DNA of 64,000 nucleotides from Opitutia bacterium Tous-C4FEB (GTDB lineage: Bacteria > Verrucomicrobiota > Verrucomicrobiia > Opitutales > Opitutaceae). The stretch is taken from positions 56,768-120,767 of the forward strand of contig NEVA01000014.1 of the NCBI GenBank assembly GCA_002304445.1, read 5' to 3'. Shown here piece after piece: positions 1 to 64,000 of the stretch. The first letter of the stretch is position 1. Every line of letters begins with the position of its first letter. The notes beneath the pieces are model-generated. The model searched no databases, had not been told where the DNA came from, and saw nothing but the letters and a program-made list of their open reading frames with translations. The position numbers and the translations under genes were made by a program.

Positions 1-1
1 T

Positions 2-1102
2 TGTCAGATCGTCGCCACCTGCGATGTGATGCGCAGCAAGGCCGAAAAAATGCGCGACCGTATCGGCGTCGCCTACGGTAAACGCAAGGCCAGCGGTGCG
101 CCTGCGACCGGTCCCGAGATTTATGCGACGCACGAGGAACTGGTCGCGCGTCCGGACATCGACGTGGTCTTCGTCTGCACGCCCGACCACTGGCACGCGG
201 CGGTTTCCAAGGCCGCCATGCTCGCCGGCAAAGACGTTTACTGCGAGAAGCCCCAGACGCTCACCGTCCACGAAGGCCGCGTGCTGGTTGACGTGGCGCG
301 GCGCACCGGCCGGGTTTTCCAGACCGGCACGCAACAACGCTCCAACAAGTCCTTCCGCAAGGCCGCCGAGATCGTGCGCAACGGTTGGCTCGGCGAGATC
401 AAACTCATCCGCACCCGCCTCGGCGAATTCCCGCCCGCGCCCGCGCTCTCCGAGGAACCCGTGCCCGCCGGCTTCGACTACGACCGCTGGCTCGGGCCCA
501 CGCCGTGGCGCCCCTATAACGAACAGCGGGTCAAGGGTGACTACGGCGGCGGTTGGCGCTGCTTCCTCGAATACGGCAGCCGCAAGAACGGGGACTGGGG
601 CGCGCACCATTTCGACATCATCCAGACCGCGCTTGGCACGGACGACTCCGGCCCGGTTGAGTTCATCCCTATCGGTCACGAGGGCTGCAAATTCCAGACG
701 CACGTCTACGCGAACGGCGTGCGCGTCGAGCGCTTCGACGACCCGAGCCTCAAGGGCATGATCGAGTTTCAGGGCACCAAGGGCACCGTCTGGGTCTCGC
801 GCAACGACGAGTTTTTCTCCGATCCGCCCGAGCTCGCCTCCCGCCCCCTGCGCGGCGAGGACATCCACCTCTACGCGAGCGACGACCACCACACCGATTT
901 CTTCAACTGCGTGCGCTCCCGCCAACGCCCCATCGCCGACGTCGAGGCAGGCCATCGCAGCGCGAGCATCTGTCACCTCAACGCCATCGCCGCCCAAGTC
1001 GGCCGCGCGATCCGCTGGGATCCTCGCGCCGAGAAGATCATCGGCGACCCGATGGCCGCCCGGCTGCTCGATCGCCCCCGTCGCGCCGGCTACGCCCTCT
1101 AA
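2..1102 (+). CDS. Gfo/Idh/MocA family oxidoreductase (5' end truncated by window)
   Basis: Frame open to window start (CQIVATCDVMRSKAEKMRDRIG); VFVCTPDHWHAAVSKAAMLAGKDVYCEKP is the typical Gfo/Idh dinucleotide-domain motif. Confidence 0.9.
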   Translation, partial: CQIVATCDVMRSKAEKMRDRIGVAYGKRKASGAPATGPEIYATHEELVARPDIDVVFVCTPDHWHAAVSKAAMLAGKDVYCEKPQTLTVHEGRVLVDVARRTGRVFQTGTQQRSNKSFRKAAEIVRNGWLGEIKLIRTRLGEFPPAPALSEEPVPAGFDYDRWLGPTPWRPYNEQRVKGDYGGGWRCFLEYGSRKNGDWGAHHFDIIQTALGTDDSGPVEFIPIGHEGCKFQTHVYANGVRVERFDDPSLKGMIEFQGTKGTVWVSRNDEFFSDPPELASRPLRGEDIHLYASDDHHTDFFNCVRSRQRPIADVEAGHRSASICHLNAIAAQVGRAIRWDPRAEKIIGDPMAARLLDRPRRAGYAL

Positions 1103-1123
1103 CCCTAAAAAAACATTTTCGCT

Positions 1124-3415
1124 ATGTCGCGCTCCCTTTTCCCGTTTCCCGTCGCTCTGCTGGTCTGCGCCGGATTGGTGCTCCCGTTGTCGGCCGCTGA
1201 TTCGGCGCTACCCGTCCTCGGTTTTTCCGGCAGCCAAGGCGCTCTCGAGGCGCTGGACGGCGACCTCAAGGCCGCCGGCACCGATCCTGCCAAGCTCGCG
1301 GCGCTCGAAGCGCGCCTGCTCGCCGTGCTGCGCAACAAAGACGCCACCTTCGCCGCGCGCCAAGCCGCCGCGCAACGCCTCGGCCTCGTCCTCGCTTTCA
1401 GCGCGGTGAAGCCGACCGCCGCCACGCTTCGCCCGCTCGGCACGATGCTGGCCGACGAACGCGATTCCGATCTCGCCCGCTCGGCGCTCGAGCCGGTTAC
1501 CTCCGACGTGGCGGACCCGCTGCTCGTGACCGCGCTCGGCAAAACCTCCGGGCGCACGCGTCTCGGTTTGATTGATACGGTCGCCCGCCGCGGGAGCGTG
1601 GCCGCCGTCCCGGCGCTGGCCAAGCTCCTCGCAAGCCCGGATGGGCCGACGGCCGCGGCTGCCGCGGAAGCGCTTGGCGCGATTGGCGGTTCCGAGGCGC
1701 TCGCCGCATTGCAAGCGACACCCGAGCCCGCCCCGCGCGCCGTGACCGCCGCGAAACTTGTCGCGGTCACCCGTTTGCCGGCGGCCGACGCCGTGCCCTT
1801 GCTCCAAGGCATCCGCACGGCGGCCGGCGATCCCGTGCACCGCGCGGCCGCGTTGCGTGCCCTCCTTGAAATCGACGCCGTCAACGCTCCGGCCACGACG
1901 GTCGCGGTGCTCGGCGGCGATGATTGGGCGATGAAGCAAGTCGTGCTCGAATCACTTTACGCCTCGCGTGCGCCCGGCTTGGCGGCGGCGCTGCTGGGAT
2001 CGCTTCCCTCGTGGGATGCGCCCACGCAGAGCGGCGTCCTCCACGCGCTCGGCCGTCGGGGCGAGGCCACGGCAGCGGCGGCAGCGGTTGCGGCGACCGC
2101 CCATGCCGACGCCGAAGTGCGCGGCGCCGCGATCACGGCGCTGGGCACGATTCCGGGCTCGGCCGAGACGGCGCGGGTGCTGGCGAAAATTGCGGCCGGT
2201 GCCGACGCCGCCGAGGCCAAGGCCGCCCGCGTCAGCTTGGCCCGCCTGAATGGTCCGGGCGTGAGCGCCGCCGTTCTCTCCGGCGCCGAGCAGGGCGAAG
2301 CCGCCCTGCGGACTGCGTTCATCGAACAACTCGCCCTGCGCAATCAGACCGAAGGCCTGCCGCTCCTCTTGAAATTGCGGGCCGATCCGGACGCGGCGGT
2401 GCGCGCGGCGGCGGCTACGGCGTTTGGCGATCTCGCGCCGATTGCCGACGTGAAGACCTTGCTCGACTGGACGCTGGCGGCGACCGACGCCAACGAACAA
2501 AGCCGCGCCCTGCGCGCGCTGGTGACGTTGACGTTGCGCAACCCCACGATTGCGACCCGTGGCGCGCCGGTGTATGCGGCGATCGAGAGCGCGAGTGCCG
2601 AAGCGGCGCTGCGGTTGTTGCCCGCGCTGGGGCGCATCGGTGGCGAGCCCAGTGCGGCCTCGGCCGCCCGGCTCGCGCTCGGGGCGGACGCCAAGGTGGC
2701 GGAAGCGGCGCTCGCGGCGCTGACCCGTTGGAGCGATACCACGGCGTTGGCCTCACTTGCGGGCGTGGCCGAGAAGACGACCTTGCCGGCGGCCCGGACG
2801 ACGGCGGTTGAGGGCGTGATGGCGTATTTCGAGCGCACCCGTGTGGCGTGGGACGGGGATGATACGGCGGTGGTCGCCCGGTTGCTCCCGGTGGTGGCCG
2901 ATCCGGCGGTGCGCGGCCGGCTGCTGAAATTGCTCAGTCGGGCCGGCGACTCGGCGGCGTTGGCGTTGGCTGCGGGGCTCAAGGCCGATGCCGCGGTGGG
3001 CGCAGCCGCGCGCGAAGCGGTCGAAATCATCACGGCCAATCTGGCGGGCCCGGCCAAAGTGCGGGCGTCGGCGCCGTCGGGTGCCGGCAATATCATGGAT
3101 GGCAAAACGAACACCCGTTGGACCGTGCCGCAGGTCGGCGAAGAGTGGGTGGAGATCGATTTCAAAGTGGCGCGGCCGTTGCACCGGCTGACGCTGGACC
3201 AGACTGGCCGGGCGGGAGACTTTCCGGAATCGTATGCGGTGCATGTGACGGATGACCTGGCCAATCCCGGCGCGCCGGTGGCGACGGGCACCGGGCAGAC
3301 GGGCAAGACGGTGATCGCGCTCCCGGCGGGTACGCGGGGCCGCTACGTGATCATCAAAAACGTCGCCGAGCGCCTGGACGGCTGGTGGGCGATCATTGAG
3401 CTCTACGTGGATTGA
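1124..3415 (+). CDS. HEAT-repeat protein with C-terminal discoidin/F5-8 type C-like domain
   Basis: Signal peptide, many Ala/Leu-rich HEAT-like repeats, C-terminal NIMDGKTNTRWTVPQVGEEWVEIDF...; coding strand chosen over antisense ORFs. Confidence 0.75.
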   Translation: MSRSLFPFPVALLVCAGLVLPLSAADSALPVLGFSGSQGALEALDGDLKAAGTDPAKLAALEARLLAVLRNKDATFAARQAAAQRLGLVLAFSAVKPTAATLRPLGTMLADERDSDLARSALEPVTSDVADPLLVTALGKTSGRTRLGLIDTVARRGSVAAVPALAKLLASPDGPTAAAAAEALGAIGGSEALAALQATPEPAPRAVTAAKLVAVTRLPAADAVPLLQGIRTAAGDPVHRAAALRALLEIDAVNAPATTVAVLGGDDWAMKQVVLESLYASRAPGLAAALLGSLPSWDAPTQSGVLHALGRRGEATAAAAAVAATAHADAEVRGAAITALGTIPGSAETARVLAKIAAGADAAEAKAARVSLARLNGPGVSAAVLSGAEQGEAALRTAFIEQLALRNQTEGLPLLLKLRADPDAAVRAAAATAFGDLAPIADVKTLLDWTLAATDANEQSRALRALVTLTLRNPTIATRGAPVYAAIESASAEAALRLLPALGRIGGEPSAASAARLALGADAKVAEAALAALTRWSDTTALASLAGVAEKTTLPAARTTAVEGVMAYFERTRVAWDGDDTAVVARLLPVVADPAVRGRLLKLLSRAGDSAALALAAGLKADAAVGAAAREAVEIITANLAGPAKVRASAPSGAGNIMDGKTNTRWTVPQVGEEWVEIDFKVARPLHRLTLDQTGRAGDFPESYAVHVTDDLANPGAPVATGTGQTGKTVIALPAGTRGRYVIIKNVAERLDGWWAIIELYVD

Positions 3416-3516
3416 GCGACCACGCGACGGGGGGCTGAGGAGCGTGCACGCCCGGATGTTTATGCTCGTTTTTTGAGGTAAATTAAGCGCGCGGCCGAGG
3501 CGACGCGGCTGGAACT

Positions 3517-3560
3517 AAAAAAGGCTTGGGCTGAGGTGGCATTGTTGCCGACCCAAGCCC
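3517..3560 (-). terminator. Rho-independent terminator for the MFS gene
   Basis: Minus strand GGCTTGGG...CCCAAGCC stem (3552-3559/3523-3530) followed by TTTTTT (3522-3517), just after the stop at 3582. Confidence 0.75.
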
Positions 3561-3581
3561 AAACTCGGTTTAAAGCGCCGT

Positions 3582-4916
3582 TCACTCCATCTCGGAATGA
3601 CGGCTCTCCTTAAGGTAGATGGCGCCGATGATGGTCGTCGCGAGCGCGATGCCGATGGGGTAGGCTAGGCCGGCGTAGGGATTGCCAAAGTGGGCGACCA
3701 TCGACGTGGCGATCAGCGGAGTGAGGCCGCCGAAGATGCCGTTGCCGACGTGGTAGGGGAGCGACATCGAGGTGTAGCGAATCCGGGTCGGGAAGATCTC
3801 TACGAGGTAGGCGGCGATGGGCCCGTAGGTCATCGCGACGAGCAGCACCATGACGAAGAGCAGCGCGACGATCATCACATGGTTGAGCGGCTGGGCGAAG
3901 TGCGAGAGGCCCATGAAGAGCGGGATGTAGAGAATCGCGGCGAGCAACATGCCGCCGAGGATGACAGGCTTGCGGCCGATTTTGTCGGAAAGGCTGCCGA
4001 AAAGGACGAAGAACGGCGTGCCGAGCACCAAGGCGGTGGCGATCAAGATGAGCGATGTCTCGTAGCCGATGTTCAGCACCTTTTGCAGGAAGAACATGGC
4101 GTAGAATTGGCCCGTATACCACACGACGCCCTGGCCGGCGGTCGCGCCGAAGAGCGCGATCAGCACGAGCCGGCGATTCACCGGATTTATGAAACTCTCT
4201 TTGATCGGATTCACCGCCAGTTTGCCGGCGGCCTTGGCCTTCGCGAAGAGCGGTGACTCCTCCATCTTGATACGGATGTAATAGGAAAGTCCGACGAGCA
4301 CGATCGAGAGGAGAAACGGCAGGCGCCAGCCCCAGGCGGTGAATTTTTCGACGCCGATGGCTTGGCGCACGAGCAGAATGACGACGATGGCCAACAGCAG
4401 GCCCCCGGTTGCCGTGATCTGGATGAAGCTGGTGTAGAAACCGCGGTGGGCGCGCGGGGTGTGCTCGGCGACGTAGGTGGCGGCGCCGCCGTATTCGCCG
4501 CCGAGGGCGAGGCCTTGCACGAGGCGGAGCAGCACGAGGCAGATCGGGGCGGCGATGCCGATGGTTTCGTAGTCGGGCAGCAGCCCGATGGCGAAGGTCG
4601 CGCCGCCCATCAACAGCAACGTCAGCAGAAACGTGTATTTACGGCCGACGAGGTCGCCGATGTGACCGAAGACGATCGCGCCGAACGGGCGGACAATGAA
4701 GCCGGTCGCGAAGGTTGCCAGCGTGAGCAAAAACGCGGCGGTGGGATTGTCCTTTGGGAAAAAGTGTCCGGCGATCAGGGTGGCGAGCGCACCGTAAACG
4801 AAGAAGTCATACCACTCGATCAGCGTGCCGGCGGAGGAGGCCGAGATGACTTTCCAAAGGGTCTTTTTGTCGGTGTGGTGCGGAGCGGTGCTGGGATGGG
4901 CGTGAGCGGCGGACAT
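3582..4916 (-). CDS. MFS transporter, metabolite:H+ symporter (MHS/ShiA-like) type
   Basis: WYDFFVYGALATLIAGHFFP, RPFGAIVFGHIGDLVGRKYTF; start chosen at MSAAHAHPS rather than the longest ORF. Confidence 0.85.
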   Translation of the reverse strand: MSAAHAHPSTAPHHTDKKTLWKVISASSAGTLIEWYDFFVYGALATLIAGHFFPKDNPTAAFLLTLATFATGFIVRPFGAIVFGHIGDLVGRKYTFLLTLLLMGGATFAIGLLPDYETIGIAAPICLVLLRLVQGLALGGEYGGAATYVAEHTPRAHRGFYTSFIQITATGGLLLAIVVILLVRQAIGVEKFTAWGWRLPFLLSIVLVGLSYYIRIKMEESPLFAKAKAAGKLAVNPIKESFINPVNRRLVLIALFGATAGQGVVWYTGQFYAMFFLQKVLNIGYETSLILIATALVLGTPFFVLFGSLSDKIGRKPVILGGMLLAAILYIPLFMGLSHFAQPLNHVMIVALLFVMVLLVAMTYGPIAAYLVEIFPTRIRYTSMSLPYHVGNGIFGGLTPLIATSMVAHFGNPYAGLAYPIGIALATTIIGAIYLKESRHSEME

Positions 4917-5292
4917 AGTGGAGTGGGGTGCAAGACGCGCACCATAGGCGGCGGCGAGTGCGGTGTAGGAGAAAAGGGAAAATAGGGCCGGGGCCGTGAA
5001 GGCAAGACCGGGCATCCGTCGCGGCGCGGAAGGGGTCAACGGTAAGCGACGTCGGTGATTGAAGTGGCACGGGCGTCCCGCTGATGGGATCGGAAACCAC
5101 CGGGCAAGAAGTCCGCTCGTTCACGGGCGAGACAACCGTGTCCCGCTGGTAACAAACCCGGTGACCCATTTTCGCCGAACAAGTCCAAGTCATACCGGCC
5201 GCCGGGATAATGTTGGGTTGTGCCGGCGGTGCGGTTGCTTCTTTTATTTTCACGCCCCATCCCCGCCTCCGCGCCGAAAAACCGCTCCAAAA

Positions 5293-6651
5293 ATGTCCTC
5301 CCCCACGTCCATGCCCTCGCCTTCGCCCACCCAACCTGCGCCGACCTCGTTCGGCGGTATTCTCCGGCAACTCGGACCGGGCCTGATCATCACGGCGTCG
5401 ATCGTCGGCTCGGGCGAACTCATCGTGACGCCCAAGCTCGGAGCGAGCTTTGGGTTTACGCTGCTCTGGTTCATCATTCTGGGCTGCGTTTTGAAGGTGT
5501 TTATCCAGATCGAGCTCGGCCGGTTCACGCTCGCGCGGGGGGTGACCACGCTCGAAACGATGAACCTCGTGCCCGGCCCGCGCCTCGTTGTGTCGTGGTT
5601 GCTGTGGCTATGGGCGATCATGTTTGCGGCGACGATTTTTCAGATCGCGGGCATGGTCGGCGGCGTGGCCAGCGTGTTGTCGATCGCCGGGCTCGATCTA
5701 TCGACGAATGTCATCGCGGTGCTGATCGGAATCATCACGGCCGTGCTGCTTGTGGTGGGCCGCTACAAGCTGGTCGAGACGGCGGCGACCTGGATGGTGG
5801 TGGCGTTTACGCTCTGCACGATGGTCGCGGTGATCGCCCTGCAGTTCACGCCCTATGCGGTGACGATGAAGAACATCACCGACGGGTTTAGTTTCAATTT
5901 GCCGGGGTCGTTCACGGTCGCATTTGCGGCGTTCGGGATCATCGGCGTGGGCGCATCGGAACTGATCTACTATCCGTATTGGGTGCTGGAAAAAGGTTAC
6001 GCGCGGCACGTCGGCCCGGCCGACGGCACGGTGGCGTGGGCCGAGCGGGCGCGCGGCTGGATGCGGGTGCTCAAGGCGGACTCGTGGGTCTCGTGTGCTG
6101 TTTATACAAGTGCGACGCTGGCGTTTTACGTGCTCGGCGCGGCGGTGTTGCACGCCAAGGGCCTCGATGTGACCAACGCCGACATGATCAAAACGCTCTC
6201 CGCGATGTATGTGGAAACCTTCGGCGCGTGGAGCCTGTGGTTGTTTCTGCTCGGGGCGGTGGCGGTGCTCTACTCGACGATTTTTGTGGCGACGGCCTCG
6301 AACGCGCGGCTGATGGCGGATGCGCTGGTTGTTTTCAAAGTGAAGCAATATCCGGCCGTCGCGGACCGGCAGCGGATGATCCGTTGGTTCTGCGTGCTCG
6401 TGCCGGCGGCGTGGACGTTGCTTTACGTTATCTGGGGTTCGCCCGTGACGCTCGTCTTTGTGGGTGCGGTGGCGCAGGGGATGATGATCCCGTTTCTCGC
6501 GCTCGCGGCGCTGTGGTTGAACTACCGCCGCTCCGATCCGGCCCTCCGCTCGGGAAATCTCTGGCGCGCCGGCCTGTGGATTTCAGCGGCGGCGATGACG
6601 GCGGTCGGGCTCTATCAGGTGGTCACGACGCTGGTGCCGTCGCTCAAGTGA
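5293..6651 (+). CDS. Nramp family divalent metal transporter-like protein
   Basis: LGPGLIITASIVGSGELIVTPKLGASFGFTLLW and multiple TM segments; internal start MSSPTSMPSP preferred. Confidence 0.8.
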   Translation: MSSPTSMPSPSPTQPAPTSFGGILRQLGPGLIITASIVGSGELIVTPKLGASFGFTLLWFIILGCVLKVFIQIELGRFTLARGVTTLETMNLVPGPRLVVSWLLWLWAIMFAATIFQIAGMVGGVASVLSIAGLDLSTNVIAVLIGIITAVLLVVGRYKLVETAATWMVVAFTLCTMVAVIALQFTPYAVTMKNITDGFSFNLPGSFTVAFAAFGIIGVGASELIYYPYWVLEKGYARHVGPADGTVAWAERARGWMRVLKADSWVSCAVYTSATLAFYVLGAAVLHAKGLDVTNADMIKTLSAMYVETFGAWSLWLFLLGAVAVLYSTIFVATASNARLMADALVVFKVKQYPAVADRQRMIRWFCVLVPAAWTLLYVIWGSPVTLVFVGAVAQGMMIPFLALAALWLNYRRSDPALRSGNLWRAGLWISAAAMTAVGLYQVVTTLVPSLK

Positions 6652-6746
6652 CGGAGGGCGCGCCCGCGCGGGCGAATCCGGGGTTGCGGCGCGGCGCAGA
6701 ATCGGAACCGTTTCCGCTTGTCCGGTTTTTCCACCCCCAGCTTTAA

Positions 6747-8036
<1,290 letters not shown>

Positions 8037-8058
8037 GGCGCGGAGGCGCGTGAGAGCA

Positions 8059-8084
8059 GGGACGGCTCTCCGGAGAGCCGTCCC
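8059..8084. repeat. 26-bp perfect palindrome
   Basis: GGGACGGCTCTCCGGAGAGCCGTCCC is its own reverse complement. Confidence 0.8.
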
Positions 8085-8283
8085 AACCGTCAGCGCGAAT
8101 GGCAACCCCGTCTTCACCATCGCCTTCCCGCCCGACTTGGTCGCCGAGCCCGCCAGCTTAGGGACTTGTTGATCTGCTCGGGGACGACGTTACGTGACTT
8201 ACACGAGCGACCCGTGATTTTGACTGGATCTTTAGATCGCGTAATTCATTTCACATCAATGGTCGCTACCATAAAAAACATGC

Positions 8284-8324
8284 ATCCATGAAAATCCATA
8301 GATGCGCTTTTGATTTTCATGGAT
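8284..8324. repeat. 13-bp perfect inverted repeat in AT-rich spacer
   Basis: ATCCATGAAAATC (8284-8296) / GATTTTCATGGAT (8312-8324), 15-nt loop. Confidence 0.75.
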
Positions 8325-8409
8325 AAACGATGATGGCGAGTTTTGGCTCTGTATTTATCCAAGAAATTCTAACATTGATAGTTTTAAATTCATGCTTAAA
8401 TAAGCTCTA

Positions 8410-9582
8410 ATGCTGGAGCGTCCATCCATCCTTGCCGTCATCGACGAGTATTTCGGTGTCCACCCGGCCGTGACCCTTTCCGGCCCCCGCCAATGCGGTA
8501 AAACCACCTTGGCCCGTGCTTTCGCGGCCCGCACCGCAGACGCGACTTTCTTCGATCTGGAGGACGCCGCCGACCGACAAAAGCTGGTCGAGCCAGAACA
8601 GACGCTCAAACCACTGACCGGCCTCGTGGTGATTGACGAAATCCAGCGTCAGCCCGCGCTCTTTGAAACGCTCCGCGTGCTCCTCGACCGGCCCGCTGAG
8701 CCGGCGCGCTTCCTCCTGCTTGGGAGCGCTTCACCGCACATCATCCGCGGAGTTTCCGAATCGCTGGCCGGACGCGCGGGCGTCGTGGACTTGGGCGGCT
8801 TCACGTTGGGCGAGACCGGCCCGGACACGCTCGCCCGCCTCTGGCACCGCGGCGGCTTCCCGCGCTCCTATCTCGCCGCGAGCGATGAGAAAACCTTCGT
8901 CTGGCGCGACGAATTCATCCGCAGTTTTCTGGAGCGCGATATCCCTCAATTTGGCATCACCATCCCGGCGGAAACGCTGCGACGCTTCTGGACCATGATC
9001 GCCCACTACCACGGGCAGACGTGGAACGGGGCCGAGTTCGCCCGCTCCCTCGGCACCAGCGAACCGACCGCGCGTCGCTACCTCGATATCATGGCCGGCG
9101 CCTACATGGTCCGGATTTTACCCCCGTGGTTCGAGAATCTCGGCAAGCGCCAGGTCAAAGCCCCCAAGATCTACGTGCGCGATACCGGGCTCCTCCATGC
9201 CCTGCTCGGCGTGCGCTCCCACGAGGCCCTCCTCGGCCATCCCAAGCTGGGAGCCTCGTGGGAGGGCTTTGTGGTGGAGCAACTCCTTGCCACTCTGCGC
9301 ACCCGCGACGCCTACTACTGGGCCACCCACAACGGCTCGGAGCTGGATCTGATGACGGTGTGGAACGGCAAGCGCTACGGCTTCGAGGTGAAATACGCCG
9401 ACGCCCCCGGCACCACCAAATCCATGCACGTCGCGCTTGCCGATCTCGGCCTCGCGCATCTCTGGGTCGTGTATCCCGGTGAAAAACGCTACAATCTCGC
9501 CGACAACATCACCGTCGTCCCGGCCCGCGAAATCCCGGCTCTCGTCACGGCGTTGAAAAACGGGATCGTCCTGCGTGGATAG
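8410..9582 (+). CDS. AAA family ATPase with C-terminal DUF4143-like domain
   Basis: Walker A GPRQCGKTT, LVVIDEIQRQPALFETLR, C-terminal GSELDLMTVWNGKRYGFEVKYA. Confidence 0.85.
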   Translation: MLERPSILAVIDEYFGVHPAVTLSGPRQCGKTTLARAFAARTADATFFDLEDAADRQKLVEPEQTLKPLTGLVVIDEIQRQPALFETLRVLLDRPAEPARFLLLGSASPHIIRGVSESLAGRAGVVDLGGFTLGETGPDTLARLWHRGGFPRSYLAASDEKTFVWRDEFIRSFLERDIPQFGITIPAETLRRFWTMIAHYHGQTWNGAEFARSLGTSEPTARRYLDIMAGAYMVRILPPWFENLGKRQVKAPKIYVRDTGLLHALLGVRSHEALLGHPKLGASWEGFVVEQLLATLRTRDAYYWATHNGSELDLMTVWNGKRYGFEVKYADAPGTTKSMHVALADLGLAHLWVVYPGEKRYNLADNITVVPAREIPALVTALKNGIVLRG

Positions 9583-9603
9583 CCGACCGGCGGTCGGTTC
9601 TAC
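9583..9603 (-). repeat. REP-like palindrome with GTAG head
   Basis: Minus strand GTAGAA-CCGACC-GCC-GGTCGG. Confidence 0.45.
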
Positions 9604-9624
9604 AATCGGGGCCTGGGCGTGGGA

Positions 9625-9646
9625 GGGCGGGTCGGAGACCCGGCCC
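9625..9646. repeat. Imperfect palindrome GGGCGGGTC-GGA-GACCCGGCCC
   Basis: 9 pairs with one bulge; very similar to the element at 23982-24003. Confidence 0.5.
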
Positions 9647-9655
9647 GACGCGGAA

Positions 9656-12600
9656 TTATTGCGCGGACTTTTCGGCGGCGCGTTTTTCGTAGTCGGCGCG
9701 GGTGTCGCGGAGGGCGCGGGGGATTTCTTGGCCGACGACGGGCGGCTTGGCGCGTTGGCGGACCATGAATTCGACGACGTTGCGGAGCTCGGCCTTGGTC
9801 AAAATCGTGCCGTAGATTTCCGGCATGCTCGAGGGCGCCGTGTCGCGTTTGGCGATGTCGGCGATCGCGATATCGACGGGTGCGCCTTCGGTGGGATTGA
9901 GGGTAAGGGTGGTCGCGGTCTCGGCGCGAATCGTGCCGACTTTGACGCCGCCTTTTTTCAAGGTCACGACCACGGTGTCGAAGCCGGGGGCGATGTGGGC
10001 GTTGGGCTTGATGATGGATTCGAGGAGATACTCGCGGGTGTATTTGCTGCCCATGTCGTCGAGCTCGGGGCCGGCGACGCCGCCCGCGCCGCCGATCGCA
10101 TGGCATTTCACGCAGGCCATGACGGGCTGATTGCGGAAAATCTCCTCGCCGGCTTTCGCGTTGCCGCCGCGCAGGGAAACGAGGAAGGGTGCGAGCGGAT
10201 CAGGATTTTTGGCGAGGGCGGCGTCACGGGCGGCGAGGGCAGCTTGCACGGCCGGCGTGGCGCGGGCGGCGGCGGCTTCGATGAGCTCGAGTTGCACGGC
10301 GGGGGTGATTTTCCCGGCGGCGAGCAAGTCGAGTTGCGCGACCATGAGCGCGTCGGCCTCGGGGTGTTTGAGCACGGCGAGGGCGGCGAGGGCCGTGCGC
10401 TTTTCCTCAATGTCGCCGTTGGTCACTAGGTTCTTGATCACCGGAGCGGCCCGGTCGGGCGAAAGACCGGCGATGAGGGGCAGGGCCGCGCCGCGGAGGT
10501 CGGCCGAGTTGGAGGCGCCGGCGGTGGTCACGGCTTCAGCGAGGCGTGGATCGTTGAAGTGTTTCAGGGCGTTGAGCGCGGCGGCCCGGGCGGCGGGGCT
10601 TTGGGCGACGTCTTTGACGATGGCAAAGAGCGTATCGGAGGCGGACGTGAGGTTGAGTTTCTCGGCGGCCTTGAGGGTGGCGGTCTGGATCTTCTCGGGC
10701 GTGTCCACGGTGAGCAGTCCCGCGAGTACGGGCGCGAGGGCGGCGGCGGCGACTTGGGGATCGCGGGTCGTTTGGGTGAACGGCCGGTAGTTGCCGACGA
10801 TGCGGTCGCGCTGGGGCGGGGCGGGCCAGAGCGAAAGGTGGGTGATGGCCTCGGCGCGGAGCAGGGTGGGCGCATCGGCGCGGGCGGCATAGGCGGCGAT
10901 CGCGGCGGCGTGGGCGGGCGTGCCGAGTCGGAAGGCGGCGTTGAGGGCGCGGAGCATCACGGCTTCGTCGGCGACGGGGTTCGCGACGAAGGCGGCGAGG
11001 GCGGCAGTCGCGGCGTCGATGGAGGCGTCATTGATGGCGAGGGCGGCTTCGCGGACAAGGTAGGAATCGGAGTCGTTCAGGAATTGGGCGACGTTGGCCG
11101 AGCCGAGGCGACGCAGGGTAAGGAGCACGCCGAGGCGGACGGCGGGGGAGGCGTCGTTGATCGCGGAGGTGAGCGTGGCGCGGTCGTTGCTGCCGACGAG
11201 GCCCATGACGAGAGCGTGGCGGAGGTAGGCGTCGGTGTCTTGGTTGGCCTTGAGGGCGGCGAGTAGGGCGGGGGTGGCGTCGGCGCGACGGAGTTTGCCG
11301 AGAGATTGGGCGGCGAAGAATTTCACGCGCGGGGAGGAGTCCGTGAGGGCGGCGATGAGCGGCGCGAGTGCCGGGGAAAAGGTGACGTCGCCGGTCAGTT
11401 TGGTGACGCGGAGGTCACCGAGGAGTTTGGCCGATTGGGCGCGGACTTCGGCGTCGGGATCACGCAGGAGAGAGAGCGCGGTGGTGTTGACGGCGATGCC
11501 GTGGTTCTTGGGGTCTTTGGCGGCGAGTTGGCCGAGGCCCCAGATCGCGTGGAGGCGGGCGTAGGACTTGGGCGCGGAGGGCAGGTCGGATATTTGCCCC
11601 ACTTCGGAGGCGATCTTCGTGAGCGCGGTGAGGCCGGCGGGGCCGCGGGCGGCGAGTTCAAATTGGGCGGCGCGGCGGACGCGCATGTCGGCGTGGCCGA
11701 GGAGCGCGGCGAGTTCGGCGACGTGGGTTTTGGTATGGTCGGCGCCGATGAGTTTTTTGGTCTCGGCGATGATAAGGTCGTTGGCGTGGGCGGGATCGGA
11801 CACGGCGTAGATCCGGCCGCGCTTGGACTTTGGCCAGCCGTCGGCCCAGTCGGACCAGTAGAGGCGGCCGTCGGGGCCGAATTTCACGTCGGTGGGGAGC
11901 GCGCCGCCGAGAAAGCGTTGGGCGGTGTCGACGGCGTAGGTGGCGCCGTTGGGTTTCAATTTATAAGTGAAGATGCCGGAGCGGGACACGTTGCCGACGA
12001 AGGTCGTGATGAACAGCGAGCCGCGGAAGGACTCGTTGAGGCCGGTGCCGGGGTAGTAAGTGATGCCGGAGGGGCCGTCCTCGAGGTTGGCGAGGGGCGC
12101 GAGGTGGTTGGCGGCTTGGCCGGGAAAGCGCGGGAGCCAGATGCGCTCGCGGTTCCAAGAGCCGGCGTTGCCCATGGGGGCGTGTTGGTAGCCGACGCGC
12201 CAGCCGGAGTCGCCGCCCTCGACGACGTGGACAAGGCGTTCCATATCGCCGTGGTCGCAGTCGTTGTCGCCGGTGAAGAGATCGCCGACCTCGTTGAAAA
12301 GCAGGTCCTGGGGGTTGCGCAGGCCGGTGGCGAAGAGTTCGACGTTGGAGCCGTCGAGGTCGCAGCGGAAAACGGCGCCATAGTCCGGGGCGGCGAGGGC
12401 GCCGGTGGGCGTGGGGACGTGGGCGCCGCGGTCGCCGATGCTGTAGTAGAGTTTGCCGTCGGGGCCGACGATCAGGCCGTGCATATCGTGGCCGGTGAAA
12501 TTGAAGCGGACGCCGTAGCCGGTGCTCAGGTCTTTGCGGGTCTCGGCTTTGTTGGTGCCGGTGAGGGCGGTGAGGCTGGGGATGTTGGTGAAATAGACGG

Positions 12601-13192
12601 TGCCCTGGTGCGGGAGGACGCCGGAGGCGATGCCGTCGATGGCGGTGTTGAAGCCCTCGGCGTAGAGCGTGGAGGTGTCGGCGGTGCCGGTGCCGGCGCG
12701 ATCTTCGATGAGGCGCACGCGCTCGGTCTCCTTGCTCAGTTCGGCCACGCCCTCGGGGCCAAACCGGCGGGTGATCATTGCGCGAAAATCATCCTGCGTG
12801 CGGTTGGCGAGCTCGTCTTCGAGGATCCACATGTAGTCGCGGATATCGAGGACGCTGGAGCGGTAGCGGTAGGTCTCGGCGACGAAGGCGCGGCCCTTTT
12901 CGTCGAAGTTAAAAGCCACGGGGTTGGCGAGCATGGGCTCGGCGGCCCAGAGGGAAACGGTGAGGCCGGGCGGGAGTTTGAAGCGTTGAAGGGCGAGCAG
13001 GCCCTCGTCGGAGGCGGGGTTGATCTCGGCCTCGGGCTTGCGCTCCATCGGCTTCAGTTTGCCGACGACGGATTTGCCTTGGACGGCGAGTTCGGCGGCG
13101 CGGGCGGGCGCGGGGGCGAGCAAAGTGAAGGCGAGAACGGAGCAGAGGGTCGCGGCAAGGGCCGCGGGGTAGGGGCGGGGGAAGCGGAGCAT
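9656..13192 (-). CDS. PVC-type haem-binding CxxCH protein / membrane-bound dehydrogenase with HEAT repeats
   Basis: Signal peptide MLRFPRPYPAALAATLCSVLAF, beta-propeller dehydrogenase region, HEAT repeats, C-terminal CVKCH cytochrome motif. Confidence 0.85.
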   Translation of the reverse strand: MLRFPRPYPAALAATLCSVLAFTLLAPAPARAAELAVQGKSVVGKLKPMERKPEAEINPASDEGLLALQRFKLPPGLTVSLWAAEPMLANPVAFNFDEKGRAFVAETYRYRSSVLDIRDYMWILEDELANRTQDDFRAMITRRFGPEGVAELSKETERVRLIEDRAGTGTADTSTLYAEGFNTAIDGIASGVLPHQGTVYFTNIPSLTALTGTNKAETRKDLSTGYGVRFNFTGHDMHGLIVGPDGKLYYSIGDRGAHVPTPTGALAAPDYGAVFRCDLDGSNVELFATGLRNPQDLLFNEVGDLFTGDNDCDHGDMERLVHVVEGGDSGWRVGYQHAPMGNAGSWNRERIWLPRFPGQAANHLAPLANLEDGPSGITYYPGTGLNESFRGSLFITTFVGNVSRSGIFTYKLKPNGATYAVDTAQRFLGGALPTDVKFGPDGRLYWSDWADGWPKSKRGRIYAVSDPAHANDLIIAETKKLIGADHTKTHVAELAALLGHADMRVRRAAQFELAARGPAGLTALTKIASEVGQISDLPSAPKSYARLHAIWGLGQLAAKDPKNHGIAVNTTALSLLRDPDAEVRAQSAKLLGDLRVTKLTGDVTFSPALAPLIAALTDSSPRVKFFAAQSLGKLRRADATPALLAALKANQDTDAYLRHALVMGLVGSNDRATLTSAINDASPAVRLGVLLTLRRLGSANVAQFLNDSDSYLVREAALAINDASIDAATAALAAFVANPVADEAVMLRALNAAFRLGTPAHAAAIAAYAARADAPTLLRAEAITHLSLWPAPPQRDRIVGNYRPFTQTTRDPQVAAAALAPVLAGLLTVDTPEKIQTATLKAAEKLNLTSASDTLFAIVKDVAQSPAARAAALNALKHFNDPRLAEAVTTAGASNSADLRGAALPLIAGLSPDRAAPVIKNLVTNGDIEEKRTALAALAVLKHPEADALMVAQLDLLAAGKITPAVQLELIEAAAARATPAVQAALAARDAALAKNPDPLAPFLVSLRGGNAKAGEEIFRNQPVMACVKCHAIGGAGGVAGPELDDMGSKYTREYLLESIIKPNAHIAPGFDTVVVTLKKGGVKVGTIRAETATTLTLNPTEGAPVDIAIADIAKRDTAPSSMPEIYGTILTKAELRNVVEFMVRQRAKPPVVGQEIPRALRDTRADYEKRAAEKSAQ

Positions 13193-13383
13193 GGGAGGGA
13201 ATGTGGACCGTAGTTGCGACAGCACGCGGGGCAAGCCGGTAGGATCGCGAGAAAGGGTGAAAGCATGGGCGCTTCGCTTCAGGGCCACGGCTTATGCGGT
13301 TGGAATCGCCCCTTCTGCCCGCGACGCGCAACCATCGGGCTCGCCGGCCGTCATTCACCGGCTCGCCCAACCCCACCCTTCCC

Positions 13384-14727
13384 ATGAAATTCGGTTTCCT
13401 GCGTCTTGTATTCGTCCTTGGTCTGCTCGGTTCGCTCTGCTCCGGCACGGCGTCCCCGCCCAACGTCATCATCTTCTACGCCGACGACCTCGGTTGGGGC
13501 GAAATCACCGCGCAGGGCTTTTCTAGAGATATTCCGACGCCCCACATCGATTCGCTCGCCAAGAACGGCTTGCGCTTCACCAACGGTTATGTCGCGGCGA
13601 CCTATTGCAGCCCATCACGCGCCGGCCTTTTGACGGGCCGTTATCCCACGCGCTTCGGTCACGAATTCAACACGGTGGCCAATGCCGTTGGCCTGCGCGC
13701 CGACCAGACCACTTTGGCGACCCGCCTAAAAGCCCTCGGCTACGCCACGGCCGCGATTGGCAAGTGGCACCTCGGTAACCAGCCCGAGAACCGCCCTACG
13801 AAGCGTGGCTTCGGCGAATTTTACGGGACCCTCAACAACACGCCGTTTTTTCATCCCACCAATTTTGTCGACTCGCACCTTTCGAACGACGTGCGCGAGG
13901 TGAAAGACGACGCGTTTTACACCACCGACGCTTATGCCGACCGCGCGGTCGACTGGCTCGATAAAAACAAAACGAAGCCCCGATTTCTCTATCTCCCGTT
14001 TAACGCCGTTCATGCGCCCCTCCAAGCCACGAAAAAGTATCTCGACCGTTTCCCCGGCATCACAGACGAAAAACGAAAGACCTTTGCCGCGATGATGTCG
14101 GCCATGGACGACGCCGTGGGCCGCGTCCTCGGAAAAATCCGCGAGCTCGGACAGGAAGAAAATACGCTCATCTTCTTCATCTCCGATAACGGCGGACCGA
14201 CCCAGAGCATTACCTCGTCCAACGGCCCGCTGCGCGGGTTCAAGATGACCACCTTCGAGGGCGGCACGCGGGTTCCGTTCATCGCGCAGTGGAAAGGCAA
14301 GATCCCCGCGGGTAAAACCTACGACCTCCCGGTGATGAATCTCGACGTGTTGCCCACGGCGATCATCGCTGCCGGCGGCAAACCCGAGGTGTCGTGGCAG
14401 CTCGACGGCGTCGACCTGATGCCGTTTCTCACCGGCGCAAAAAACTCCCGTCCGCACCAGACGCTCTACTGGCGCTACGGCCCGCAATGGGCGATCCGTC
14501 ACGGCGACATGAAGCTCGTCGTCGCCCGCGGCGGCAGCGGTCAGCCCGAACTCTATGACCTTGCCGCCGATATCGGTGAATCGAAAGACCTCGCCGCGGC
14601 CCAGCCCACGAAGGTGAAAGAATTGCAGGCGATGTGGGACCAATGGAGCGCCGAGCAAGCTCCCGCCAGCGCGCCCGACGCACCCGCCGGGAATGCGAAG
14701 AAAAATAAAAAGAAGCGGGTGAATTGA
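13384..14727 (+). CDS. Sulfatase (arylsulfatase family)
   Basis: NVIIFYADDLGWGE, CSPSRAGLLTGRYPTR (CxPxR formylglycine motif), GKWHLG. Confidence 0.93.
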   Translation: MKFGFLRLVFVLGLLGSLCSGTASPPNVIIFYADDLGWGEITAQGFSRDIPTPHIDSLAKNGLRFTNGYVAATYCSPSRAGLLTGRYPTRFGHEFNTVANAVGLRADQTTLATRLKALGYATAAIGKWHLGNQPENRPTKRGFGEFYGTLNNTPFFHPTNFVDSHLSNDVREVKDDAFYTTDAYADRAVDWLDKNKTKPRFLYLPFNAVHAPLQATKKYLDRFPGITDEKRKTFAAMMSAMDDAVGRVLGKIRELGQEENTLIFFISDNGGPTQSITSSNGPLRGFKMTTFEGGTRVPFIAQWKGKIPAGKTYDLPVMNLDVLPTAIIAAGGKPEVSWQLDGVDLMPFLTGAKNSRPHQTLYWRYGPQWAIRHGDMKLVVARGGSGQPELYDLAADIGESKDLAAAQPTKVKELQAMWDQWSAEQAPASAPDAPAGNAKKNKKKRVN

Positions 14728-14854
14728 GCCGGTTTGATCGGCGGGACGCGTTTCGAACTCGGCACCTTCCGATCACCGATCGCGCATGTTCGGCGAGCGA
14801 CCGCGAGGGCGCCGGGTCCAGCAAGATGCCGGAAATCGAGGGCCGTCAGTCGGT

Positions 14855-17416
14855 CTATTTTTCTTTTGCCGTCGGCGACTCTGTCAGGAGAAAGGTCATG
14901 AGATCGCGGATCTGGTTTTGATCGAGCGATTGCAGCAGGCCCGCGGGCATCAGTGAGACGGCGGACGCTTTCATCCCGGCGATCGTGTTCTTTGGGATCG
15001 TCAGGTTTGCGCCGGAGACTTGTCCGAGCACGACGGCTTGGGGTGTATCTTCGAGCACGATGCCGTTCGCCGACGAGCCATCGTTCAACGTCACGACGTA
15101 GGCGATGCGGTCGGGGTTGATCGCCGCGCTCGGCTGCACGATGTCTTTCATCACGGAGGCGTAGTCGCGGTAGACGAGATTCGACAAATCCGGTCCGATC
15201 AGCCCGCCCTCGCCGTGGGCTTGGTGGCACGCGGCGCACGCGGCCTGTTGGCCGTGATAAATTTCACGGCCTCGGAGCCAATCACCCCCGGCGAGCTCCG
15301 GAACGGTGCGGGCCACGGGTTCGTTCGTTGCATCCGCTTGCTGGATCGCGAACGGCAGCAGGAAACGGCGCAAGGGCAGGGCACGCGGTCGTGCGTCCTC
15401 GGCGGTGTGCCACGCCACGTCGAGCGCGGGAGCGGTGCCGCCCGTGGCGAGCGTGATTTCCACGGGCCACCAACGGCTCTCGCGCGAGGTCGTCGTGATG
15501 CGGACTTCGCCGTCGGCGCGTCGCTCGACCTCGGCCGTGGCGGGTGCATTGACGGCCAGTCGTGCACCGGCGGCGGGCTTGAGCGCGACGGTCACGGTCT
15601 CGGCCGGATATTCGAAATCGATTTTCGCTCCGGGTTGGATGGCCGGGCGCAACATCAGATGCAGATCCCATTGCGTGCGCAGGACGAGGCTGCCGGGGGT
15701 TTTCAACAGCGCAAACAGACGCGCGTGTTCCGCGCTCGGACCGGTGAGCGCCTGCGCGACGGCGAGGTCCACGTGCGGCAGCCAACCGGACCAACCGATT
15801 TGGCCCGCGGCATCGCGCCATTCGGCTTCCACGCCCGTGAGATCGGTGAGCACATCGATGGCGGCGTGTTGCGGAAGCTCACGTCGGGCCGGGTCGTGGG
15901 CGCGTTCCGCCGCAAGCCCGTCGGGCAACGTCACGGCGTAATTCAGGGCGGCGGTGCGCGGAGCCGAGCGCAACACCACCGAGTGCAGATCCGCCGCCAC
16001 TCCGGCCGAGAGCACCGGAAGTGCCGCGCGTTTCATTTTGGACTGGTCCTTCACCACTTGGTAGCCGGGCACAAACGACTCGAAACGGTCGCCGGCGGCG
16101 ACGTGCGTGCCTTGCGTGAGCGTGCTCTGCCGCAACAGATTTTTCCAGCGGAGAGGCTCCACCGGCCGGTCGAAAATGATGCGCGTCTCCGTCGGACTCG
16201 CGGCGTAGGCGAGCACCGGTTGCGGGGCGGCCGGGTCGGCATACGAGAGTTTGAACAGCTTGCCCTGTCCCTGCGGCCCGGTGCCCCAATCCGGTGCGCC
16301 GCTGTGGCACGCCACGAGCAAATCCCCCTGCGGCGTGGGCACGGCGTCGATGGTCAGCATCGCGAGGCCGGCGATGAGATCGTTCTTCGCGACATAGCCG
16401 GCGGCGGTCTTTACGAGTTTCGTGCGCCAGATCTTGCCGCGGGATTCGCCGGCGACGAAGACATCCCCGCGCCACCACTCCGGGCCGAAGATTTTTCCGC
16501 CGCCCGCCACAGGTTCGTTAAAATGAATGCCGCACGTCGCCTGATGCTGCGGGCCGTAATCGAACACGCTGGGCTCGTCGATCACGCCCGGGAGGTGGAC
16601 GGGATGGCGGGGCGGGAATCCGTAGTGGCGTCCCTTCTCGATGAAGAGGAGCTCGTCGAACGGATTGCCATTGGGCAGCCACGTCGCCCCTTCTTGATCG
16701 GAACAGAACAGATCTCCGGCGGCGTTGAAGGCGAGGGACACCGGAAAGCGTAATCCCGTGGAAATGATGTCGCGGCGTTTCCAGTCGGGTGAGAGCCGGA
16801 TGATCGTGCCGCGCTCGCTGAACTGATTGTAATCGGAGAGGCCGGTTTTTTTGTTGAGCCGATACGCTCCGTTCCACGCATCGACGCCGAGGCCGAAATA
16901 GATGTTGCCCGCAGGATCGACGGCGAGGCCGATCGCATCGAGGTTTGAACCCGCGGCGGCCGTGGGCGGCAGCCATCCGCCGGTGACGGTCTGCAATTCC
17001 GCCGTGCCGTCGCCCTTGTCGCGGAGGTGGATGACGCGGCCGCGACTCGCGATGTAGAGGCCGCCGGGTCCCCAGGCCATGCCAATGCTGGGCGGAATCT
17101 CGGCGCGGGTGTTGTCGAAAAAGGGCGAGCTCGCATCCTCGAGGCCGTCGCCGTCGGTGTCCTTCAGTTGGTGGACGTTCCCATCGTAACCGAGGGCAAA
17201 CAGTCGCCCGTCCGGCGCGTAGACGAGGTTGTTTAGGTTGCGCAACGCGAGCGGCAGTTCCCGCACGGTGAACCCCGGCACCAGCAGTTGCACGGGCGGT
17301 GGATTCTCGATGGCGATGGCGGGCCGCGCGATCGGGGCTGCGGCGTGGGCGCCCACGGCCATCAGCCCGAGCGAGATCGTGAGGAGCCGAAAAAACGAAG
17401 CGGGGCGGGTCTGCAT
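14855..17416 (-). CDS. PVC-type glucose/sorbosone dehydrogenase-like protein with C-terminal cytochrome c
   Basis: Signal peptide, NNLVYAPDGRLFALGYDGNVHQLKDTDGDGLED, CAACHQAHGEGGLIGPDLSN. Confidence 0.85.
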   Translation of the reverse strand: MQTRPASFFRLLTISLGLMAVGAHAAAPIARPAIAIENPPPVQLLVPGFTVRELPLALRNLNNLVYAPDGRLFALGYDGNVHQLKDTDGDGLEDASSPFFDNTRAEIPPSIGMAWGPGGLYIASRGRVIHLRDKGDGTAELQTVTGGWLPPTAAAGSNLDAIGLAVDPAGNIYFGLGVDAWNGAYRLNKKTGLSDYNQFSERGTIIRLSPDWKRRDIISTGLRFPVSLAFNAAGDLFCSDQEGATWLPNGNPFDELLFIEKGRHYGFPPRHPVHLPGVIDEPSVFDYGPQHQATCGIHFNEPVAGGGKIFGPEWWRGDVFVAGESRGKIWRTKLVKTAAGYVAKNDLIAGLAMLTIDAVPTPQGDLLVACHSGAPDWGTGPQGQGKLFKLSYADPAAPQPVLAYAASPTETRIIFDRPVEPLRWKNLLRQSTLTQGTHVAAGDRFESFVPGYQVVKDQSKMKRAALPVLSAGVAADLHSVVLRSAPRTAALNYAVTLPDGLAAERAHDPARRELPQHAAIDVLTDLTGVEAEWRDAAGQIGWSGWLPHVDLAVAQALTGPSAEHARLFALLKTPGSLVLRTQWDLHLMLRPAIQPGAKIDFEYPAETVTVALKPAAGARLAVNAPATAEVERRADGEVRITTTSRESRWWPVEITLATGGTAPALDVAWHTAEDARPRALPLRRFLLPFAIQQADATNEPVARTVPELAGGDWLRGREIYHGQQAACAACHQAHGEGGLIGPDLSNLVYRDYASVMKDIVQPSAAINPDRIAYVVTLNDGSSANGIVLEDTPQAVVLGQVSGANLTIPKNTIAGMKASAVSLMPAGLLQSLDQNQIRDLMTFLLTESPTAKEK

Positions 17417-17715
17417 GGATTCAAGGCAGCGGAAAACTGCGCCCGACGGCGAGCCCAAGAACGCCGATTTGTAGGTGAGGCTTCGTCCGAGTTTTGTTCG
17501 TGGTGGCGGGCGACGCTGACTCCAGCCGACGGGGACGTTGCGTTTTTGAGATAAAAAATAAAGACCGACGCTTTTTAGCTATCCAGCGGCGGCGGCATGC
17601 GTTGAGGTTATCTGCCCTTGGGTTGCCCCATCCCATGGGATTGGCATCGGGCGCGAACTCTTCGAGGTCGGGCTCCGGGTTTGCCGATCGTCCCTCAGCT
17701 TCAACCACCCCGTTT

Positions 17716-19353
17716 ATGACTTGGTCTCAAAATTACTCCCCGCTCGGTAGCATCGGTCTGTCCGCTTTGGTCGCGGCGTTACCTATCGTCACTCTGCTTG
17801 GGCTGCTCGCCTTTTACCATGTGCGGGCGCAAGTCGCGGCGTTGGCCGGGCTGCTCGTCGCGTTTGGCGTGGCGATTTTTGTCTACCAGATGCCAGTCTC
17901 GCTGACGTTGGCGTCGGCGGGTTACGGGGCGGCGTTCGGGTTGTTTCCCATCGGCTGGATTATCCTCAACGCGATTTTCATCTACAACCTCACCGTCGAA
18001 ACCGGCCAGTTTCGGGTTCTCCAAAAACAGGTCTCGGCGATGTCGGGAGACCGGCGGATTCAGGCGCTCCTGATCGCGTTCAGCTTTGGCGCCTTCATCG
18101 AGGGTGCGGCGGGTTTTGGTGCGCCGGTGGCGATCAGCGGCGCGCTTTTGATCGGACTGGGCTTCCGGCCGCTGGAGGCGGCGAAGCTCGCGTTGATCGG
18201 CAACACTGCGCCGGTTGCTTACGGCGCGCTCGGCACGCCGCTCATCACGCTTGCGAAAATCACCGAGCTCGATCTCCAGCTCCTGAGCTCGATGGTCGGT
18301 CGGCAATTGCCGGTTTTTTCGCTGATCGTGCCGTTCTGGCTGATCGCCGCGCAGGCGGGCTGGCGGGGCATGGTGGCGGTGTGGCCGGCGTGTCTGGTGG
18401 CGGGCGGGAGTTTCGGGCTCTCGCAATTCCTCGTGAGCAATTTTATCGGGCCCATGCTCGTGGACATCATTTCGGCGATTTTCTCGATGAGTGCGATCGT
18501 CGTACTGATGAAATTCTGGCGGCCAAAAGACATGCAGCAAAACGCCGTGACCAAGGACGCCGCACTCGAGGCGGTGCCGGTTGACGGTCCCGCGTGGAGG
18601 GCGTGGTTGCCGTGGGTTTTTCTGAGTGTGTTTGTGTTTCTGTGGGGCCTGCCCGTGATCAAGAAGGCGCTCAACGCCTGGTTTGCGCCGGCGTTTGAAA
18701 TGCCGCTGCTGCACAAAGGGATCATGCGGGTTCCGCCCGTGGTGGTGCAGCCCGAGGCCGAGTCGGCGATCTTCACGTTCAACGCGCTCTCGGCCACGGG
18801 CACCGCGCTGCTCTTTGCGGGATTTTTGGCGGGCGTGGTGCTCGGCCTCAAGCCGCTCCAGATCGTCAAAGTGTATGGCCGGACCTTTTGGTCGGTGCGC
18901 GTTTCGCTGCTCACGATCGCGCTGATGCTCGCGCTCGGTTTTACCACCAAGTTCAGCGGCACGGATACGACGATGGGCTTGGTCATGGCGGGCACGGGCT
19001 GGTGGTTCCCGTTCTTCTCGCCGCTCATCGGCTGGCTGGGTGTTGCGCTGACGGGCAGCGATACCTCGTCCAACGTGCTCTTCGGCAATCTGCAAAAAGT
19101 AACCGCGGAACAACTCGGGATGTCGCCGATCTTGATGGCGGCGTCCAATAGCTCGGGCGGAGTGATGGGCAAAATGATCGACGCCCAAAGCATCGTGGTG
19201 GCCGCGGTTGCCACCGGCGGGCACAAGGACAGTCCGGATGCCGGGACCGTGTTGCGCTCGGTGTTCTGGCACAGCGTGGCGCTCGCGCTGCTCGTGGGCG
19301 TGCTCGTGATGCTCCAGGCCTACGTGTGGCCGTGGATGATTCCGACCCAGTGA
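17716..19353 (+). CDS. lctP: L-lactate permease family transporter
   Basis: [54 protein letters not shown]; internal start [11 protein letters not shown]. Confidence 0.92.
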
Positions 19354-19413
19354 TCTGCCCTTGGTGAACGCTGCGCTGCACCCTCACATCCGATCAAGGA
19401 TCGGCCACTCCCG

Positions 19414-20982
19414 TTAAAGTGCGGCTGTGCCGTGCTCCAGCGCCTCACGGAGCGCCTCGATAATCTCTTCCACCGGTTCGCAGCCGACGCAGAGGCGGAG
19501 GAGGTCGGGGTCGAGGTTGCTGGCGGATAATTCGGCGAGGCCGGCGGGGGTCGTCACGAGGTCGTAGTGCGCGAGATACATGAACGAGGAGATCAGCGTC
19601 GTGGTCATACCGAAGCTCGGGCCTTTCGGCAGGCGGAGGCAGTCGTAGAATTTTTCCAGGCCACCGATTTCGCGGAGGGAAAAAGTGATCAGGCCGCCGG
19701 TGGCGTGGGGGTGGCGGGCGAGTTTTTCGAAGTTGGCGACGCTCGCGGCGTGGCGGGCCCAGTAGACGTCTTTGACGGCGGGGTGGTTTTCCAAGAACGC
19801 GACGACGCGGGGGGTACTGGCGTGGATTTTTACGAGGACGTTTTCGGTGTCGGCAATCTCGTGGGCGAGGCGGGCGGCGTCGCGGGCGTAGAGCGGCTCG
19901 GCGGCGAGCGCGATGCGGCGGCGGAGCTCGGGGGCGTCGGGGCGGTCGGGGTTGACGACGGCGAGACCGGCGGTGAGGTCGCCGACGCTGCCGGTGTATT
20001 TGGTGAGGCTGGCGAGCGCGATGTCGGCGTGGGGGAGAACGTCGAGGTTGTAGAGCGAGGCGGTGGAGGCGTCGATGAGGACGTGGGCGCCGTGGCGGCG
20101 GGCGAGGGCGGAGATGGCGGGGATGTCGGGGGTCTGAAGGAGCGGGTTGGTGGGCACCTCGGCGACGACGCCGGCGATACGGGCGCCGTGGGCGGCGAAG
20201 ATGCGGGCGATGGCGTCGAAATCGAGCGGGTTGCGGATGTAAACGTAGTCGGCGGGCGACGCGGTGAATTTTTTGAGGATGGCGATGGTATCGAGGTAGA
20301 ACCAACCGAGTTGAATCCAGATGGTGCGGCCGCGGCTGGCCTGGAGGTCGGCGACGGCGCGGAAGGAGGCGTAGATGGCGCTCATGCCGCAGTTGGTGAG
20401 AAAAAGGTCGGCGTCGGCGACGGGCGTGGCGGTGGGCGCGAGGTCGGAGTTGAGGACGCCGCGGAGGTGACGGCGGATCTCGGCGGGGGCATCGCCGGCG
20501 AATGTGGCCTCGGGATAAACGGCGGCGCGGAGTCCGAGGCGGACGAGGTGATCCTCGGCCTCGCGGGAGGAGAGGAAGCCGCCGAGGTTTTGCAGATAGG
20601 TCTTGGCGAGGGCGTAAGTGGCGCTGTGGGCGGCGGGGTGGGCAACGCCGTGGAGGCCGTGGGTGTCGACAAAGAGGTGGGCGGCGCCGGCAAAGGTGGC
20701 GCTAAGGTGGGCGACGAGATTCTCGGCGATGGCGAGGGACGAGGTGAGCCAGAGCTTATGGCCGGCGAGGGCGGGGTTGGTGGCGACGTAATGCGCGGCG
20801 AGCTGGAGCGCGAACGGATGGACGACGAAACGCGGGTAGCCGGTGGCGAGTTGGCGGATGATCTCGGGGTCTTTCTCCTCGTAGCCGCGGACGGAGTGCA
20901 TCGTGGGCAAGCTGCACGAAACGGCATGAGGGCTGGGCGGGATGGCGGCACCGAGGGGCAGATTGGTGAAGGCGGACGGCAT
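19414..20982 (-). CDS. Cys/Met metabolism PLP-dependent (cystathionine gamma-synthase-like) enzyme
   Basis: AEVPTNPLLQTPDI, HADIALASLTKYTGSVGDLTAG PLP-lysine region. Confidence 0.75.
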   Translation of the reverse strand: MPSAFTNLPLGAAIPPSPHAVSCSLPTMHSVRGYEEKDPEIIRQLATGYPRFVVHPFALQLAAHYVATNPALAGHKLWLTSSLAIAENLVAHLSATFAGAAHLFVDTHGLHGVAHPAAHSATYALAKTYLQNLGGFLSSREAEDHLVRLGLRAAVYPEATFAGDAPAEIRRHLRGVLNSDLAPTATPVADADLFLTNCGMSAIYASFRAVADLQASRGRTIWIQLGWFYLDTIAILKKFTASPADYVYIRNPLDFDAIARIFAAHGARIAGVVAEVPTNPLLQTPDIPAISALARRHGAHVLIDASTASLYNLDVLPHADIALASLTKYTGSVGDLTAGLAVVNPDRPDAPELRRRIALAAEPLYARDAARLAHEIADTENVLVKIHASTPRVVAFLENHPAVKDVYWARHAASVANFEKLARHPHATGGLITFSLREIGGLEKFYDCLRLPKGPSFGMTTTLISSFMYLAHYDLVTTPAGLAELSASNLDPDLLRLCVGCEPVEEIIEALREALEHGTAAL

Positions 20983-21159
20983 AAGATGAGAGCTTAGAGA
21001 TTCGGCTAGAGGACTGCCTGAGGCAAGTGGTCGATGTGACATGATCGCGGGGCATGGCAGGGAGCGAACGGCCTGGTTGCCCCGTCCGCTGCGACTGGGA
21101 GTGGGGCGAGGGAGCGAATCGGTTTGCCGGGGGCGGGGCGGGGGCGTTGAACGGCGCGG

Positions 21160-21918
21160 ATGAAACTACTTTCTTGGAACGTAAACGGAGTGCGCGCGGC
21201 GCATGGCAAAGGACTGCTCGATTGGATGGCGGCTTCGCAGGCCGATGTGATTTTCCTGCAAGAGGTGAAGGCGCTCGAGGCCGACGTGGAGCACATCGTG
21301 TGGCCGGCGGGCTACGAGCGGGCGTGGAACGCGGCGGAGAAAAAGGGTTACAGCGGGACGGCGTTGTTTTCGCGGACCAAGCCGTTGTCGGTGGTGCGCG
21401 GGATCGGCTCGGCGGCGCATGATGCGGAGGGACGGGCGATCACGGCGGAGTTCCCGGACTGCTATGTGGTCGGCGTGTATGTGCCCAACGCGCAGCCGGA
21501 GTTGGCGCGAATCGGTTTCCGGCAGGAATGGGATCGGGCGTTGCTCGGCTACCTTAAAAAATTGGAAGAGAAAAAACCGGTGCTGTTGTGCGGCGATTTG
21601 AATGTGGCGCATGAAGAGATCGACCTCGCTCGGCCGAAAGAGAACGTGGGGAGTCCGGGCTTTTCGGATCAGGAGCGCGACGGGTTTCGGGCATTTTTGG
21701 ACGCGGGGTTTATCGACACATTTCGCGAATTTGAAACAGGCCCGGGACATTACAGTTGGTGGACGTATCGGGCGGGGGCGCGGGCGAACAATGTCGGTTG
21801 GCGCATCGACTATGTGATGGCCTCGGGGTCGCTGCGGCCGCACCTGAAGCGGGCGTGGATCGAGCCGCAGGTTATGGGCAGCGATCATTGTCCGGTGGGA
21901 GTAGAGTTGAAATTTTGA
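21160..21918 (+). CDS. xth: Exodeoxyribonuclease III family
   Basis: MKLLSWNVNGVRAAHGKGLLDWM, LCGDLNVAHEEIDLARPK, WRIDYVMAS, SDHCPVGVEL. Confidence 0.92.
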   Translation: MKLLSWNVNGVRAAHGKGLLDWMAASQADVIFLQEVKALEADVEHIVWPAGYERAWNAAEKKGYSGTALFSRTKPLSVVRGIGSAAHDAEGRAITAEFPDCYVVGVYVPNAQPELARIGFRQEWDRALLGYLKKLEEKKPVLLCGDLNVAHEEIDLARPKENVGSPGFSDQERDGFRAFLDAGFIDTFREFETGPGHYSWWTYRAGARANNVGWRIDYVMASGSLRPHLKRAWIEPQVMGSDHCPVGVELKF

Positions 21919-21940
21919 AGGAACGATTGAGCGTGTTGGA

Positions 21941-22957
21941 ATGAAGAAGCGCCGATCATTTTGTCGTTGGATTGCAATTTGCGTTTTGGGGCTGACGGCT
22001 GGGGTCGAGGAGAAGCTGAGCGCTGCGCCGGAGCGATTCACGTTCGTGGCGATGGGGTGCATGCCTTACGGGGACGAGAATTTCTCCGCGTATGAACGGT
22101 TGCTGGCCGAGATCAACCGGCAGCGACCGGCGTTTACGGTGCATTGCGGCGACATCAAGGGCGGTGGGGTGCCGCCGACGGAGGCGTTTCTCAAGCAGGT
22201 GCACGGTTGGTTTGATGCGCTGGAGGGGGCGGCGATCTACACGCCGGGCGACAATGAGTGGACCGATGTGCATCGCGCGAGCAACGGGAGCCAAGATCCG
22301 GCGGTGTGGTTGGCGAAGGTGCGGGCCGAGTATTTTTCCGCGGAGCGAAGTATGGGGCGGGCGCCGATTCCGCTCGTGACGCAGCGCCGTGAGCGAGGGT
22401 TTGAGAAGTTCGTGGAGAACGCGCGGTGGACGCGGGGCGGCGTCGTGTTTGCGACGGTGCATGTCGTCGGCAGCAACAATAATAACTCGCCGGAGATTCC
22501 GGGCGCCGTCGCGGAGTTTCGTGGGCGCGAAGCGGCGAACGCGGCGTGGGTGCGGGCGACGTTTGCCGAGGCGAGGGCGACGGGCGCGGCGGGTGTGGCG
22601 TTCTTTTTTCAGGCGCAGCCGTTCGCGCAGTCGGCGGGAATCGCCGGTCGGGTGTCGGGGTTCAAGAATTTCCTGGATGTGATGGAGGCGGAGGCGGTGG
22701 CGTGGAAGAAGCCGGTGCTGCTGGTGAACGCGGACGAGCATCGCTACCGGCTCGAGATCGGGATGCCGTTTGAAATGGGCGGCGAGGTGCGGGCGAACGT
22801 GACGCGGCTGGCAACCTTTGGCGCGGGTGACATCCACGCGGTGAAGGTCACGGTGGACGCGGGTTCGTCGCAGGTGTTTTTGTGCGGGCCGTTGTTGGTG
22901 CCGGGAAATGCGTTGCCGGTGCTGCCGCGAGCCAAGAAGGCGTCCGAAGCAAAATGA
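21941..22957 (+). CDS. Metallophosphoesterase-like secreted protein
   Basis: N-terminal signal-like region, FVAMGCMPYGDEN, VHCGDIKGGG, PGDNEWTD. Confidence 0.65.
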   Translation: MKKRRSFCRWIAICVLGLTAGVEEKLSAAPERFTFVAMGCMPYGDENFSAYERLLAEINRQRPAFTVHCGDIKGGGVPPTEAFLKQVHGWFDALEGAAIYTPGDNEWTDVHRASNGSQDPAVWLAKVRAEYFSAERSMGRAPIPLVTQRRERGFEKFVENARWTRGGVVFATVHVVGSNNNNSPEIPGAVAEFRGREAANAAWVRATFAEARATGAAGVAFFFQAQPFAQSAGIAGRVSGFKNFLDVMEAEAVAWKKPVLLVNADEHRYRLEIGMPFEMGGEVRANVTRLATFGAGDIHAVKVTVDAGSSQVFLCGPLLVPGNALPVLPRAKKASEAK

Positions 22958-23478
22958 AAGGGGCGCAAAAAACGGGGGTCGCGGCGGAGTTGAAGGCGCT
23001 GCTGTTGGCCGAGCCGAAGCTGACGCTGGCGGTGGCGGAGAGCCTGACGGCGGGAAACGTGCAGGCGCAGATCGCGGGTATTTCCGGGGCGTCGGGTTAT
23101 TTTCTCGGGGGCGTGACGGCCTATTCCATTGAAGAGAAGGTGCGCTTGCTCGGCGTGAATCGCGCGGGCGCGAAAAAAGTTAACTGTGTCTCGGCGCGGG
23201 TGGCCGAGGAAATGGCACGGGGGGCGGCGGATCTATTTGGCGCCGATCTGGCGGTGGCGACGACGGGGTATGCGGAGCCGAGTGCAGCGGACGGGGTGGC
23301 GTCGCCGATGGCGTGGTGGGCGATCGCGCACCGGCGGGGCCGAGGCGGGGTGACGATTCTTAGCGGGCGCGTGGAGTGTCCGGGCGAGCGGCGGGTCGCC
23401 GTGCAGCAGATCGTCGCCGGAGCGGTGTTGGCGGAGCTGGCGGCGTATCTGCGGGTGTGGCGGAGGGCGCGGCAGTAA
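22954..23478 (+). CDS. pncC: CinA C-terminal (nicotinamide-nucleotide amidohydrolase) family
   Basis: LAVAESLTAGNVQAQIAGISGASGYFLGGVTAYS; ATGA overlap with upstream gene. Confidence 0.85.
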   Translation: MKGAQKTGVAAELKALLLAEPKLTLAVAESLTAGNVQAQIAGISGASGYFLGGVTAYSIEEKVRLLGVNRAGAKKVNCVSARVAEEMARGAADLFGADLAVATTGYAEPSAADGVASPMAWWAIAHRRGRGGVTILSGRVECPGERRVAVQQIVAGAVLAELAAYLRVWRRARQ

Positions 23479-23484
23479 CGGAGA

Positions 23485-23895
23485 TCAGGTCAGGGAGTTT
23501 TGGAAGAACTCGATGATTTCGCCGTTGGGGCCTTCGCAGAAGAAGATGCGGATCGGCACGGGGGCGTGGGCGTTGGTGGTCGCGATGGTGACGTCTTTGG
23601 GCTCCATCGTGATCTTGGCACCGGTGGCACGAACGAGCGCGGCGACCTCGTCGAGGCACGAGGTGCGGAGGGCGAAGTGGATGACGGCACCGTTGGCGGC
23701 GGGCTCGTAGGCGAGGTCTTCGAACACTTCGAGGTAGTTGCCGTCGCCGGTGTTCAGCATGACGGCGCGGTTGGGAGCGGTGCGCCAGGTGATTTTTTCG
23801 GTGAAACCGAGTGTGGTGCAATAAAACGCGAGGGTGCGGTCCCAGTCGCGGGTTTTGAGGCAGACGTGGTGGAAGCCGGAAATGAGTGCGCTCAT
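23485..23895 (-). CDS. VOC (glyoxalase/bleomycin resistance) family protein
   Basis: ISGFHHVCLKTRDWDRTLAFYCTTLGF ... GPNGEIIEFFQ. Confidence 0.88.
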   Translation of the reverse strand: MSALISGFHHVCLKTRDWDRTLAFYCTTLGFTEKITWRTAPNRAVMLNTGDGNYLEVFEDLAYEPAANGAVIHFALRTSCLDEVAALVRATGAKITMEPKDVTIATTNAHAPVPIRIFFCEGPNGEIIEFFQNSLT

Positions 23896-23975
23896 GGATG
23901 CGAGTTGAAGGCCGGACGTTTAAGTTGGAAGTAGAAACCGAGAAACGCGCGGACGTTATCCCGGAATGCGGGCGC

Positions 23976-24003
23976 AAAAAAGGGCGGATCCGGAGACCCG
24001 CCC
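23976..24003 (-). terminator. Rho-independent terminator / REP-like palindrome downstream of SYLF gene
   Basis: Minus GGGCGG...CCGCCC followed by TTTTTT (23981-23976); GTAG overlaps the head (CTAC at 24003). Confidence 0.6.
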
Positions 24004-24027
24004 TACGCTCGTAAGAGGCAGCCGCGT

Positions 24028-24732
24028 TTAGGGCGAGAGGCTCTGGACGAGATTCATGAGGGGCTGAACTTCGGCGGGAGGCTGGACCCAGTTGCTGTAG
24101 AGAAGTTCGGGCAGGGTGTAGCGGGTGTTGTAGAGGATGGCGTTATCGTCGTCGTTGCGGGCGATATAGCCGGCTTTGACGGTGGCGCCGGCGAAGACGC
24201 CGGCGGTTTTCGAATAAACCAGCACCGGAGCGTCGATGACTTTGTAGTCGGGGTTGTTGGCTTCGGCGGCCTTGGGACCGATGACGGCTTTGGCGTCGAC
24301 GCCGAGACGGAAGCGCTGCTTGAAGAGCAGGCGGGCGGTTTGGTCGTCGTTCAGCACATAGATGGTTTCGACGTCGTTGGCTCCGATTTGGAGACCGATG
24401 CTGGTCTCGCTGGCGGTGATGAGGACGGGAAGGCTCCAACGGCCGGTGGCCTGTTTGACCATAATCACGCCGTGGCCGGCTTTGACGCCGAAGATGAGGC
24501 CGGCCTTGAACTGGTTGATGATCACGAGACCCTTGGCATTGGCGAGAACGCTGGCTGGAATCGCGATGCGGGGATCGCGTTGAAAGGATTGGAGAATCGC
24601 CTCGCAGGATTCGACTTTGGTGACGAGGTCGGCGCGCGAGGCCTTGGCCAAGGCGTGGACGGGCGCGAGGGCAAATAGCGCGGCGATGAGCAGAGGAAGG
24701 AGTTTTTTCACGGTGGAGAGCGAAGACTGCAT
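24028..24732 (-). CDS. Lipid-binding SYLF domain protein
   Basis: Signal peptide, IPASVLANAKGLVIINQFKAGLIFGVKAGHGVIMVKQ. Confidence 0.88.
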   Translation of the reverse strand: MQSSLSTVKKLLPLLIAALFALAPVHALAKASRADLVTKVESCEAILQSFQRDPRIAIPASVLANAKGLVIINQFKAGLIFGVKAGHGVIMVKQATGRWSLPVLITASETSIGLQIGANDVETIYVLNDDQTARLLFKQRFRLGVDAKAVIGPKAAEANNPDYKVIDAPVLVYSKTAGVFAGATVKAGYIARNDDDNAILYNTRYTLPELLYSNWVQPPAEVQPLMNLVQSLSP

Positions 24733-24841
24733 GATCGGAGAACTAAGCATGACGGGATGAAGTTGGAAAGCGCGGATTGGGCGGAGTTCCGGTCGAGTGC
24801 GTAGGCGGTAGCGACCACCCAAGTTCCGGCGCCGGGAGGAC

Positions 24842-25213
24842 TCACTCCAAGCCGCGGTTGGCGAGTTGGTCTTCGTCCCAGCCGAAGTAGTGGCCAAGCT
24901 CGTGGAGGTAGGTGAGGCGGACTTCGTCACGAAAGTAGCCGGGATCGCAATCGGCGTAGTCCCAAAGGTTTTCGAGATAAAGCAGGATCTGTGGCGGGGC
25001 GGGTTGGTCGTGGGCGAGTTCGCTGCCCTGGGGGCTGCCGGTGAACAGACCGAGGATGTCGGCGGGGAAACCCTCGGCGAGCAGGTCGGCGTGGGGCAGG
25101 GCCTCGTAGTGAACGGGCACGGCGGCGGCGAGCGGGCGCAGCGGGGGCGGCAGGGAACGCTGTGTGGCGGTGACCGTGCCGGCGGCGAGGGTGGTGAGCT
25201 GGTCGAGGGTCAT
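24842..25213 (-). CDS. Zincin-like metallopeptidase family protein
   Basis: ILLYLENLWDYADCDPGYFRDEVRLTYLHELGHYFGWDEDQL (HExxH). Confidence 0.85.
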   Translation of the reverse strand: MTLDQLTTLAAGTVTATQRSLPPPLRPLAAAVPVHYEALPHADLLAEGFPADILGLFTGSPQGSELAHDQPAPPQILLYLENLWDYADCDPGYFRDEVRLTYLHELGHYFGWDEDQLANRGLE

Positions 25214-25232
25214 GGCGGACGCGGAAGGACGG

Positions 25233-27011
25233 TTAGGGTCGGAGCTCGGTGGCGAGGTCGAGTTTCTCGAAACGTTCGCCCAGCCACCAAAGGCCACCGG
25301 CGATCTCGGCGGCCAGAATGGCAAGCGCGAGCAATGTGGCGAGTGCGACGGCGGCGGCCGGACCGATCAGCCACTGGGAGGCGAAAATCACGAGGGCGCA
25401 ACCCACGACCACGGGGAGCAGTGAAATCAAGATCACGAACAGTTGTCCCATCACAAAAATCAGCCGTTGGCCCATCAGCTCGATGCCGCCGCCGCGGGTG
25501 CGCGTGGATTGAAACCACGCGGGGAAGAGCAAGGCGGCGGCGTTGGGAATGAGCAGTTGCAGCGTGCAAAGGGCGGGTATGACGGCGGCGGCGCAGAGCC
25601 CGGCGGTGAGGCGGAAGCCGGGGGTCAGCCAACTGACCGTTTCGGCGCGGGGCGCGAGAGCGAGCATCACCGCCAAGAGGGAGAGCCACAACAGCCCGGT
25701 GAGAATCGCGATGGGGGTGAGCAATTCTCCGAGCAGAATCTGCCAGCCGGTGAGCGGATAGGTTTTTAAGATATCGGAGTTGGGCAGATCGCTGCGCAGA
25801 TCCTGCCGGGCGAGTTGGGGGCCGAGCAGCAACGTGTAGATCGCGAAAACCGCGGCAACCACCGCGATGATGGCGGCGAAAGGAGCCGTGCCGCCGGCGC
25901 GGATGATCCACGGCACACCGATCATGATCGCGACCGCGCAGCCGGCCCAAACCCGCCAATGAAACACGGCCCGGGTGCCGAGCAGATTTTTCCAAAGAAA
26001 CGCCAATTCGGGCCGGCCGGGAACGCGGAGCGGGAAAGGCTCGCGCCGGGCCTTGGCGGGGGCGGAGCCAAGGCGATAGTCGCCGGCTTGAAAGCGCTCG
26101 ACCCGGGCGGCGCGTTTTTCCGCGTGAGCCACGGAGGCCTCTTCGAAGGAAACCTCGAGCCGTGATACCCAAAAATAATGGGCGCCGAGCAACAGCGCGG
26201 CGGGGCCCAGCGCGAAGAAAAAGGTGCGGAGATCGGCGGCGAGAAACGGGGCGAGCAGCAACTTGCCGGGGAAGAGCAGCCAGTGGAGCAACCCGGTGTC
26301 GATCGTGCGGGCGATGGCGCTAAAAAATGCGCCCGGACCGAAATTGCCGGTGGGAAACGCGGGTGCATTTTGCCAGATCGGAATCGCCGCGGCGACCACC
26401 AGGACGGTAAGACCGCCGAGAATCACGAGCCGCCGGCGCCAGACGGAAATGCCGGCATCGAAGATCCGGTTAAGGGTGAGCGCCGCGCCGGTGAAGTGGA
26501 GATTCACGACGGTAAGAACCAGCCACCAGCCGACGATGTGGGTGAGGACGTGGCCGCCCAAAAAACTCCAGCCGCGGGACAGCAGTGTGAAAAAAATCGC
26601 GGAGAGAAAAATATGCAGCTGGGCTCCCAGCAGGCGGAAGTGGATGAGACGTCGCCGCGAAATCGGCGCGGGAAAGAGAAACGCGACCTCGGCCTCGCTG
26701 AAAGTTAAGCCGGGTTTCTCCGAAGGCACGAGCCAGGTGAACAGCGCAATCAACACCAAGGCGAAGGCGCCGAAGACACTGAGCAGCGGCACCAGTTCGA
26801 CCGGCGAAAGCGTGAAGGACGCGGCCGCCGCCGAGCCCGACGAGGTCGAAGGACGGCCCGAGCCGCCGAAGGGCCGGGAAAAGATAAAATAAAAATACGC
26901 CGCGCCCACGGCCGCCCCAAGCAGGTATTTGGGTTGTCGAAGCCGGCGCAGGCGGGAGAGCAGGAGGTTCTTGAGCGACGTGAGCCGCAGATAGAGCAAG
27001 GCGCCGAGCAT
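25233..27011 (-). CDS. ABC exporter membrane component
   Basis: Multi-TM protein directly followed upstream by an ABC ATPase. Confidence 0.75.
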   Translation of the reverse strand: MLGALLYLRLTSLKNLLLSRLRRLRQPKYLLGAAVGAAYFYFIFSRPFGGSGRPSTSSGSAAAASFTLSPVELVPLLSVFGAFALVLIALFTWLVPSEKPGLTFSEAEVAFLFPAPISRRRLIHFRLLGAQLHIFLSAIFFTLLSRGWSFLGGHVLTHIVGWWLVLTVVNLHFTGAALTLNRIFDAGISVWRRRLVILGGLTVLVVAAAIPIWQNAPAFPTGNFGPGAFFSAIARTIDTGLLHWLLFPGKLLLAPFLAADLRTFFFALGPAALLLGAHYFWVSRLEVSFEEASVAHAEKRAARVERFQAGDYRLGSAPAKARREPFPLRVPGRPELAFLWKNLLGTRAVFHWRVWAGCAVAIMIGVPWIIRAGGTAPFAAIIAVVAAVFAIYTLLLGPQLARQDLRSDLPNSDILKTYPLTGWQILLGELLTPIAILTGLLWLSLLAVMLALAPRAETVSWLTPGFRLTAGLCAAAVIPALCTLQLLIPNAAALLFPAWFQSTRTRGGGIELMGQRLIFVMGQLFVILISLLPVVVGCALVIFASQWLIGPAAAVALATLLALAILAAEIAGGLWWLGERFEKLDLATELRP

Positions 27012-27037
27012 GAGCGGAAAGAGGCGGGCCGGGCGGT

Positions 27038-27769
27038 TTAGTTTTCCGAACCGCCGGTGGCGCGGATGAAAATCTCTTCGAGGCTGACGCCGGTCTCGCC
27101 GTGCGCAAATTGCGCGGAGATCTCGGCGAGAGAGCCGTGCGCGATCTTCTCGCCCTTCTTAAGAATCAGCACGTGGGAGCAGACCTCTTGGAGCAAATGC
27201 AGCAAATGCGAGCTGAGGACGATGGCGGCCCCGTCGCGCGCGCGGTGGAGGATGGAGTCCTTCATCCGGCGGATACCGAGCGGGTCGAGACCGGTGAGAG
27301 GCTCGTCAAAAAACATCACGCGCGGGGAGTGCAGGAGGCCGCAGGCAATGGCGAGTTTCTGCTTCATGCCGCGGGAAAGTTCGCCGGGGAGTTGGTCGGC
27401 TTTCTCGGCGATCTCCAGCTCTTCGAGCAGCGATTGCGCGAGAGCGGTGTGGTCGGCGACGCCGTAAATGCGGGCGACGAAGTTGAGGTGCTGACGCACG
27501 GTGAGGTAATCGAAGAGACGCGGTTCGTCGGGAAAGAAAGCGAGCAGGCGTTTGGCCGCGACGGGTTCGGCGGCGAGATCGATGCCGCCGATGCGCACGG
27601 TGCCGCCGCTCGGCGGGATGATGCCGGCGAGGCTGCGCAGCGTGCTCGTTTTGCCGGCGCCGTTGGGCCCGACGAGGCCGAGGACCTCGCCCGGTTGCAC
27701 GGTGAACGACAGATCACGGACCGCGGTGAAATCGCCGTAGCGCTTGGAGAGAGCCGAAACTTCGATCAT
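27038..27769 (-). CDS. ABC transporter ATP-binding protein
   Basis: Walker A GLVGPNGAGKTSTLR, signature LSRGMKQKLAIA, Walker B RVMFFDEPLTGLDP. Confidence 0.95.
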   Translation of the reverse strand: MIEVSALSKRYGDFTAVRDLSFTVQPGEVLGLVGPNGAGKTSTLRSLAGIIPPSGGTVRIGGIDLAAEPVAAKRLLAFFPDEPRLFDYLTVRQHLNFVARIYGVADHTALAQSLLEELEIAEKADQLPGELSRGMKQKLAIACGLLHSPRVMFFDEPLTGLDPLGIRRMKDSILHRARDGAAIVLSSHLLHLLQEVCSHVLILKKGEKIAHGSLAEISAQFAHGETGVSLEEIFIRATGGSEN

Positions 27770-27901
27770 GGCCGGCGACGGTGCGGGGCTTCGACCGACG
27801 CCGCAAGCCCGGTGCGGACGGCGCGTAACCGGCGATGGGCCTCGGCGTCTTGGTGGCATCGGACACAACGTCCGACTTTAAACCTCAAAAAACTAATCAT
27901 C

Positions 27902-28291
27902 ATGAACTCTACCGTTAAATTCCTGTTCGCACTTCTCACTCTCGGCCTCGCCGCCGCGCCCTTGGCACACGCCAAGGAAAAGCCGGAAAAAGTCGCCCAA
28001 GCGGGCCAGCGGATCAAGGGCGCGGTCGATGAGCACGACAAGATGCTTAACGAGAAATTGAAACTCACCGCCGAACAGCAGGCGAAGCTCGCGACGATCC
28101 GCAAAGAACAAGCCGCGGGAATGAAGGCCCACCGGGGCGACCGCGCCAAGATGGCCGACGCCATGAAGACCGGCCGGGAGCAGATCCGCGCCATGCTGAC
28201 GCCCGAGCAGCAGACCACGTTTGACTCGATCAAACCCGAAGGCCGCGAAGGCAAGAAGGGCAAGAAAGGTAAGAAAGAAGACGCTTCCTGA
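27902..28291 (+). CDS. Spy/CpxP-like (LTxxQ) periplasmic protein
   Basis: Signal peptide, LTAEQQAKL and LTPEQQTTF, Lys-rich tail. Confidence 0.6.
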   Translation: MNSTVKFLFALLTLGLAAAPLAHAKEKPEKVAQAGQRIKGAVDEHDKMLNEKLKLTAEQQAKLATIRKEQAAGMKAHRGDRAKMADAMKTGREQIRAMLTPEQQTTFDSIKPEGREGKKGKKGKKEDAS

Positions 28292-28363
28292 ACGATCCGT
28301 TGAACGGGTCCTCTAAACCGAAACTCCCTCAAAGATTCTCCAACGCTTAAAAATTCCGATCCT

Positions 28364-28771
28364 ATGAAATCAATCCTTCGTTCCTTTATCGGAGTGCTCG
28401 CCCTCGGCGCCGCGCTCCTGCCAGTCGTGTCTGTTGCCCAGAATAGTCCGCCGCCGGCGGAGAAGCGCGGTGGTCCCGGCGGCGGGCGGATGGGACCCGA
28501 GCAAATGATGGCCCGGCTCGATGAAGTCGTGACTCTAACCGCCGAGCAAAAGACGAAAGTCACGGCGATCTACAAAGAGCAGATGGCGGCGATGCAGGCG
28601 ATTCCCCAAGAGGAGCGCCGTGAAAAGATGCGCGAGTCGATGACGGCCACGCGGGAGAAAGTTCGCGCGGTGCTCACGCCGGAGCAGGCCAAGAAGTTTG
28701 ATGACATGCCGGCTCCGGGACGGGGCGGTCCCGGCGGTCCGGGCGGCGAGAAGAAGAAAAAACAGAATTGA
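28364..28771 (+). CDS. Spy/CpxP-like (LTxxQ) periplasmic protein, tandem paralogue
   Basis: Signal peptide, LTAEQKTKV and LTPEQAKKF. Confidence 0.6.
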   Translation: MKSILRSFIGVLALGAALLPVVSVAQNSPPPAEKRGGPGGGRMGPEQMMARLDEVVTLTAEQKTKVTAIYKEQMAAMQAIPQEERREKMRESMTATREKVRAVLTPEQAKKFDDMPAPGRGGPGGPGGEKKKKQN

Positions 28772-28791
28772 TTGTCGCGCCCGATGAGCGA

Positions 28792-28830
28792 GCCGTCGTC
28801 TGCCCTTCGGTGGACGGCGGTTTTTCTTTT
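28792..28830 (+). terminator. Rho-independent terminator
   Basis: GCCGTC...GACGGC followed by TTTTTCTTTT after the second Spy-like gene. Confidence 0.5.
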
Positions 28831-28869
28831 CGACTCGGCGGGCGCGGCGGGGCGGCCCAAGGTGCGGAG

Positions 28870-30147
28870 ATGGCGGCGCAAAAAAGCATCGTGGTGGTGG
28901 GCGGCGGGGCGGCGGGATTTTTCGCGGCCATCACGGCGGCTGAAACGTTGCGGGCGGGCGCCGCTGAGGGTCGTGATGGCGGCACGGTGACGCTTTATGA
29001 AGCGACGGCGCATCTGTTGGCGAAGGTCCGCATCTCCGGCGGCGGGCGGTGCAATGTGACGCACGCGTTTTTCGAGCCGCGCGAGCTGGTGAAGAAATAC
29101 CCGCGCGGCGGGCGCGAGTTGATCGGGGCGTTTTCTCGGTTTCAGCCGCGGGATACGGTGGCGTGGTTTGAGTCGCGCGGGGTGGAGCTGAAAACGGAGA
29201 GCGACGGGCGGATGTTTCCCGTGACGGACGACTCCGCGACGATCGTGGCGTGTCTGCAACGTGCGGCGGCGGATGCGGGAGTGCGGGTCGTGACGGGGGT
29301 GGGAGTGAAAACGCTAAGCAAGCACGCGGCGGGCTTTGAGCTTGAGCTCACGACGGGCGAAAGCATCTCGGCGGACCGGGTGTTGATCGCGACCGGCGGA
29401 AATAAATCTTCGGCGGGGTTGGCGGTGGCGCGGGCGTTGGGGCACGAGATCGAGCCGGCGGTGCCGTCGCTCTTTACGTTCAATATCGCGAAGGATGCGC
29501 GGCTGGAGGGGCTGGCGGGTGTGGCGATCGAACGCGTGGAGACGAGCGTGCGCGGGATGAGGTTGAAGGAGCGCGGACCCTTGCTGGTGACGCACTGGGG
29601 TGTGAGCGGCCCGGGGATTTTGAAACTCTCGGCGTGGGGTGCGCGGGACCTCGCGGCGATGGATTACAAGTTCACGCTCGTGGTGAATTTCGCGCCGGAG
29701 CACTCGCGGGAGATGCTGGTGAAAGAGTTGGCGGCGGCGCGGGAGAAAAATCTGAAGAAGCAAGTGACAACGTGGAGTCCGGTGGCGGGGGTGCCGCAGC
29801 GATTTTGGGAGCGATTGGTGGTGGCGGCGGGAATCGGGGCGACGACGCCTTGGACGAATGTGGGCAATGCGGGAATCGCGGCATTGGCGGCGCAGGTGGG
29901 CGCGGCGGAGTTTGCCGTGAGCGGGAAGAGCACGAACAAGGATGAGTTCGTGACGTGCGGCGGCGTGCGATTGCGCGAAGTGGAATTTCGGACGATGGAA
30001 AGCCGGTTGTGCCCGGGGCTGCATTTTGCCGGCGAGGTGTTGGACATCGACGGGGTAACAGGCGGGTTCAATTTTCAGGCGGCGTGGACAACGGGGTGGT
30101 TGGCGGGGCGGGCGATGGCGGGGGCAGATGGAGCGCAATCAGTTTGA
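28870..30147 (+). CDS. NAD(P)/FAD-dependent oxidoreductase (HI0933/BaiN-like)
   Basis: VVVGGGAAGFFAAITAAE, KVRISGGGRCNVTHAFFEP, GVTGGFNFQAAWTTGWLAG. Confidence 0.9.
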   Translation: MAAQKSIVVVGGGAAGFFAAITAAETLRAGAAEGRDGGTVTLYEATAHLLAKVRISGGGRCNVTHAFFEPRELVKKYPRGGRELIGAFSRFQPRDTVAWFESRGVELKTESDGRMFPVTDDSATIVACLQRAAADAGVRVVTGVGVKTLSKHAAGFELELTTGESISADRVLIATGGNKSSAGLAVARALGHEIEPAVPSLFTFNIAKDARLEGLAGVAIERVETSVRGMRLKERGPLLVTHWGVSGPGILKLSAWGARDLAAMDYKFTLVVNFAPEHSREMLVKELAAAREKNLKKQVTTWSPVAGVPQRFWERLVVAAGIGATTPWTNVGNAGIAALAAQVGAAEFAVSGKSTNKDEFVTCGGVRLREVEFRTMESRLCPGLHFAGEVLDIDGVTGGFNFQAAWTTGWLAGRAMAGADGAQSV

Positions 30148-30179
30148 ACACAGCGCGAGCCCGGTTTTCGTCGTTTCAT

Positions 30180-30371
30180 ATGAAGCACTTCAGGAAGCCT
30201 CTTGTGCTCGTCGTAATCGGTTTCACGGGGTTGCTCTTTTCGGCGGGCTGCGTGAGCCAGATTGCAAGGAGCGAGATGACGCGGCGAAACGAAGCGGAGT
30301 TTAAAAAAGGCAAGATCACGCCGGCGCAGTACCGGAAGCAGCGGGATGAGATTGATCGCAACTTAAAGTGA
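30180..30371 (+). CDS. Small lipoprotein with SHOCT-like C-terminus
   Basis: MKHFRKPLVLVVIGFTGLLFSAGC lipobox; KKGKITPAQYRKQRDEIDRNL. Confidence 0.6.
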   Translation: MKHFRKPLVLVVIGFTGLLFSAGCVSQIARSEMTRRNEAEFKKGKITPAQYRKQRDEIDRNLK

Positions 30372-30391
30372 GTGTCGTCGGCCTGAAATCA

Positions 30392-30667
30392 ATGAGCACA
30401 CCCCCTAAAAACTATTGGTTTCCGGCGAAGACGTTTGGCTGGGGCTGGGGCTTGCCGACGTGCTGGCAAGGTTGGGTGGTGACGGTGGCTTACGTCGTTT
30501 TGTTGGGGGGCGGGGCTTTTGTGATCGAGCACTCGAAGCGGTTCACGTCGTTTTTTGTTTTATACTCGTTGGCGCTGTCGGCGGTGTTGGTGGCGGTGTG
30601 TTGGTGGAAGGGCGAGCCGCCTCGGTGGCAGTGGGGCGGAGATGACGCGGCGGGCGGGAAAAAATAA
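30392..30667 (+). CDS. Small membrane protein, unknown function
   Basis: Two hydrophobic segments; tightly follows the lipoprotein gene. Confidence 0.55.
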   Translation: MSTPPKNYWFPAKTFGWGWGLPTCWQGWVVTVAYVVLLGGGAFVIEHSKRFTSFFVLYSLALSAVLVAVCWWKGEPPRWQWGGDDAAGGKK

Positions 30668-30747
30668 GCGGCGCGTCTGAAGCGTGCGCGTCGGCTTGGC
30701 GCTTGCTGAGATTGGACACGGGATCTGTGATTCAAGCGCGCCCGCTT

Positions 30748-31695
30748 ATGACCTCCTACTGGCAACTCCTGCAACTGATCCTGCCCGTCTTTGCGTTAAT
30801 CGCCATCGGCGTGGTGGTGCGGCGGGTGCACTGGATTGAAGGGGAGGCGGAAGCGAGTCTCTTAAAGCTCGTCGTAAATGTCCTTTTTCCATGCCTCATT
30901 TTCGAATCGATCACGGGGAACGCGGCGTTGCAGGACGCGAAGAATGTGTGGATGCCGCCATTGATGGGATTTGTGGTAACGGCGGGTGGATTTCTGTTGG
31001 GACGGGTGATCGGGAAGGCCGCGGGGCTCACGGTGGGCACGGGGCTCCGGACGTTTGCGCTTACCGTTGGGATCGCGAACTACGGCTACTTGCCAATGCC
31101 GATCATGGCGGGGATTTGGGGGCCGGAGAGCCGGGGCGTGTTGATGGTGCACAATGTGGGCGTGGAGGCGGCGCTTTGGACGGTGGGCGTGCTCGTGTTG
31201 AACGGACTGTCGCCGCGCGACGGTTGGCGGAAGCTGGTGAATCCGATCATGGTCACGCTGGTGGTGGCGGTGGTTTTGAATCTCGCGGGGGCGGCGCCGC
31301 TCTTGCCGAAAATTTTCACCGATCTCGTCCACTCGCTGGCGGTGTGCGCGATCCCGCTGGGGATTCTGATGACGGGAGTGAGCCTCGCAAACTACCTCGG
31401 CGAGGTGCGGGCGCTTATGCAGCCGAAGATCACGCTGCTGGCGTGCGTGGTGCGCTTGGGGATTTTCCCGGTGTTGATTTTGGCGGCGGCGAAGTGGCTC
31501 CCGCTTTCGATTGAGCTGAAGCGCGTGCTCGTGGTGCAGGCGGCGATGCCGGCCGGCTTGATGCCGATCATCATCGCCCGGCACTATGGCGGACAGCCGC
31601 TCACCGCCGTTCAGATCGTGCTCGGGACGACGGTACTCGCGCTGCTCACAATCCCGCTGTGGCTTAAGGCGGGATTGGCGTGGGTGGGGGCTTAG
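30748..31695 (+). CDS. AEC (auxin efflux carrier) family transporter
   Basis: ILPVFALIAIGVVVRRVHWI..., ANYGYLPMPIM, AAMPAGLMPIIIARHYGG. Confidence 0.85.
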   Translation: MTSYWQLLQLILPVFALIAIGVVVRRVHWIEGEAEASLLKLVVNVLFPCLIFESITGNAALQDAKNVWMPPLMGFVVTAGGFLLGRVIGKAAGLTVGTGLRTFALTVGIANYGYLPMPIMAGIWGPESRGVLMVHNVGVEAALWTVGVLVLNGLSPRDGWRKLVNPIMVTLVVAVVLNLAGAAPLLPKIFTDLVHSLAVCAIPLGILMTGVSLANYLGEVRALMQPKITLLACVVRLGIFPVLILAAAKWLPLSIELKRVLVVQAAMPAGLMPIIIARHYGGQPLTAVQIVLGTTVLALLTIPLWLKAGLAWVGA

Positions 31696-32105
31696 TCTTC
31701 CGACGCGAGTTCTTTGCGGAATTTACCACTAGTCCGATCATTGTTGCGGCGGTCGGTGCGGGTGCGGGAGCGTTCGCGGAGCATCCGGTCGAGGCGGTCG
31801 GAAAGGAGGTCGAGGGATTTGTAGGCGTCGTCGGAGCGGACGCTGGCGATGAGATCGGGGCCGCCGATCTCGATGTGGCCTTTGGCGGCAAACTGGTCGC
31901 CGACGCCGCGGGTGTGATCGTGCTCGAGGTCGATACGCACGCGCACCAAGTGATCATTGTGCCGGAGCAGGCGCTCGGCGACGCCGAGGGCGTGGTCGCG
32001 CAGGGCCGGGGTGATCTCGAGGTGAACCCCTCGGACGATCACTTTTTCAACGAGCTCGGTGGGGGCGGTAGGGCGGGTGGGGTTGGAGGCGAGTTTGAGT
32101 TTCAT
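31692..32105 (-). CDS. HPF/RaiA family ribosome-associated protein
   Basis: VIVRGVHLEITPALRDHALGVAERLLRH ... DLIASVRSDDAYKSLDLLSDRLDRML. Confidence 0.85.
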   Translation of the reverse strand: MKLKLASNPTRPTAPTELVEKVIVRGVHLEITPALRDHALGVAERLLRHNDHLVRVRIDLEHDHTRGVGDQFAAKGHIEIGGPDLIASVRSDDAYKSLDLLSDRLDRMLRERSRTRTDRRNNDRTSGKFRKELASED

Positions 32106-32223
32106 GCGCTCGTTTCGACGCGTGATTCCCCGGGATGTTCGGTGGAAAATCCCTCAACAATTCAAGGTGTGGTTTCCCAAGGTGCGGCGGAGGAGAACCT
32201 TCCCCGTTTGGATCGCGGTCTGC

Positions 32224-34551
32224 TCAGCGCTTTTTGTTCAGCGCGGCGGCGAACCAGTCGTTGTTCACGGGCGCGGCGGCGCGCGGTGCGGCGGGGGCGA
32301 CGGCTGGACGGGGGCTTCCGTTGCCGAAGGCAGCGCGCGGAGCGCCCGGGCCGTTCGGGGTCTTGGGTCCGATCACGGGGTTGCTGCGCATCGAGAGGGC
32401 GATGCGCTGGCGGGGAAGATCGACCTCGGTGACCGTGACGGAAACCTTCTGGCCGGGCTTCACCACGGCTGCGGGCTCTTTCACGAAGCTGTCGGCGAGC
32501 TGGCTGACGTGGACGAGGCCGTCTTGGTGGACGCCGATGTCCACGAACGCGCCGAACGCGGTGACGTTGGTGACGATGCCGGGGAGCTTCATGCCGGGCT
32601 TGAGATCCTCGGGTTTGTGGACGCTGGCCTCGAAGGCAAAGACTTCGAATTTCTCGCGCGGGTCGCGGCCGGGTTTGGCGAGCTCGGCGACGATATCGGT
32701 GAGGGTGGGCAGGCCGACGTCGGCGGTGACGTAGTTCTCCAATTTGATTTTCGACCGGGCGAGGCCGTCGCGGATGAGATCGGGCACGGTGACGCCGAGG
32801 TCGGCGGCCATTTTCTCGACGAGGGCGTAGCGCTCGGGATGGACGGCGCAGGTGTCGAGCGGGTGGACGGCGTCGCGGATGCGGAGGAACCCGGCGGCCT
32901 GCTCGAAGGCCTTGGGGCCGAGGCGCGGGACGGATTTCAGCTCGGAGCGGGACTTGAACGGTCCGTTTTCGTTGCGGTGGGCGACGATGGCGGCGGCGGT
33001 GGTGGCGTTGAGACCGGAGACGTAGCTGAGCAGTTGTTTTGACGCGGTGTTGAGTTCGACGCCCACGCCGTTGACGGAGCTGACGACGGTGTCGTCGAGG
33101 GAACGTTTGAGCGCGGATTGATCGACGTCGTGCTGGTATTGGCCGACGCCGATGGATTTCGGGTCGAGTTTCACGAGTTCGGCGAGCGGGTCCATGAGGC
33201 GTCGGCCGATGGAGACGGCGCCGCGCACGGTGAGATCGTGGTCGGGAAATTCTTCGCGGGCGACGTCGCTGGCGGAGTAAATCGAAGCGCCGGATTCATT
33301 GACCATCACGATGGGAATCGAAGCGGGCAGGCCGAGAGTGCGGACGAAAGACTCGGTCTCGCGCCCGCCGGTGCCGTTGCCGATGGCGACGGCCTCGACT
33401 TTGAAAAATTTCACGAAGCCGAGGAGCTTCTCTTTGGCATCGGCCTCCATGCGGTCAGGGAAAACGACGTCGTTGTGGAGCAGCTTTCCCTGGCGATCGA
33501 GGAGGACGACTTTGCAACCGGTGCGGATGCCGGGGTCGATGGCGAGGACGGCGCGCTGGCCGAGGGGCGCGGCGAGGAGGAGCTCGCGGAGGTTGGAGGC
33601 GAAGACCTTGATGCCCTCGGCGTCGGCGCGCTTTTTGGATTCGAGGCGCATCTCGGTTTCCATCGCTGGGCAAAGGAGACGTTTGCAGGCGTCTTGGACG
33701 GCGAGACGGACCTGGGCGGAGGCGGCGTTTTTGGTTTTGGCGAAGAGCGGTTCGACCTCGGCGGGCGCGGTGGCTTCGTCGGGGAGTTGCACGCGCATCA
33801 TGAGAAATAGCTCTTTTTCACCGCGGCGCATGGCGAGGACGCGGTGGGACGGGGCTTTGGCGAGAGGCTCGCTCCATTCGAAGTAGTCTTTGAACTTCGC
33901 GGCTTCGGGCGCGGTGTCTTTGCCGAGAAGAACTTTGGAGGAGACGACGGCGTCGCGCTGGTAGATGACGCGGAGGCGGGCGCGGGCGTCTTTGTCGTCG
34001 CTGACGCGCTCGGCGATGATGTCGCGGGCGCCGGCGAGGGCTTCGGCGGAGTTCTCAATTTTCGATTTCTGGTTTTTACCGTCGTCGGCGGTGTAGTCGT
34101 TACCGACGAGTTTCTCGGCCTCGGCGACGGGATCGGTGGTGTCGGCTTGGGCGAAGATCAGTTCGGCGAGGGGCTCGAGGCCCTTTTCTTTGGCGATGGT
34201 GGCTCGGGTCCGTTTTTTCGGACGGAACGGAAGATAGATGTCCTCGAGGACGGTGAGTGAATCGGCGGCGTTGACGGCTTTTTCGAGGGCGGGAGAGAGG
34301 AGGTTGCGTTCCTTGAGCGAGGCGAGGATGGAGGCGCGGCGTTCGTCGATGGCGCGCATTTGCTCGAGTCGGTCGCGGATGGCGGTGATCTGGACCTCGT
34401 CGAGTTCGCCGGTGGCTTCCTTGCGGTAGCGGGCGATGAACGGCACGGTGGCGCCCTCGGCAAAAAGCTGCGCGGTGGCGGCGACTTGGTGGACCTTGAG
34501 GTTGAGTTCCTGCGTGACGCGGAGGACGTGGTCGGGGTTGGGCAATTCCAT
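32224..34551 (-). CDS. tex: Tex family RNA-binding transcription accessory protein
   Basis: VPFIARYRKEATGELDEVQ, AIDPGIRTGCKVVLLD, NVTAFGAFVDIGVHQDGLVHVSQLAD S1 domain; start at MELPNPDHV. Confidence 0.93.
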   Translation of the reverse strand: MELPNPDHVLRVTQELNLKVHQVAATAQLFAEGATVPFIARYRKEATGELDEVQITAIRDRLEQMRAIDERRASILASLKERNLLSPALEKAVNAADSLTVLEDIYLPFRPKKRTRATIAKEKGLEPLAELIFAQADTTDPVAEAEKLVGNDYTADDGKNQKSKIENSAEALAGARDIIAERVSDDKDARARLRVIYQRDAVVSSKVLLGKDTAPEAAKFKDYFEWSEPLAKAPSHRVLAMRRGEKELFLMMRVQLPDEATAPAEVEPLFAKTKNAASAQVRLAVQDACKRLLCPAMETEMRLESKKRADAEGIKVFASNLRELLLAAPLGQRAVLAIDPGIRTGCKVVLLDRQGKLLHNDVVFPDRMEADAKEKLLGFVKFFKVEAVAIGNGTGGRETESFVRTLGLPASIPIVMVNESGASIYSASDVAREEFPDHDLTVRGAVSIGRRLMDPLAELVKLDPKSIGVGQYQHDVDQSALKRSLDDTVVSSVNGVGVELNTASKQLLSYVSGLNATTAAAIVAHRNENGPFKSRSELKSVPRLGPKAFEQAAGFLRIRDAVHPLDTCAVHPERYALVEKMAADLGVTVPDLIRDGLARSKIKLENYVTADVGLPTLTDIVAELAKPGRDPREKFEVFAFEASVHKPEDLKPGMKLPGIVTNVTAFGAFVDIGVHQDGLVHVSQLADSFVKEPAAVVKPGQKVSVTVTEVDLPRQRIALSMRSNPVIGPKTPNGPGAPRAAFGNGSPRPAVAPAAPRAAAPVNNDWFAAALNKKR

Positions 34552-34677
34552 TGGTTTTTGAAAAAGAGAGCCGAGCAGAGAGGGCGGCGAGGTGCGGGCA
34601 ACCACGAAAGTGATGGGACGCGAAGAAGAAACTCCGGGGGTTGTCAGAGCCGTTGAAATCTGCCGGCGTGGGGACGC

Positions 34678-35658
34678 TTGAAGACCGATTCCATGGATTC
34701 GTGTTGCGCGCCCGGGCGCCCAAAAACCACCGCGGCCGTCGCGGCGGTGGTGCCAAAACTTGAGGTATCGCAGGCGGCGGGGTCCACGACGGGTATGGCC
34801 CTGATTTCGGCGGGCGAGTTCGAGATGGGGACGGATGGCGATTACGGATTTCCGCTCGACGGCGAAGGTCCGGCCCATGCGGTGAAGTTGGCGGCATTCT
34901 ATCTCGACGCGACGTGTGTGACGAACGAGCAGTTCAACGCGTTTGTGAACGCGACGGGGTACAAGACCGAGAGCGAGCGCTTCGGTTGGAGCTTTGTCTT
35001 TTTCGGGCATCTTTCGCCCAAGCAACAGGCGACGGCGGTGCGCCTGCGCGTGTTGGGGAGCGAGTGGTGGTGCCGGGTTGATGGTGCGACGTGGCGACAT
35101 CCAGAGGGGCCGGGTTCGCACATCAAGCAACGCTGGGCGCACCCGGTAGTGCAGGTGTCGTGGAGCGACGCGGTCGCCTACGCCACCTGGGCGGGAAAGC
35201 GCCTGCCGACGGAGGCCGAGTGGGAATACGCCGCGCGGGGTGGTCTCGCGCAAAAACGGTTTCCGTGGGGCGACGAACTGGAGCCGGAGGGACGTCACCG
35301 CATGAACGTCTGGCAAGGGGTGTTTCCGGCCGCGAACACCGAGGCCGACGGGCATTTCGGCCCGGCCCCGGCGAAGAGTTATCGAGCCAACGGCTACGGC
35401 CTGTATCAAATGACGGGCAATGTGTGGGAGTGGTGCGCGGATTGGTTCGACGCGGCCACCTACCGGCACAACGCGCGCGGGCAGCCCTGCGTGAATCCGA
35501 CGGGCCCGACAACCGGGGAGCGTCGGGTGATGCGTGGCGGCAGCTACCTGTGCCATGCGAGTTATTGCAACCGCTACCGCACGGACGCACGCAGCAGCAA
35601 CACGCCCGACAGTGCTACCACCAATCTCGGCTTCCGGTGCGCGCGCGACGCGGCTTGA
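34678..35658 (+). CDS. Formylglycine-generating enzyme (SUMF1/FGE family)
   Basis: GGSYLCHASYCNRYRTDARSSNTPDSATTNLGFRCA active-site cysteine pair; start could be TTG 34678 or ATG 34693. Confidence 0.92.
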   Translation: MKTDSMDSCCAPGRPKTTAAVAAVVPKLEVSQAAGSTTGMALISAGEFEMGTDGDYGFPLDGEGPAHAVKLAAFYLDATCVTNEQFNAFVNATGYKTESERFGWSFVFFGHLSPKQQATAVRLRVLGSEWWCRVDGATWRHPEGPGSHIKQRWAHPVVQVSWSDAVAYATWAGKRLPTEAEWEYAARGGLAQKRFPWGDELEPEGRHRMNVWQGVFPAANTEADGHFGPAPAKSYRANGYGLYQMTGNVWEWCADWFDAATYRHNARGQPCVNPTGPTTGERRVMRGGSYLCHASYCNRYRTDARSSNTPDSATTNLGFRCARDAA

Positions 35659-35708
35659 TCGGGACTGGCAGACCGTTTTCGCTCACGCTTCCCCCCAACC
35701 AAAACTTC

Positions 35709-37571
35709 ATGTCCGCCATCAACACGTTTCTCCTCCAGAACAATCTGCGCATCGCGACCAATCCCTGCGTGTCGCCCGATTTTTGCCTCGATTGGGCGGG
35801 ATTGCGGGCCGCGATTGAAAACGGGCAGCCGATCCACGTCTGGCCGCACAGCTGCTTTGAAACGGCGGCCGGTTCCTGGACGTTGCTGGAGGACACCGCT
35901 ACCGGCGATTGCGCTTGGCGGCTCGAAGCGGCTGGTGGCGGAGCGCCTGTTGACGTGCTGGCGGACGGCGCGGCGTTGAAGGACGGGGCGGTCATTTTTC
36001 CCGCGACGTTCGCGAATCTCCTGCGCCTCAAGAATCTCATCCAAGAGCACAACCCTGCCTCGACGATTTTCCCCAGCGCCACCGCGCAACTCGGCCGTAG
36101 CACGCTTGGAGTGGGCGCGCGTTTCACGACGCTGCACTGGCCGGCGGTCGAGTGGGCGATGGCGCAGCTCGGCATCGGCGTGACGGCCAACCAAAACTCG
36201 ATCCCGCGCGAACTTGTTTACGACACCGATGTGATGCTCGCGGGCAAACTCGACTCGGTGCCCTTTCCTTTCATCGGCACCAACGTCCCGGAGGGTCACC
36301 AAGGCCAAAGCGTCGAAGGCATGAGCCACGGCTGCGTGCTCTCGAAACTGAAAACGGGGTTTCGCACGCGCGGGATCGCTTGGTCGTTCAACGCCGACCA
36401 CCAGCCGATCGGCGGCAAATTTGACTCACGTGAAGACGCGCTCGTCACCGGCTGCGTGCTGGCGAGCTATATCACGTTCGATCTCTCCCCGGAACTCGCG
36501 CAGACCAAAGTCGCCGACGATGCCGCCGCTTGGTGTGCGGCGAACGTTCCGGCCGCGCTCATCTCGACGGTCAAAGCCCGGGTGGCCCAAGTGGGGCTCA
36601 CGTTGAACGAGGCGGATTTCTCCAAGCTGCTCGCCTACGTTTGGCCCTCGTTGCAAAAGATGAAAACGCGCGACGACAAATATGCCGCCGCCCGGGCGAA
36701 GCTTTTCACAACCGACGCGGGCCGCGCCTACCTCCGCGAGTTGTCCATCGACGAATTGCCCGGACTGACCACGCCCGAAACTACCGCCATCATGCTCGCG
36801 CTCTGCGAGGCGTTGGGGATGAAGATCCACTTCGTCGCACCGGCGTTTGGCTTTCAAAAAAACATGCCGTATCCCGACAACGTCGCGTTGCGCGGGCTCA
36901 TCGAGAAGCAATGGGCGGTGTGCAAAGACTTCGGCGCGAGCATCGGATTTCACTCGGGCTCCGGCAAATCCGCCGAGAATTATCAAGTCATGGGCGAGGT
37001 CACGGGCGGACGCCTCGAGATCAAGACCAGCGGCCGCTACACCTACGAGATGGGTCGCGCGCTCTTCGCTTCGAAAAACCCCGCGGACCAAGCGCTGTGG
37101 CGCGACTGGTATAAGTTTACCGTCGAGCTCGCGATTCTCGGTGCTTACAGCGCCGATGCGACGGAGCAGAAGATGGCGCGCATCTTCGTCACTGATGCGC
37201 TCTCGAAGTGCGGGCGGGGCGTGGATGTGTTTTCCAGCCCGACGGTCACGCGCTCGGCGATCGAGTCGCTCGCGCCAAGTCCGGAGCATATGTTTTGGTT
37301 CGAATATAATTTTCTCCATGTGCTTGCGGCGGGCGGTCGGGCGGAGAAGGCCGCCCTCGGCGACCACACGCCGGCGGGGTATCGGCAGCGTGCGCGCTTC
37401 TACGCGATCAGCGATGAAGGCCGGCTCAATTTCGCGAAAAACATCGCGACCTATCTCGTCTTTCTGGCGCAAAACACCGGGCTCGCGCCGGCGGCCGTCT
37501 GTGAGACGGCCCGCGCGAAACTCGCCGGTTATCAAAATCTCGCCTCACTTCTCGCCGGCATCGCACGGTAA
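35709..37571 (+). CDS. uxaE: Tagaturonate epimerase family protein
   Basis: SFNADHQPIGGKFDSREDALVTGCVLASYITFDLSPEL; directly upstream of uxaC. Confidence 0.75.
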   Translation: MSAINTFLLQNNLRIATNPCVSPDFCLDWAGLRAAIENGQPIHVWPHSCFETAAGSWTLLEDTATGDCAWRLEAAGGGAPVDVLADGAALKDGAVIFPATFANLLRLKNLIQEHNPASTIFPSATAQLGRSTLGVGARFTTLHWPAVEWAMAQLGIGVTANQNSIPRELVYDTDVMLAGKLDSVPFPFIGTNVPEGHQGQSVEGMSHGCVLSKLKTGFRTRGIAWSFNADHQPIGGKFDSREDALVTGCVLASYITFDLSPELAQTKVADDAAAWCAANVPAALISTVKARVAQVGLTLNEADFSKLLAYVWPSLQKMKTRDDKYAAARAKLFTTDAGRAYLRELSIDELPGLTTPETTAIMLALCEALGMKIHFVAPAFGFQKNMPYPDNVALRGLIEKQWAVCKDFGASIGFHSGSGKSAENYQVMGEVTGGRLEIKTSGRYTYEMGRALFASKNPADQALWRDWYKFTVELAILGAYSADATEQKMARIFVTDALSKCGRGVDVFSSPTVTRSAIESLAPSPEHMFWFEYNFLHVLAAGGRAEKAALGDHTPAGYRQRARFYAISDEGRLNFAKNIATYLVFLAQNTGLAPAAVCETARAKLAGYQNLASLLAGIAR

Positions 37572-37610
37572 ATTCCGCTCCGCCTGACCTCTCCTGCAAT
37601 CTCTCCGCTT

Positions 37611-37635
37611 GAATCGCACGCAAGCGGGCTCCTAC
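37611..37635 (-). repeat. REP-like element with GTAGGAG head
   Basis: Minus strand GTAGGAGCCCGCTTGCGTGCGATTC in the uxaE-uxaC spacer. Confidence 0.5.
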
Positions 37636-37649
37636 CTCAAACTCCTCCC

Positions 37650-39086
37650 ATGCCCGCCTTCATCCACGACGATTTCCTGCTCTCAAATCCCGCTGCCCGC
37701 GAACTCTACCACACCTACGCGAAGTCGGAGCCGATCTACGACTATCACTGTCACCTGCCGCCGGCACAGATCGCGAACAACCACCGCTTCGCCGACCTCG
37801 CCGAGATCTGGCTCGGCGGCGACCACTACAAATGGCGCGCGCTCCGCACCAACGGCGTGGCGGAACGATTCGTCACGGGCGACGCCTCGCCGCGCGAGAA
37901 GTTCGACGCGTGGTGCGCGACCGTGCCGCAGACGCTGCGTAACCCGCTCTACCATTGGTCGCACCTCGAGCTGGCGCGCTATTTTGGCGTCACCGACATC
38001 ATCAACCCCCAAAGCGCCGACTCGATTTGGGAGCGGGCCAATCCGCAGCTGGCCACGATGCGCGTGCATGACTTTCTGACCAACTCCAAAGTCGCCGTGG
38101 TCTGCACGACGGACGATCCGGCCGATTCCCTCGAGCTACACCAGAAGATCCGCGCGAGCGATTTAAAGACCCGGGTTTACCCGACCTTTCGTCCCGACAA
38201 AGCCTTCGCCGTGGGTGCGCCCGCGGTGTTCAACGCCTACATGGAAAAACTCGCCGGAGCGGCCGGCGGTTCGTTTGCGGCGAACGGGATCCGGACCTTT
38301 GATGATTTTCTCGGGGCGCTGAAAAAACGTCACGATGACTTCCACGCCATCGGTGGCCGCGTCTCGGACCACGGCCTCGAATCCGCGCTCGCCGAGCCCT
38401 GCACGCACGCTCAGGCGCAGGCGGTGTTCGATGCGGCGCGGGCGGGCCGCGTGCCCTCGGCCGAAGAAATCGCGCGCTATGGTTCGTATCTGATGCTCGA
38501 GCTCGGCCGCTGGGACGCCGCGCGCGGCTGGACGAAGCAACTTCACCTCGGCGCGCTGCGGAACAACAACACCCGCCTGCTCGGCAAGCTCGGGCCCGAC
38601 ACGGGTTTTGATTCGATCGGCGATTTCCCGCAGGCGGTCGCGCTTTCGCGTTACCTCAATGCGCTCGATGCCACCGACCAGCTCCCGCGCATGGTCATCT
38701 ACAACTTGAATCCCGCCGACAACTACGTCTTCGCGGCGATGGTCGGCAATTTCCAGGACGGCACGATTCCCGGGAAAATCCAGTTTGGCAGCGGCTGGTG
38801 GTTCCTGGACCAGAAGGAGGCGATGGAGTGGCAGCTCAACTCGCTGTCGAACCTCGGCCTGCTCTCGCGCTTCGTCGGCATGCTGACGGATTCACGCAGC
38901 TTCCTGAGTTATCCGCGCCACGAGTATTTCCGCCGCACGCTGTGCAACCTGCTCAGCGGAGACATCGCCCGCGGCGAGATTCCAAACGACATGGGCCTCG
39001 TCGGCGGGATGGTGAAGAACATCTGCTTCGCCAACGCGCGGAATTATTTCGGCTTGGAGTTAGCGCCGGAGTTTGCGGCGAAGTAA
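37650..39086 (+). CDS. uxaC: Glucuronate isomerase
   Basis: FIHDDFLLSNPAARELYHTYAKSEPIYDYHCHL, GWTKQLHLGALRNNNTR. Confidence 0.95.
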   Translation: MPAFIHDDFLLSNPAARELYHTYAKSEPIYDYHCHLPPAQIANNHRFADLAEIWLGGDHYKWRALRTNGVAERFVTGDASPREKFDAWCATVPQTLRNPLYHWSHLELARYFGVTDIINPQSADSIWERANPQLATMRVHDFLTNSKVAVVCTTDDPADSLELHQKIRASDLKTRVYPTFRPDKAFAVGAPAVFNAYMEKLAGAAGGSFAANGIRTFDDFLGALKKRHDDFHAIGGRVSDHGLESALAEPCTHAQAQAVFDAARAGRVPSAEEIARYGSYLMLELGRWDAARGWTKQLHLGALRNNNTRLLGKLGPDTGFDSIGDFPQAVALSRYLNALDATDQLPRMVIYNLNPADNYVFAAMVGNFQDGTIPGKIQFGSGWWFLDQKEAMEWQLNSLSNLGLLSRFVGMLTDSRSFLSYPRHEYFRRTLCNLLSGDIARGEIPNDMGLVGGMVKNICFANARNYFGLELAPEFAAK

Positions 39087-39296
39087 CGGGTCGGGGTCCG
39101 GCGTTCGGAGCTGGCTCCCCCGGGCAAGATTCGGTGGGCTGGCGCGGTGGAGAAAGAGCTCATCATTACATCGATTGGATCGGTCTTGATGTTCGGCTGC
39201 TGGCTTTGGGCTGGGGGCAGATGAGAAGCCGAAGCTGGACGCTTCCGAGCTTTCGCACTTCATGGGCGAATCGGACGGTTTAATCCCTTTTCGTTT

Positions 39297-40184
39297 TTGA
39301 ATATCTGTTTCGTTTTTAATCCTCAGGCGGGCCCGGCGCGGGACCGGTCCAAGCTGCTTCGGTTGATCGAGGATTTTTTGAAAACGACCAAGGTCACAGG
39401 GTCGGTGTGTTTGACCGAGCGACGGGGGCACGCGACGGAGCTTGCGGCGGCGGCGGTGAAGGCCGGGGCCAACGTGGTGGTGGCGGTGGGCGGTGATGGC
39501 ACGGTGAACGAAGTCGCTGGTGCCTTGGTCGATTCGACGGCGGCGCTGGGCATCGTGCCTTGCGGTTCCGGCAACGGGCTCGCGCGGCATCTGGGGATCT
39601 CACTCCGGCCGGCGTTCGCGTTGGCGGGATTGGCGAGCGGGCGAGTCCGCCGGATCGACGCGGGTGAGGCGAATGGCCGACTCTTTTTCTGTGCGATGGG
39701 CACGGGTTTTGATACGGCGGTGCTGACGAGTTTCGAGCGGTTGGCGCGGCGCGGGTTTGCGGCGTATTTCGTCGCGGCGATGCGGGCGTTTTCGAGTTAC
39801 CGGTGCGAGGCCTACGGCTTGCGGACCGGAGCGGGCGAAGTCGAGGTGAGGCCCGCGCTCTTCGTGACCGTCGCAAATTCCGACCAGCTCGGGAACAACG
39901 CGCGCATCGCACCCGGCGCACGGGTGGATGACGGGCGGTTGGATCTCGTGGTGATTCCGCCGGTGGGCTGGCTGTCGGGATTGCCGTTGGTGGGGCGACT
40001 TTTCGCGGGCTCGCTGAATGGCGGCGCCGGTGTGGGACGATGGACGGGGGAGCGCTTTGTGGTCACGCGGGCGGCGGCGGGGCCGATTCACTTCGACGGG
40101 GAGCTGGTGCAGACGGCGGCGGAGATTTCCGTGCGGGTGCGGCCGGGTTGCCTGCGGGTGATCGGGCCGGTGCGAAACGATTAG
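39297..40184 (+). CDS. Diacylglycerol/lipid kinase family protein (TTG start)
   Basis: NPQAGPAR, VAVGGDGTVNEVAGAL, GIVPCGSGNGLARHLGI. Confidence 0.88.
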   Translation: MNICFVFNPQAGPARDRSKLLRLIEDFLKTTKVTGSVCLTERRGHATELAAAAVKAGANVVVAVGGDGTVNEVAGALVDSTAALGIVPCGSGNGLARHLGISLRPAFALAGLASGRVRRIDAGEANGRLFFCAMGTGFDTAVLTSFERLARRGFAAYFVAAMRAFSSYRCEAYGLRTGAGEVEVRPALFVTVANSDQLGNNARIAPGARVDDGRLDLVVIPPVGWLSGLPLVGRLFAGSLNGGAGVGRWTGERFVVTRAAAGPIHFDGELVQTAAEISVRVRPGCLRVIGPVRND

Positions 40185-40600
40185 GGATGAATCAAGGGCA
40201 GGGGCTCGTTGCGGAAGCGGCGGTAGACCGTGAAGTCGCGGACGTCGGTCGTGATGATTTTCGCCTTGGGGAAGCGTTCGGAGAGGACGACGAGGGAGGC
40301 GTCACCGGCGTCCATTTGGGGGTAATGTCTGAGAAGGGCAGAGGCGCGGTCGCCGTGGTCGGACCAAACCGGGATGAGGTTGAGCCGTTTCTCCTCCACC
40401 ATGCGGATGAGCACGAGTATCGCGGGCCGTTCGAGACCCAAGAGATGACAAGCCTCACCGAAAACGATTTCGGTGGTGAATACAGGTTCGTCGAGCGTCG
40501 CAACCACTCCAACGCTCCACGCGTGCCATTGGTCACGAGAGGAAAGCGCCCCGACCAAGGGGCCTGCGTCTATGAGGTATCTAATTGCCGAAGCCTTCAC
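40181..40600 (-). CDS. PIN-domain protein, VapC-like toxin (GTG start)
   Basis: YLIDAGPLVGALSSRD, EACHLLG, MDAGDASLVVLSERF, IITTDVRDF: acidic PIN residues. Confidence 0.8.
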   Translation of the reverse strand: MKASAIRYLIDAGPLVGALSSRDQWHAWSVGVVATLDEPVFTTEIVFGEACHLLGLERPAILVLIRMVEEKRLNLIPVWSDHGDRASALLRHYPQMDAGDASLVVLSERFPKAKIITTDVRDFTVYRRFRNEPLPLIHP

Positions 40601-40757
40601 GCATCGAGAGGTCGGGCGGTGCGTTTTTGACCATGCCGATGAAGGGCTTCATGCCTGCGGCGAACGACGGACCGGAGCCGCGCTTTCGGAGCGCGGACGA
40701 AGTCGGCCGGCGCTGGCGGCGGACTTTTTTCGCGGGGGCGGTAGGCGAAGAGGGCAT
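40581..40757 (-). CDS. Probable cognate antitoxin (58 aa), absent from supplied ORF track
   Basis: ATG at 40757 to TAG at 40581: MPSSPTAPAKKVRRQRRPTSSALRKRGSGPSFAAGMKPFIGMVKNAPPDLSMREGFGN; overlaps toxin start by 20 nt. Confidence 0.55.
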   Translation of the reverse strand: MPSSPTAPAKKVRRQRRPTSSALRKRGSGPSFAAGMKPFIGMVKNAPPDLSMREGFGN

Positions 40758-40787
40758 GGAGGAAACGTCGCGGTTGAAGGCATGGAG

Positions 40788-41708
40788 TCAAGCGAGGCCA
40801 AGGGCGGCGCGGGCGGCGGTGGCCATCACGGGGGCGGTGGTGGTGGCGGGGACGCCGGTCCAGATTTCGAGGGCTTTGGCCCCCTGATGGACGAGCATCG
40901 CAAGCCCGTTGGCGTGGGGCAGACCGAGGGCGGCAGCGCGGGCGAGGAGCGCGGTCTGCGGCGGGTTGTAGATCATATCGAAGACGGCGGCGACATTGGG
41001 CAGCGAGGTGAGATCGACGGGAATCTCGTCGGTGGGGCGGAGGCCGGCGCTGGTGGCGTTGATCAGGAGCGTGCCTGACGGCAGATCGGCGGGCGGCGCG
41101 GCCGGAGTGAAACCACGGAGCGGAATGTCGGCTGCGAGCGGGGCCAGATGGGCGAGCAGGGTGCGGAGATTGGCCTCGGTGCGGTTTGCGATCCAGAGTG
41201 AGGCGCAACGGCGTTGGAGACATTCGACGGCGGCACCGCGGGCGGCCCCGCCGGCCCCGAGCAGAACGACGTGGGCGCCGGTGAGCTCGAGGCCGAGGGT
41301 TTCGCGGATGGCCGCGGCCAGGCCGTAGCCATCGGTGTTGTGTCCGCGCCAGCCGGCGGGCGTGTGCAGCAGTGTGTTGATGGCGCCGATGGGGCGGGCG
41401 ATGGGTTCGATCGCGGCGACGCGGTCAACCGCGAGGACTTTGTGCGGGACGGTGAGGTTGAGGCCGTGGAAATTTTTCGCGTGGAAGAGATCGAGGGCGC
41501 GCGGGAGGTCATCGGGATGAACCTCGAAGCGAAAGTAACGCCAGTTGGAGAACCGGGGGGTCGCGACGGCGAGCGAGGCGAGGGCGGCGTTGTGCATGGC
41601 CGGGCTGATCGAGTGCTTGATCGGGTGGCCGAGCACGGCAAGGGCGGTGCCGGGGAAAGACCAGCCGTCGAGATCGGCGAGACTGCACGTGGGATCGGAT
41701 GGCGCCAT
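40788..41708 (-). CDS. aroE: Shikimate dehydrogenase
   Basis: VLGHPIKHSISPAMHNAAL, HGLNLTVPHK, NTDGYG, LLGAGGAARGA; start at MAPSDPTCS. Confidence 0.92.
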   Translation of the reverse strand: MAPSDPTCSLADLDGWSFPGTALAVLGHPIKHSISPAMHNAALASLAVATPRFSNWRYFRFEVHPDDLPRALDLFHAKNFHGLNLTVPHKVLAVDRVAAIEPIARPIGAINTLLHTPAGWRGHNTDGYGLAAAIRETLGLELTGAHVVLLGAGGAARGAAVECLQRRCASLWIANRTEANLRTLLAHLAPLAADIPLRGFTPAAPPADLPSGTLLINATSAGLRPTDEIPVDLTSLPNVAAVFDMIYNPPQTALLARAAALGLPHANGLAMLVHQGAKALEIWTGVPATTTAPVMATAARAALGLA

Positions 41709-41764
41709 GCAAACAGCGTGGGGTTTGGGGCTCGGCGGCGAAAGCAAGAAACGCGGCCCGCCGA

Positions 41765-42907
41765 TCAGGCCGGACTCGCCGGAGGAAAGAAATTGGGCAA
41801 CAGATGGCGGTCGGTCATGGGCAGGTGAAATACCGGGGTGGTGGAGCCCGACATCGGCGGAACAATCCAATCCCATTGCGCGGAAAGGGGGCGGCCGGCG
41901 CTTTCCTCTTGGGTGGCGAAGCGCATGAACTGAGCGCTTGCGGTGTGGTGGTCCACGAGGGTCACGCCGGCGGCGGCATAGGAGTGGAGGACCGCGACGT
42001 TGAGCTCCAGCAGGGCGCGGTCGCGCCAAAGGGATTGAGGGGACGACAGGTCGAGTCCGAGCCGTTGCGCGATGGCGGGGAGTTGATGATAGCGGGCTTC
42101 GTCACCCAAATCGCGGGCGCCGATCTCGGTGCCCATAAACCAACCGCTGAACGGTGCGGCCGAGAACTCGGTCGACGCGGCGATCAACCGGTGATCGGAA
42201 ATGGTGGGCAATGCATACCAGCGGAGGCCGAGATCGCCGAACCAAGCCAGCGTGGGGTGGGTGAGATGAACCTCGCGGATGAGCCCGGGGGGCAGGGGGA
42301 AGAGGCGGGGTTTTTCGCCGGCGCCGGTTATGATCCAAGGGAGCAGATCAAAAGGAGTCTTGGTCGAGGGTGGAGTCCAGCCCATGGCGAGGGCGCGTTC
42401 TGTAAAGGAAAGATTTTGGGGGTCGCCGAGAATCCGGGCTCCGTCGCGATAGCCGGCGTATCCCGCCAGCTGGCGATTTTCGATCCGCGGACCGGGCAGG
42501 TGCGCGGTGGAGGGTGCGAATACGGTCATCGTCGGACGGATCGAGCCGGAATTGGTAGCCTCGGCGATGTGCGCGCAGAGCTCGGAGAATATAGCCTCGG
42601 CTCCGGCGAGGTGCCGGCGGTCGCGCACCTTCAGACCGCGCCAGAAGAGTCGCCCGATGCAGCGGGCGTTGTTGCGCCAGGCCATGCGGCCGGCATGGGT
42701 GAGTTCGTCGCTGGTGAACGGGGCGGGTTGGCCGGCGGCGAGGGCGGCGCGGTAGATGGTGGTGCGCTCTGCGAGGGGTGCGGCCAACATGCCAAATGCG
42801 AAAGCATCGCTCAGGAAATCCGTGATTTCTTCGGTTTGAAGCGGAGGCGGCGGGCCGGGGAGCGGCGGATTCGAGGGCGCGTGAAATGGGCACTTCCGGA
42901 GGGACAT
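41765..42907 (-). CDS. nos: Nitric oxide synthase oxygenase (bacterial NOS, oxygenase domain only)
   Basis: MAWRNNARCIGRLFWRGL (haem Cys), FSGWFMGTEIGARDLGDEARY (Arg-binding Glu), DHHTASAQFMRFATQEESAGRPLSAQWDWIVPPMSGSTTPVFH. Confidence 0.92.
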   Translation of the reverse strand: MSLRKCPFHAPSNPPLPGPPPPLQTEEITDFLSDAFAFGMLAAPLAERTTIYRAALAAGQPAPFTSDELTHAGRMAWRNNARCIGRLFWRGLKVRDRRHLAGAEAIFSELCAHIAEATNSGSIRPTMTVFAPSTAHLPGPRIENRQLAGYAGYRDGARILGDPQNLSFTERALAMGWTPPSTKTPFDLLPWIITGAGEKPRLFPLPPGLIREVHLTHPTLAWFGDLGLRWYALPTISDHRLIAASTEFSAAPFSGWFMGTEIGARDLGDEARYHQLPAIAQRLGLDLSSPQSLWRDRALLELNVAVLHSYAAAGVTLVDHHTASAQFMRFATQEESAGRPLSAQWDWIVPPMSGSTTPVFHLPMTDRHLLPNFFPPASPA

Positions 42908-43069
42908 AGGTTAAAAAGATACCGACGAGCGACGAGGGCGCAAATGCGGCCCGAGGAGCGACGGGCAATTGGAAATCAAGTCAGTGGCTTCGGTGGCCGT
43001 GGCGCGATTAGAAGCCCGACGGGGAGAGCGGGCCGCCGGGACGACTGGCTCCACGGGGATGGCGAGAGG

Positions 43070-43972
43070 TCACTCGGGCTCGCGGGTGTGGGTGGTCTCG
43101 AAATCGGTGATGAAGCTGGCGAAAAGGCGGGCGCGGGCGGGTTCGCCGGAAACGGTGTAGTGGTGCACGAGGTTACGGCAGCAGCGGCAGAGGACCTCGT
43201 GAATGGCGGTGGGCATGAGATCGGCGGGCTGGGGTGAAGTGCCTTGGGCGATGAGAAAGGCGATGACCTCGTCGGGGTCGCGGAAGAGGCCGCGATCAAA
43301 CGGGTCGACGTAAAACGGAATCTCATCGTCGAAGCAGCCGACGAGGAAGTGGCCGGGCAGGCCGACGGGCTCAAGTGCGAGGCCGAGGCGTTCGGCGACC
43401 AGCAGGTAGACGAGGCTGAGAGAAATGGGCAGGCCGATGCGGCGCGTGAGGACGCTGTTGAGGAAGCTGTTTTGCGGGTCGGTGTAGTGCTCGACGTTGC
43501 CGCGAAACCCCCATTCGTGGAACATCACGCGGTTGATGATTCGGCATTTCTCCCGGGAGCTGGCGGGTTCGGCGATGAGCTCGGTGCAGCGGGCGGCGAT
43601 GGCGTCGAGCTGCTCACAGCAACGGCCCACGTCAAGGGCGGGATTGACGGTGCGGGCGAGCAGGAGGGCGCCGGTTTCCAGTTCGTAGTGAAGTGAACCG
43701 ATGAAAGTGCGGAACTCGGCGACGGGGTCGGAAAATTTCAGCTCGTTGAGAAACCAGGCGGCGTGAGCGGCGAGGGCGGGGTCGGGACCGTGACTGAGCT
43801 CGCGCAGAAACGGCGCGGTTTCAGGGCCGAGGGCCGTGAACCGGGCGAGGAGGGCGCGGCGCACGGACGGGCTGGGGTCGTCGAGTAGACGCAGCAGCGC
43901 CGAGAGTTGGGCGGAGCTCGGCGCGGTGGTTTCCAAGCGGGAAAGGCGAGAAGGAATTTTCGCGGGAGGCAA
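43070..43972 (-). CDS. SirB1/transglutaminase-like family protein
   Basis: NRVMFHEWGFRGNVEHYTDPQNSFLNSVLTRRIGLPISLSLVYLLVAERLGL. Confidence 0.82.
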   Translation of the reverse strand: MPPAKIPSRLSRLETTAPSSAQLSALLRLLDDPSPSVRRALLARFTALGPETAPFLRELSHGPDPALAAHAAWFLNELKFSDPVAEFRTFIGSLHYELETGALLLARTVNPALDVGRCCEQLDAIAARCTELIAEPASSREKCRIINRVMFHEWGFRGNVEHYTDPQNSFLNSVLTRRIGLPISLSLVYLLVAERLGLALEPVGLPGHFLVGCFDDEIPFYVDPFDRGLFRDPDEVIAFLIAQGTSPQPADLMPTAIHEVLCRCCRNLVHHYTVSGEPARARLFASFITDFETTHTREPE

Positions 43973-43999
43973 TGCGGAAGGCGGCGCGCGGGCGGCGCC

Positions 44000-46984
44000 C
44001 TACCTTGCGGAATTGAAACGAATTTTTTCCTCTTCGCGGTCGATGAAAGGGACGCCTTTTTCCATCCACTCGGGGGCGGGGGCGCCGCGGAGGTAGTGCT
44101 CGAAGAATTGCCAAGCGCGGCGGGCGAAATCCTTTTGGTCCGCGCGGCGGCGGAGGCCGTGGAGCCCGCCGTTGTAGTTCCAGAGCCAAGCGGGTTTGTC
44201 GTAGCGCCGGAGGGCGAGGAAGAGTTCGATGCCTTGATACCACGGAACGGCGTCGTCGGCGTCGTTGTGCAGGAGCAGGAGGGGCGTGGTGATGCGCTGC
44301 ACGTGGAAGATGGGGGAGTTTTCGATGTAGAGGTGCGGCGCTTCGGCGAGGGGGCGGCCGAGGCGGCTTTGGGTTTTCTCGTATTGGAACTGACGCGGCA
44401 TGCCGGAGCCCCAGCGGATGCCGGAGTAGGCACTGGTCATGTTGCCCACCGGGGCGCCGGCTTCGGCGGCGCGGAAAAGCGAGGTTTGCGTGAGCATGTA
44501 GGCGATTTGGTAGCCGCCCCAGGAGTGGCCGGAGATGCCGATGGCCTGCTCGTCGACGAAGCCTTGGCGGACGAGGCTCTCGATGGCGGGGAGCACGGCG
44601 CGCAGCGCGCTTTGGCCGGGCTGACCCTCGGTGTAAACGATGTCGGGGGTGAGGATAAGGTAGCCGTTGCTGGTGTAGAGGGGGAAACTGACGTTGTGGC
44701 CGGGCGCTGGGGGTTTGAAGGTGTGGACGTCCTGCGACAGGCGCTCGTAGATGTAGACCATGAGCGGGTATTTTTTCGTGGGATCAAAGTCGGCGGGCTT
44801 GTAGAGCGCGGCGCTGAGTGGGACGCCGTCGGTGTTGCGGAAGGGGACGAGTTCGGCCCGGCCCCAAGCGAAGGGCGTGAGCTGGGCGCCGCCGGCGGTG
44901 ACTTGGGCGGGGGCGGCGAAGGCGGAATCGGTGGTATGGTAGTCGGGAAATTCGTCGAAGCGGGCGGCGCTCACGAGCAGGACATCGGCGTCTTTGGCGC
45001 GGGTGACGTAGCGGTAGTTTTTGTCGCCCCAGAGGAGGCGGCTCGGGGCGGTGCCGGGGGCAGCGTCGAAGCGGGTTTGGAAGAAACCGGAGGCGCGCGT
45101 CTCCTCGCTCTCCCCGCGGAGGGTGAGGGGCTTGGCGGGGTCGAGGCCGCGGTCGTCGATGTCGTCGTCGATGGGCTCGATGTTTTGGACGCGGAGCTGG
45201 GTCTTGGTCGCGCGGCCGGAGGCGGCGGTGAGATTTTTGGCGGGGCGGGCGTCGGCCCAGAGCTGCCAGACATCGTAGCGGTCGTAGATGAGGAGCGACT
45301 GGCTGTCCTTGGTCCAACCGGCTTGGCCATAGGGACCGGCGGGCGAGGGGGAATCGTGGTCTTCGTTGTGGACGGCAACGCCGAGGGTGGAGGTGAGGTT
45401 GCGCGTGGTGCCGTCGGTGGTGTTGAGCACGTGCCAGTGATTGGACTGGTAGTAGAGGGCCCAGAGGCCGTCGGGTGACCAAACCAGGGCGGTGCCGGCT
45501 CCGCCGTTTTCGCTGCGGAGTTCCTTGAGGGCGGGTTTGCGGGCGCCGGTGAGGGGATCGACGAGGAGTATGTCGGTGTAGCGGCCGTCGTAATCGGCGC
45601 GGCGGCGGTAGGCGCGGTCGTCTTGGCCGAGGGCGCGGGTGCCGTCGTCGCTGAGCGTGACGGTGGGCAGGGTGACATCGGCGAGCTGGGTGTACCGATT
45701 GGTGGCGAGATCGAGCACGCCGCGATAGGTGCGGTTGCGCTCGAGGGTCGCGCGGACTTTTTGCATGGGCTGGACGATATCGTCGTTCCAGCGCCAGAGA
45801 TCGGCGGAGACGCGGGATTCTGCGTCGAGGGCGGCGTCGGGATCGCGGGCGGGTTTGGGGGGCGGGGCGGCGGGGACGTAGAGTTTTTTGCCGTCGCGGG
45901 AGAACGCGATTGGCCCCTTGTCACTCACCGTGAAGGCGGCGGGGAAGTGGGTAGTCGTTGAGGAGACGAGCTCGGTGGCGGCGGCGGTGCCGCGTGGCCA
46001 GTGGTAGAGTTTGAAGCGCGCGGATTTCGGGGCAGGTGTGGCGGCGACGTCGTCGCGGTCGCTGACGAAGGCGGCTTGGGTCTGGTCGCGGTCCCAAGCG
46101 AGTTTCAGGTATTTGCCTTTGCCGGCGAGGAGGGCGGCGGGGGCGGTGTCGGCGGGGGCGCCGGGAGTGAAAACATAAACGCCGTTGGTGGTGCCGATTT
46201 TGGCGGCGATGGTGGTGAGGAGGGTGCGGCCGTCGCGGGCGAGGCTGTAGTCGAGGACATCGGCGAAGGTGCGCTCGGCGGGGGTGGTGGCGGCGAGGTC
46301 GATGAGGACGAGATCGGTGCCGACCTCGGGTTTGGCGGCAGCGGAGCCGGTTACGGCTCGAGGGGCGGCTTGGTCGGGATCGGAGGCGGGAGTGGTGACC
46401 TCAGGCTTTTTTTCTTCGGGTTTCGCCTCTTTGAGATAGGCGAGCCAGGCGCCGGTTCTGGTGGAGAGCTGGTAGTTTTTAACGGAGGCAACGGTGGTGG
46501 ATTTGCCGGTGGCGAGGTGGAGATAGAGGAGGCCGGGTTTCGGCATTTCGTCGGGCTTTTTCTTGGCTTTGCGGGCGGCGGCGAGGTCGGCCTTGGCGGG
46601 GTAGGTGCTGGCGACGAGGTGCGCGGAGTCGGCGGTGAAGGCGAGGCGGATGGTGGGCAGGGTGGGGGAAGCGTCGGGGTTGGCGGAGTCGGGCTGGGTG
46701 GGGGGCGGCGGGAGGGCGCCGACGGGGAGGCGTTGCTCGCGACCGGTGGCGAGTTCGCGCACGATGACTTCGCCGTCGCCGTCTTGCGGCATGAAGGAAT
46801 AGGCGAGCCAGCGACCGTCGCGCGAGAGGGTGGGCGAGGCGAGGCTGCGCCAAGCGTCGAAATCGTCGAGGGAGAGCGGGCGTTTGGCGGCGGGGGTGGC
46901 CGGAGTGGATTCGGCGGCGAAGGCGGCGGTAGTAAGGGTAAAGGCCGCGAGCAGGGGCAACGTGAAGCGGAGGAGGGATCGCAT
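44000..46984 (-). CDS. S9 family prolyl oligopeptidase
   Basis: Signal peptide, beta-propeller region, GISGHSWGGYQIAYMLTQT nucleophile elbow, HNDADDAVPWYQG. Confidence 0.9.
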   Translation of the reverse strand: MRSLLRFTLPLLAAFTLTTAAFAAESTPATPAAKRPLSLDDFDAWRSLASPTLSRDGRWLAYSFMPQDGDGEVIVRELATGREQRLPVGALPPPPTQPDSANPDASPTLPTIRLAFTADSAHLVASTYPAKADLAAARKAKKKPDEMPKPGLLYLHLATGKSTTVASVKNYQLSTRTGAWLAYLKEAKPEEKKPEVTTPASDPDQAAPRAVTGSAAAKPEVGTDLVLIDLAATTPAERTFADVLDYSLARDGRTLLTTIAAKIGTTNGVYVFTPGAPADTAPAALLAGKGKYLKLAWDRDQTQAAFVSDRDDVAATPAPKSARFKLYHWPRGTAAATELVSSTTTHFPAAFTVSDKGPIAFSRDGKKLYVPAAPPPKPARDPDAALDAESRVSADLWRWNDDIVQPMQKVRATLERNRTYRGVLDLATNRYTQLADVTLPTVTLSDDGTRALGQDDRAYRRRADYDGRYTDILLVDPLTGARKPALKELRSENGGAGTALVWSPDGLWALYYQSNHWHVLNTTDGTTRNLTSTLGVAVHNEDHDSPSPAGPYGQAGWTKDSQSLLIYDRYDVWQLWADARPAKNLTAASGRATKTQLRVQNIEPIDDDIDDRGLDPAKPLTLRGESEETRASGFFQTRFDAAPGTAPSRLLWGDKNYRYVTRAKDADVLLVSAARFDEFPDYHTTDSAFAAPAQVTAGGAQLTPFAWGRAELVPFRNTDGVPLSAALYKPADFDPTKKYPLMVYIYERLSQDVHTFKPPAPGHNVSFPLYTSNGYLILTPDIVYTEGQPGQSALRAVLPAIESLVRQGFVDEQAIGISGHSWGGYQIAYMLTQTSLFRAAEAGAPVGNMTSAYSGIRWGSGMPRQFQYEKTQSRLGRPLAEAPHLYIENSPIFHVQRITTPLLLLHNDADDAVPWYQGIELFLALRRYDKPAWLWNYNGGLHGLRRRADQKDFARRAWQFFEHYLRGAPAPEWMEKGVPFIDREEEKIRFNSAR

Positions 46985-47083
46985 GGGTAAAGGGAGGAGA
47001 AAAGAGAGAAGGACTGCTAATGAAATTCGCCACGGGGCGAATTTTTGGAAGAACGGCGGCTGATGGCGGACGGATTTCGGAAA

Positions 47084-47791
47084 TTACCGCGCGCCGTAAA
47101 GGGCGGAGCCGACGCGGACCATAGTGCTGCCGGCGGCGATGGCGGGGGCGAGGTCGCTGCTCATGCCCATGGAGAGTTCAAGGAGGGGGACGCCGAGGCG
47201 GGCGGCGAGGTCGTCGCGGAGAGTGCGGAGATTCGTAAATGTGCGGACGGCGTGCTCGGCGGTTTCGGCCGCGGTGGAGCCAAGAGGAGCGATGGTCATG
47301 AGGCCGTCGAGGCGCAGGTTCTTTTTGGTGAGGGCGAACTCGACCAGGCGCGGAGTGTCGGCGAGATCGGCGCCGAATTTGGCGGGGTCGTTGCCGGCGT
47401 TGACCTGAAAGAGGATGGGGAGAACTTTGCCGAGCTCGGCGGCGGCGCGGTCGAGGTGGTTGAGGAGCTTTTCGCTGTCGACGCTTTGGACGCGGTCGAA
47501 GTGGGTGGCGGCGAGTTTGGATTTGTTGGACTGGAGGTGGCCGATGAGTTCCCAAGCGAGGGCGGGGGCGGCGCAGAGCGGGCGTTTTTCGGCGGCTTCC
47601 TGGACGCGGTTTTCGCCGACGGCGCGCAGGCCGTAGCGGGCGGCGAAATCGGCGGCGGCGACGGGGTGGGTCTTGGTGACGGCGAGCAATTCCACGGTGG
47701 TGGGATCGCGGCCGGCGGCGGCACAGGCGGCGGCGATTTGGGCGCGGACGGCGTCGGCGCGGAGGACAAATTCTGCGTAGGTGGGGGACAT
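47084..47791 (-). CDS. YggS family pyridoxal phosphate homeostasis protein
   Basis: LLAVTKTHPVAAADFAARYGLRAVGENRVQEAAEK, LDGLMTIAPLG, LSMGMSSDLAPAIAAGSTMVRVGSALYG. Confidence 0.93.
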   Translation of the reverse strand: MSPTYAEFVLRADAVRAQIAAACAAAGRDPTTVELLAVTKTHPVAAADFAARYGLRAVGENRVQEAAEKRPLCAAPALAWELIGHLQSNKSKLAATHFDRVQSVDSEKLLNHLDRAAAELGKVLPILFQVNAGNDPAKFGADLADTPRLVEFALTKKNLRLDGLMTIAPLGSTAAETAEHAVRTFTNLRTLRDDLAARLGVPLLELSMGMSSDLAPAIAAGSTMVRVGSALYGAR

Positions 47792-47881
47792 GGAATCGGC
47801 GGCGGCTGATTGGAAACCTCAATAAGAGGTTTGCGACAATGCTTAAGCCGTTGCTCCTTTGGGCTGACATCCTCGCAGCTT

Positions 47882-48781
47882 ATGCAAATTGAAAACCTCA
47901 AAATCTTCGCCGATCTGGTCGAAACCAAAAGTTTCTCCAAAGCGGCCAAGCTGAATGGCATCACGCAGTCGGCGGTGAGCCAGCAAGCTCGGGCGATGGA
48001 GCGGCATTTCAAGACGCTCCTCGTCGACCGCAGCCAGAAACAATTTCAACTCACGCGGGAAGGATACCGCGTCTACGAGTCGGCGAAGGAGATGTTGCAC
48101 ACCTACGAGAAGCTGCAGTGCGAGTTGCAGGAAATGAAGAAGGTGATCAGCGGCACGATCCGGATTTCGACCATTTATTCGATCGGGCTGCACGAGTTGC
48201 CGCCGTTTATAAAAAAATTCCTGCATGATTTTCCTTCGGTCAATGTGCGCGTGGAATACCGCCGTTCGAACCTCGTCTACGAAGACATTTTGCACAACGC
48301 CGTGGACTTCGGGCTCGTGGCGTTTCCGCTCAAGCAGCGTCAGATCGAAGTGCTGCCTTTCCGCAACGATCATTTGGTCCTGATCACGTCTCCCGGGCAT
48401 CCCTTGGCGAAGCGCACGGAGATCGAAGTGAAGGAATTGGCGTCGCAGAAGTTTATCGGTTTCGACCCCGACATTCCGACGCGGAAGGCGGTGGACCAGA
48501 TTTTCCGCGACCATAAGCTGGAGATCGAGCCGGTGATGGAATTCGACAACATCGAGACGGTGAAGCGCGCGGTGGAGATCGAGCATGGCATCGCGATCGT
48601 GCCGCAGGCGACGGTGGCGCAGGAGGTGAAGCAAGGGAGCTTGGTCATGCTGCATTTTAAGGGGAAAACCTTCACCCGGCCGTTGGCCATTTTGCACCGC
48701 AAGGGCCGGGTGCTCACGCCGGCGATGAAGAAGTTTGTCGAAGTCCTCGGGCTGGATCTGCCCGAGATGCGGGACTCCTGA
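47882..48781 (+). CDS. LysR family transcriptional regulator
   Basis: MQIENLKIFADLVETKSFSKAAKLNGITQSAVSQQARAMERHF HTH. Confidence 0.92.
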   Translation: MQIENLKIFADLVETKSFSKAAKLNGITQSAVSQQARAMERHFKTLLVDRSQKQFQLTREGYRVYESAKEMLHTYEKLQCELQEMKKVISGTIRISTIYSIGLHELPPFIKKFLHDFPSVNVRVEYRRSNLVYEDILHNAVDFGLVAFPLKQRQIEVLPFRNDHLVLITSPGHPLAKRTEIEVKELASQKFIGFDPDIPTRKAVDQIFRDHKLEIEPVMEFDNIETVKRAVEIEHGIAIVPQATVAQEVKQGSLVMLHFKGKTFTRPLAILHRKGRVLTPAMKKFVEVLGLDLPEMRDS

Positions 48782-48834
48782 AACCGTAGAAAACGGGAAT
48801 CGAGGCGGCCGGCGGGCGAACCAAAACCAGCGCG

Positions 48835-49065
48835 ATGCACCGCTACGAGTTTCAACTCCATCTATCGGCGGAGCGCTGCCTCGATTATTACCGCGGGGCG
48901 GTGCGCCAGATCGTGGTGCGCTGTTCGACGGGGCAGAATGTGCAGTTTCCGGCGTCGCTTTTGCAGAAGTTCGTGAGCCCGGAGGGGATTCACGGCCGGT
49001 TCGTGTTGAGCTGCGACGAGCGGAACAAATGCCTCGGGCTGGAGCGGGTCGTCGAGGCGAGCTGA
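48835..49065 (+). CDS. DUF2835 family protein
   Basis: LSAERCLDYYRGAVRQIVVRCSTGQNVQFPASLLQKFVSPEGIHGRFVLSCD. Confidence 0.75.
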   Translation: MHRYEFQLHLSAERCLDYYRGAVRQIVVRCSTGQNVQFPASLLQKFVSPEGIHGRFVLSCDERNKCLGLERVVEAS

Positions 49066-49147
49066 CGGAGAAGCCCCGGCCGATTTTTTGGGCAAAATTG
49101 CGGGAAGAGAAATTGCCGCACGTGCTCTCACCTCCCTTTCTTTTCCC

Positions 49148-49645
49148 ATGATGAAAACGCTCCGCACCGCTCTGTTGGTTTCATTTGCTCTGGTGGCCGC
49201 TCTGTCGGCCGGAGCCGAGACCGTCCCGCCGACGCCGGCGCCGGAGTGGAAGTTGAAGGACGTCGATGGCAAGGTCGTCTCGTCGTCCGATTTTAAGGGC
49301 AAGGTTGTGGTGATTGATTTTTGGGCGACCTGGTGCCCGCCGTGTATTGCCGAAATCCCCGGCTACATCGAGCTGCAGAAAAAATACGGCAAAGACGGAC
49401 TCGTGATTGTCGGAATCTCGTTGGACCAGAAAGGGCCGTCGGTGGTGAAGCCGTTTATGGCCAAAATGGGGATAAATTATCCGATCGTGATGGCGGATGA
49501 GGACACGCCGGCGGCGTTTGGCGGGGTCGAGGCGATTCCCACGACGTTTATCATCGACCGGACCGGGATGATTCGAGACCGCAAGCTGGGGGCGGAGGCG
49601 GTGGAGAGCTACGAGCAGCGGTTGTTGGTCTATTTGAAGAAGTGA
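49148..49645 (+). CDS. TlpA/thioredoxin-like family protein
   Basis: Signal peptide; VVIDFWATWCPPCIAEIPGYIELQKKYG. Confidence 0.9.
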   Translation: MMKTLRTALLVSFALVAALSAGAETVPPTPAPEWKLKDVDGKVVSSSDFKGKVVVIDFWATWCPPCIAEIPGYIELQKKYGKDGLVIVGISLDQKGPSVVKPFMAKMGINYPIVMADEDTPAAFGGVEAIPTTFIIDRTGMIRDRKLGAEAVESYEQRLLVYLKK

Positions 49646-49733
49646 TTGGCTGAGCGTGGGCGGACGCAGCGGGGGCGTGCGGCACGGTTTGGAAAAGGCG
49701 GAAGCGCTTTGGCGCGGAGCGAGGGATTTGGGC

Positions 49734-49773
49734 AAAATGAAGGGCCCGGCGATAACCCCTTAACGCCGGGCCC
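49734..49773 (-). terminator. Terminator of candidate sRNA (stem also readable on plus strand after tlpA-like gene)
   Basis: Minus GGGCCCGGCG-TTAAGGGGTTAT-CGCCGGGCCC-TTCATTTT; 10-bp perfect stem. Confidence 0.6.
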
Positions 49774-49834
49774 ACTATTTTCTGTTCCGGTTTTCACCGG
49801 TCCAACGCTACCCCAAAACCCTGATTGGGTGCGT
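49734..49834 (-). ncRNA. Candidate ~100-nt sigma-54-dependent small RNA (novel)
   Basis: Starts at predicted +1 of the sigma-54 promoter; hairpin 49835-49804, GAAA-tetraloop hairpin 49800-49787, terminator stem 49773-49742; no convincing CDS in the interval. Confidence 0.5.
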
Positions 49835-49845
49835 TCTTAATTTTA

Positions 49846-49860
49846 GCAGTGCCCGTGCCA
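49846..49860 (-). promoter_or_regulatory. Sigma-54 (-24/-12) promoter
   Basis: Minus strand TTGGCACGGGCACTGCT versus consensus YTGGCACGRNNNTTGCW: one mismatch, GG/GC spacing correct. Confidence 0.6.
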
Positions 49861-50018
49861 ACAAATCGCAGGTTTTGGAGATTTCCCAAAGTTTTTGAGT
49901 GAGACCAAAATTCGTGCGGACGGTGGGTCCGGTGTGATTCTATGGGAGGGAGCGGATCTGAACCTACGGGCAAGATGCTTGGGCCCCGGCTGTGCTGAAG
50001 GCGCGCTTTTGGAGCCGC

Positions 50019-51608
50019 TCAATCGCGGGCGAAAAGGGTGATTTTGGCGAGGGCGTCGGCGATGAGACGATCGCTACGGCAACGGGGGGTCTTGTTTTGG
50101 CCGCCCCATTTGCCTTGGTGCCGTAGCCAGTGTTCGAAGACGCCCGGCATGACGAGACGCACGAACGGAGCTTCGAGACCGCCGCCGAGGCGCTTGGCCT
50201 CGTAGTCGTCGTTGAGGCGTTGGAGTTCGACGTCGAGTTCGGCGGCGAGTTGCGGGCCGGCGGGAGTGAACGTCGTGCCTGGCTTGAGCTCGATCCACCA
50301 TTCGTGGCGGCCGCGAGTTTGGCCGGTGGTGGAATTCACGAAGAGTGGGGCGACGTGGAAGTTGACGATGTTCCACTGGTGGCGGCGACAGACGGTGGTG
50401 AGCGCATCGGTGAGCTCTTTTTCGATGACGTGCTCGCCGAACGCGCTGAGTTGGAGCTGCGTGCGGCCGGCGTAGACGAGCCGGGGCGGTTCGATCGACG
50501 TGAAGCGCACGATATCGCCGATCACGTAACGTGCCAGACCGGCCGGCGTGGTGAGCAAGAGCGCGTAATCGATTCCGACTTTGACGCCGGCGAGGGGCAC
50601 GGCCTTGTGGCCGATATTTGCGAGGTTGTTGGCGTCGAAATCGGCCATCGGCAGGAATTCGTAATAAATTCCGGCGTCGGTCATCAGGCGCAGACCCGCG
50701 ATGGCTTCCGAATCCTGAGTGGCGATGAAGGCCTCGGAAGCCGGGTAAACCTCGTGGAAATTCACGCCGGGGCCGAGGGCGGCGCGCAGCTCTTCGGCGA
50801 ACGGGCCGATGGGGACGCCGCCGTGGACCAAGCATTCCAAATTGGGCCAGATGCCCTGAAGATTACTGGCGCGGGCCTTACCCTGGGCCGAGTGGGCGCG
50901 GAGCGCTTCGGCAAGGATGAGGATCCAACTCGGGATGCCGGCGAGCAGAGAGATATCGAGCGAAGAAGTGCGGGCGGTGATGGCGGCGATTTTGGCGGGC
51001 CAATCGGCCATTTGGGCGATGGCGGCGCCGGGTTCGTAGAGGTGTTTCTCAACCCAAGGCGGCAGATTAAGCGCGGTGATCCCGCTGAGATCACCGGCGT
51101 AGGCTTGGAACGGTTTGGACTCGGGGATGGCGGAGAGTTTGGTCGCGCCGCCAAGGAACAGATGGCGACCGCGGAAGACGCCTGAGTTGCCGACCCGGGC
51201 CGTGTAGTAGAGGAGGGAGTCGAGCCCGGCTTTGCGGAAGTGGGCGAGCATGCCCTCGGTGACGGGGAGAAACTTGGTGCGCCCGATGGTGGTACCCGAG
51301 GAGACGGCGTAAAAGGCGCAGGTGTCGGGCCAGAGCACATCGGCCTGGCCCTGTTTCATTTTTTCGATGGCCGGGGCGAAACCCTCGTAAGTCCGAAGAG
51401 GGGTGGCGGTGCGGAAGGCGTCGGGACCGAGTTTCTCGCCAATGCCTGCGTTGGGCCAGAAGCTAGTCCGGGCAAACTGGGCGGTGAGCCGGGCCAAGGT
51501 GGCTTCTTGGTCGCCGACGGCGGTCTTTTTACGACGCAGGCGTGAGGCGGTGCGGGCCGTGAGCAGGCCCGTGCCGATGGTGATGAGACTCTTGGGCCAG
51601 ACGGACAT
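50019..51608 (-). CDS. GH3 auxin-responsive promoter family (acyl-adenylate amidosynthetase-like) protein
   Basis: YAVSSGTTIGRTKFLPVTEGML, YPASEAFIATQ, ARYVIGDIVRFTSIEPPRLVYAGR. Confidence 0.88.
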   Translation of the reverse strand: MSVWPKSLITIGTGLLTARTASRLRRKKTAVGDQEATLARLTAQFARTSFWPNAGIGEKLGPDAFRTATPLRTYEGFAPAIEKMKQGQADVLWPDTCAFYAVSSGTTIGRTKFLPVTEGMLAHFRKAGLDSLLYYTARVGNSGVFRGRHLFLGGATKLSAIPESKPFQAYAGDLSGITALNLPPWVEKHLYEPGAAIAQMADWPAKIAAITARTSSLDISLLAGIPSWILILAEALRAHSAQGKARASNLQGIWPNLECLVHGGVPIGPFAEELRAALGPGVNFHEVYPASEAFIATQDSEAIAGLRLMTDAGIYYEFLPMADFDANNLANIGHKAVPLAGVKVGIDYALLLTTPAGLARYVIGDIVRFTSIEPPRLVYAGRTQLQLSAFGEHVIEKELTDALTTVCRRHQWNIVNFHVAPLFVNSTTGQTRGRHEWWIELKPGTTFTPAGPQLAAELDVELQRLNDDYEAKRLGGGLEAPFVRLVMPGVFEHWLRHQGKWGGQNKTPRCRSDRLIADALAKITLFARD

Positions 51609-51667
51609 AATTTGGGGCGCTCAGACCGGCCGAGGCAGGGCCGCCGGGCGGGGAGCGGCAAGTGGAT

Positions 51668-52774
51668 TCACGCCGCCAGTCGAACTTTCCCCGATTTGAG
51701 CCCGCGATAGAAGGCGGTGATGGGCGGTAGAAATTGGAAGTAGTGGAAAATCAGCGAGGCGTGTTGCACCGGGCTCGTGCCGCCGCCGACCACCTGCAAC
51801 GTGCCGGCCGGAAAAAACGCGGACAACGTGGTGGCGAGAGCCGCGCGCGTGGGCGAGCGCTCGTGCAGGACGGCGGTTTCTTTCTCGGCGTAGAGCACCA
51901 GCGCCGGAGCGGTGCTCAGCGGACGTGGGCCATCGTCCCACGCGGAGAGAGCGGGCAGTTCACGGAGAGCCGAGAGCCGTTCGCAGGCGCCGGTGAAGTC
52001 GATGGACTGGATGGCGGAGATCACGTGCGAGTGAAGGTGGCGCAACTCGGCGACCGACATGAGCGCGCGGAGCGAGGCTTGGTTTTGCGCGCCGGCTTCA
52101 AACATTTTGGTGAAGATGACGCGGGCCTTTTCGATGACCCCCGGGTTGACGGAGCCACCCGCGTCGAGGAACGGTTTGAGCGCGCGGCCGATGAGCGTCG
52201 AAGGCTTGGGTTCGTCGGGCGCGACGATATCGGCGGCACAGGCGACGGGGCTGACGAGGATGGTGCCCGCGATCTCATGGGAACGGCCGGCGAGCCGGGA
52301 GCGGCGCAGCCACTCGAGGATGAGGCCCGCGCCGAAGCTCACGCCGAAGAGCGCGGGCCGTTGGCCCTGGCGGTTGAGCTCGGCCACGAGGTCGTCGATT
52401 TGCGCGCAAATGAGATCGAGGGAAAAACCGGCGCGCGGATAGTTGAGGTAGTAAACGGAGCCCTGCTTGAGGAGGAAGCCGCGCAGCAGAAAAACCTGTT
52501 CGGTCGCGTCGGGCACGAAGCCGCCAAGCACGATCGTGGGCACGGGACCGGGGCGTTTCTCGGTGAGAAGCGTGGCGAGCTGGTGAGTGCCGGCGGCCCC
52601 AGAGGCGAGGACGGCATCGCGGGCGCGCGTGAATGGGGAAAGGTGGGGCAGCGGACGCGGCGGGCGGAGCTTGTAGCCGGTGGTGCGGAGGAACGTGTGG
52701 AGGGGTTGTGGCGGGGTGAACCGCGTGAAGGCGGCGAAGACCGAAAGGGCGGGAGAAAGCGTGAGCGCGGGCAT
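51668..52774 (-). CDS. Alpha/beta hydrolase-like protein
   Basis: YYLNYPRAGFSLDLICAQIDDLVAELNRQGQRPALFGVSFGAGLILEWL. Confidence 0.65.
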   Translation of the reverse strand: MPALTLSPALSVFAAFTRFTPPQPLHTFLRTTGYKLRPPRPLPHLSPFTRARDAVLASGAAGTHQLATLLTEKRPGPVPTIVLGGFVPDATEQVFLLRGFLLKQGSVYYLNYPRAGFSLDLICAQIDDLVAELNRQGQRPALFGVSFGAGLILEWLRRSRLAGRSHEIAGTILVSPVACAADIVAPDEPKPSTLIGRALKPFLDAGGSVNPGVIEKARVIFTKMFEAGAQNQASLRALMSVAELRHLHSHVISAIQSIDFTGACERLSALRELPALSAWDDGPRPLSTAPALVLYAEKETAVLHERSPTRAALATTLSAFFPAGTLQVVGGGTSPVQHASLIFHYFQFLPPITAFYRGLKSGKVRLAA

Positions 52775-52944
52775 CGGGCTACGACGGGCCGGGGCCACGG
52801 GCGCGGCAAAATCAAAGCGGTGTCGTCACCAAAACGTTACGCGTTCGAGACGGTTGTGTAACGGAAGCGCAACGAGACCGGGGCGGGGGTCGGGTGAAGG
52901 TTTCAGATTGCGGGCGAGGGCGCCGGCGCTCCCAGTAGCGGTTC

Positions 52945-53721
52945 ATGCCGCTGCCGCCGATATTGCAGGAAGACGAGACGTTCATCGCGTTCGACAAACC
53001 GAGCGGGCTGCTGATTGCGCCCGATCGTTGGGACAAGAAGCGGGAGAATCTGATGGGGCTCGTGCATGCGAAGTTCGGCCACGGCGTGGCCAACGTCCAT
53101 CGGCTCGATGCGGACACGAGCGGAGTGTTGCTCTGCTCGAAGTCGAAGGTGGCGCTGGATTTCTTGAGCGGGCAGTTCCAGTCGAAGACGGTCGGCAAAG
53201 TTTATCTCGCGCTCGTGGTGGTGTTGCCGCCGGAGCGGGCGATGAAAGTCGTGAAGGCGGTGCGCGGGCCGGACGGGGCGTTGCCCCCGGAGTTCACGAT
53301 GGATCAGGCGCTCGGTGAAGATGAACGCCAGCCGGGGCGGATGCGGATTTTCAAAGGGCGGGGTGGCAAGGCGAGCGTGACGGAGTTTCGCGTGCTGGAG
53401 AATTTTGGGCGCTTCGCGTGGGTCGAGTGCCGGCCGCTCACGGGGCGCACGCATCAGATCCGGGTGCACTTGGCGGCGGCGGGCGCGCCGGTGTTGAACG
53501 ACGTGTTCTACGGCGATCCCGAGGTGAAGCTGCTACTCTCAGGCTTGAAGCGCGGCTACAAAGGGCGCGCTGACGAGAAGCCCTTGATCTCGCGGCTCGC
53601 GTTGCACGCCAGCGCGTTGACGGTGAAACACCCGACGACGAAGGAACCCCTGACGATCGCGTCACCGCTCCCGCACGAGTTGGAAGTCGGCCTGAAGTAT
53701 CTGCGGAAATTTGCGGCGTGA
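52945..53721 (+). CDS. RluA family pseudouridine synthase
   Basis: FIAFDKPSGLLIAP, VHRLDADTSGVLLCSKS, CRPLTGRTHQIRVHLAAAG. Confidence 0.92.
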   Translation: MPLPPILQEDETFIAFDKPSGLLIAPDRWDKKRENLMGLVHAKFGHGVANVHRLDADTSGVLLCSKSKVALDFLSGQFQSKTVGKVYLALVVVLPPERAMKVVKAVRGPDGALPPEFTMDQALGEDERQPGRMRIFKGRGGKASVTEFRVLENFGRFAWVECRPLTGRTHQIRVHLAAAGAPVLNDVFYGDPEVKLLLSGLKRGYKGRADEKPLISRLALHASALTVKHPTTKEPLTIASPLPHELEVGLKYLRKFAA

Positions 53722-53754
53722 TTTTGCCTCGACGCCGCCGGTCGCATTGCCCCC

Positions 53755-54651
53755 TTAGAAGCGAGTGTTAAGCGCGAAGCTCACCCACATGACATTATCG
53801 CCTCGAAGGCGGTAGTTACGATCAGGGAACTCTAAGCGGCGCATTGCGGTGTAGCCGAAATCAGCTTCGATTTCTAGATTAGCGGCGACTTTGTAGGTCA
53901 CGCCAAGACCACCGCGGAGTTCAGTGAGGTCGAGATAGGTATTGTTGAGGCTTTGAATACCTGGGGCAGGGACGCCGAGATTTTTAGTGATACGGTAATT
54001 GCCGCCAAAGACGCTGAGCCCGCCGCGCAAAGTGAGATCTGGATTCAAAGCGTAAGACAAGCCCGTGCGCGGAAAGCCGAGTTCGAATTGTAGATTTTGT
54101 GCCAATTTTAACCGGAACCCGAGAACAGGTAACACGGGACGCTTGTTGAAGGCATTGGCCGTCACACCAAAGATCCAAGTAAGTTCAGAATTAGGCACAT
54201 AAAACGCGGCGAGGAAAAGTGGGGCGTTGAAGCTGTCGGAACCAATTCTTTCAAAATCGCCATAAATGCCGGGGCGCAGTGCGGCGAGATAAGCCCATTT
54301 TTTGTTGAAGGAACCGCGGAAGCCAAGATTCACGGAGAATTCCTGCACGGTTTCTGGCAGTGGAGTATTATCGGGTGTCTCGATTGTGGTGTGCGAGTAG
54401 GCTAGTCCGGGATTGAATAACACGTCTTTGACGATGGGTACCCGGCCGGAGGCGCTGAATTCAAAGCGGCTCAGGCTGATGCCGTCGATCTTGGTGGCGC
54501 CACGTTTGAAATCGCCAGCGTCGGAATACGAGTAACTGCTCGCAAACGTATCAAGCAAAGCCGGACGGAAAGTCACGCTGGACGGTTGGGTGAAACCGAT
54601 GGCGGTGAGGCTAGCGGAAAAAAAGGTAAAGAGGAGTGGGCGGAGGTTCAT
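53755..54651 (-). CDS. Outer-membrane beta-barrel-like protein (DUF6268-like)
   Basis: Signal peptide, alternating beta-strand pattern, terminal VSFALNTRF. Confidence 0.6.
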   Translation of the reverse strand: MNLRPLLFTFFSASLTAIGFTQPSSVTFRPALLDTFASSYSYSDAGDFKRGATKIDGISLSRFEFSASGRVPIVKDVLFNPGLAYSHTTIETPDNTPLPETVQEFSVNLGFRGSFNKKWAYLAALRPGIYGDFERIGSDSFNAPLFLAAFYVPNSELTWIFGVTANAFNKRPVLPVLGFRLKLAQNLQFELGFPRTGLSYALNPDLTLRGGLSVFGGNYRITKNLGVPAPGIQSLNNTYLDLTELRGGLGVTYKVAANLEIEADFGYTAMRRLEFPDRNYRLRGDNVMWVSFALNTRF

Positions 54652-54748
54652 GGAGACGAGGCGTTATTCTATCACGGCAGCCCTGAAGTGCGGTTTCCAG
54701 AAAATAGTGGCGCCGCCGAAAGCGAGGCGCGATTTTCGACGCAGATGG

Positions 54749-55498
54749 CTACGAGCGATTAAGTGCGGCGCGAGCGCGGGCCTGCGATTGAAGATCGTGT
54801 TTATCGCGGGGCGGAAGCTCGAGGGCGCGGGCGAAGGTTTGTTGCGCAGCGTCGGCTTGTCCATCTGAACGCAGGGCAAAGCCAAGTTCAGCGTGGTGGG
54901 AAGGATTTTGCGGATCGAGAGCGACCGCGCGGCGGAGGTGTTGCACGCCGTCAGCGGTCGAGGCGGCGGGGAGGCCGCCGTAGATCAGGCGGACGAGGAA
55001 ACGCGTGGTGGCGTTGATAGAGGCGACTTCATAGTGCCACTGACCGAGGACGTGGTGGGCGTAGCTGTAGTCGGGATCGAGCGCGAGGGCGGCGACGGCG
55101 TAGTCTTTCACGAGGCGGGAGTTGGCGATTTTGGTTTTGTTGTCCGCGTAGAAGCCAATTTTAGCGTAGCAGATTGCGAGCGAGAGAAGGTTGACGGCGT
55201 TATTGGGTGCGAGCGCATGAGCGCGCTTAGCGTAGGAAAGGGCGAGGTCGCAAAATTTTTTCTGCTCGACGAGAGCGGTGCTATCGAACGTGGAGTCGGA
55301 GTATTGGCGGGCGATTTTTTGGAGGATGGCGGGATCGTTGGGCTTCGCTTGGTCGGCGGCGAGGTAGAGCTCGAGGGCGCGGCGGGAATCGAGCTTGGCC
55401 TCGGCAGCGCGGGCGTCGGCGAGGAGTTGCGTGACATCGGCCGCGAGGGCCGAGGCCGCACCGGCGAAGAAAAAGAAGAGCAGGCGGCTGAGGCGCAT
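54749..55498 (-). CDS. Secreted TPR-like protein
   Basis: Signal peptide MRLSRLLFFFFAGAASALA; TPR-like helices. Confidence 0.65.
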   Translation of the reverse strand: MRLSRLLFFFFAGAASALAADVTQLLADARAAEAKLDSRRALELYLAADQAKPNDPAILQKIARQYSDSTFDSTALVEQKKFCDLALSYAKRAHALAPNNAVNLLSLAICYAKIGFYADNKTKIANSRLVKDYAVAALALDPDYSYAHHVLGQWHYEVASINATTRFLVRLIYGGLPAASTADGVQHLRRAVALDPQNPSHHAELGFALRSDGQADAAQQTFARALELPPRDKHDLQSQARARAALNRS

Positions 55499-55500
55499 AA

Positions 55501-56511
55501 CTAGATTTTGCGGAAGAGGTAGTGGCTCACGAGCCACTCTTCGCCGCCGCGGTAGCCCCAGAGTTCGGCGCAGCTCAGGTAGAAGATGCGCCAGTAGGCC
55601 CACCACTTCGTCGCGTTTTCGGCGCCGTAGGTTTGGACGAAGATCGGGAAAATCTCGGTGCGGTGGGCGTCCATGTTTTGGAGCCAGTGCTCGGCGGTCT
55701 GTTGGTAGTGACGGCCGTTTACTTTCCAGTCGGAGACGAGCTTGAGGTCGTCTTGGAACTGGAGAAAGAGGTCGTGGGCGGGCATCTGGCCGCCGGTGAA
55801 AAAGTAGCGGCTCATCCAGTCGGTCGAGTCGCGGGCCACGAAATGGTAACTGAACCGGTGGTGCGTGAAGATGTGCGTGAAGAGCATCCCGCCGGGTTTG
55901 AGCCAGCGCGCGATGTGGGCGAAGAGGCGTTGGTAGTTTTTGAGGTGCTCGAACATTTCGACGGAGACGACGCGGTCGAACTTCGCTGGCGCGGTGTCGA
56001 AGACGTTAATATCGGCCGTGATGATCGTGAGGTTGGTGAGGCCGCGCTGCTTCGCCTCGGCGTCGATGTGCTCTTTTTGGGTGCGGGAATTGGAGATCGC
56101 GGTGATCTGCGAGCTGGGGAACTTTTTGGCGTTGTAGAGGCAGAGGGAGCCCCAGCCGCAGCCGAGTTCGAGGATGGTCTGGCCGTCGGCGAGCTGGGCG
56201 CGCTCAGCGTAGAGGGCGAGCATGGCGTCCTCGGCTTGGTCGAGGGTTTCTTTGCCGGTGGGATAGAGGCAGCCGGAGTATTTCAGATTTTGGCCGAGGC
56301 AGAGTTGGTAGAAGCGCGTGGGGACTTCGTAGTGCTGGGTGTTGGCGGCGGCGGTTTGCTCGGCGAGGGCGCGGGTCTTGAGATCGGCGACATAGGCCTC
56401 GCGGCGGTAGGTCGTGGACTCGCCACGGATGCGCTGGGCGAGCAGGCGGCGGATGCCGATGCGCAGGAGCCAGTCGGGGAGGAGATTTTTCTCGAGGAGG
56501 GAATCAATCAT
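55501..56511 (-). CDS. CFA-family SAM methyltransferase, coclaurine N-methyltransferase-like
   Basis: ILELGCGWGSLCLYNAKKFP; THIFTHHRFSYHFVARDSTDWMSRYFFTGGQMPAHDLFLQFQDDLKLVSDWKVNGRHYQQTAEHWL; ATKWWAYWRIFYLSCAELWGY. Confidence 0.85.
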   Translation of the reverse strand: MIDSLLEKNLLPDWLLRIGIRRLLAQRIRGESTTYRREAYVADLKTRALAEQTAAANTQHYEVPTRFYQLCLGQNLKYSGCLYPTGKETLDQAEDAMLALYAERAQLADGQTILELGCGWGSLCLYNAKKFPSSQITAISNSRTQKEHIDAEAKQRGLTNLTIITADINVFDTAPAKFDRVVSVEMFEHLKNYQRLFAHIARWLKPGGMLFTHIFTHHRFSYHFVARDSTDWMSRYFFTGGQMPAHDLFLQFQDDLKLVSDWKVNGRHYQQTAEHWLQNMDAHRTEIFPIFVQTYGAENATKWWAYWRIFYLSCAELWGYRGGEEWLVSHYLFRKI

Positions 56512-56518
56512 TTTTTAA

Positions 56519-56548
56519 CCACGGATGGACACGGATGGACACGGATGA
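56519..56548. repeat. 10-bp tandem repeat (ACGGATGGAC-type, ~3 copies)
   Basis: CCACGGATGGACACGGATGGACACGGATGA. Confidence 0.8.
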
Positions 56549-56605
56549 GGAGGGGGAGTCGGGCTTCGAACCCGAGGAAAGAGGAAAGAGAAAGATTAAG
56601 GGGTG

Positions 56606-57403
56606 TTAGGCAGGCGGGAGTTTTTTTGGAAACCACGGGATGAAGGCGCTGGTGGTGGCTTGGTAACGGCGGTAGGCATCGCCGCGGCTGCGGATGGATT
56701 GTTCCTCGGTCATGGGGATGCCGGTCACGCGGAGCAGGAGGTAGAGGATGCTCACGGGGCCGAGAATTGCGACCCAGCCCCAAGGTGAGCCGAGGGCGAA
56801 AACGAAAAACCCGACCCAGATGAGCCATTCGAAAAAGTAGTTGGGGTGCCGGCTGGTGCGCCAGAGGCCGACGGCGCAAACTTGGCCCTTGTTGGCGGGG
56901 TTCCGCTTGAAGGCGGCGAGTTGGGCGTCGGCCAAGGCTTCGCCGCTGATGGCGATGAGCCAGAGCACAGCACCCGCGATTTCGAGCGGGTGGAGGGACG
57001 GTGCGGGGTTGAGAGCGACGACGATGAAGGCGGTGCCGAGCAGGACAACGGACGCAGCCTGCATCTGAAAAAACCAGAACATTTTTGAAACGAAATTGGC
57101 GGCCCAGTCCTTGCGGAGTTGGAGGTAACGGCCGTCTTCAACGGGATGGTGGCCGATGACGCGGATCGCGAGGTGGGTGCCGAGACGCAGGCTCCAGATG
57201 AGCGCGAGCGACGCGATGAGCGCGCGACGCACGGGCCAGCCGGAGGCGGTGGCGGCGTAGAAGAGGGCGAGCAGGCCGAAGGCGTAGGACCAAGCGACGT
57301 CGACGATGCCGTAGTTGTCGTAGCGGCGGGCGACGACATAAAGCGCGGCGAAGAGCGCGCAGAGACCGGCGAGCGCGAGGGCGATGAGGACGAAGGCGGA
57401 CAT
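56606..57403 (-). CDS. DUF1295 (steroid 5-alpha-reductase-like) membrane protein
   Basis: NYGIVDVAWSYAFGLLALFY, RYLQLRKDW, LWRTSRHPNYFFEWLIWVGFF. Confidence 0.9.
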   Translation of the reverse strand: MSAFVLIALALAGLCALFAALYVVARRYDNYGIVDVAWSYAFGLLALFYAATASGWPVRRALIASLALIWSLRLGTHLAIRVIGHHPVEDGRYLQLRKDWAANFVSKMFWFFQMQAASVVLLGTAFIVVALNPAPSLHPLEIAGAVLWLIAISGEALADAQLAAFKRNPANKGQVCAVGLWRTSRHPNYFFEWLIWVGFFVFALGSPWGWVAILGPVSILYLLLRVTGIPMTEEQSIRSRGDAYRRYQATTSAFIPWFPKKLPPA

Positions 57404-57406
57404 AAA

Positions 57407-57949
57407 TCAGGCGCGGCGGGCGAGGGCGATGCCGAGGCGGCGGAGGGCGGGGCGGGTGGCGTAGAAGAGGATGGCCGTGATGATGGGGACGCTGATGATC
57501 CAGGCCGTAAACGCGTGGACGCCGACCATGCCGAACTTGGCCCAGAACTCGCCCTGAGACGTGAAGAAAAGGCGGGAAACCTCGGGGGGATCGAAGGGCA
57601 TCGCGGCGGCGCCAAAAATCGCAGCGCCGACCTTGATGTAGACTGCGACCATCGGAATCCAGATCGGCCACATGAGCTGGTTGAGGACTTGGATGATCGG
57701 CTGGTTGAGTTTGAAGGCGGCCGCGACGGCGAAGCAGAGGATCGTGGTGAAGCCGAGAAACGGAAACAGGGAAAGAGCGACGCCGAGCCCGACGGTGAAG
57801 GCGATGCGGTCGGGGGTGATGCCTTGGGTGAGCTGCGCGGTGATCGGGCCGAGGATGCGCCGACGGAAAAATGATGGCTTGGGGGCCGCGGGATCGGGCG
57901 GCGGCGCGGGGTCGGGCGAGAAGACGGGCGGAGTGGCGGCTGCGCTCAT
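57407..57949 (-). CDS. DUF2062 domain membrane protein
   Basis: GITPDRIAFTVGLGVALSLFPFLGFTTILCFAVAAAFKLNQPIIQVLNQL. Confidence 0.85.
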   Translation of the reverse strand: MSAAATPPVFSPDPAPPPDPAAPKPSFFRRRILGPITAQLTQGITPDRIAFTVGLGVALSLFPFLGFTTILCFAVAAAFKLNQPIIQVLNQLMWPIWIPMVAVYIKVGAAIFGAAAMPFDPPEVSRLFFTSQGEFWAKFGMVGVHAFTAWIISVPIITAILFYATRPALRRLGIALARRA

Positions 57950-58362
57950 TTGAGGAGGGACCAGAAGCCGAGGGTGTAGATCGCGACGCCGACTAAGGCG
58001 AGTCCGACGGGAAGCGCGAGGCGGGGCGGATTGCGGCGGGTGAAGACCTGGTCGAGTTCGTCGAGGCGGGAGATGCGGAAGAGTTCGACGAGCAGGTAGA
58101 GCGACATGGCAAGGTTGCCCCAGAGAATGATCGCGATGAACCAGAGGACACGGAGGGCGAGGGTGGTTTCTTTCCAAGCGACCCAGACGAAAAAGGCGAT
58201 GAAGGCGAAGTAGGCGTCGAAGAGCGTGGCGACGACCCAGCGGTCGCGGATCACGGGTCCGGCGATGAATTCGCCGAGCGGTTGGCCCACGCTGGCCCAC
58301 GAAGTGACCCAGAGCATCGCGGTGAAGATGGCGATGAAGAGAAGGCGGAGAAAGAGGAGCAT
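57946..58362 (-). CDS. Small multi-TM protein (DUF1475-like)
   Basis: MLLFLRLLFIAIFTAMLWVTSWAS...; ATGA overlap with DUF2062 gene. Confidence 0.65.
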   Translation of the reverse strand: MLLFLRLLFIAIFTAMLWVTSWASVGQPLGEFIAGPVIRDRWVVATLFDAYFAFIAFFVWVAWKETTLALRVLWFIAIILWGNLAMSLYLLVELFRISRLDELDQVFTRRNPPRLALPVGLALVGVAIYTLGFWSLLK

Positions 58363-58374
58363 GGAGGCGAAAGT

Positions 58375-58430
58375 GTAGAAGCCCGCTGGCGGGCGCTGGC
58401 GACCGGAAACGCCCGCCAGCGGGTTTTTAC
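58375..58430. repeat. Inverted pair of REP-like elements (BIME-like)
   Basis: GTAGAAGCCCGCTGGCGGGCG (58375-58395) and reverse complement of GTAAAAACCCGCTGGCGGGCG (58410-58430); 14-bp perfect arms. Confidence 0.7.
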
Positions 58431-59722
58431 AGGGAGAGGTTGTTGGCGCGCGTGTGAAGCGTGTGGACGACGGAGATGTTGCGCAGGGCGAAGGCAGCTT
58501 CGCAGTAGTTGAGATAGTAGCTCCACTTGCGGATGAAACGCTCGTCGAAGCCGAGGGCTTGGACCTGTTCGAGGCGGGCGCGGAAGTTGTCGTGCCACAC
58601 GCGGAGGGTGCGGGCGTAGTCGGGGCCGAAATCATCGACGGCGTGGAGGACGAAGCCGCCGGCGCGGGTGAGCTCGGTGTTGACGCGGTTGAGCGAGAGC
58701 AGGAGCGAGCCGGGAAAAATGTGTTTCTGGATGAAATCCACGCCGCGGCGGAACTTGTCGTAGCGGGAATCGGGGCAGGTGATAAACTGTAGGGCGAGCA
58801 AACCGTCGGGCTTCAGGCAGCGGTGGAGGACAGCGGTGAACTCGGGGAGATAGCGGTGGCCGATGGCTTCCATCATTTCGATGGAAACGATCTTATCGAA
58901 CTGGCCGGAGAGATCGCGGTAGTCCCGAAACTCGACCGTGACGCGGTCGGTGAGGCCGGCGGCGGCGATGCGGGCGCGGGCGTATTCGAGTTGTTCGCGG
59001 GAGATGGTGACGGTAGTGACGCGACAGCCGTAGGTGCGCGCGGCGTGAAGGGACCAGCCGCCCCAGCCGGTGCCGATTTCGAGGACGTGGTCGGTGGGTT
59101 GGAGGCGGAGGTGGCGACAGAGGGCGTCGTTTTTCTCGCGTTGGGCGGCTTCGAGGGTGAAGCCGGGCTGCGCCCACTTCGCGGCGGAATACATCATCGA
59201 AGGGTCGAGGAAGAGGGCGAAGAAATCGTTGGAGAGATCGTAGTGTTCGCTGATGTTGCGCTGCGCGGTGGCACGGGAATTGGGGCGGAGGAGATGGCCG
59301 ATGCGGTTGAGCCAACGGAGCGAGTTGACGGCGGCATCTTTGGCCTGCTTGGCCCCGGCAAGGGTCGGCGCGGTGTCGACGTTCAACACGAAGAACGCGA
59401 TCACGGCGGTGAGATCGGGCGTCTCCCAGTCGCCGTCGACGTAGGACTCGGCAAAGCCGATATCACCGGCGAGGGCGCACTTGTTGAAAAACCCCTCGCG
59501 GCGAACGCGGATGACGGCGGCGGCGGAGATATCGAGCGGGAGGCGGCGGTTCAGGGCGTCGGCGTGGGTGCCGAAATCATGGACGGTGCCGTCGGCCAAC
59601 TCGAGGCGGAGATGGCCAAGGTTCATGGCGCCGAAGGCCTTTAGGATCGAGCCACGGAAGAAGGACGGTTTGACGCGGGCGGAAATGGGCGCGGTCGAGG
59701 TGGTGACGGTGTCTTTGTTCAT
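58427..59722 (-). CDS. Cyclopropane-fatty-acyl-phospholipid synthase family methyltransferase
   Basis: EHYDLSNDFFALFLDPSMMYSAA, LEIGTGWGGWSLHAA, EMMEAIGHRYLPEF, YLNYCEAAFALRNI. Confidence 0.9.
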   Translation of the reverse strand: MNKDTVTTSTAPISARVKPSFFRGSILKAFGAMNLGHLRLELADGTVHDFGTHADALNRRLPLDISAAAVIRVRREGFFNKCALAGDIGFAESYVDGDWETPDLTAVIAFFVLNVDTAPTLAGAKQAKDAAVNSLRWLNRIGHLLRPNSRATAQRNISEHYDLSNDFFALFLDPSMMYSAAKWAQPGFTLEAAQREKNDALCRHLRLQPTDHVLEIGTGWGGWSLHAARTYGCRVTTVTISREQLEYARARIAAAGLTDRVTVEFRDYRDLSGQFDKIVSIEMMEAIGHRYLPEFTAVLHRCLKPDGLLALQFITCPDSRYDKFRRGVDFIQKHIFPGSLLLSLNRVNTELTRAGGFVLHAVDDFGPDYARTLRVWHDNFRARLEQVQALGFDERFIRKWSYYLNYCEAAFALRNISVVHTLHTRANNLSL

Positions 59723-60654
59723 GCGGCTTCGGAAGGGACGGACAGTTTGGCGGTGGATGCGGCACCTTGGGCGGAATGGGCGATGGAGGCGTGGGGGCGG
59801 TAGAGGTCGCGCTGATCGGGAGCGCGGGCGGCCTTGGCGAACCAAGGCAGGCGGCGGAACCAGAGCAGAGCGGCGTGCCAGTGAATGAGAGCGATGATGC
59901 GGAGGGTGATGGCCGGATATTTCAACGAAAACCACGCCAACCGGCCGCCGGTGAGCTCGCGGCGCGGCCCGGCGAGGGTGCTCGTGAGGGTGCGGTCGGC
60001 GCCGATGTAATCGTCAATCTGGATAGAGAGGCGCTCGTGCGGGGTGCGGAGGGTGAAATCGAAGGCGGTATCAACGTCGGAAAACGGAGAGACGTAAAAG
60101 TGCTTGGGGGTGCGGAGAGTGAAGCTCGTGCCGGCGACGCGAGTCTCGGGGCCCAGGAAGTAGGGCTTCATCTCCTTGAACGTGTTGGTCACTTCGGCGA
60201 GGGAGGCGACACAGGTGCCGGCGGCGTCGTAGCAGAAATAGAATGAGACTGGGTTGAAAAGATAACCGAGGACGCGGGGAAGCGTCACCAAAACGACGCG
60301 GCCGCCGGTGAGGTCGATGTCGCGTGTCGCGAGGAAGGCGGTGATGCGGTCCTTGAGTGATGCTGGGCCGGAGGCGCGGGGTGGTGCGGCCGGGCCCGAC
60401 GCTTGGCCGGTGGGATTGTAGAGCGGCTCGGCGGTGGGAAAGAAATCGCGGTCGCGGAAGGAGAAAAAGTTGGACCGGTTGTGAGAGAACAGCGGAAGGC
60501 GGCGGTGAAGCTCGGGGAGTTCGTCGAGGTCGAAAGCGAACAGGAAGATGCGATAGACAAAGCGGTGCTCTTTGGGAGAAAAGCGGTGATGCAGCACGGT
60601 GCACTCATAGAGGCTGGATCGGAGGGGGAGCACGGTAGGTGGAGATGAATACAA
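59719..60654 (-). CDS. DUF1365 domain protein
   Basis: HHRFSPKEHRFVYRIFLFAFDLDEL, LPRVLGYLFNPVSFYFCYDAAGTCVASLAEVTNTFKE; ATGA overlap with CFA gene. Confidence 0.92.
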   Translation of the reverse strand: MYSSPPTVLPLRSSLYECTVLHHRFSPKEHRFVYRIFLFAFDLDELPELHRRLPLFSHNRSNFFSFRDRDFFPTAEPLYNPTGQASGPAAPPRASGPASLKDRITAFLATRDIDLTGGRVVLVTLPRVLGYLFNPVSFYFCYDAAGTCVASLAEVTNTFKEMKPYFLGPETRVAGTSFTLRTPKHFYVSPFSDVDTAFDFTLRTPHERLSIQIDDYIGADRTLTSTLAGPRRELTGGRLAWFSLKYPAITLRIIALIHWHAALLWFRRLPWFAKAARAPDQRDLYRPHASIAHSAQGAASTAKLSVPSEAA

Positions 60655-60791
60655 ACCGAACGGCTACGTTCAAGCGCGGGCGGTGGATGCTCCGAAGACG
60701 GCCATGGCAGGGCGGTCGAGGGGACGAACGATGAACGATCTTGCCAGTTGCGTTGCCGAAGACCGGCGAACGTGACGTGGGACGTGAGACG

Positions 60792-60825
60792 AAAAACCCG
60801 GCGCGCGCGGGGCGCGGGCCGGGTT
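60792..60825 (-). terminator. Rho-independent terminator of TonB receptor gene
   Basis: Minus AACCCGGC...GCCGGGTT followed by TTT. Confidence 0.7.
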
Positions 60826-60865
60826 GGGATTCGTGGTACCCGGGCGGAAGGCCGGGTCCAGGTAC

Positions 60866-63748
60866 TCAGAACTTATACGTGGCGCCGAACGTCGCGCGCC
60901 ACGAGTAGGTCGTGTAGTCCTCCGGGTTGTCGGTGCGCTTGAACCCTTGGTAGCTGATCTGAGGCTCGTCCATGAGGTTGTTCACGTTGAAGAACAGTTT
61001 GAGCTGCTTGTTGAGTTGGTAACTGGATTCCCAATTGAGGGATTCGTAGGCGCCGAAGTAGTCGTCGAAGGTGTTGTCCACATCCAAGCCCTCGAGGTAG
61101 TCCGAGCGGTAGGTGTAGTTGAGTTGGGCGCGGAATTTCTCGGCAGCGTATTCGAGCGAGGCGTTGAAGATGGTGTCGCTGAAGCCGTAGGTGGGGAGTT
61201 TCTCGGCGAGGCGGCCGGGATATTTGCCATCGCTCTCCGTGAACGTCGCCGAGAGGCCGACGCCGAAGCCGTCGAAGGGCTTGGGGAAAAAGAAGAGCTT
61301 CTGCCGGGCGATGAGTTCGACGCCGTAGTTGACCGCGCCGAGGGCGTTGAGGGTCGTCGAATAGACGAGGGTGCCCGTGGGATCGATGATGGGGTAGCCG
61401 TCAGCGTCGGTGGTGTTGAAGCGCTGGGTGGTCTGGTAGTAAAAACCCTTCACGTCTTTGTAGAACAGGCCGGCGGAGTAGAGACCTCCCTTGGCGGTGT
61501 AATACTCGACCTGGACATCATAATTGTCGGAGGTGGACTCGCTGAGGTTGGGATTGCCGCCGGAAATGTTGCCGGTGTTGACGTCGAGGGTGAGGCCGGC
61601 GACGAGGCGGTTGATATCGGGCCGGGCATAGCTGCGGTTGTAGCTCTCGCGGACGATGAGGTTGGGCCGGAGGGCGTGGCGCAGGTGGATGCCGGGGAGG
61701 CCGACGGTGTAGGTGCGTTTGCTGCGGACGCGGGTGGGGGCGTTGGGGGCGGTGCTGTTGAAGCGGAAGGTGGAGGACTCGAAGGTGTTTTGCTCAGCGC
61801 GGAAACCGGCGATGAGCGTGGTGCGACCGAAAACAAGCGTACCCATGGCGTAGGCGGCGGCGATGTCTTCCTCGGCTTTGAAGTCGTTGACGACACTGGC
61901 CGAAGCAGCGGCGTTTGCGTCGATAACGAAGAGAGCGGGGGTCGTGTTGAAGAGGGCTTCGACCTTGTTGATGTCGGGCTCGAGGGTCATCGGGGTGCCG
62001 AAGACGGTTCGATTGCTGCGCTTCATGAGGTTGCCGTAATTAAAGCCGCTGGCAGCGGTACCGGTGCGGTAAGTCCGGGAGGTGGCGTCCTGTTCCTTTT
62101 CGTTGACGCGGTATTTCGCGCCGAACTTGAGCGCGCCAGTGACCTCGGCGCCGACGAATTTCTTTTCGAGATCGGCCTTGACGCTGGTGGCGGATTCTTC
62201 GGCTTCGTTGGGGTTAACCGTGAGGTCGCCTCGGCTGACGGCGGAGAGGTCAAACGGGTCTTTGCCGTTGGTGATGGTGTATTTCGGCTCGGAGCGGACG
62301 CTCTGGTCGTAGGAGATGTTGTAGCCGGGGTTGCGCACGATGTAAGCGAGGCTGCGGGTGCGGCTGGCCTCGTTGGCCGAATAAAAGCCGTCGTAGGTGA
62401 GCGTGATCGTGTCGAGCTGGTGTTTGCCGCCGAGGGAGAGGCCGTAGGCGTTGTTGTCGGATTCGGTCTGCTCGTTTTGGTAGCGGATTTCCTCGGTGCG
62501 GGAGGGAATGGTGCTGCCGGTGTTGTAGGTAGCGGCCAAAATGCTCTTGGTGCCGGTGAGAGTGCCGAAGGCGTGATTGCTATTGATATAGAAACGATTG
62601 CGGGGCTTCTCGGCCTTGACCGTGTATTTCGTATAAAATGGGCGGAGATAGAAGGTGGCGACGTTGCTCAGGCGGTAGTCGAGCGAGAGGCTGGCGCCGT
62701 TTGAGCGGGTGTCGCGCTCGTTGGTCTGGGGCGTGCCGTTGGTGTGGAAGTAGGTGGGCTGGGTGAGGCCGAGCTGTGGATCGTTGGCGGGCCGGATGAG
62801 ATTATAGTCCTTGTCGATGTTGTCGTAATTCCGGGAGGTTTCGTAGCTCGTGAGGTTGAGGGCGAAGCCAAGATTTTTTTCGCCGCCGCCGACGCTGAGG
62901 AGGTTGAGGTAAGTGAGTCCGGCGTTGTAGCCTAGCTTCTCATATTTACCGTAGTAGAGTCCGGAGCCGGTGACCTCGACGGAACGGCCGTCGCGCTCGA
63001 AGGCCGAGCGGGAGATGACGTTGATGATGCCGCCGATGGCGTCGCCGTCGCGGTCGGGGGTGGCGGCCTTGATCACCTCGATGTTGCTGATGCCGTCGCC
63101 CGAAAGCTGGTTGGTGGAGAAACCGCGGCTGCTGCCGGAGGTGGGAAGACGGTTTCCGTCGATCTGGAAGGAGTTATATTTCGATTCCATGCCGCGGATG
63201 TTCACGCCGGAAGGCGTGCCGTCTTCGTCCTCGTTGACGGTGAGGCCGGGCAGGCGTTGGAGAGCGTAGCCGATGTTGCCGCTGACCATGGAACCGAAGG
63301 TCTCTTCGGAGACGATGTTTACGATGCCCCGGGCGGTCTTTTGCTGGTTAACGGCGAGGGCTTGGCCGCGGACGCTTTCGGCCACGGTAAAGGCTTCGAG
63401 TTTCAGGGCGGCGCTGGCGAGAGTGACGTCGAGGGTGGCGATGGCACCACCGGCGACGGTGACGTTTTGCACGATCGCATCGAGGCCGACGTAATCGATC
63501 TGGAGGCGTTGGGCGCCGGCGGGAACCGCCGAAAGCGTGTAGCGGCCGTCGGCGCGGCTGTAGTCGGTGATCGGGGTGCCGAGCACGCGGACGATGGCGC
63601 CTTGGAGGGATTTGCCGGTGGCGGCGTCGGATACGCGGCCGACGATTGTGCCCGTGGTTTGGGCCAGAGCGGCGACGGGGAGGACGGCGGCGGCGAGGAG
63701 CAGCGCGGAGCGTTGGAGCAGGTGATGGAGGAACGGGCGGAGTTGCAT
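60866..63748 (-). CDS. TonB-dependent receptor with N-terminal carboxypeptidase-regulatory-like domain
   Basis: Signal peptide, GTIVGRVSDAATGKSLQGAIVRVLGT, plug domain, many beta-strands, C-terminal SWRATFGATYKF. Confidence 0.92.
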   Translation of the reverse strand: MQLRPFLHHLLQRSALLLAAAVLPVAALAQTTGTIVGRVSDAATGKSLQGAIVRVLGTPITDYSRADGRYTLSAVPAGAQRLQIDYVGLDAIVQNVTVAGGAIATLDVTLASAALKLEAFTVAESVRGQALAVNQQKTARGIVNIVSEETFGSMVSGNIGYALQRLPGLTVNEDEDGTPSGVNIRGMESKYNSFQIDGNRLPTSGSSRGFSTNQLSGDGISNIEVIKAATPDRDGDAIGGIINVISRSAFERDGRSVEVTGSGLYYGKYEKLGYNAGLTYLNLLSVGGGEKNLGFALNLTSYETSRNYDNIDKDYNLIRPANDPQLGLTQPTYFHTNGTPQTNERDTRSNGASLSLDYRLSNVATFYLRPFYTKYTVKAEKPRNRFYINSNHAFGTLTGTKSILAATYNTGSTIPSRTEEIRYQNEQTESDNNAYGLSLGGKHQLDTITLTYDGFYSANEASRTRSLAYIVRNPGYNISYDQSVRSEPKYTITNGKDPFDLSAVSRGDLTVNPNEAEESATSVKADLEKKFVGAEVTGALKFGAKYRVNEKEQDATSRTYRTGTAASGFNYGNLMKRSNRTVFGTPMTLEPDINKVEALFNTTPALFVIDANAAASASVVNDFKAEEDIAAAYAMGTLVFGRTTLIAGFRAEQNTFESSTFRFNSTAPNAPTRVRSKRTYTVGLPGIHLRHALRPNLIVRESYNRSYARPDINRLVAGLTLDVNTGNISGGNPNLSESTSDNYDVQVEYYTAKGGLYSAGLFYKDVKGFYYQTTQRFNTTDADGYPIIDPTGTLVYSTTLNALGAVNYGVELIARQKLFFFPKPFDGFGVGLSATFTESDGKYPGRLAEKLPTYGFSDTIFNASLEYAAEKFRAQLNYTYRSDYLEGLDVDNTFDDYFGAYESLNWESSYQLNKQLKLFFNVNNLMDEPQISYQGFKRTDNPEDYTTYSWRATFGATYKF

Positions 63749-63927
63749 GGTGATTTGATGTGCACGTTGCTCGCACCCGGAACCTCCGGCTGCGGCGACG
63801 CTGGCCCCCACCCTGACGATCAACTGTGACGATTTAACGGCAGCCGTCAGACGATTCGGTGGCAAATGACTGCCGAAGCGCGCGCCGGATCGGAAAATTT
63901 CTCCTGCCGGGGCTTGTCGAGTTGGGC

Positions 63928-63955
63928 AAAACTGATAAAAACTTTTTTCAGTTTT
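63928..63955. promoter_or_regulatory. 28-bp dyad upstream of TonB receptor, possible operator
   Basis: AAAACTGA-TAAAAACTTTTT-TCAGTTTT on plus strand, ~180 bp before the start codon. Confidence 0.4.
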
Positions 63956-64000
63956 CGTCTCGATGAATGGCCCCGTTTCCAACCCCGACTGGAGAGTCTC

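Follow-up and report, generated by a model that had tools for sequence, protein, structure and literature searches.

We analysed a 64,000-nucleotide stretch of the genome of Opitutia bacterium Tous-C4FEB (contig NEVA01000014.1; hereafter the window), in which a nitric oxide synthase (NOS) gene lies within a same-strand set made up of a YggS-like gene, an S9 peptidase gene, a SirB1-like gene, NOS, aroE and a PIN gene. The features considered here are the following.

40788..41708, (-): aroE, shikimate dehydrogenase, 56 bp downstream of NOS (TIGR00507, 201.3 bits, cut-off 200.2; read from the ATG of MAPSDPTCSL)
41765..42907, (-): NOS oxygenase, 380 aa (Pfam NO_synthase, PDB 2flq, AlphaFold)
41828..41875, (-): W345, W347 to F360, pterin/haem pocket, WDWIVPPMSGSTTPVF (42-NOS alignment)
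42113..42127, (-): E261 (arginine guanidinium) to R265 (pterin side), within MGTEIGARD (42-NOS alignment)
42659..42661, (-): C83, proximal haem thiolate ligand (AWRNNARCIGR), with W77 six residues earlier (42-NOS alignment)
42881..42895, (-): K5-C6-P7-F8-H9, N-terminal CPFH tag, kept as M(1-3 residues)xCPFH in genus-mates
43070..43972, (-): SirB1-like transglutaminase-core protein, 162 bp upstream of NOS (Pfam PF13369, 2.8e-43)
44000..46984, (-): S9 prolyl-oligopeptidase family protein, upstream neighbour (Pfam PF00326, 2.2e-24)

The profile search gave a clear match of the 41765-42907 ORF to the NOS oxygenase family (Pfam NO_synthase, PF02898; E = 1.8e-125, 419 bits against a profile cut-off of 22.7 bits, profile positions 43-356 of 362), and a PDB sequence search returned 81 distinct sequences at E <= 0.001, with 2flq as the best (1.7e-99). 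A single codon lies between an in-frame stop and the Met, which makes this the earliest possible ATG. The AlphaFold model (pLDDT 90.8) recovered the NOS fold, with a TM-score of 0.89 against both eNOS and Bacillus subtilis NOS (superpositions on 9mws, TM 0.89, rmsd 1.9, and on 4d3k, TM 0.89). ORF length, profile match and PDB matches thus agree with the full-length 380-aa NOS oxygenase of the initial annotation. The identity of the ORF as a NOS is virtually certain, and chance is ruled out for the ORF and its features.

Alignment of 42 NOSs revealed that W77, R78, R82, C83, E261, R265, H320, H321, W345, W347, P350 and P351 are invariant and that F360 is kept in at least 90% of the sequences. 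The sequence blocks first quoted for this gene are present, and none of the key catalytic residues is missing. On the basis of spacing and established knowledge, we take W77, C83, E261, R265, W345, W347 and F360 to correspond to iNOS W188, C194, E371, R375, W455, W457 and F470, and the roles of E261 and R265 are likewise assumed from established NOS structures. The protein is very probably capable of NO synthesis. It would be a cytosolic, dimeric haem-thiolate enzyme oxidising L-arginine to citrulline and NO; a tetrahydropterin, probably tetrahydrofolate, would serve as its cofactor, and its electrons would come from a reductase encoded elsewhere.

The ORF encodes NOS alone, with no fused flavin or Fe-S reductase, and a Pfam scan of 39 window proteins detected no flavodoxin, NOS-type or diflavin reductase, or pterin-synthesis enzyme, which bears out the earlier description of the gene as stand-alone. 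Across the whole source genome (96% complete), the Flavodoxin_1 family had no match and FAD_binding_1 had one, in a CysJ-like 431-residue frame in which an FMN domain is not apparent. A flavodoxin of the Bacillus style is therefore an unlikely donor; better guesses would be the CysJ-like protein or a ferredoxin system. The source genome has no match to the globin family (flavohaemoglobin, NO detoxification), and no H-NOX sensor was found in 29 genomes. In another member of the bacterial family (genome G208), one contig (L058:3-2648) encodes a fused protein in which NOS follows two stretches that bind cNMP, a [2Fe-2S] domain of the BFD type and a region for FAD binding, and another contig (L059) holds a diverged NOS C-terminal half. 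A search run without a positive control found no stand-alone protein homologous to the L058 reductase in the source genome.

A NOS gene cluster at the window was considered and rejected, neighbour families being common to close relatives only across approximately 28 verrucomicrobial NOS loci. These loci were surveyed for operon partners by reading their sequences, in which neither a reductase nor a pterin gene could be recognised beside NOS. Signalling genes (response regulators, PAS proteins) lie beside NOS in some relatives and are lacking at the window locus. Response-regulator, PAS or histidine-kinase-like genes precede or face NOS in L042 (genome G001), L047 (G375), L057 (G423) and L032-L039, the response regulator of L042 standing about 48 bp from NOS on the same strand.

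NOS is present in 11 of 13 genomes of the genus, in 2 of 24 from other genera of the family and in 18 of 390 across the phylum; the window gene is the sole NOS of its genome. GTDB genomes contain NOS genes at 588 or more places, including in Actinomycetota, Bacillota, Chloroflexota, Bacteroidota and Pseudomonadota, and the gene also occurs on plasmids of Nostoc and haloarchaea. A NOS gene was reported in 2017 in Opitutae-Tous-C4FEB and other MAGs, with no toxin genes adjoining (PMC5673642). Given that report and the breadth of the GTDB distribution, the window protein is, as an enzyme, an ordinary member of a family previously known from Opitutae, and the statement that bacterial NOS is known mainly from Bacillus, Staphylococcus and Deinococcus is too narrow.

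The verrucomicrobial placement proposed earlier was sustained, the nearest relatives of the window NOS being those of Opitutae MAGs. In a quick phylogenetic tree with SH-aLRT support only, the window sequence falls within a 14-row Opitutae clade (98*), and other verrucomicrobial NOSs form several separate clades. This topology suggests that the phylum probably gained NOS more than once. In the window and two close relatives (three close species only), NOS sits exactly between the SirB1-like gene and aroE, whereas the same two genes are adjacent, approximately 100 bp apart and without NOS, in all eight other genus-mates readable at this site. The window NOS gene is therefore an insertion between these flanks. 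Since the location of NOS varies within the genus and the genus contains two NOS subclades in the tree, the gene has likely been transferred among Opitutae or was duplicated long ago. A recent phage or plasmid origin was rejected: the contig looks chromosomal, and the only phage matches were two unannotated Staphylococcus records. These NOS-bearing "phage" records (OR850403.1 and OR845001.1) are likely host DNA misfiled as phage, since one is just 1539 bp long.

Plasmid-borne NOS genes elsewhere have surroundings of their own. On Jannaschia and Novosphingobium plasmids (L215 and L216), NOS and the radical SAM gene before it share 4 bp, and a glycosyltransferase gene lies nearby; the set is conserved and possibly biosynthetic. 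A globin-domain protein directly follows NOS without a gap on a Micromonospora zamorensis plasmid (L213), which places a candidate NO oxidiser beside the NO maker. On the conjugative plasmid pC052_E of Nostoc sp. C052 (L209), NOS lies among SDR oxidoreductases, a desaturase, an aminotransferase and an SRPBCC protein, in what looks like a natural-product cluster.

The N-terminus of the window NOS reads MSLRKCPFHAPSN, as first stated, with C6 and H9 as its Cys-His pair. Residues 1-16 are predicted to be disordered (pLDDT <50, monomer model), and within them KCPFH combines the elements of a Cys-Pro haem-regulatory motif, namely CP, an aromatic residue and a nearby His in a flexible segment. Genus-mate NOSs begin MSGCPFHS, MSSCPFHP or MSQCPFHR, and other Opitutae show MDRCPFHA; a sister NOS (L062) has RRPVL where RCPFH would be expected.

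To determine how widely this tag occurs, we counted the pattern CP[FYVILMW]x(0-3)H within 90 residues before the core or in the last 15 residues of 85 NOSs, a sample non-redundant at 90% identity that was selected for its resemblance to the window and leans to its kin. The tag was present on the N-terminal side of 17 proteins, a count that takes in-frame residues upstream of the core and includes some uncertain starts, and at the C-terminal end of 9, with none carrying both. The N-terminus called unusual in the initial annotation is thus not peculiar to the window NOS, as 26 of 85 bear the tag at one end or the other. Shuffled stretches (2000 shuffles, kinship ignored) yielded means of 0.23 N-terminal and 0.07 C-terminal tags, with maxima of 4 and 2, and 352 control ORFs predicted around NOS loci yielded 1 and 0, respectively.

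C-terminal tags such as SGCPFHS (L002/L031) and GKCPYHIS (L015/L044) occur in NOSs without an N-terminal tag; KGCPVPH, SGCPVAH and GVCPVIH end the NOSs of Lentzea, Saccharothrix and Actinosynnema, and KGQCPFGH that of a Streptomycetaceae. Plasmid NOSs with RefSeq-annotated starts, outside the first sample, carry the tag C-terminally in Nostoc (ending SGCPFGH) and Deinococcus taeanensis (ending SGRCPVHR), and near the N-terminus in Rhizobium (INKCPFGH) and Micromonospora (QPTCPIAH). The plasmid NOSs of Natribaculum, Jannaschia and Novosphingobium lack it, and the Rhodococcus end has GCPASGTT only. None of the 16 NOSs from Bacillota, to which the best-studied bacterial enzymes belong, has the tag either, indicating that it is dispensable for catalysis. 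Collectively, the tag exists and recurs at either end of NOSs across phyla.

These distributions bear on two alternative explanations. The tag could be functionless, a neutral terminal pattern inherited in a few clades, and its loss in L062 and absence from Bacillota are consistent with this. However, at least 14 changes of state are needed on the NOS tree, and the many separate appearances across phyla at one end or the other, never at both in one protein, contrast with the near-absence of the pattern from control ORFs (0-1 of 352) and make neutrality very unlikely.

Alternatively, the Cys-His pair could be one half of a zinc site that bridges the dimer, a reduced version of the Cys-X4-Cys hook to which two subunits would contribute two Cys and two His. 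Animal NOS binds zinc at an N-terminal Cys-X4-Cys, a partial Cys-X4-His, for which zinc was proposed, has been described in Streptomyces turgidiscabies NOS (PMC3701330), and the window pair shortly precedes PLPGPPPP, which aligns with eNOS RPSPGPPAP. The window protein itself has only C6 and H9 (CxxH), with no second Cys before the core. The predicted disorder of the tag stretch in the monomer model also argues against zinc, as do the tags at the extreme C-terminus (9 of 85 NOSs, Nostoc and Deinococcus), where an N-terminal hook cannot form, and the same tag on KatG and P450s of unrelated folds. We consider a zinc site distinctly improbable. Metal binding by the Cys-His pair, as suggested initially, was strengthened by the haem-motif evidence and not by that for zinc.

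A search of the source genome for CP[FY]H returned 12 DNA places, against 17 for the reversed control pattern, so that the count itself is not enriched. Six lie in plausible frames: Rieske-type CPYHGW, DnaG-type CPFHNEKTPSF and ABC-transporter-type CPFHTRCP (these three named from sequence alone), NOS, and two P450s that are paralogues of each other. In three of the six the pattern is near-N-terminal, and all three are haem-thiolate enzymes (NOS and the two P450s). The KatG of the source genome begins MENPNGSTGGKCPFPHLHG; in a set of 24 complete KatGs that also covers relatives of this genome, 23 carry a CP[FV] tag at this end, with a His, variable among these tags, close by in 17 and the tag doubled in three. 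The doubled forms (L183, L193 and L196) show two tandem terminal tags of the type GKCPFPHG...GKCPVMHG. Alignments displayed for PDB KatG matches stopped short of the tag. The link to haem enzymes thus involves one pattern and three families.

NOS and KatG both act under oxidative or nitrosative stress, and the tag Cys lies in a predicted disordered, exposed stretch; the tag could thus be a redox or NO sensor whose Cys is nitrosated or oxidised by the products of the enzyme itself or by peroxide. Such a role would leave the conserved Pro, the aromatic residue or Val and the frequent His unexplained, features that Cys-Pro haem motifs do possess, and we regard it as most improbable.

A further explanation treats the tag as a recognition signal, itself not haem-binding, for a protease (a degron) or a shared partner such as a haem chaperone, ferrochelatase or redox partner. 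A short, disordered terminal tag that can sit at either end of the chain is what a degron or docking motif would look like, and Salmonella KatG, which bears the tag at its start, is degraded by Lon (PMC9037549). However, Lon recognition was mapped to KatG Arg271 and not to the N-terminus (PMC9037549), and the haem-enzyme link, together with identity to a known haem-binding core, points to haem instead. A recognition signal therefore appears unlikely.

The core of the window tag, CPFH, is identical to that of the IRP2 haem-regulatory motif. The IRP2 peptide TPILCPFHL binds haemin with a Kd of 0.8-1.8 uM (PMC10377097), near-UV measurement of the motif gave a haem Kd of 0.9 uM (PMC6350759), and a His beside CP shifts the haem complex toward six-coordination (PMC10377097; see also PMC6350759). 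Bradyrhizobium Irr carries the haem-regulatory motif GCPWHD (PMC11442138). Because KatG and two P450s of this cell bear the same tag, and because its position shifts between the N- and C-terminus in NOSs, we infer, with a probability of roughly 0.5, that the tag of the window NOS serves for transient binding of haem, in order to load it or to report it. The disordered N-terminal CPFH segment would bind haem transiently and might pass it into the apo-enzyme; alternatively, it might report haem supply through control of stability or activity.

A broader and more tentative proposal is that bacteria may label cytosolic haem-b enzymes of unrelated folds (NOS, KatG and some P450s) with one portable terminal motif, Cys-Pro-(aromatic/Val)-x(0-3)-His, which can stand at the N- or the C-terminus and would capture or sense haem. 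We found no paper on haem-regulatory motifs in NOS or KatG in the open-access literature searched. If this reading holds, which is possible rather than probable, the tag would constitute a shared haem-loading or haem-status signal not previously described for NOS, KatG or P450s. A real signal would offer a direct handle on haem enzymes by deletion, swap or use as bait and, for NOS, would show whether the supply of haem and the output of NO are linked. Should the tag prove inert, the finding reduces to another bacterial NOS in a group where NOS was already reported.

Compared with known systems, the window NOS resembles the type I bacterial NOSs of Bacillus subtilis and Geobacillus in its fold, its haem Cys and Trp, its arginine Glu and its pterin Trps, and like them it has no reductase domain. 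At the NO-gate position it has Ile (I236), which we take to be the bacterial-type residue, animals having Val. Unlike type I enzymes, it carries the terminal CPFH tag, Asp (D266) replaces Asn after the pterin Arg, F257 stands in place of the usual Tyr, and its genome has no Flavodoxin_1 match; D266 and the SGSTTPVFH loop are closer to animal NOS. The reductase-first fusion of Sorangium cellulosum belongs to the same oxygenase family, whereas the window NOS is unfused. The L058 fusion, which ends at a contig edge, resembles the Sorangium enzyme with cyclic-nucleotide domains added.

Among tagged proteins, the N-terminal GKCPFH segment of KatG represents the same tag as that of the window NOS, in the same genome and in Salmonella, on an unrelated fold. 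The IRP2 and Irr motifs (TPILCPFHL and GCPWHD) share with it CP, an aromatic residue and His. These motifs lie inside regulators, whereas the tags of NOS, KatG and the P450s are found on haem enzymes and close to a chain end, which can be either terminus.
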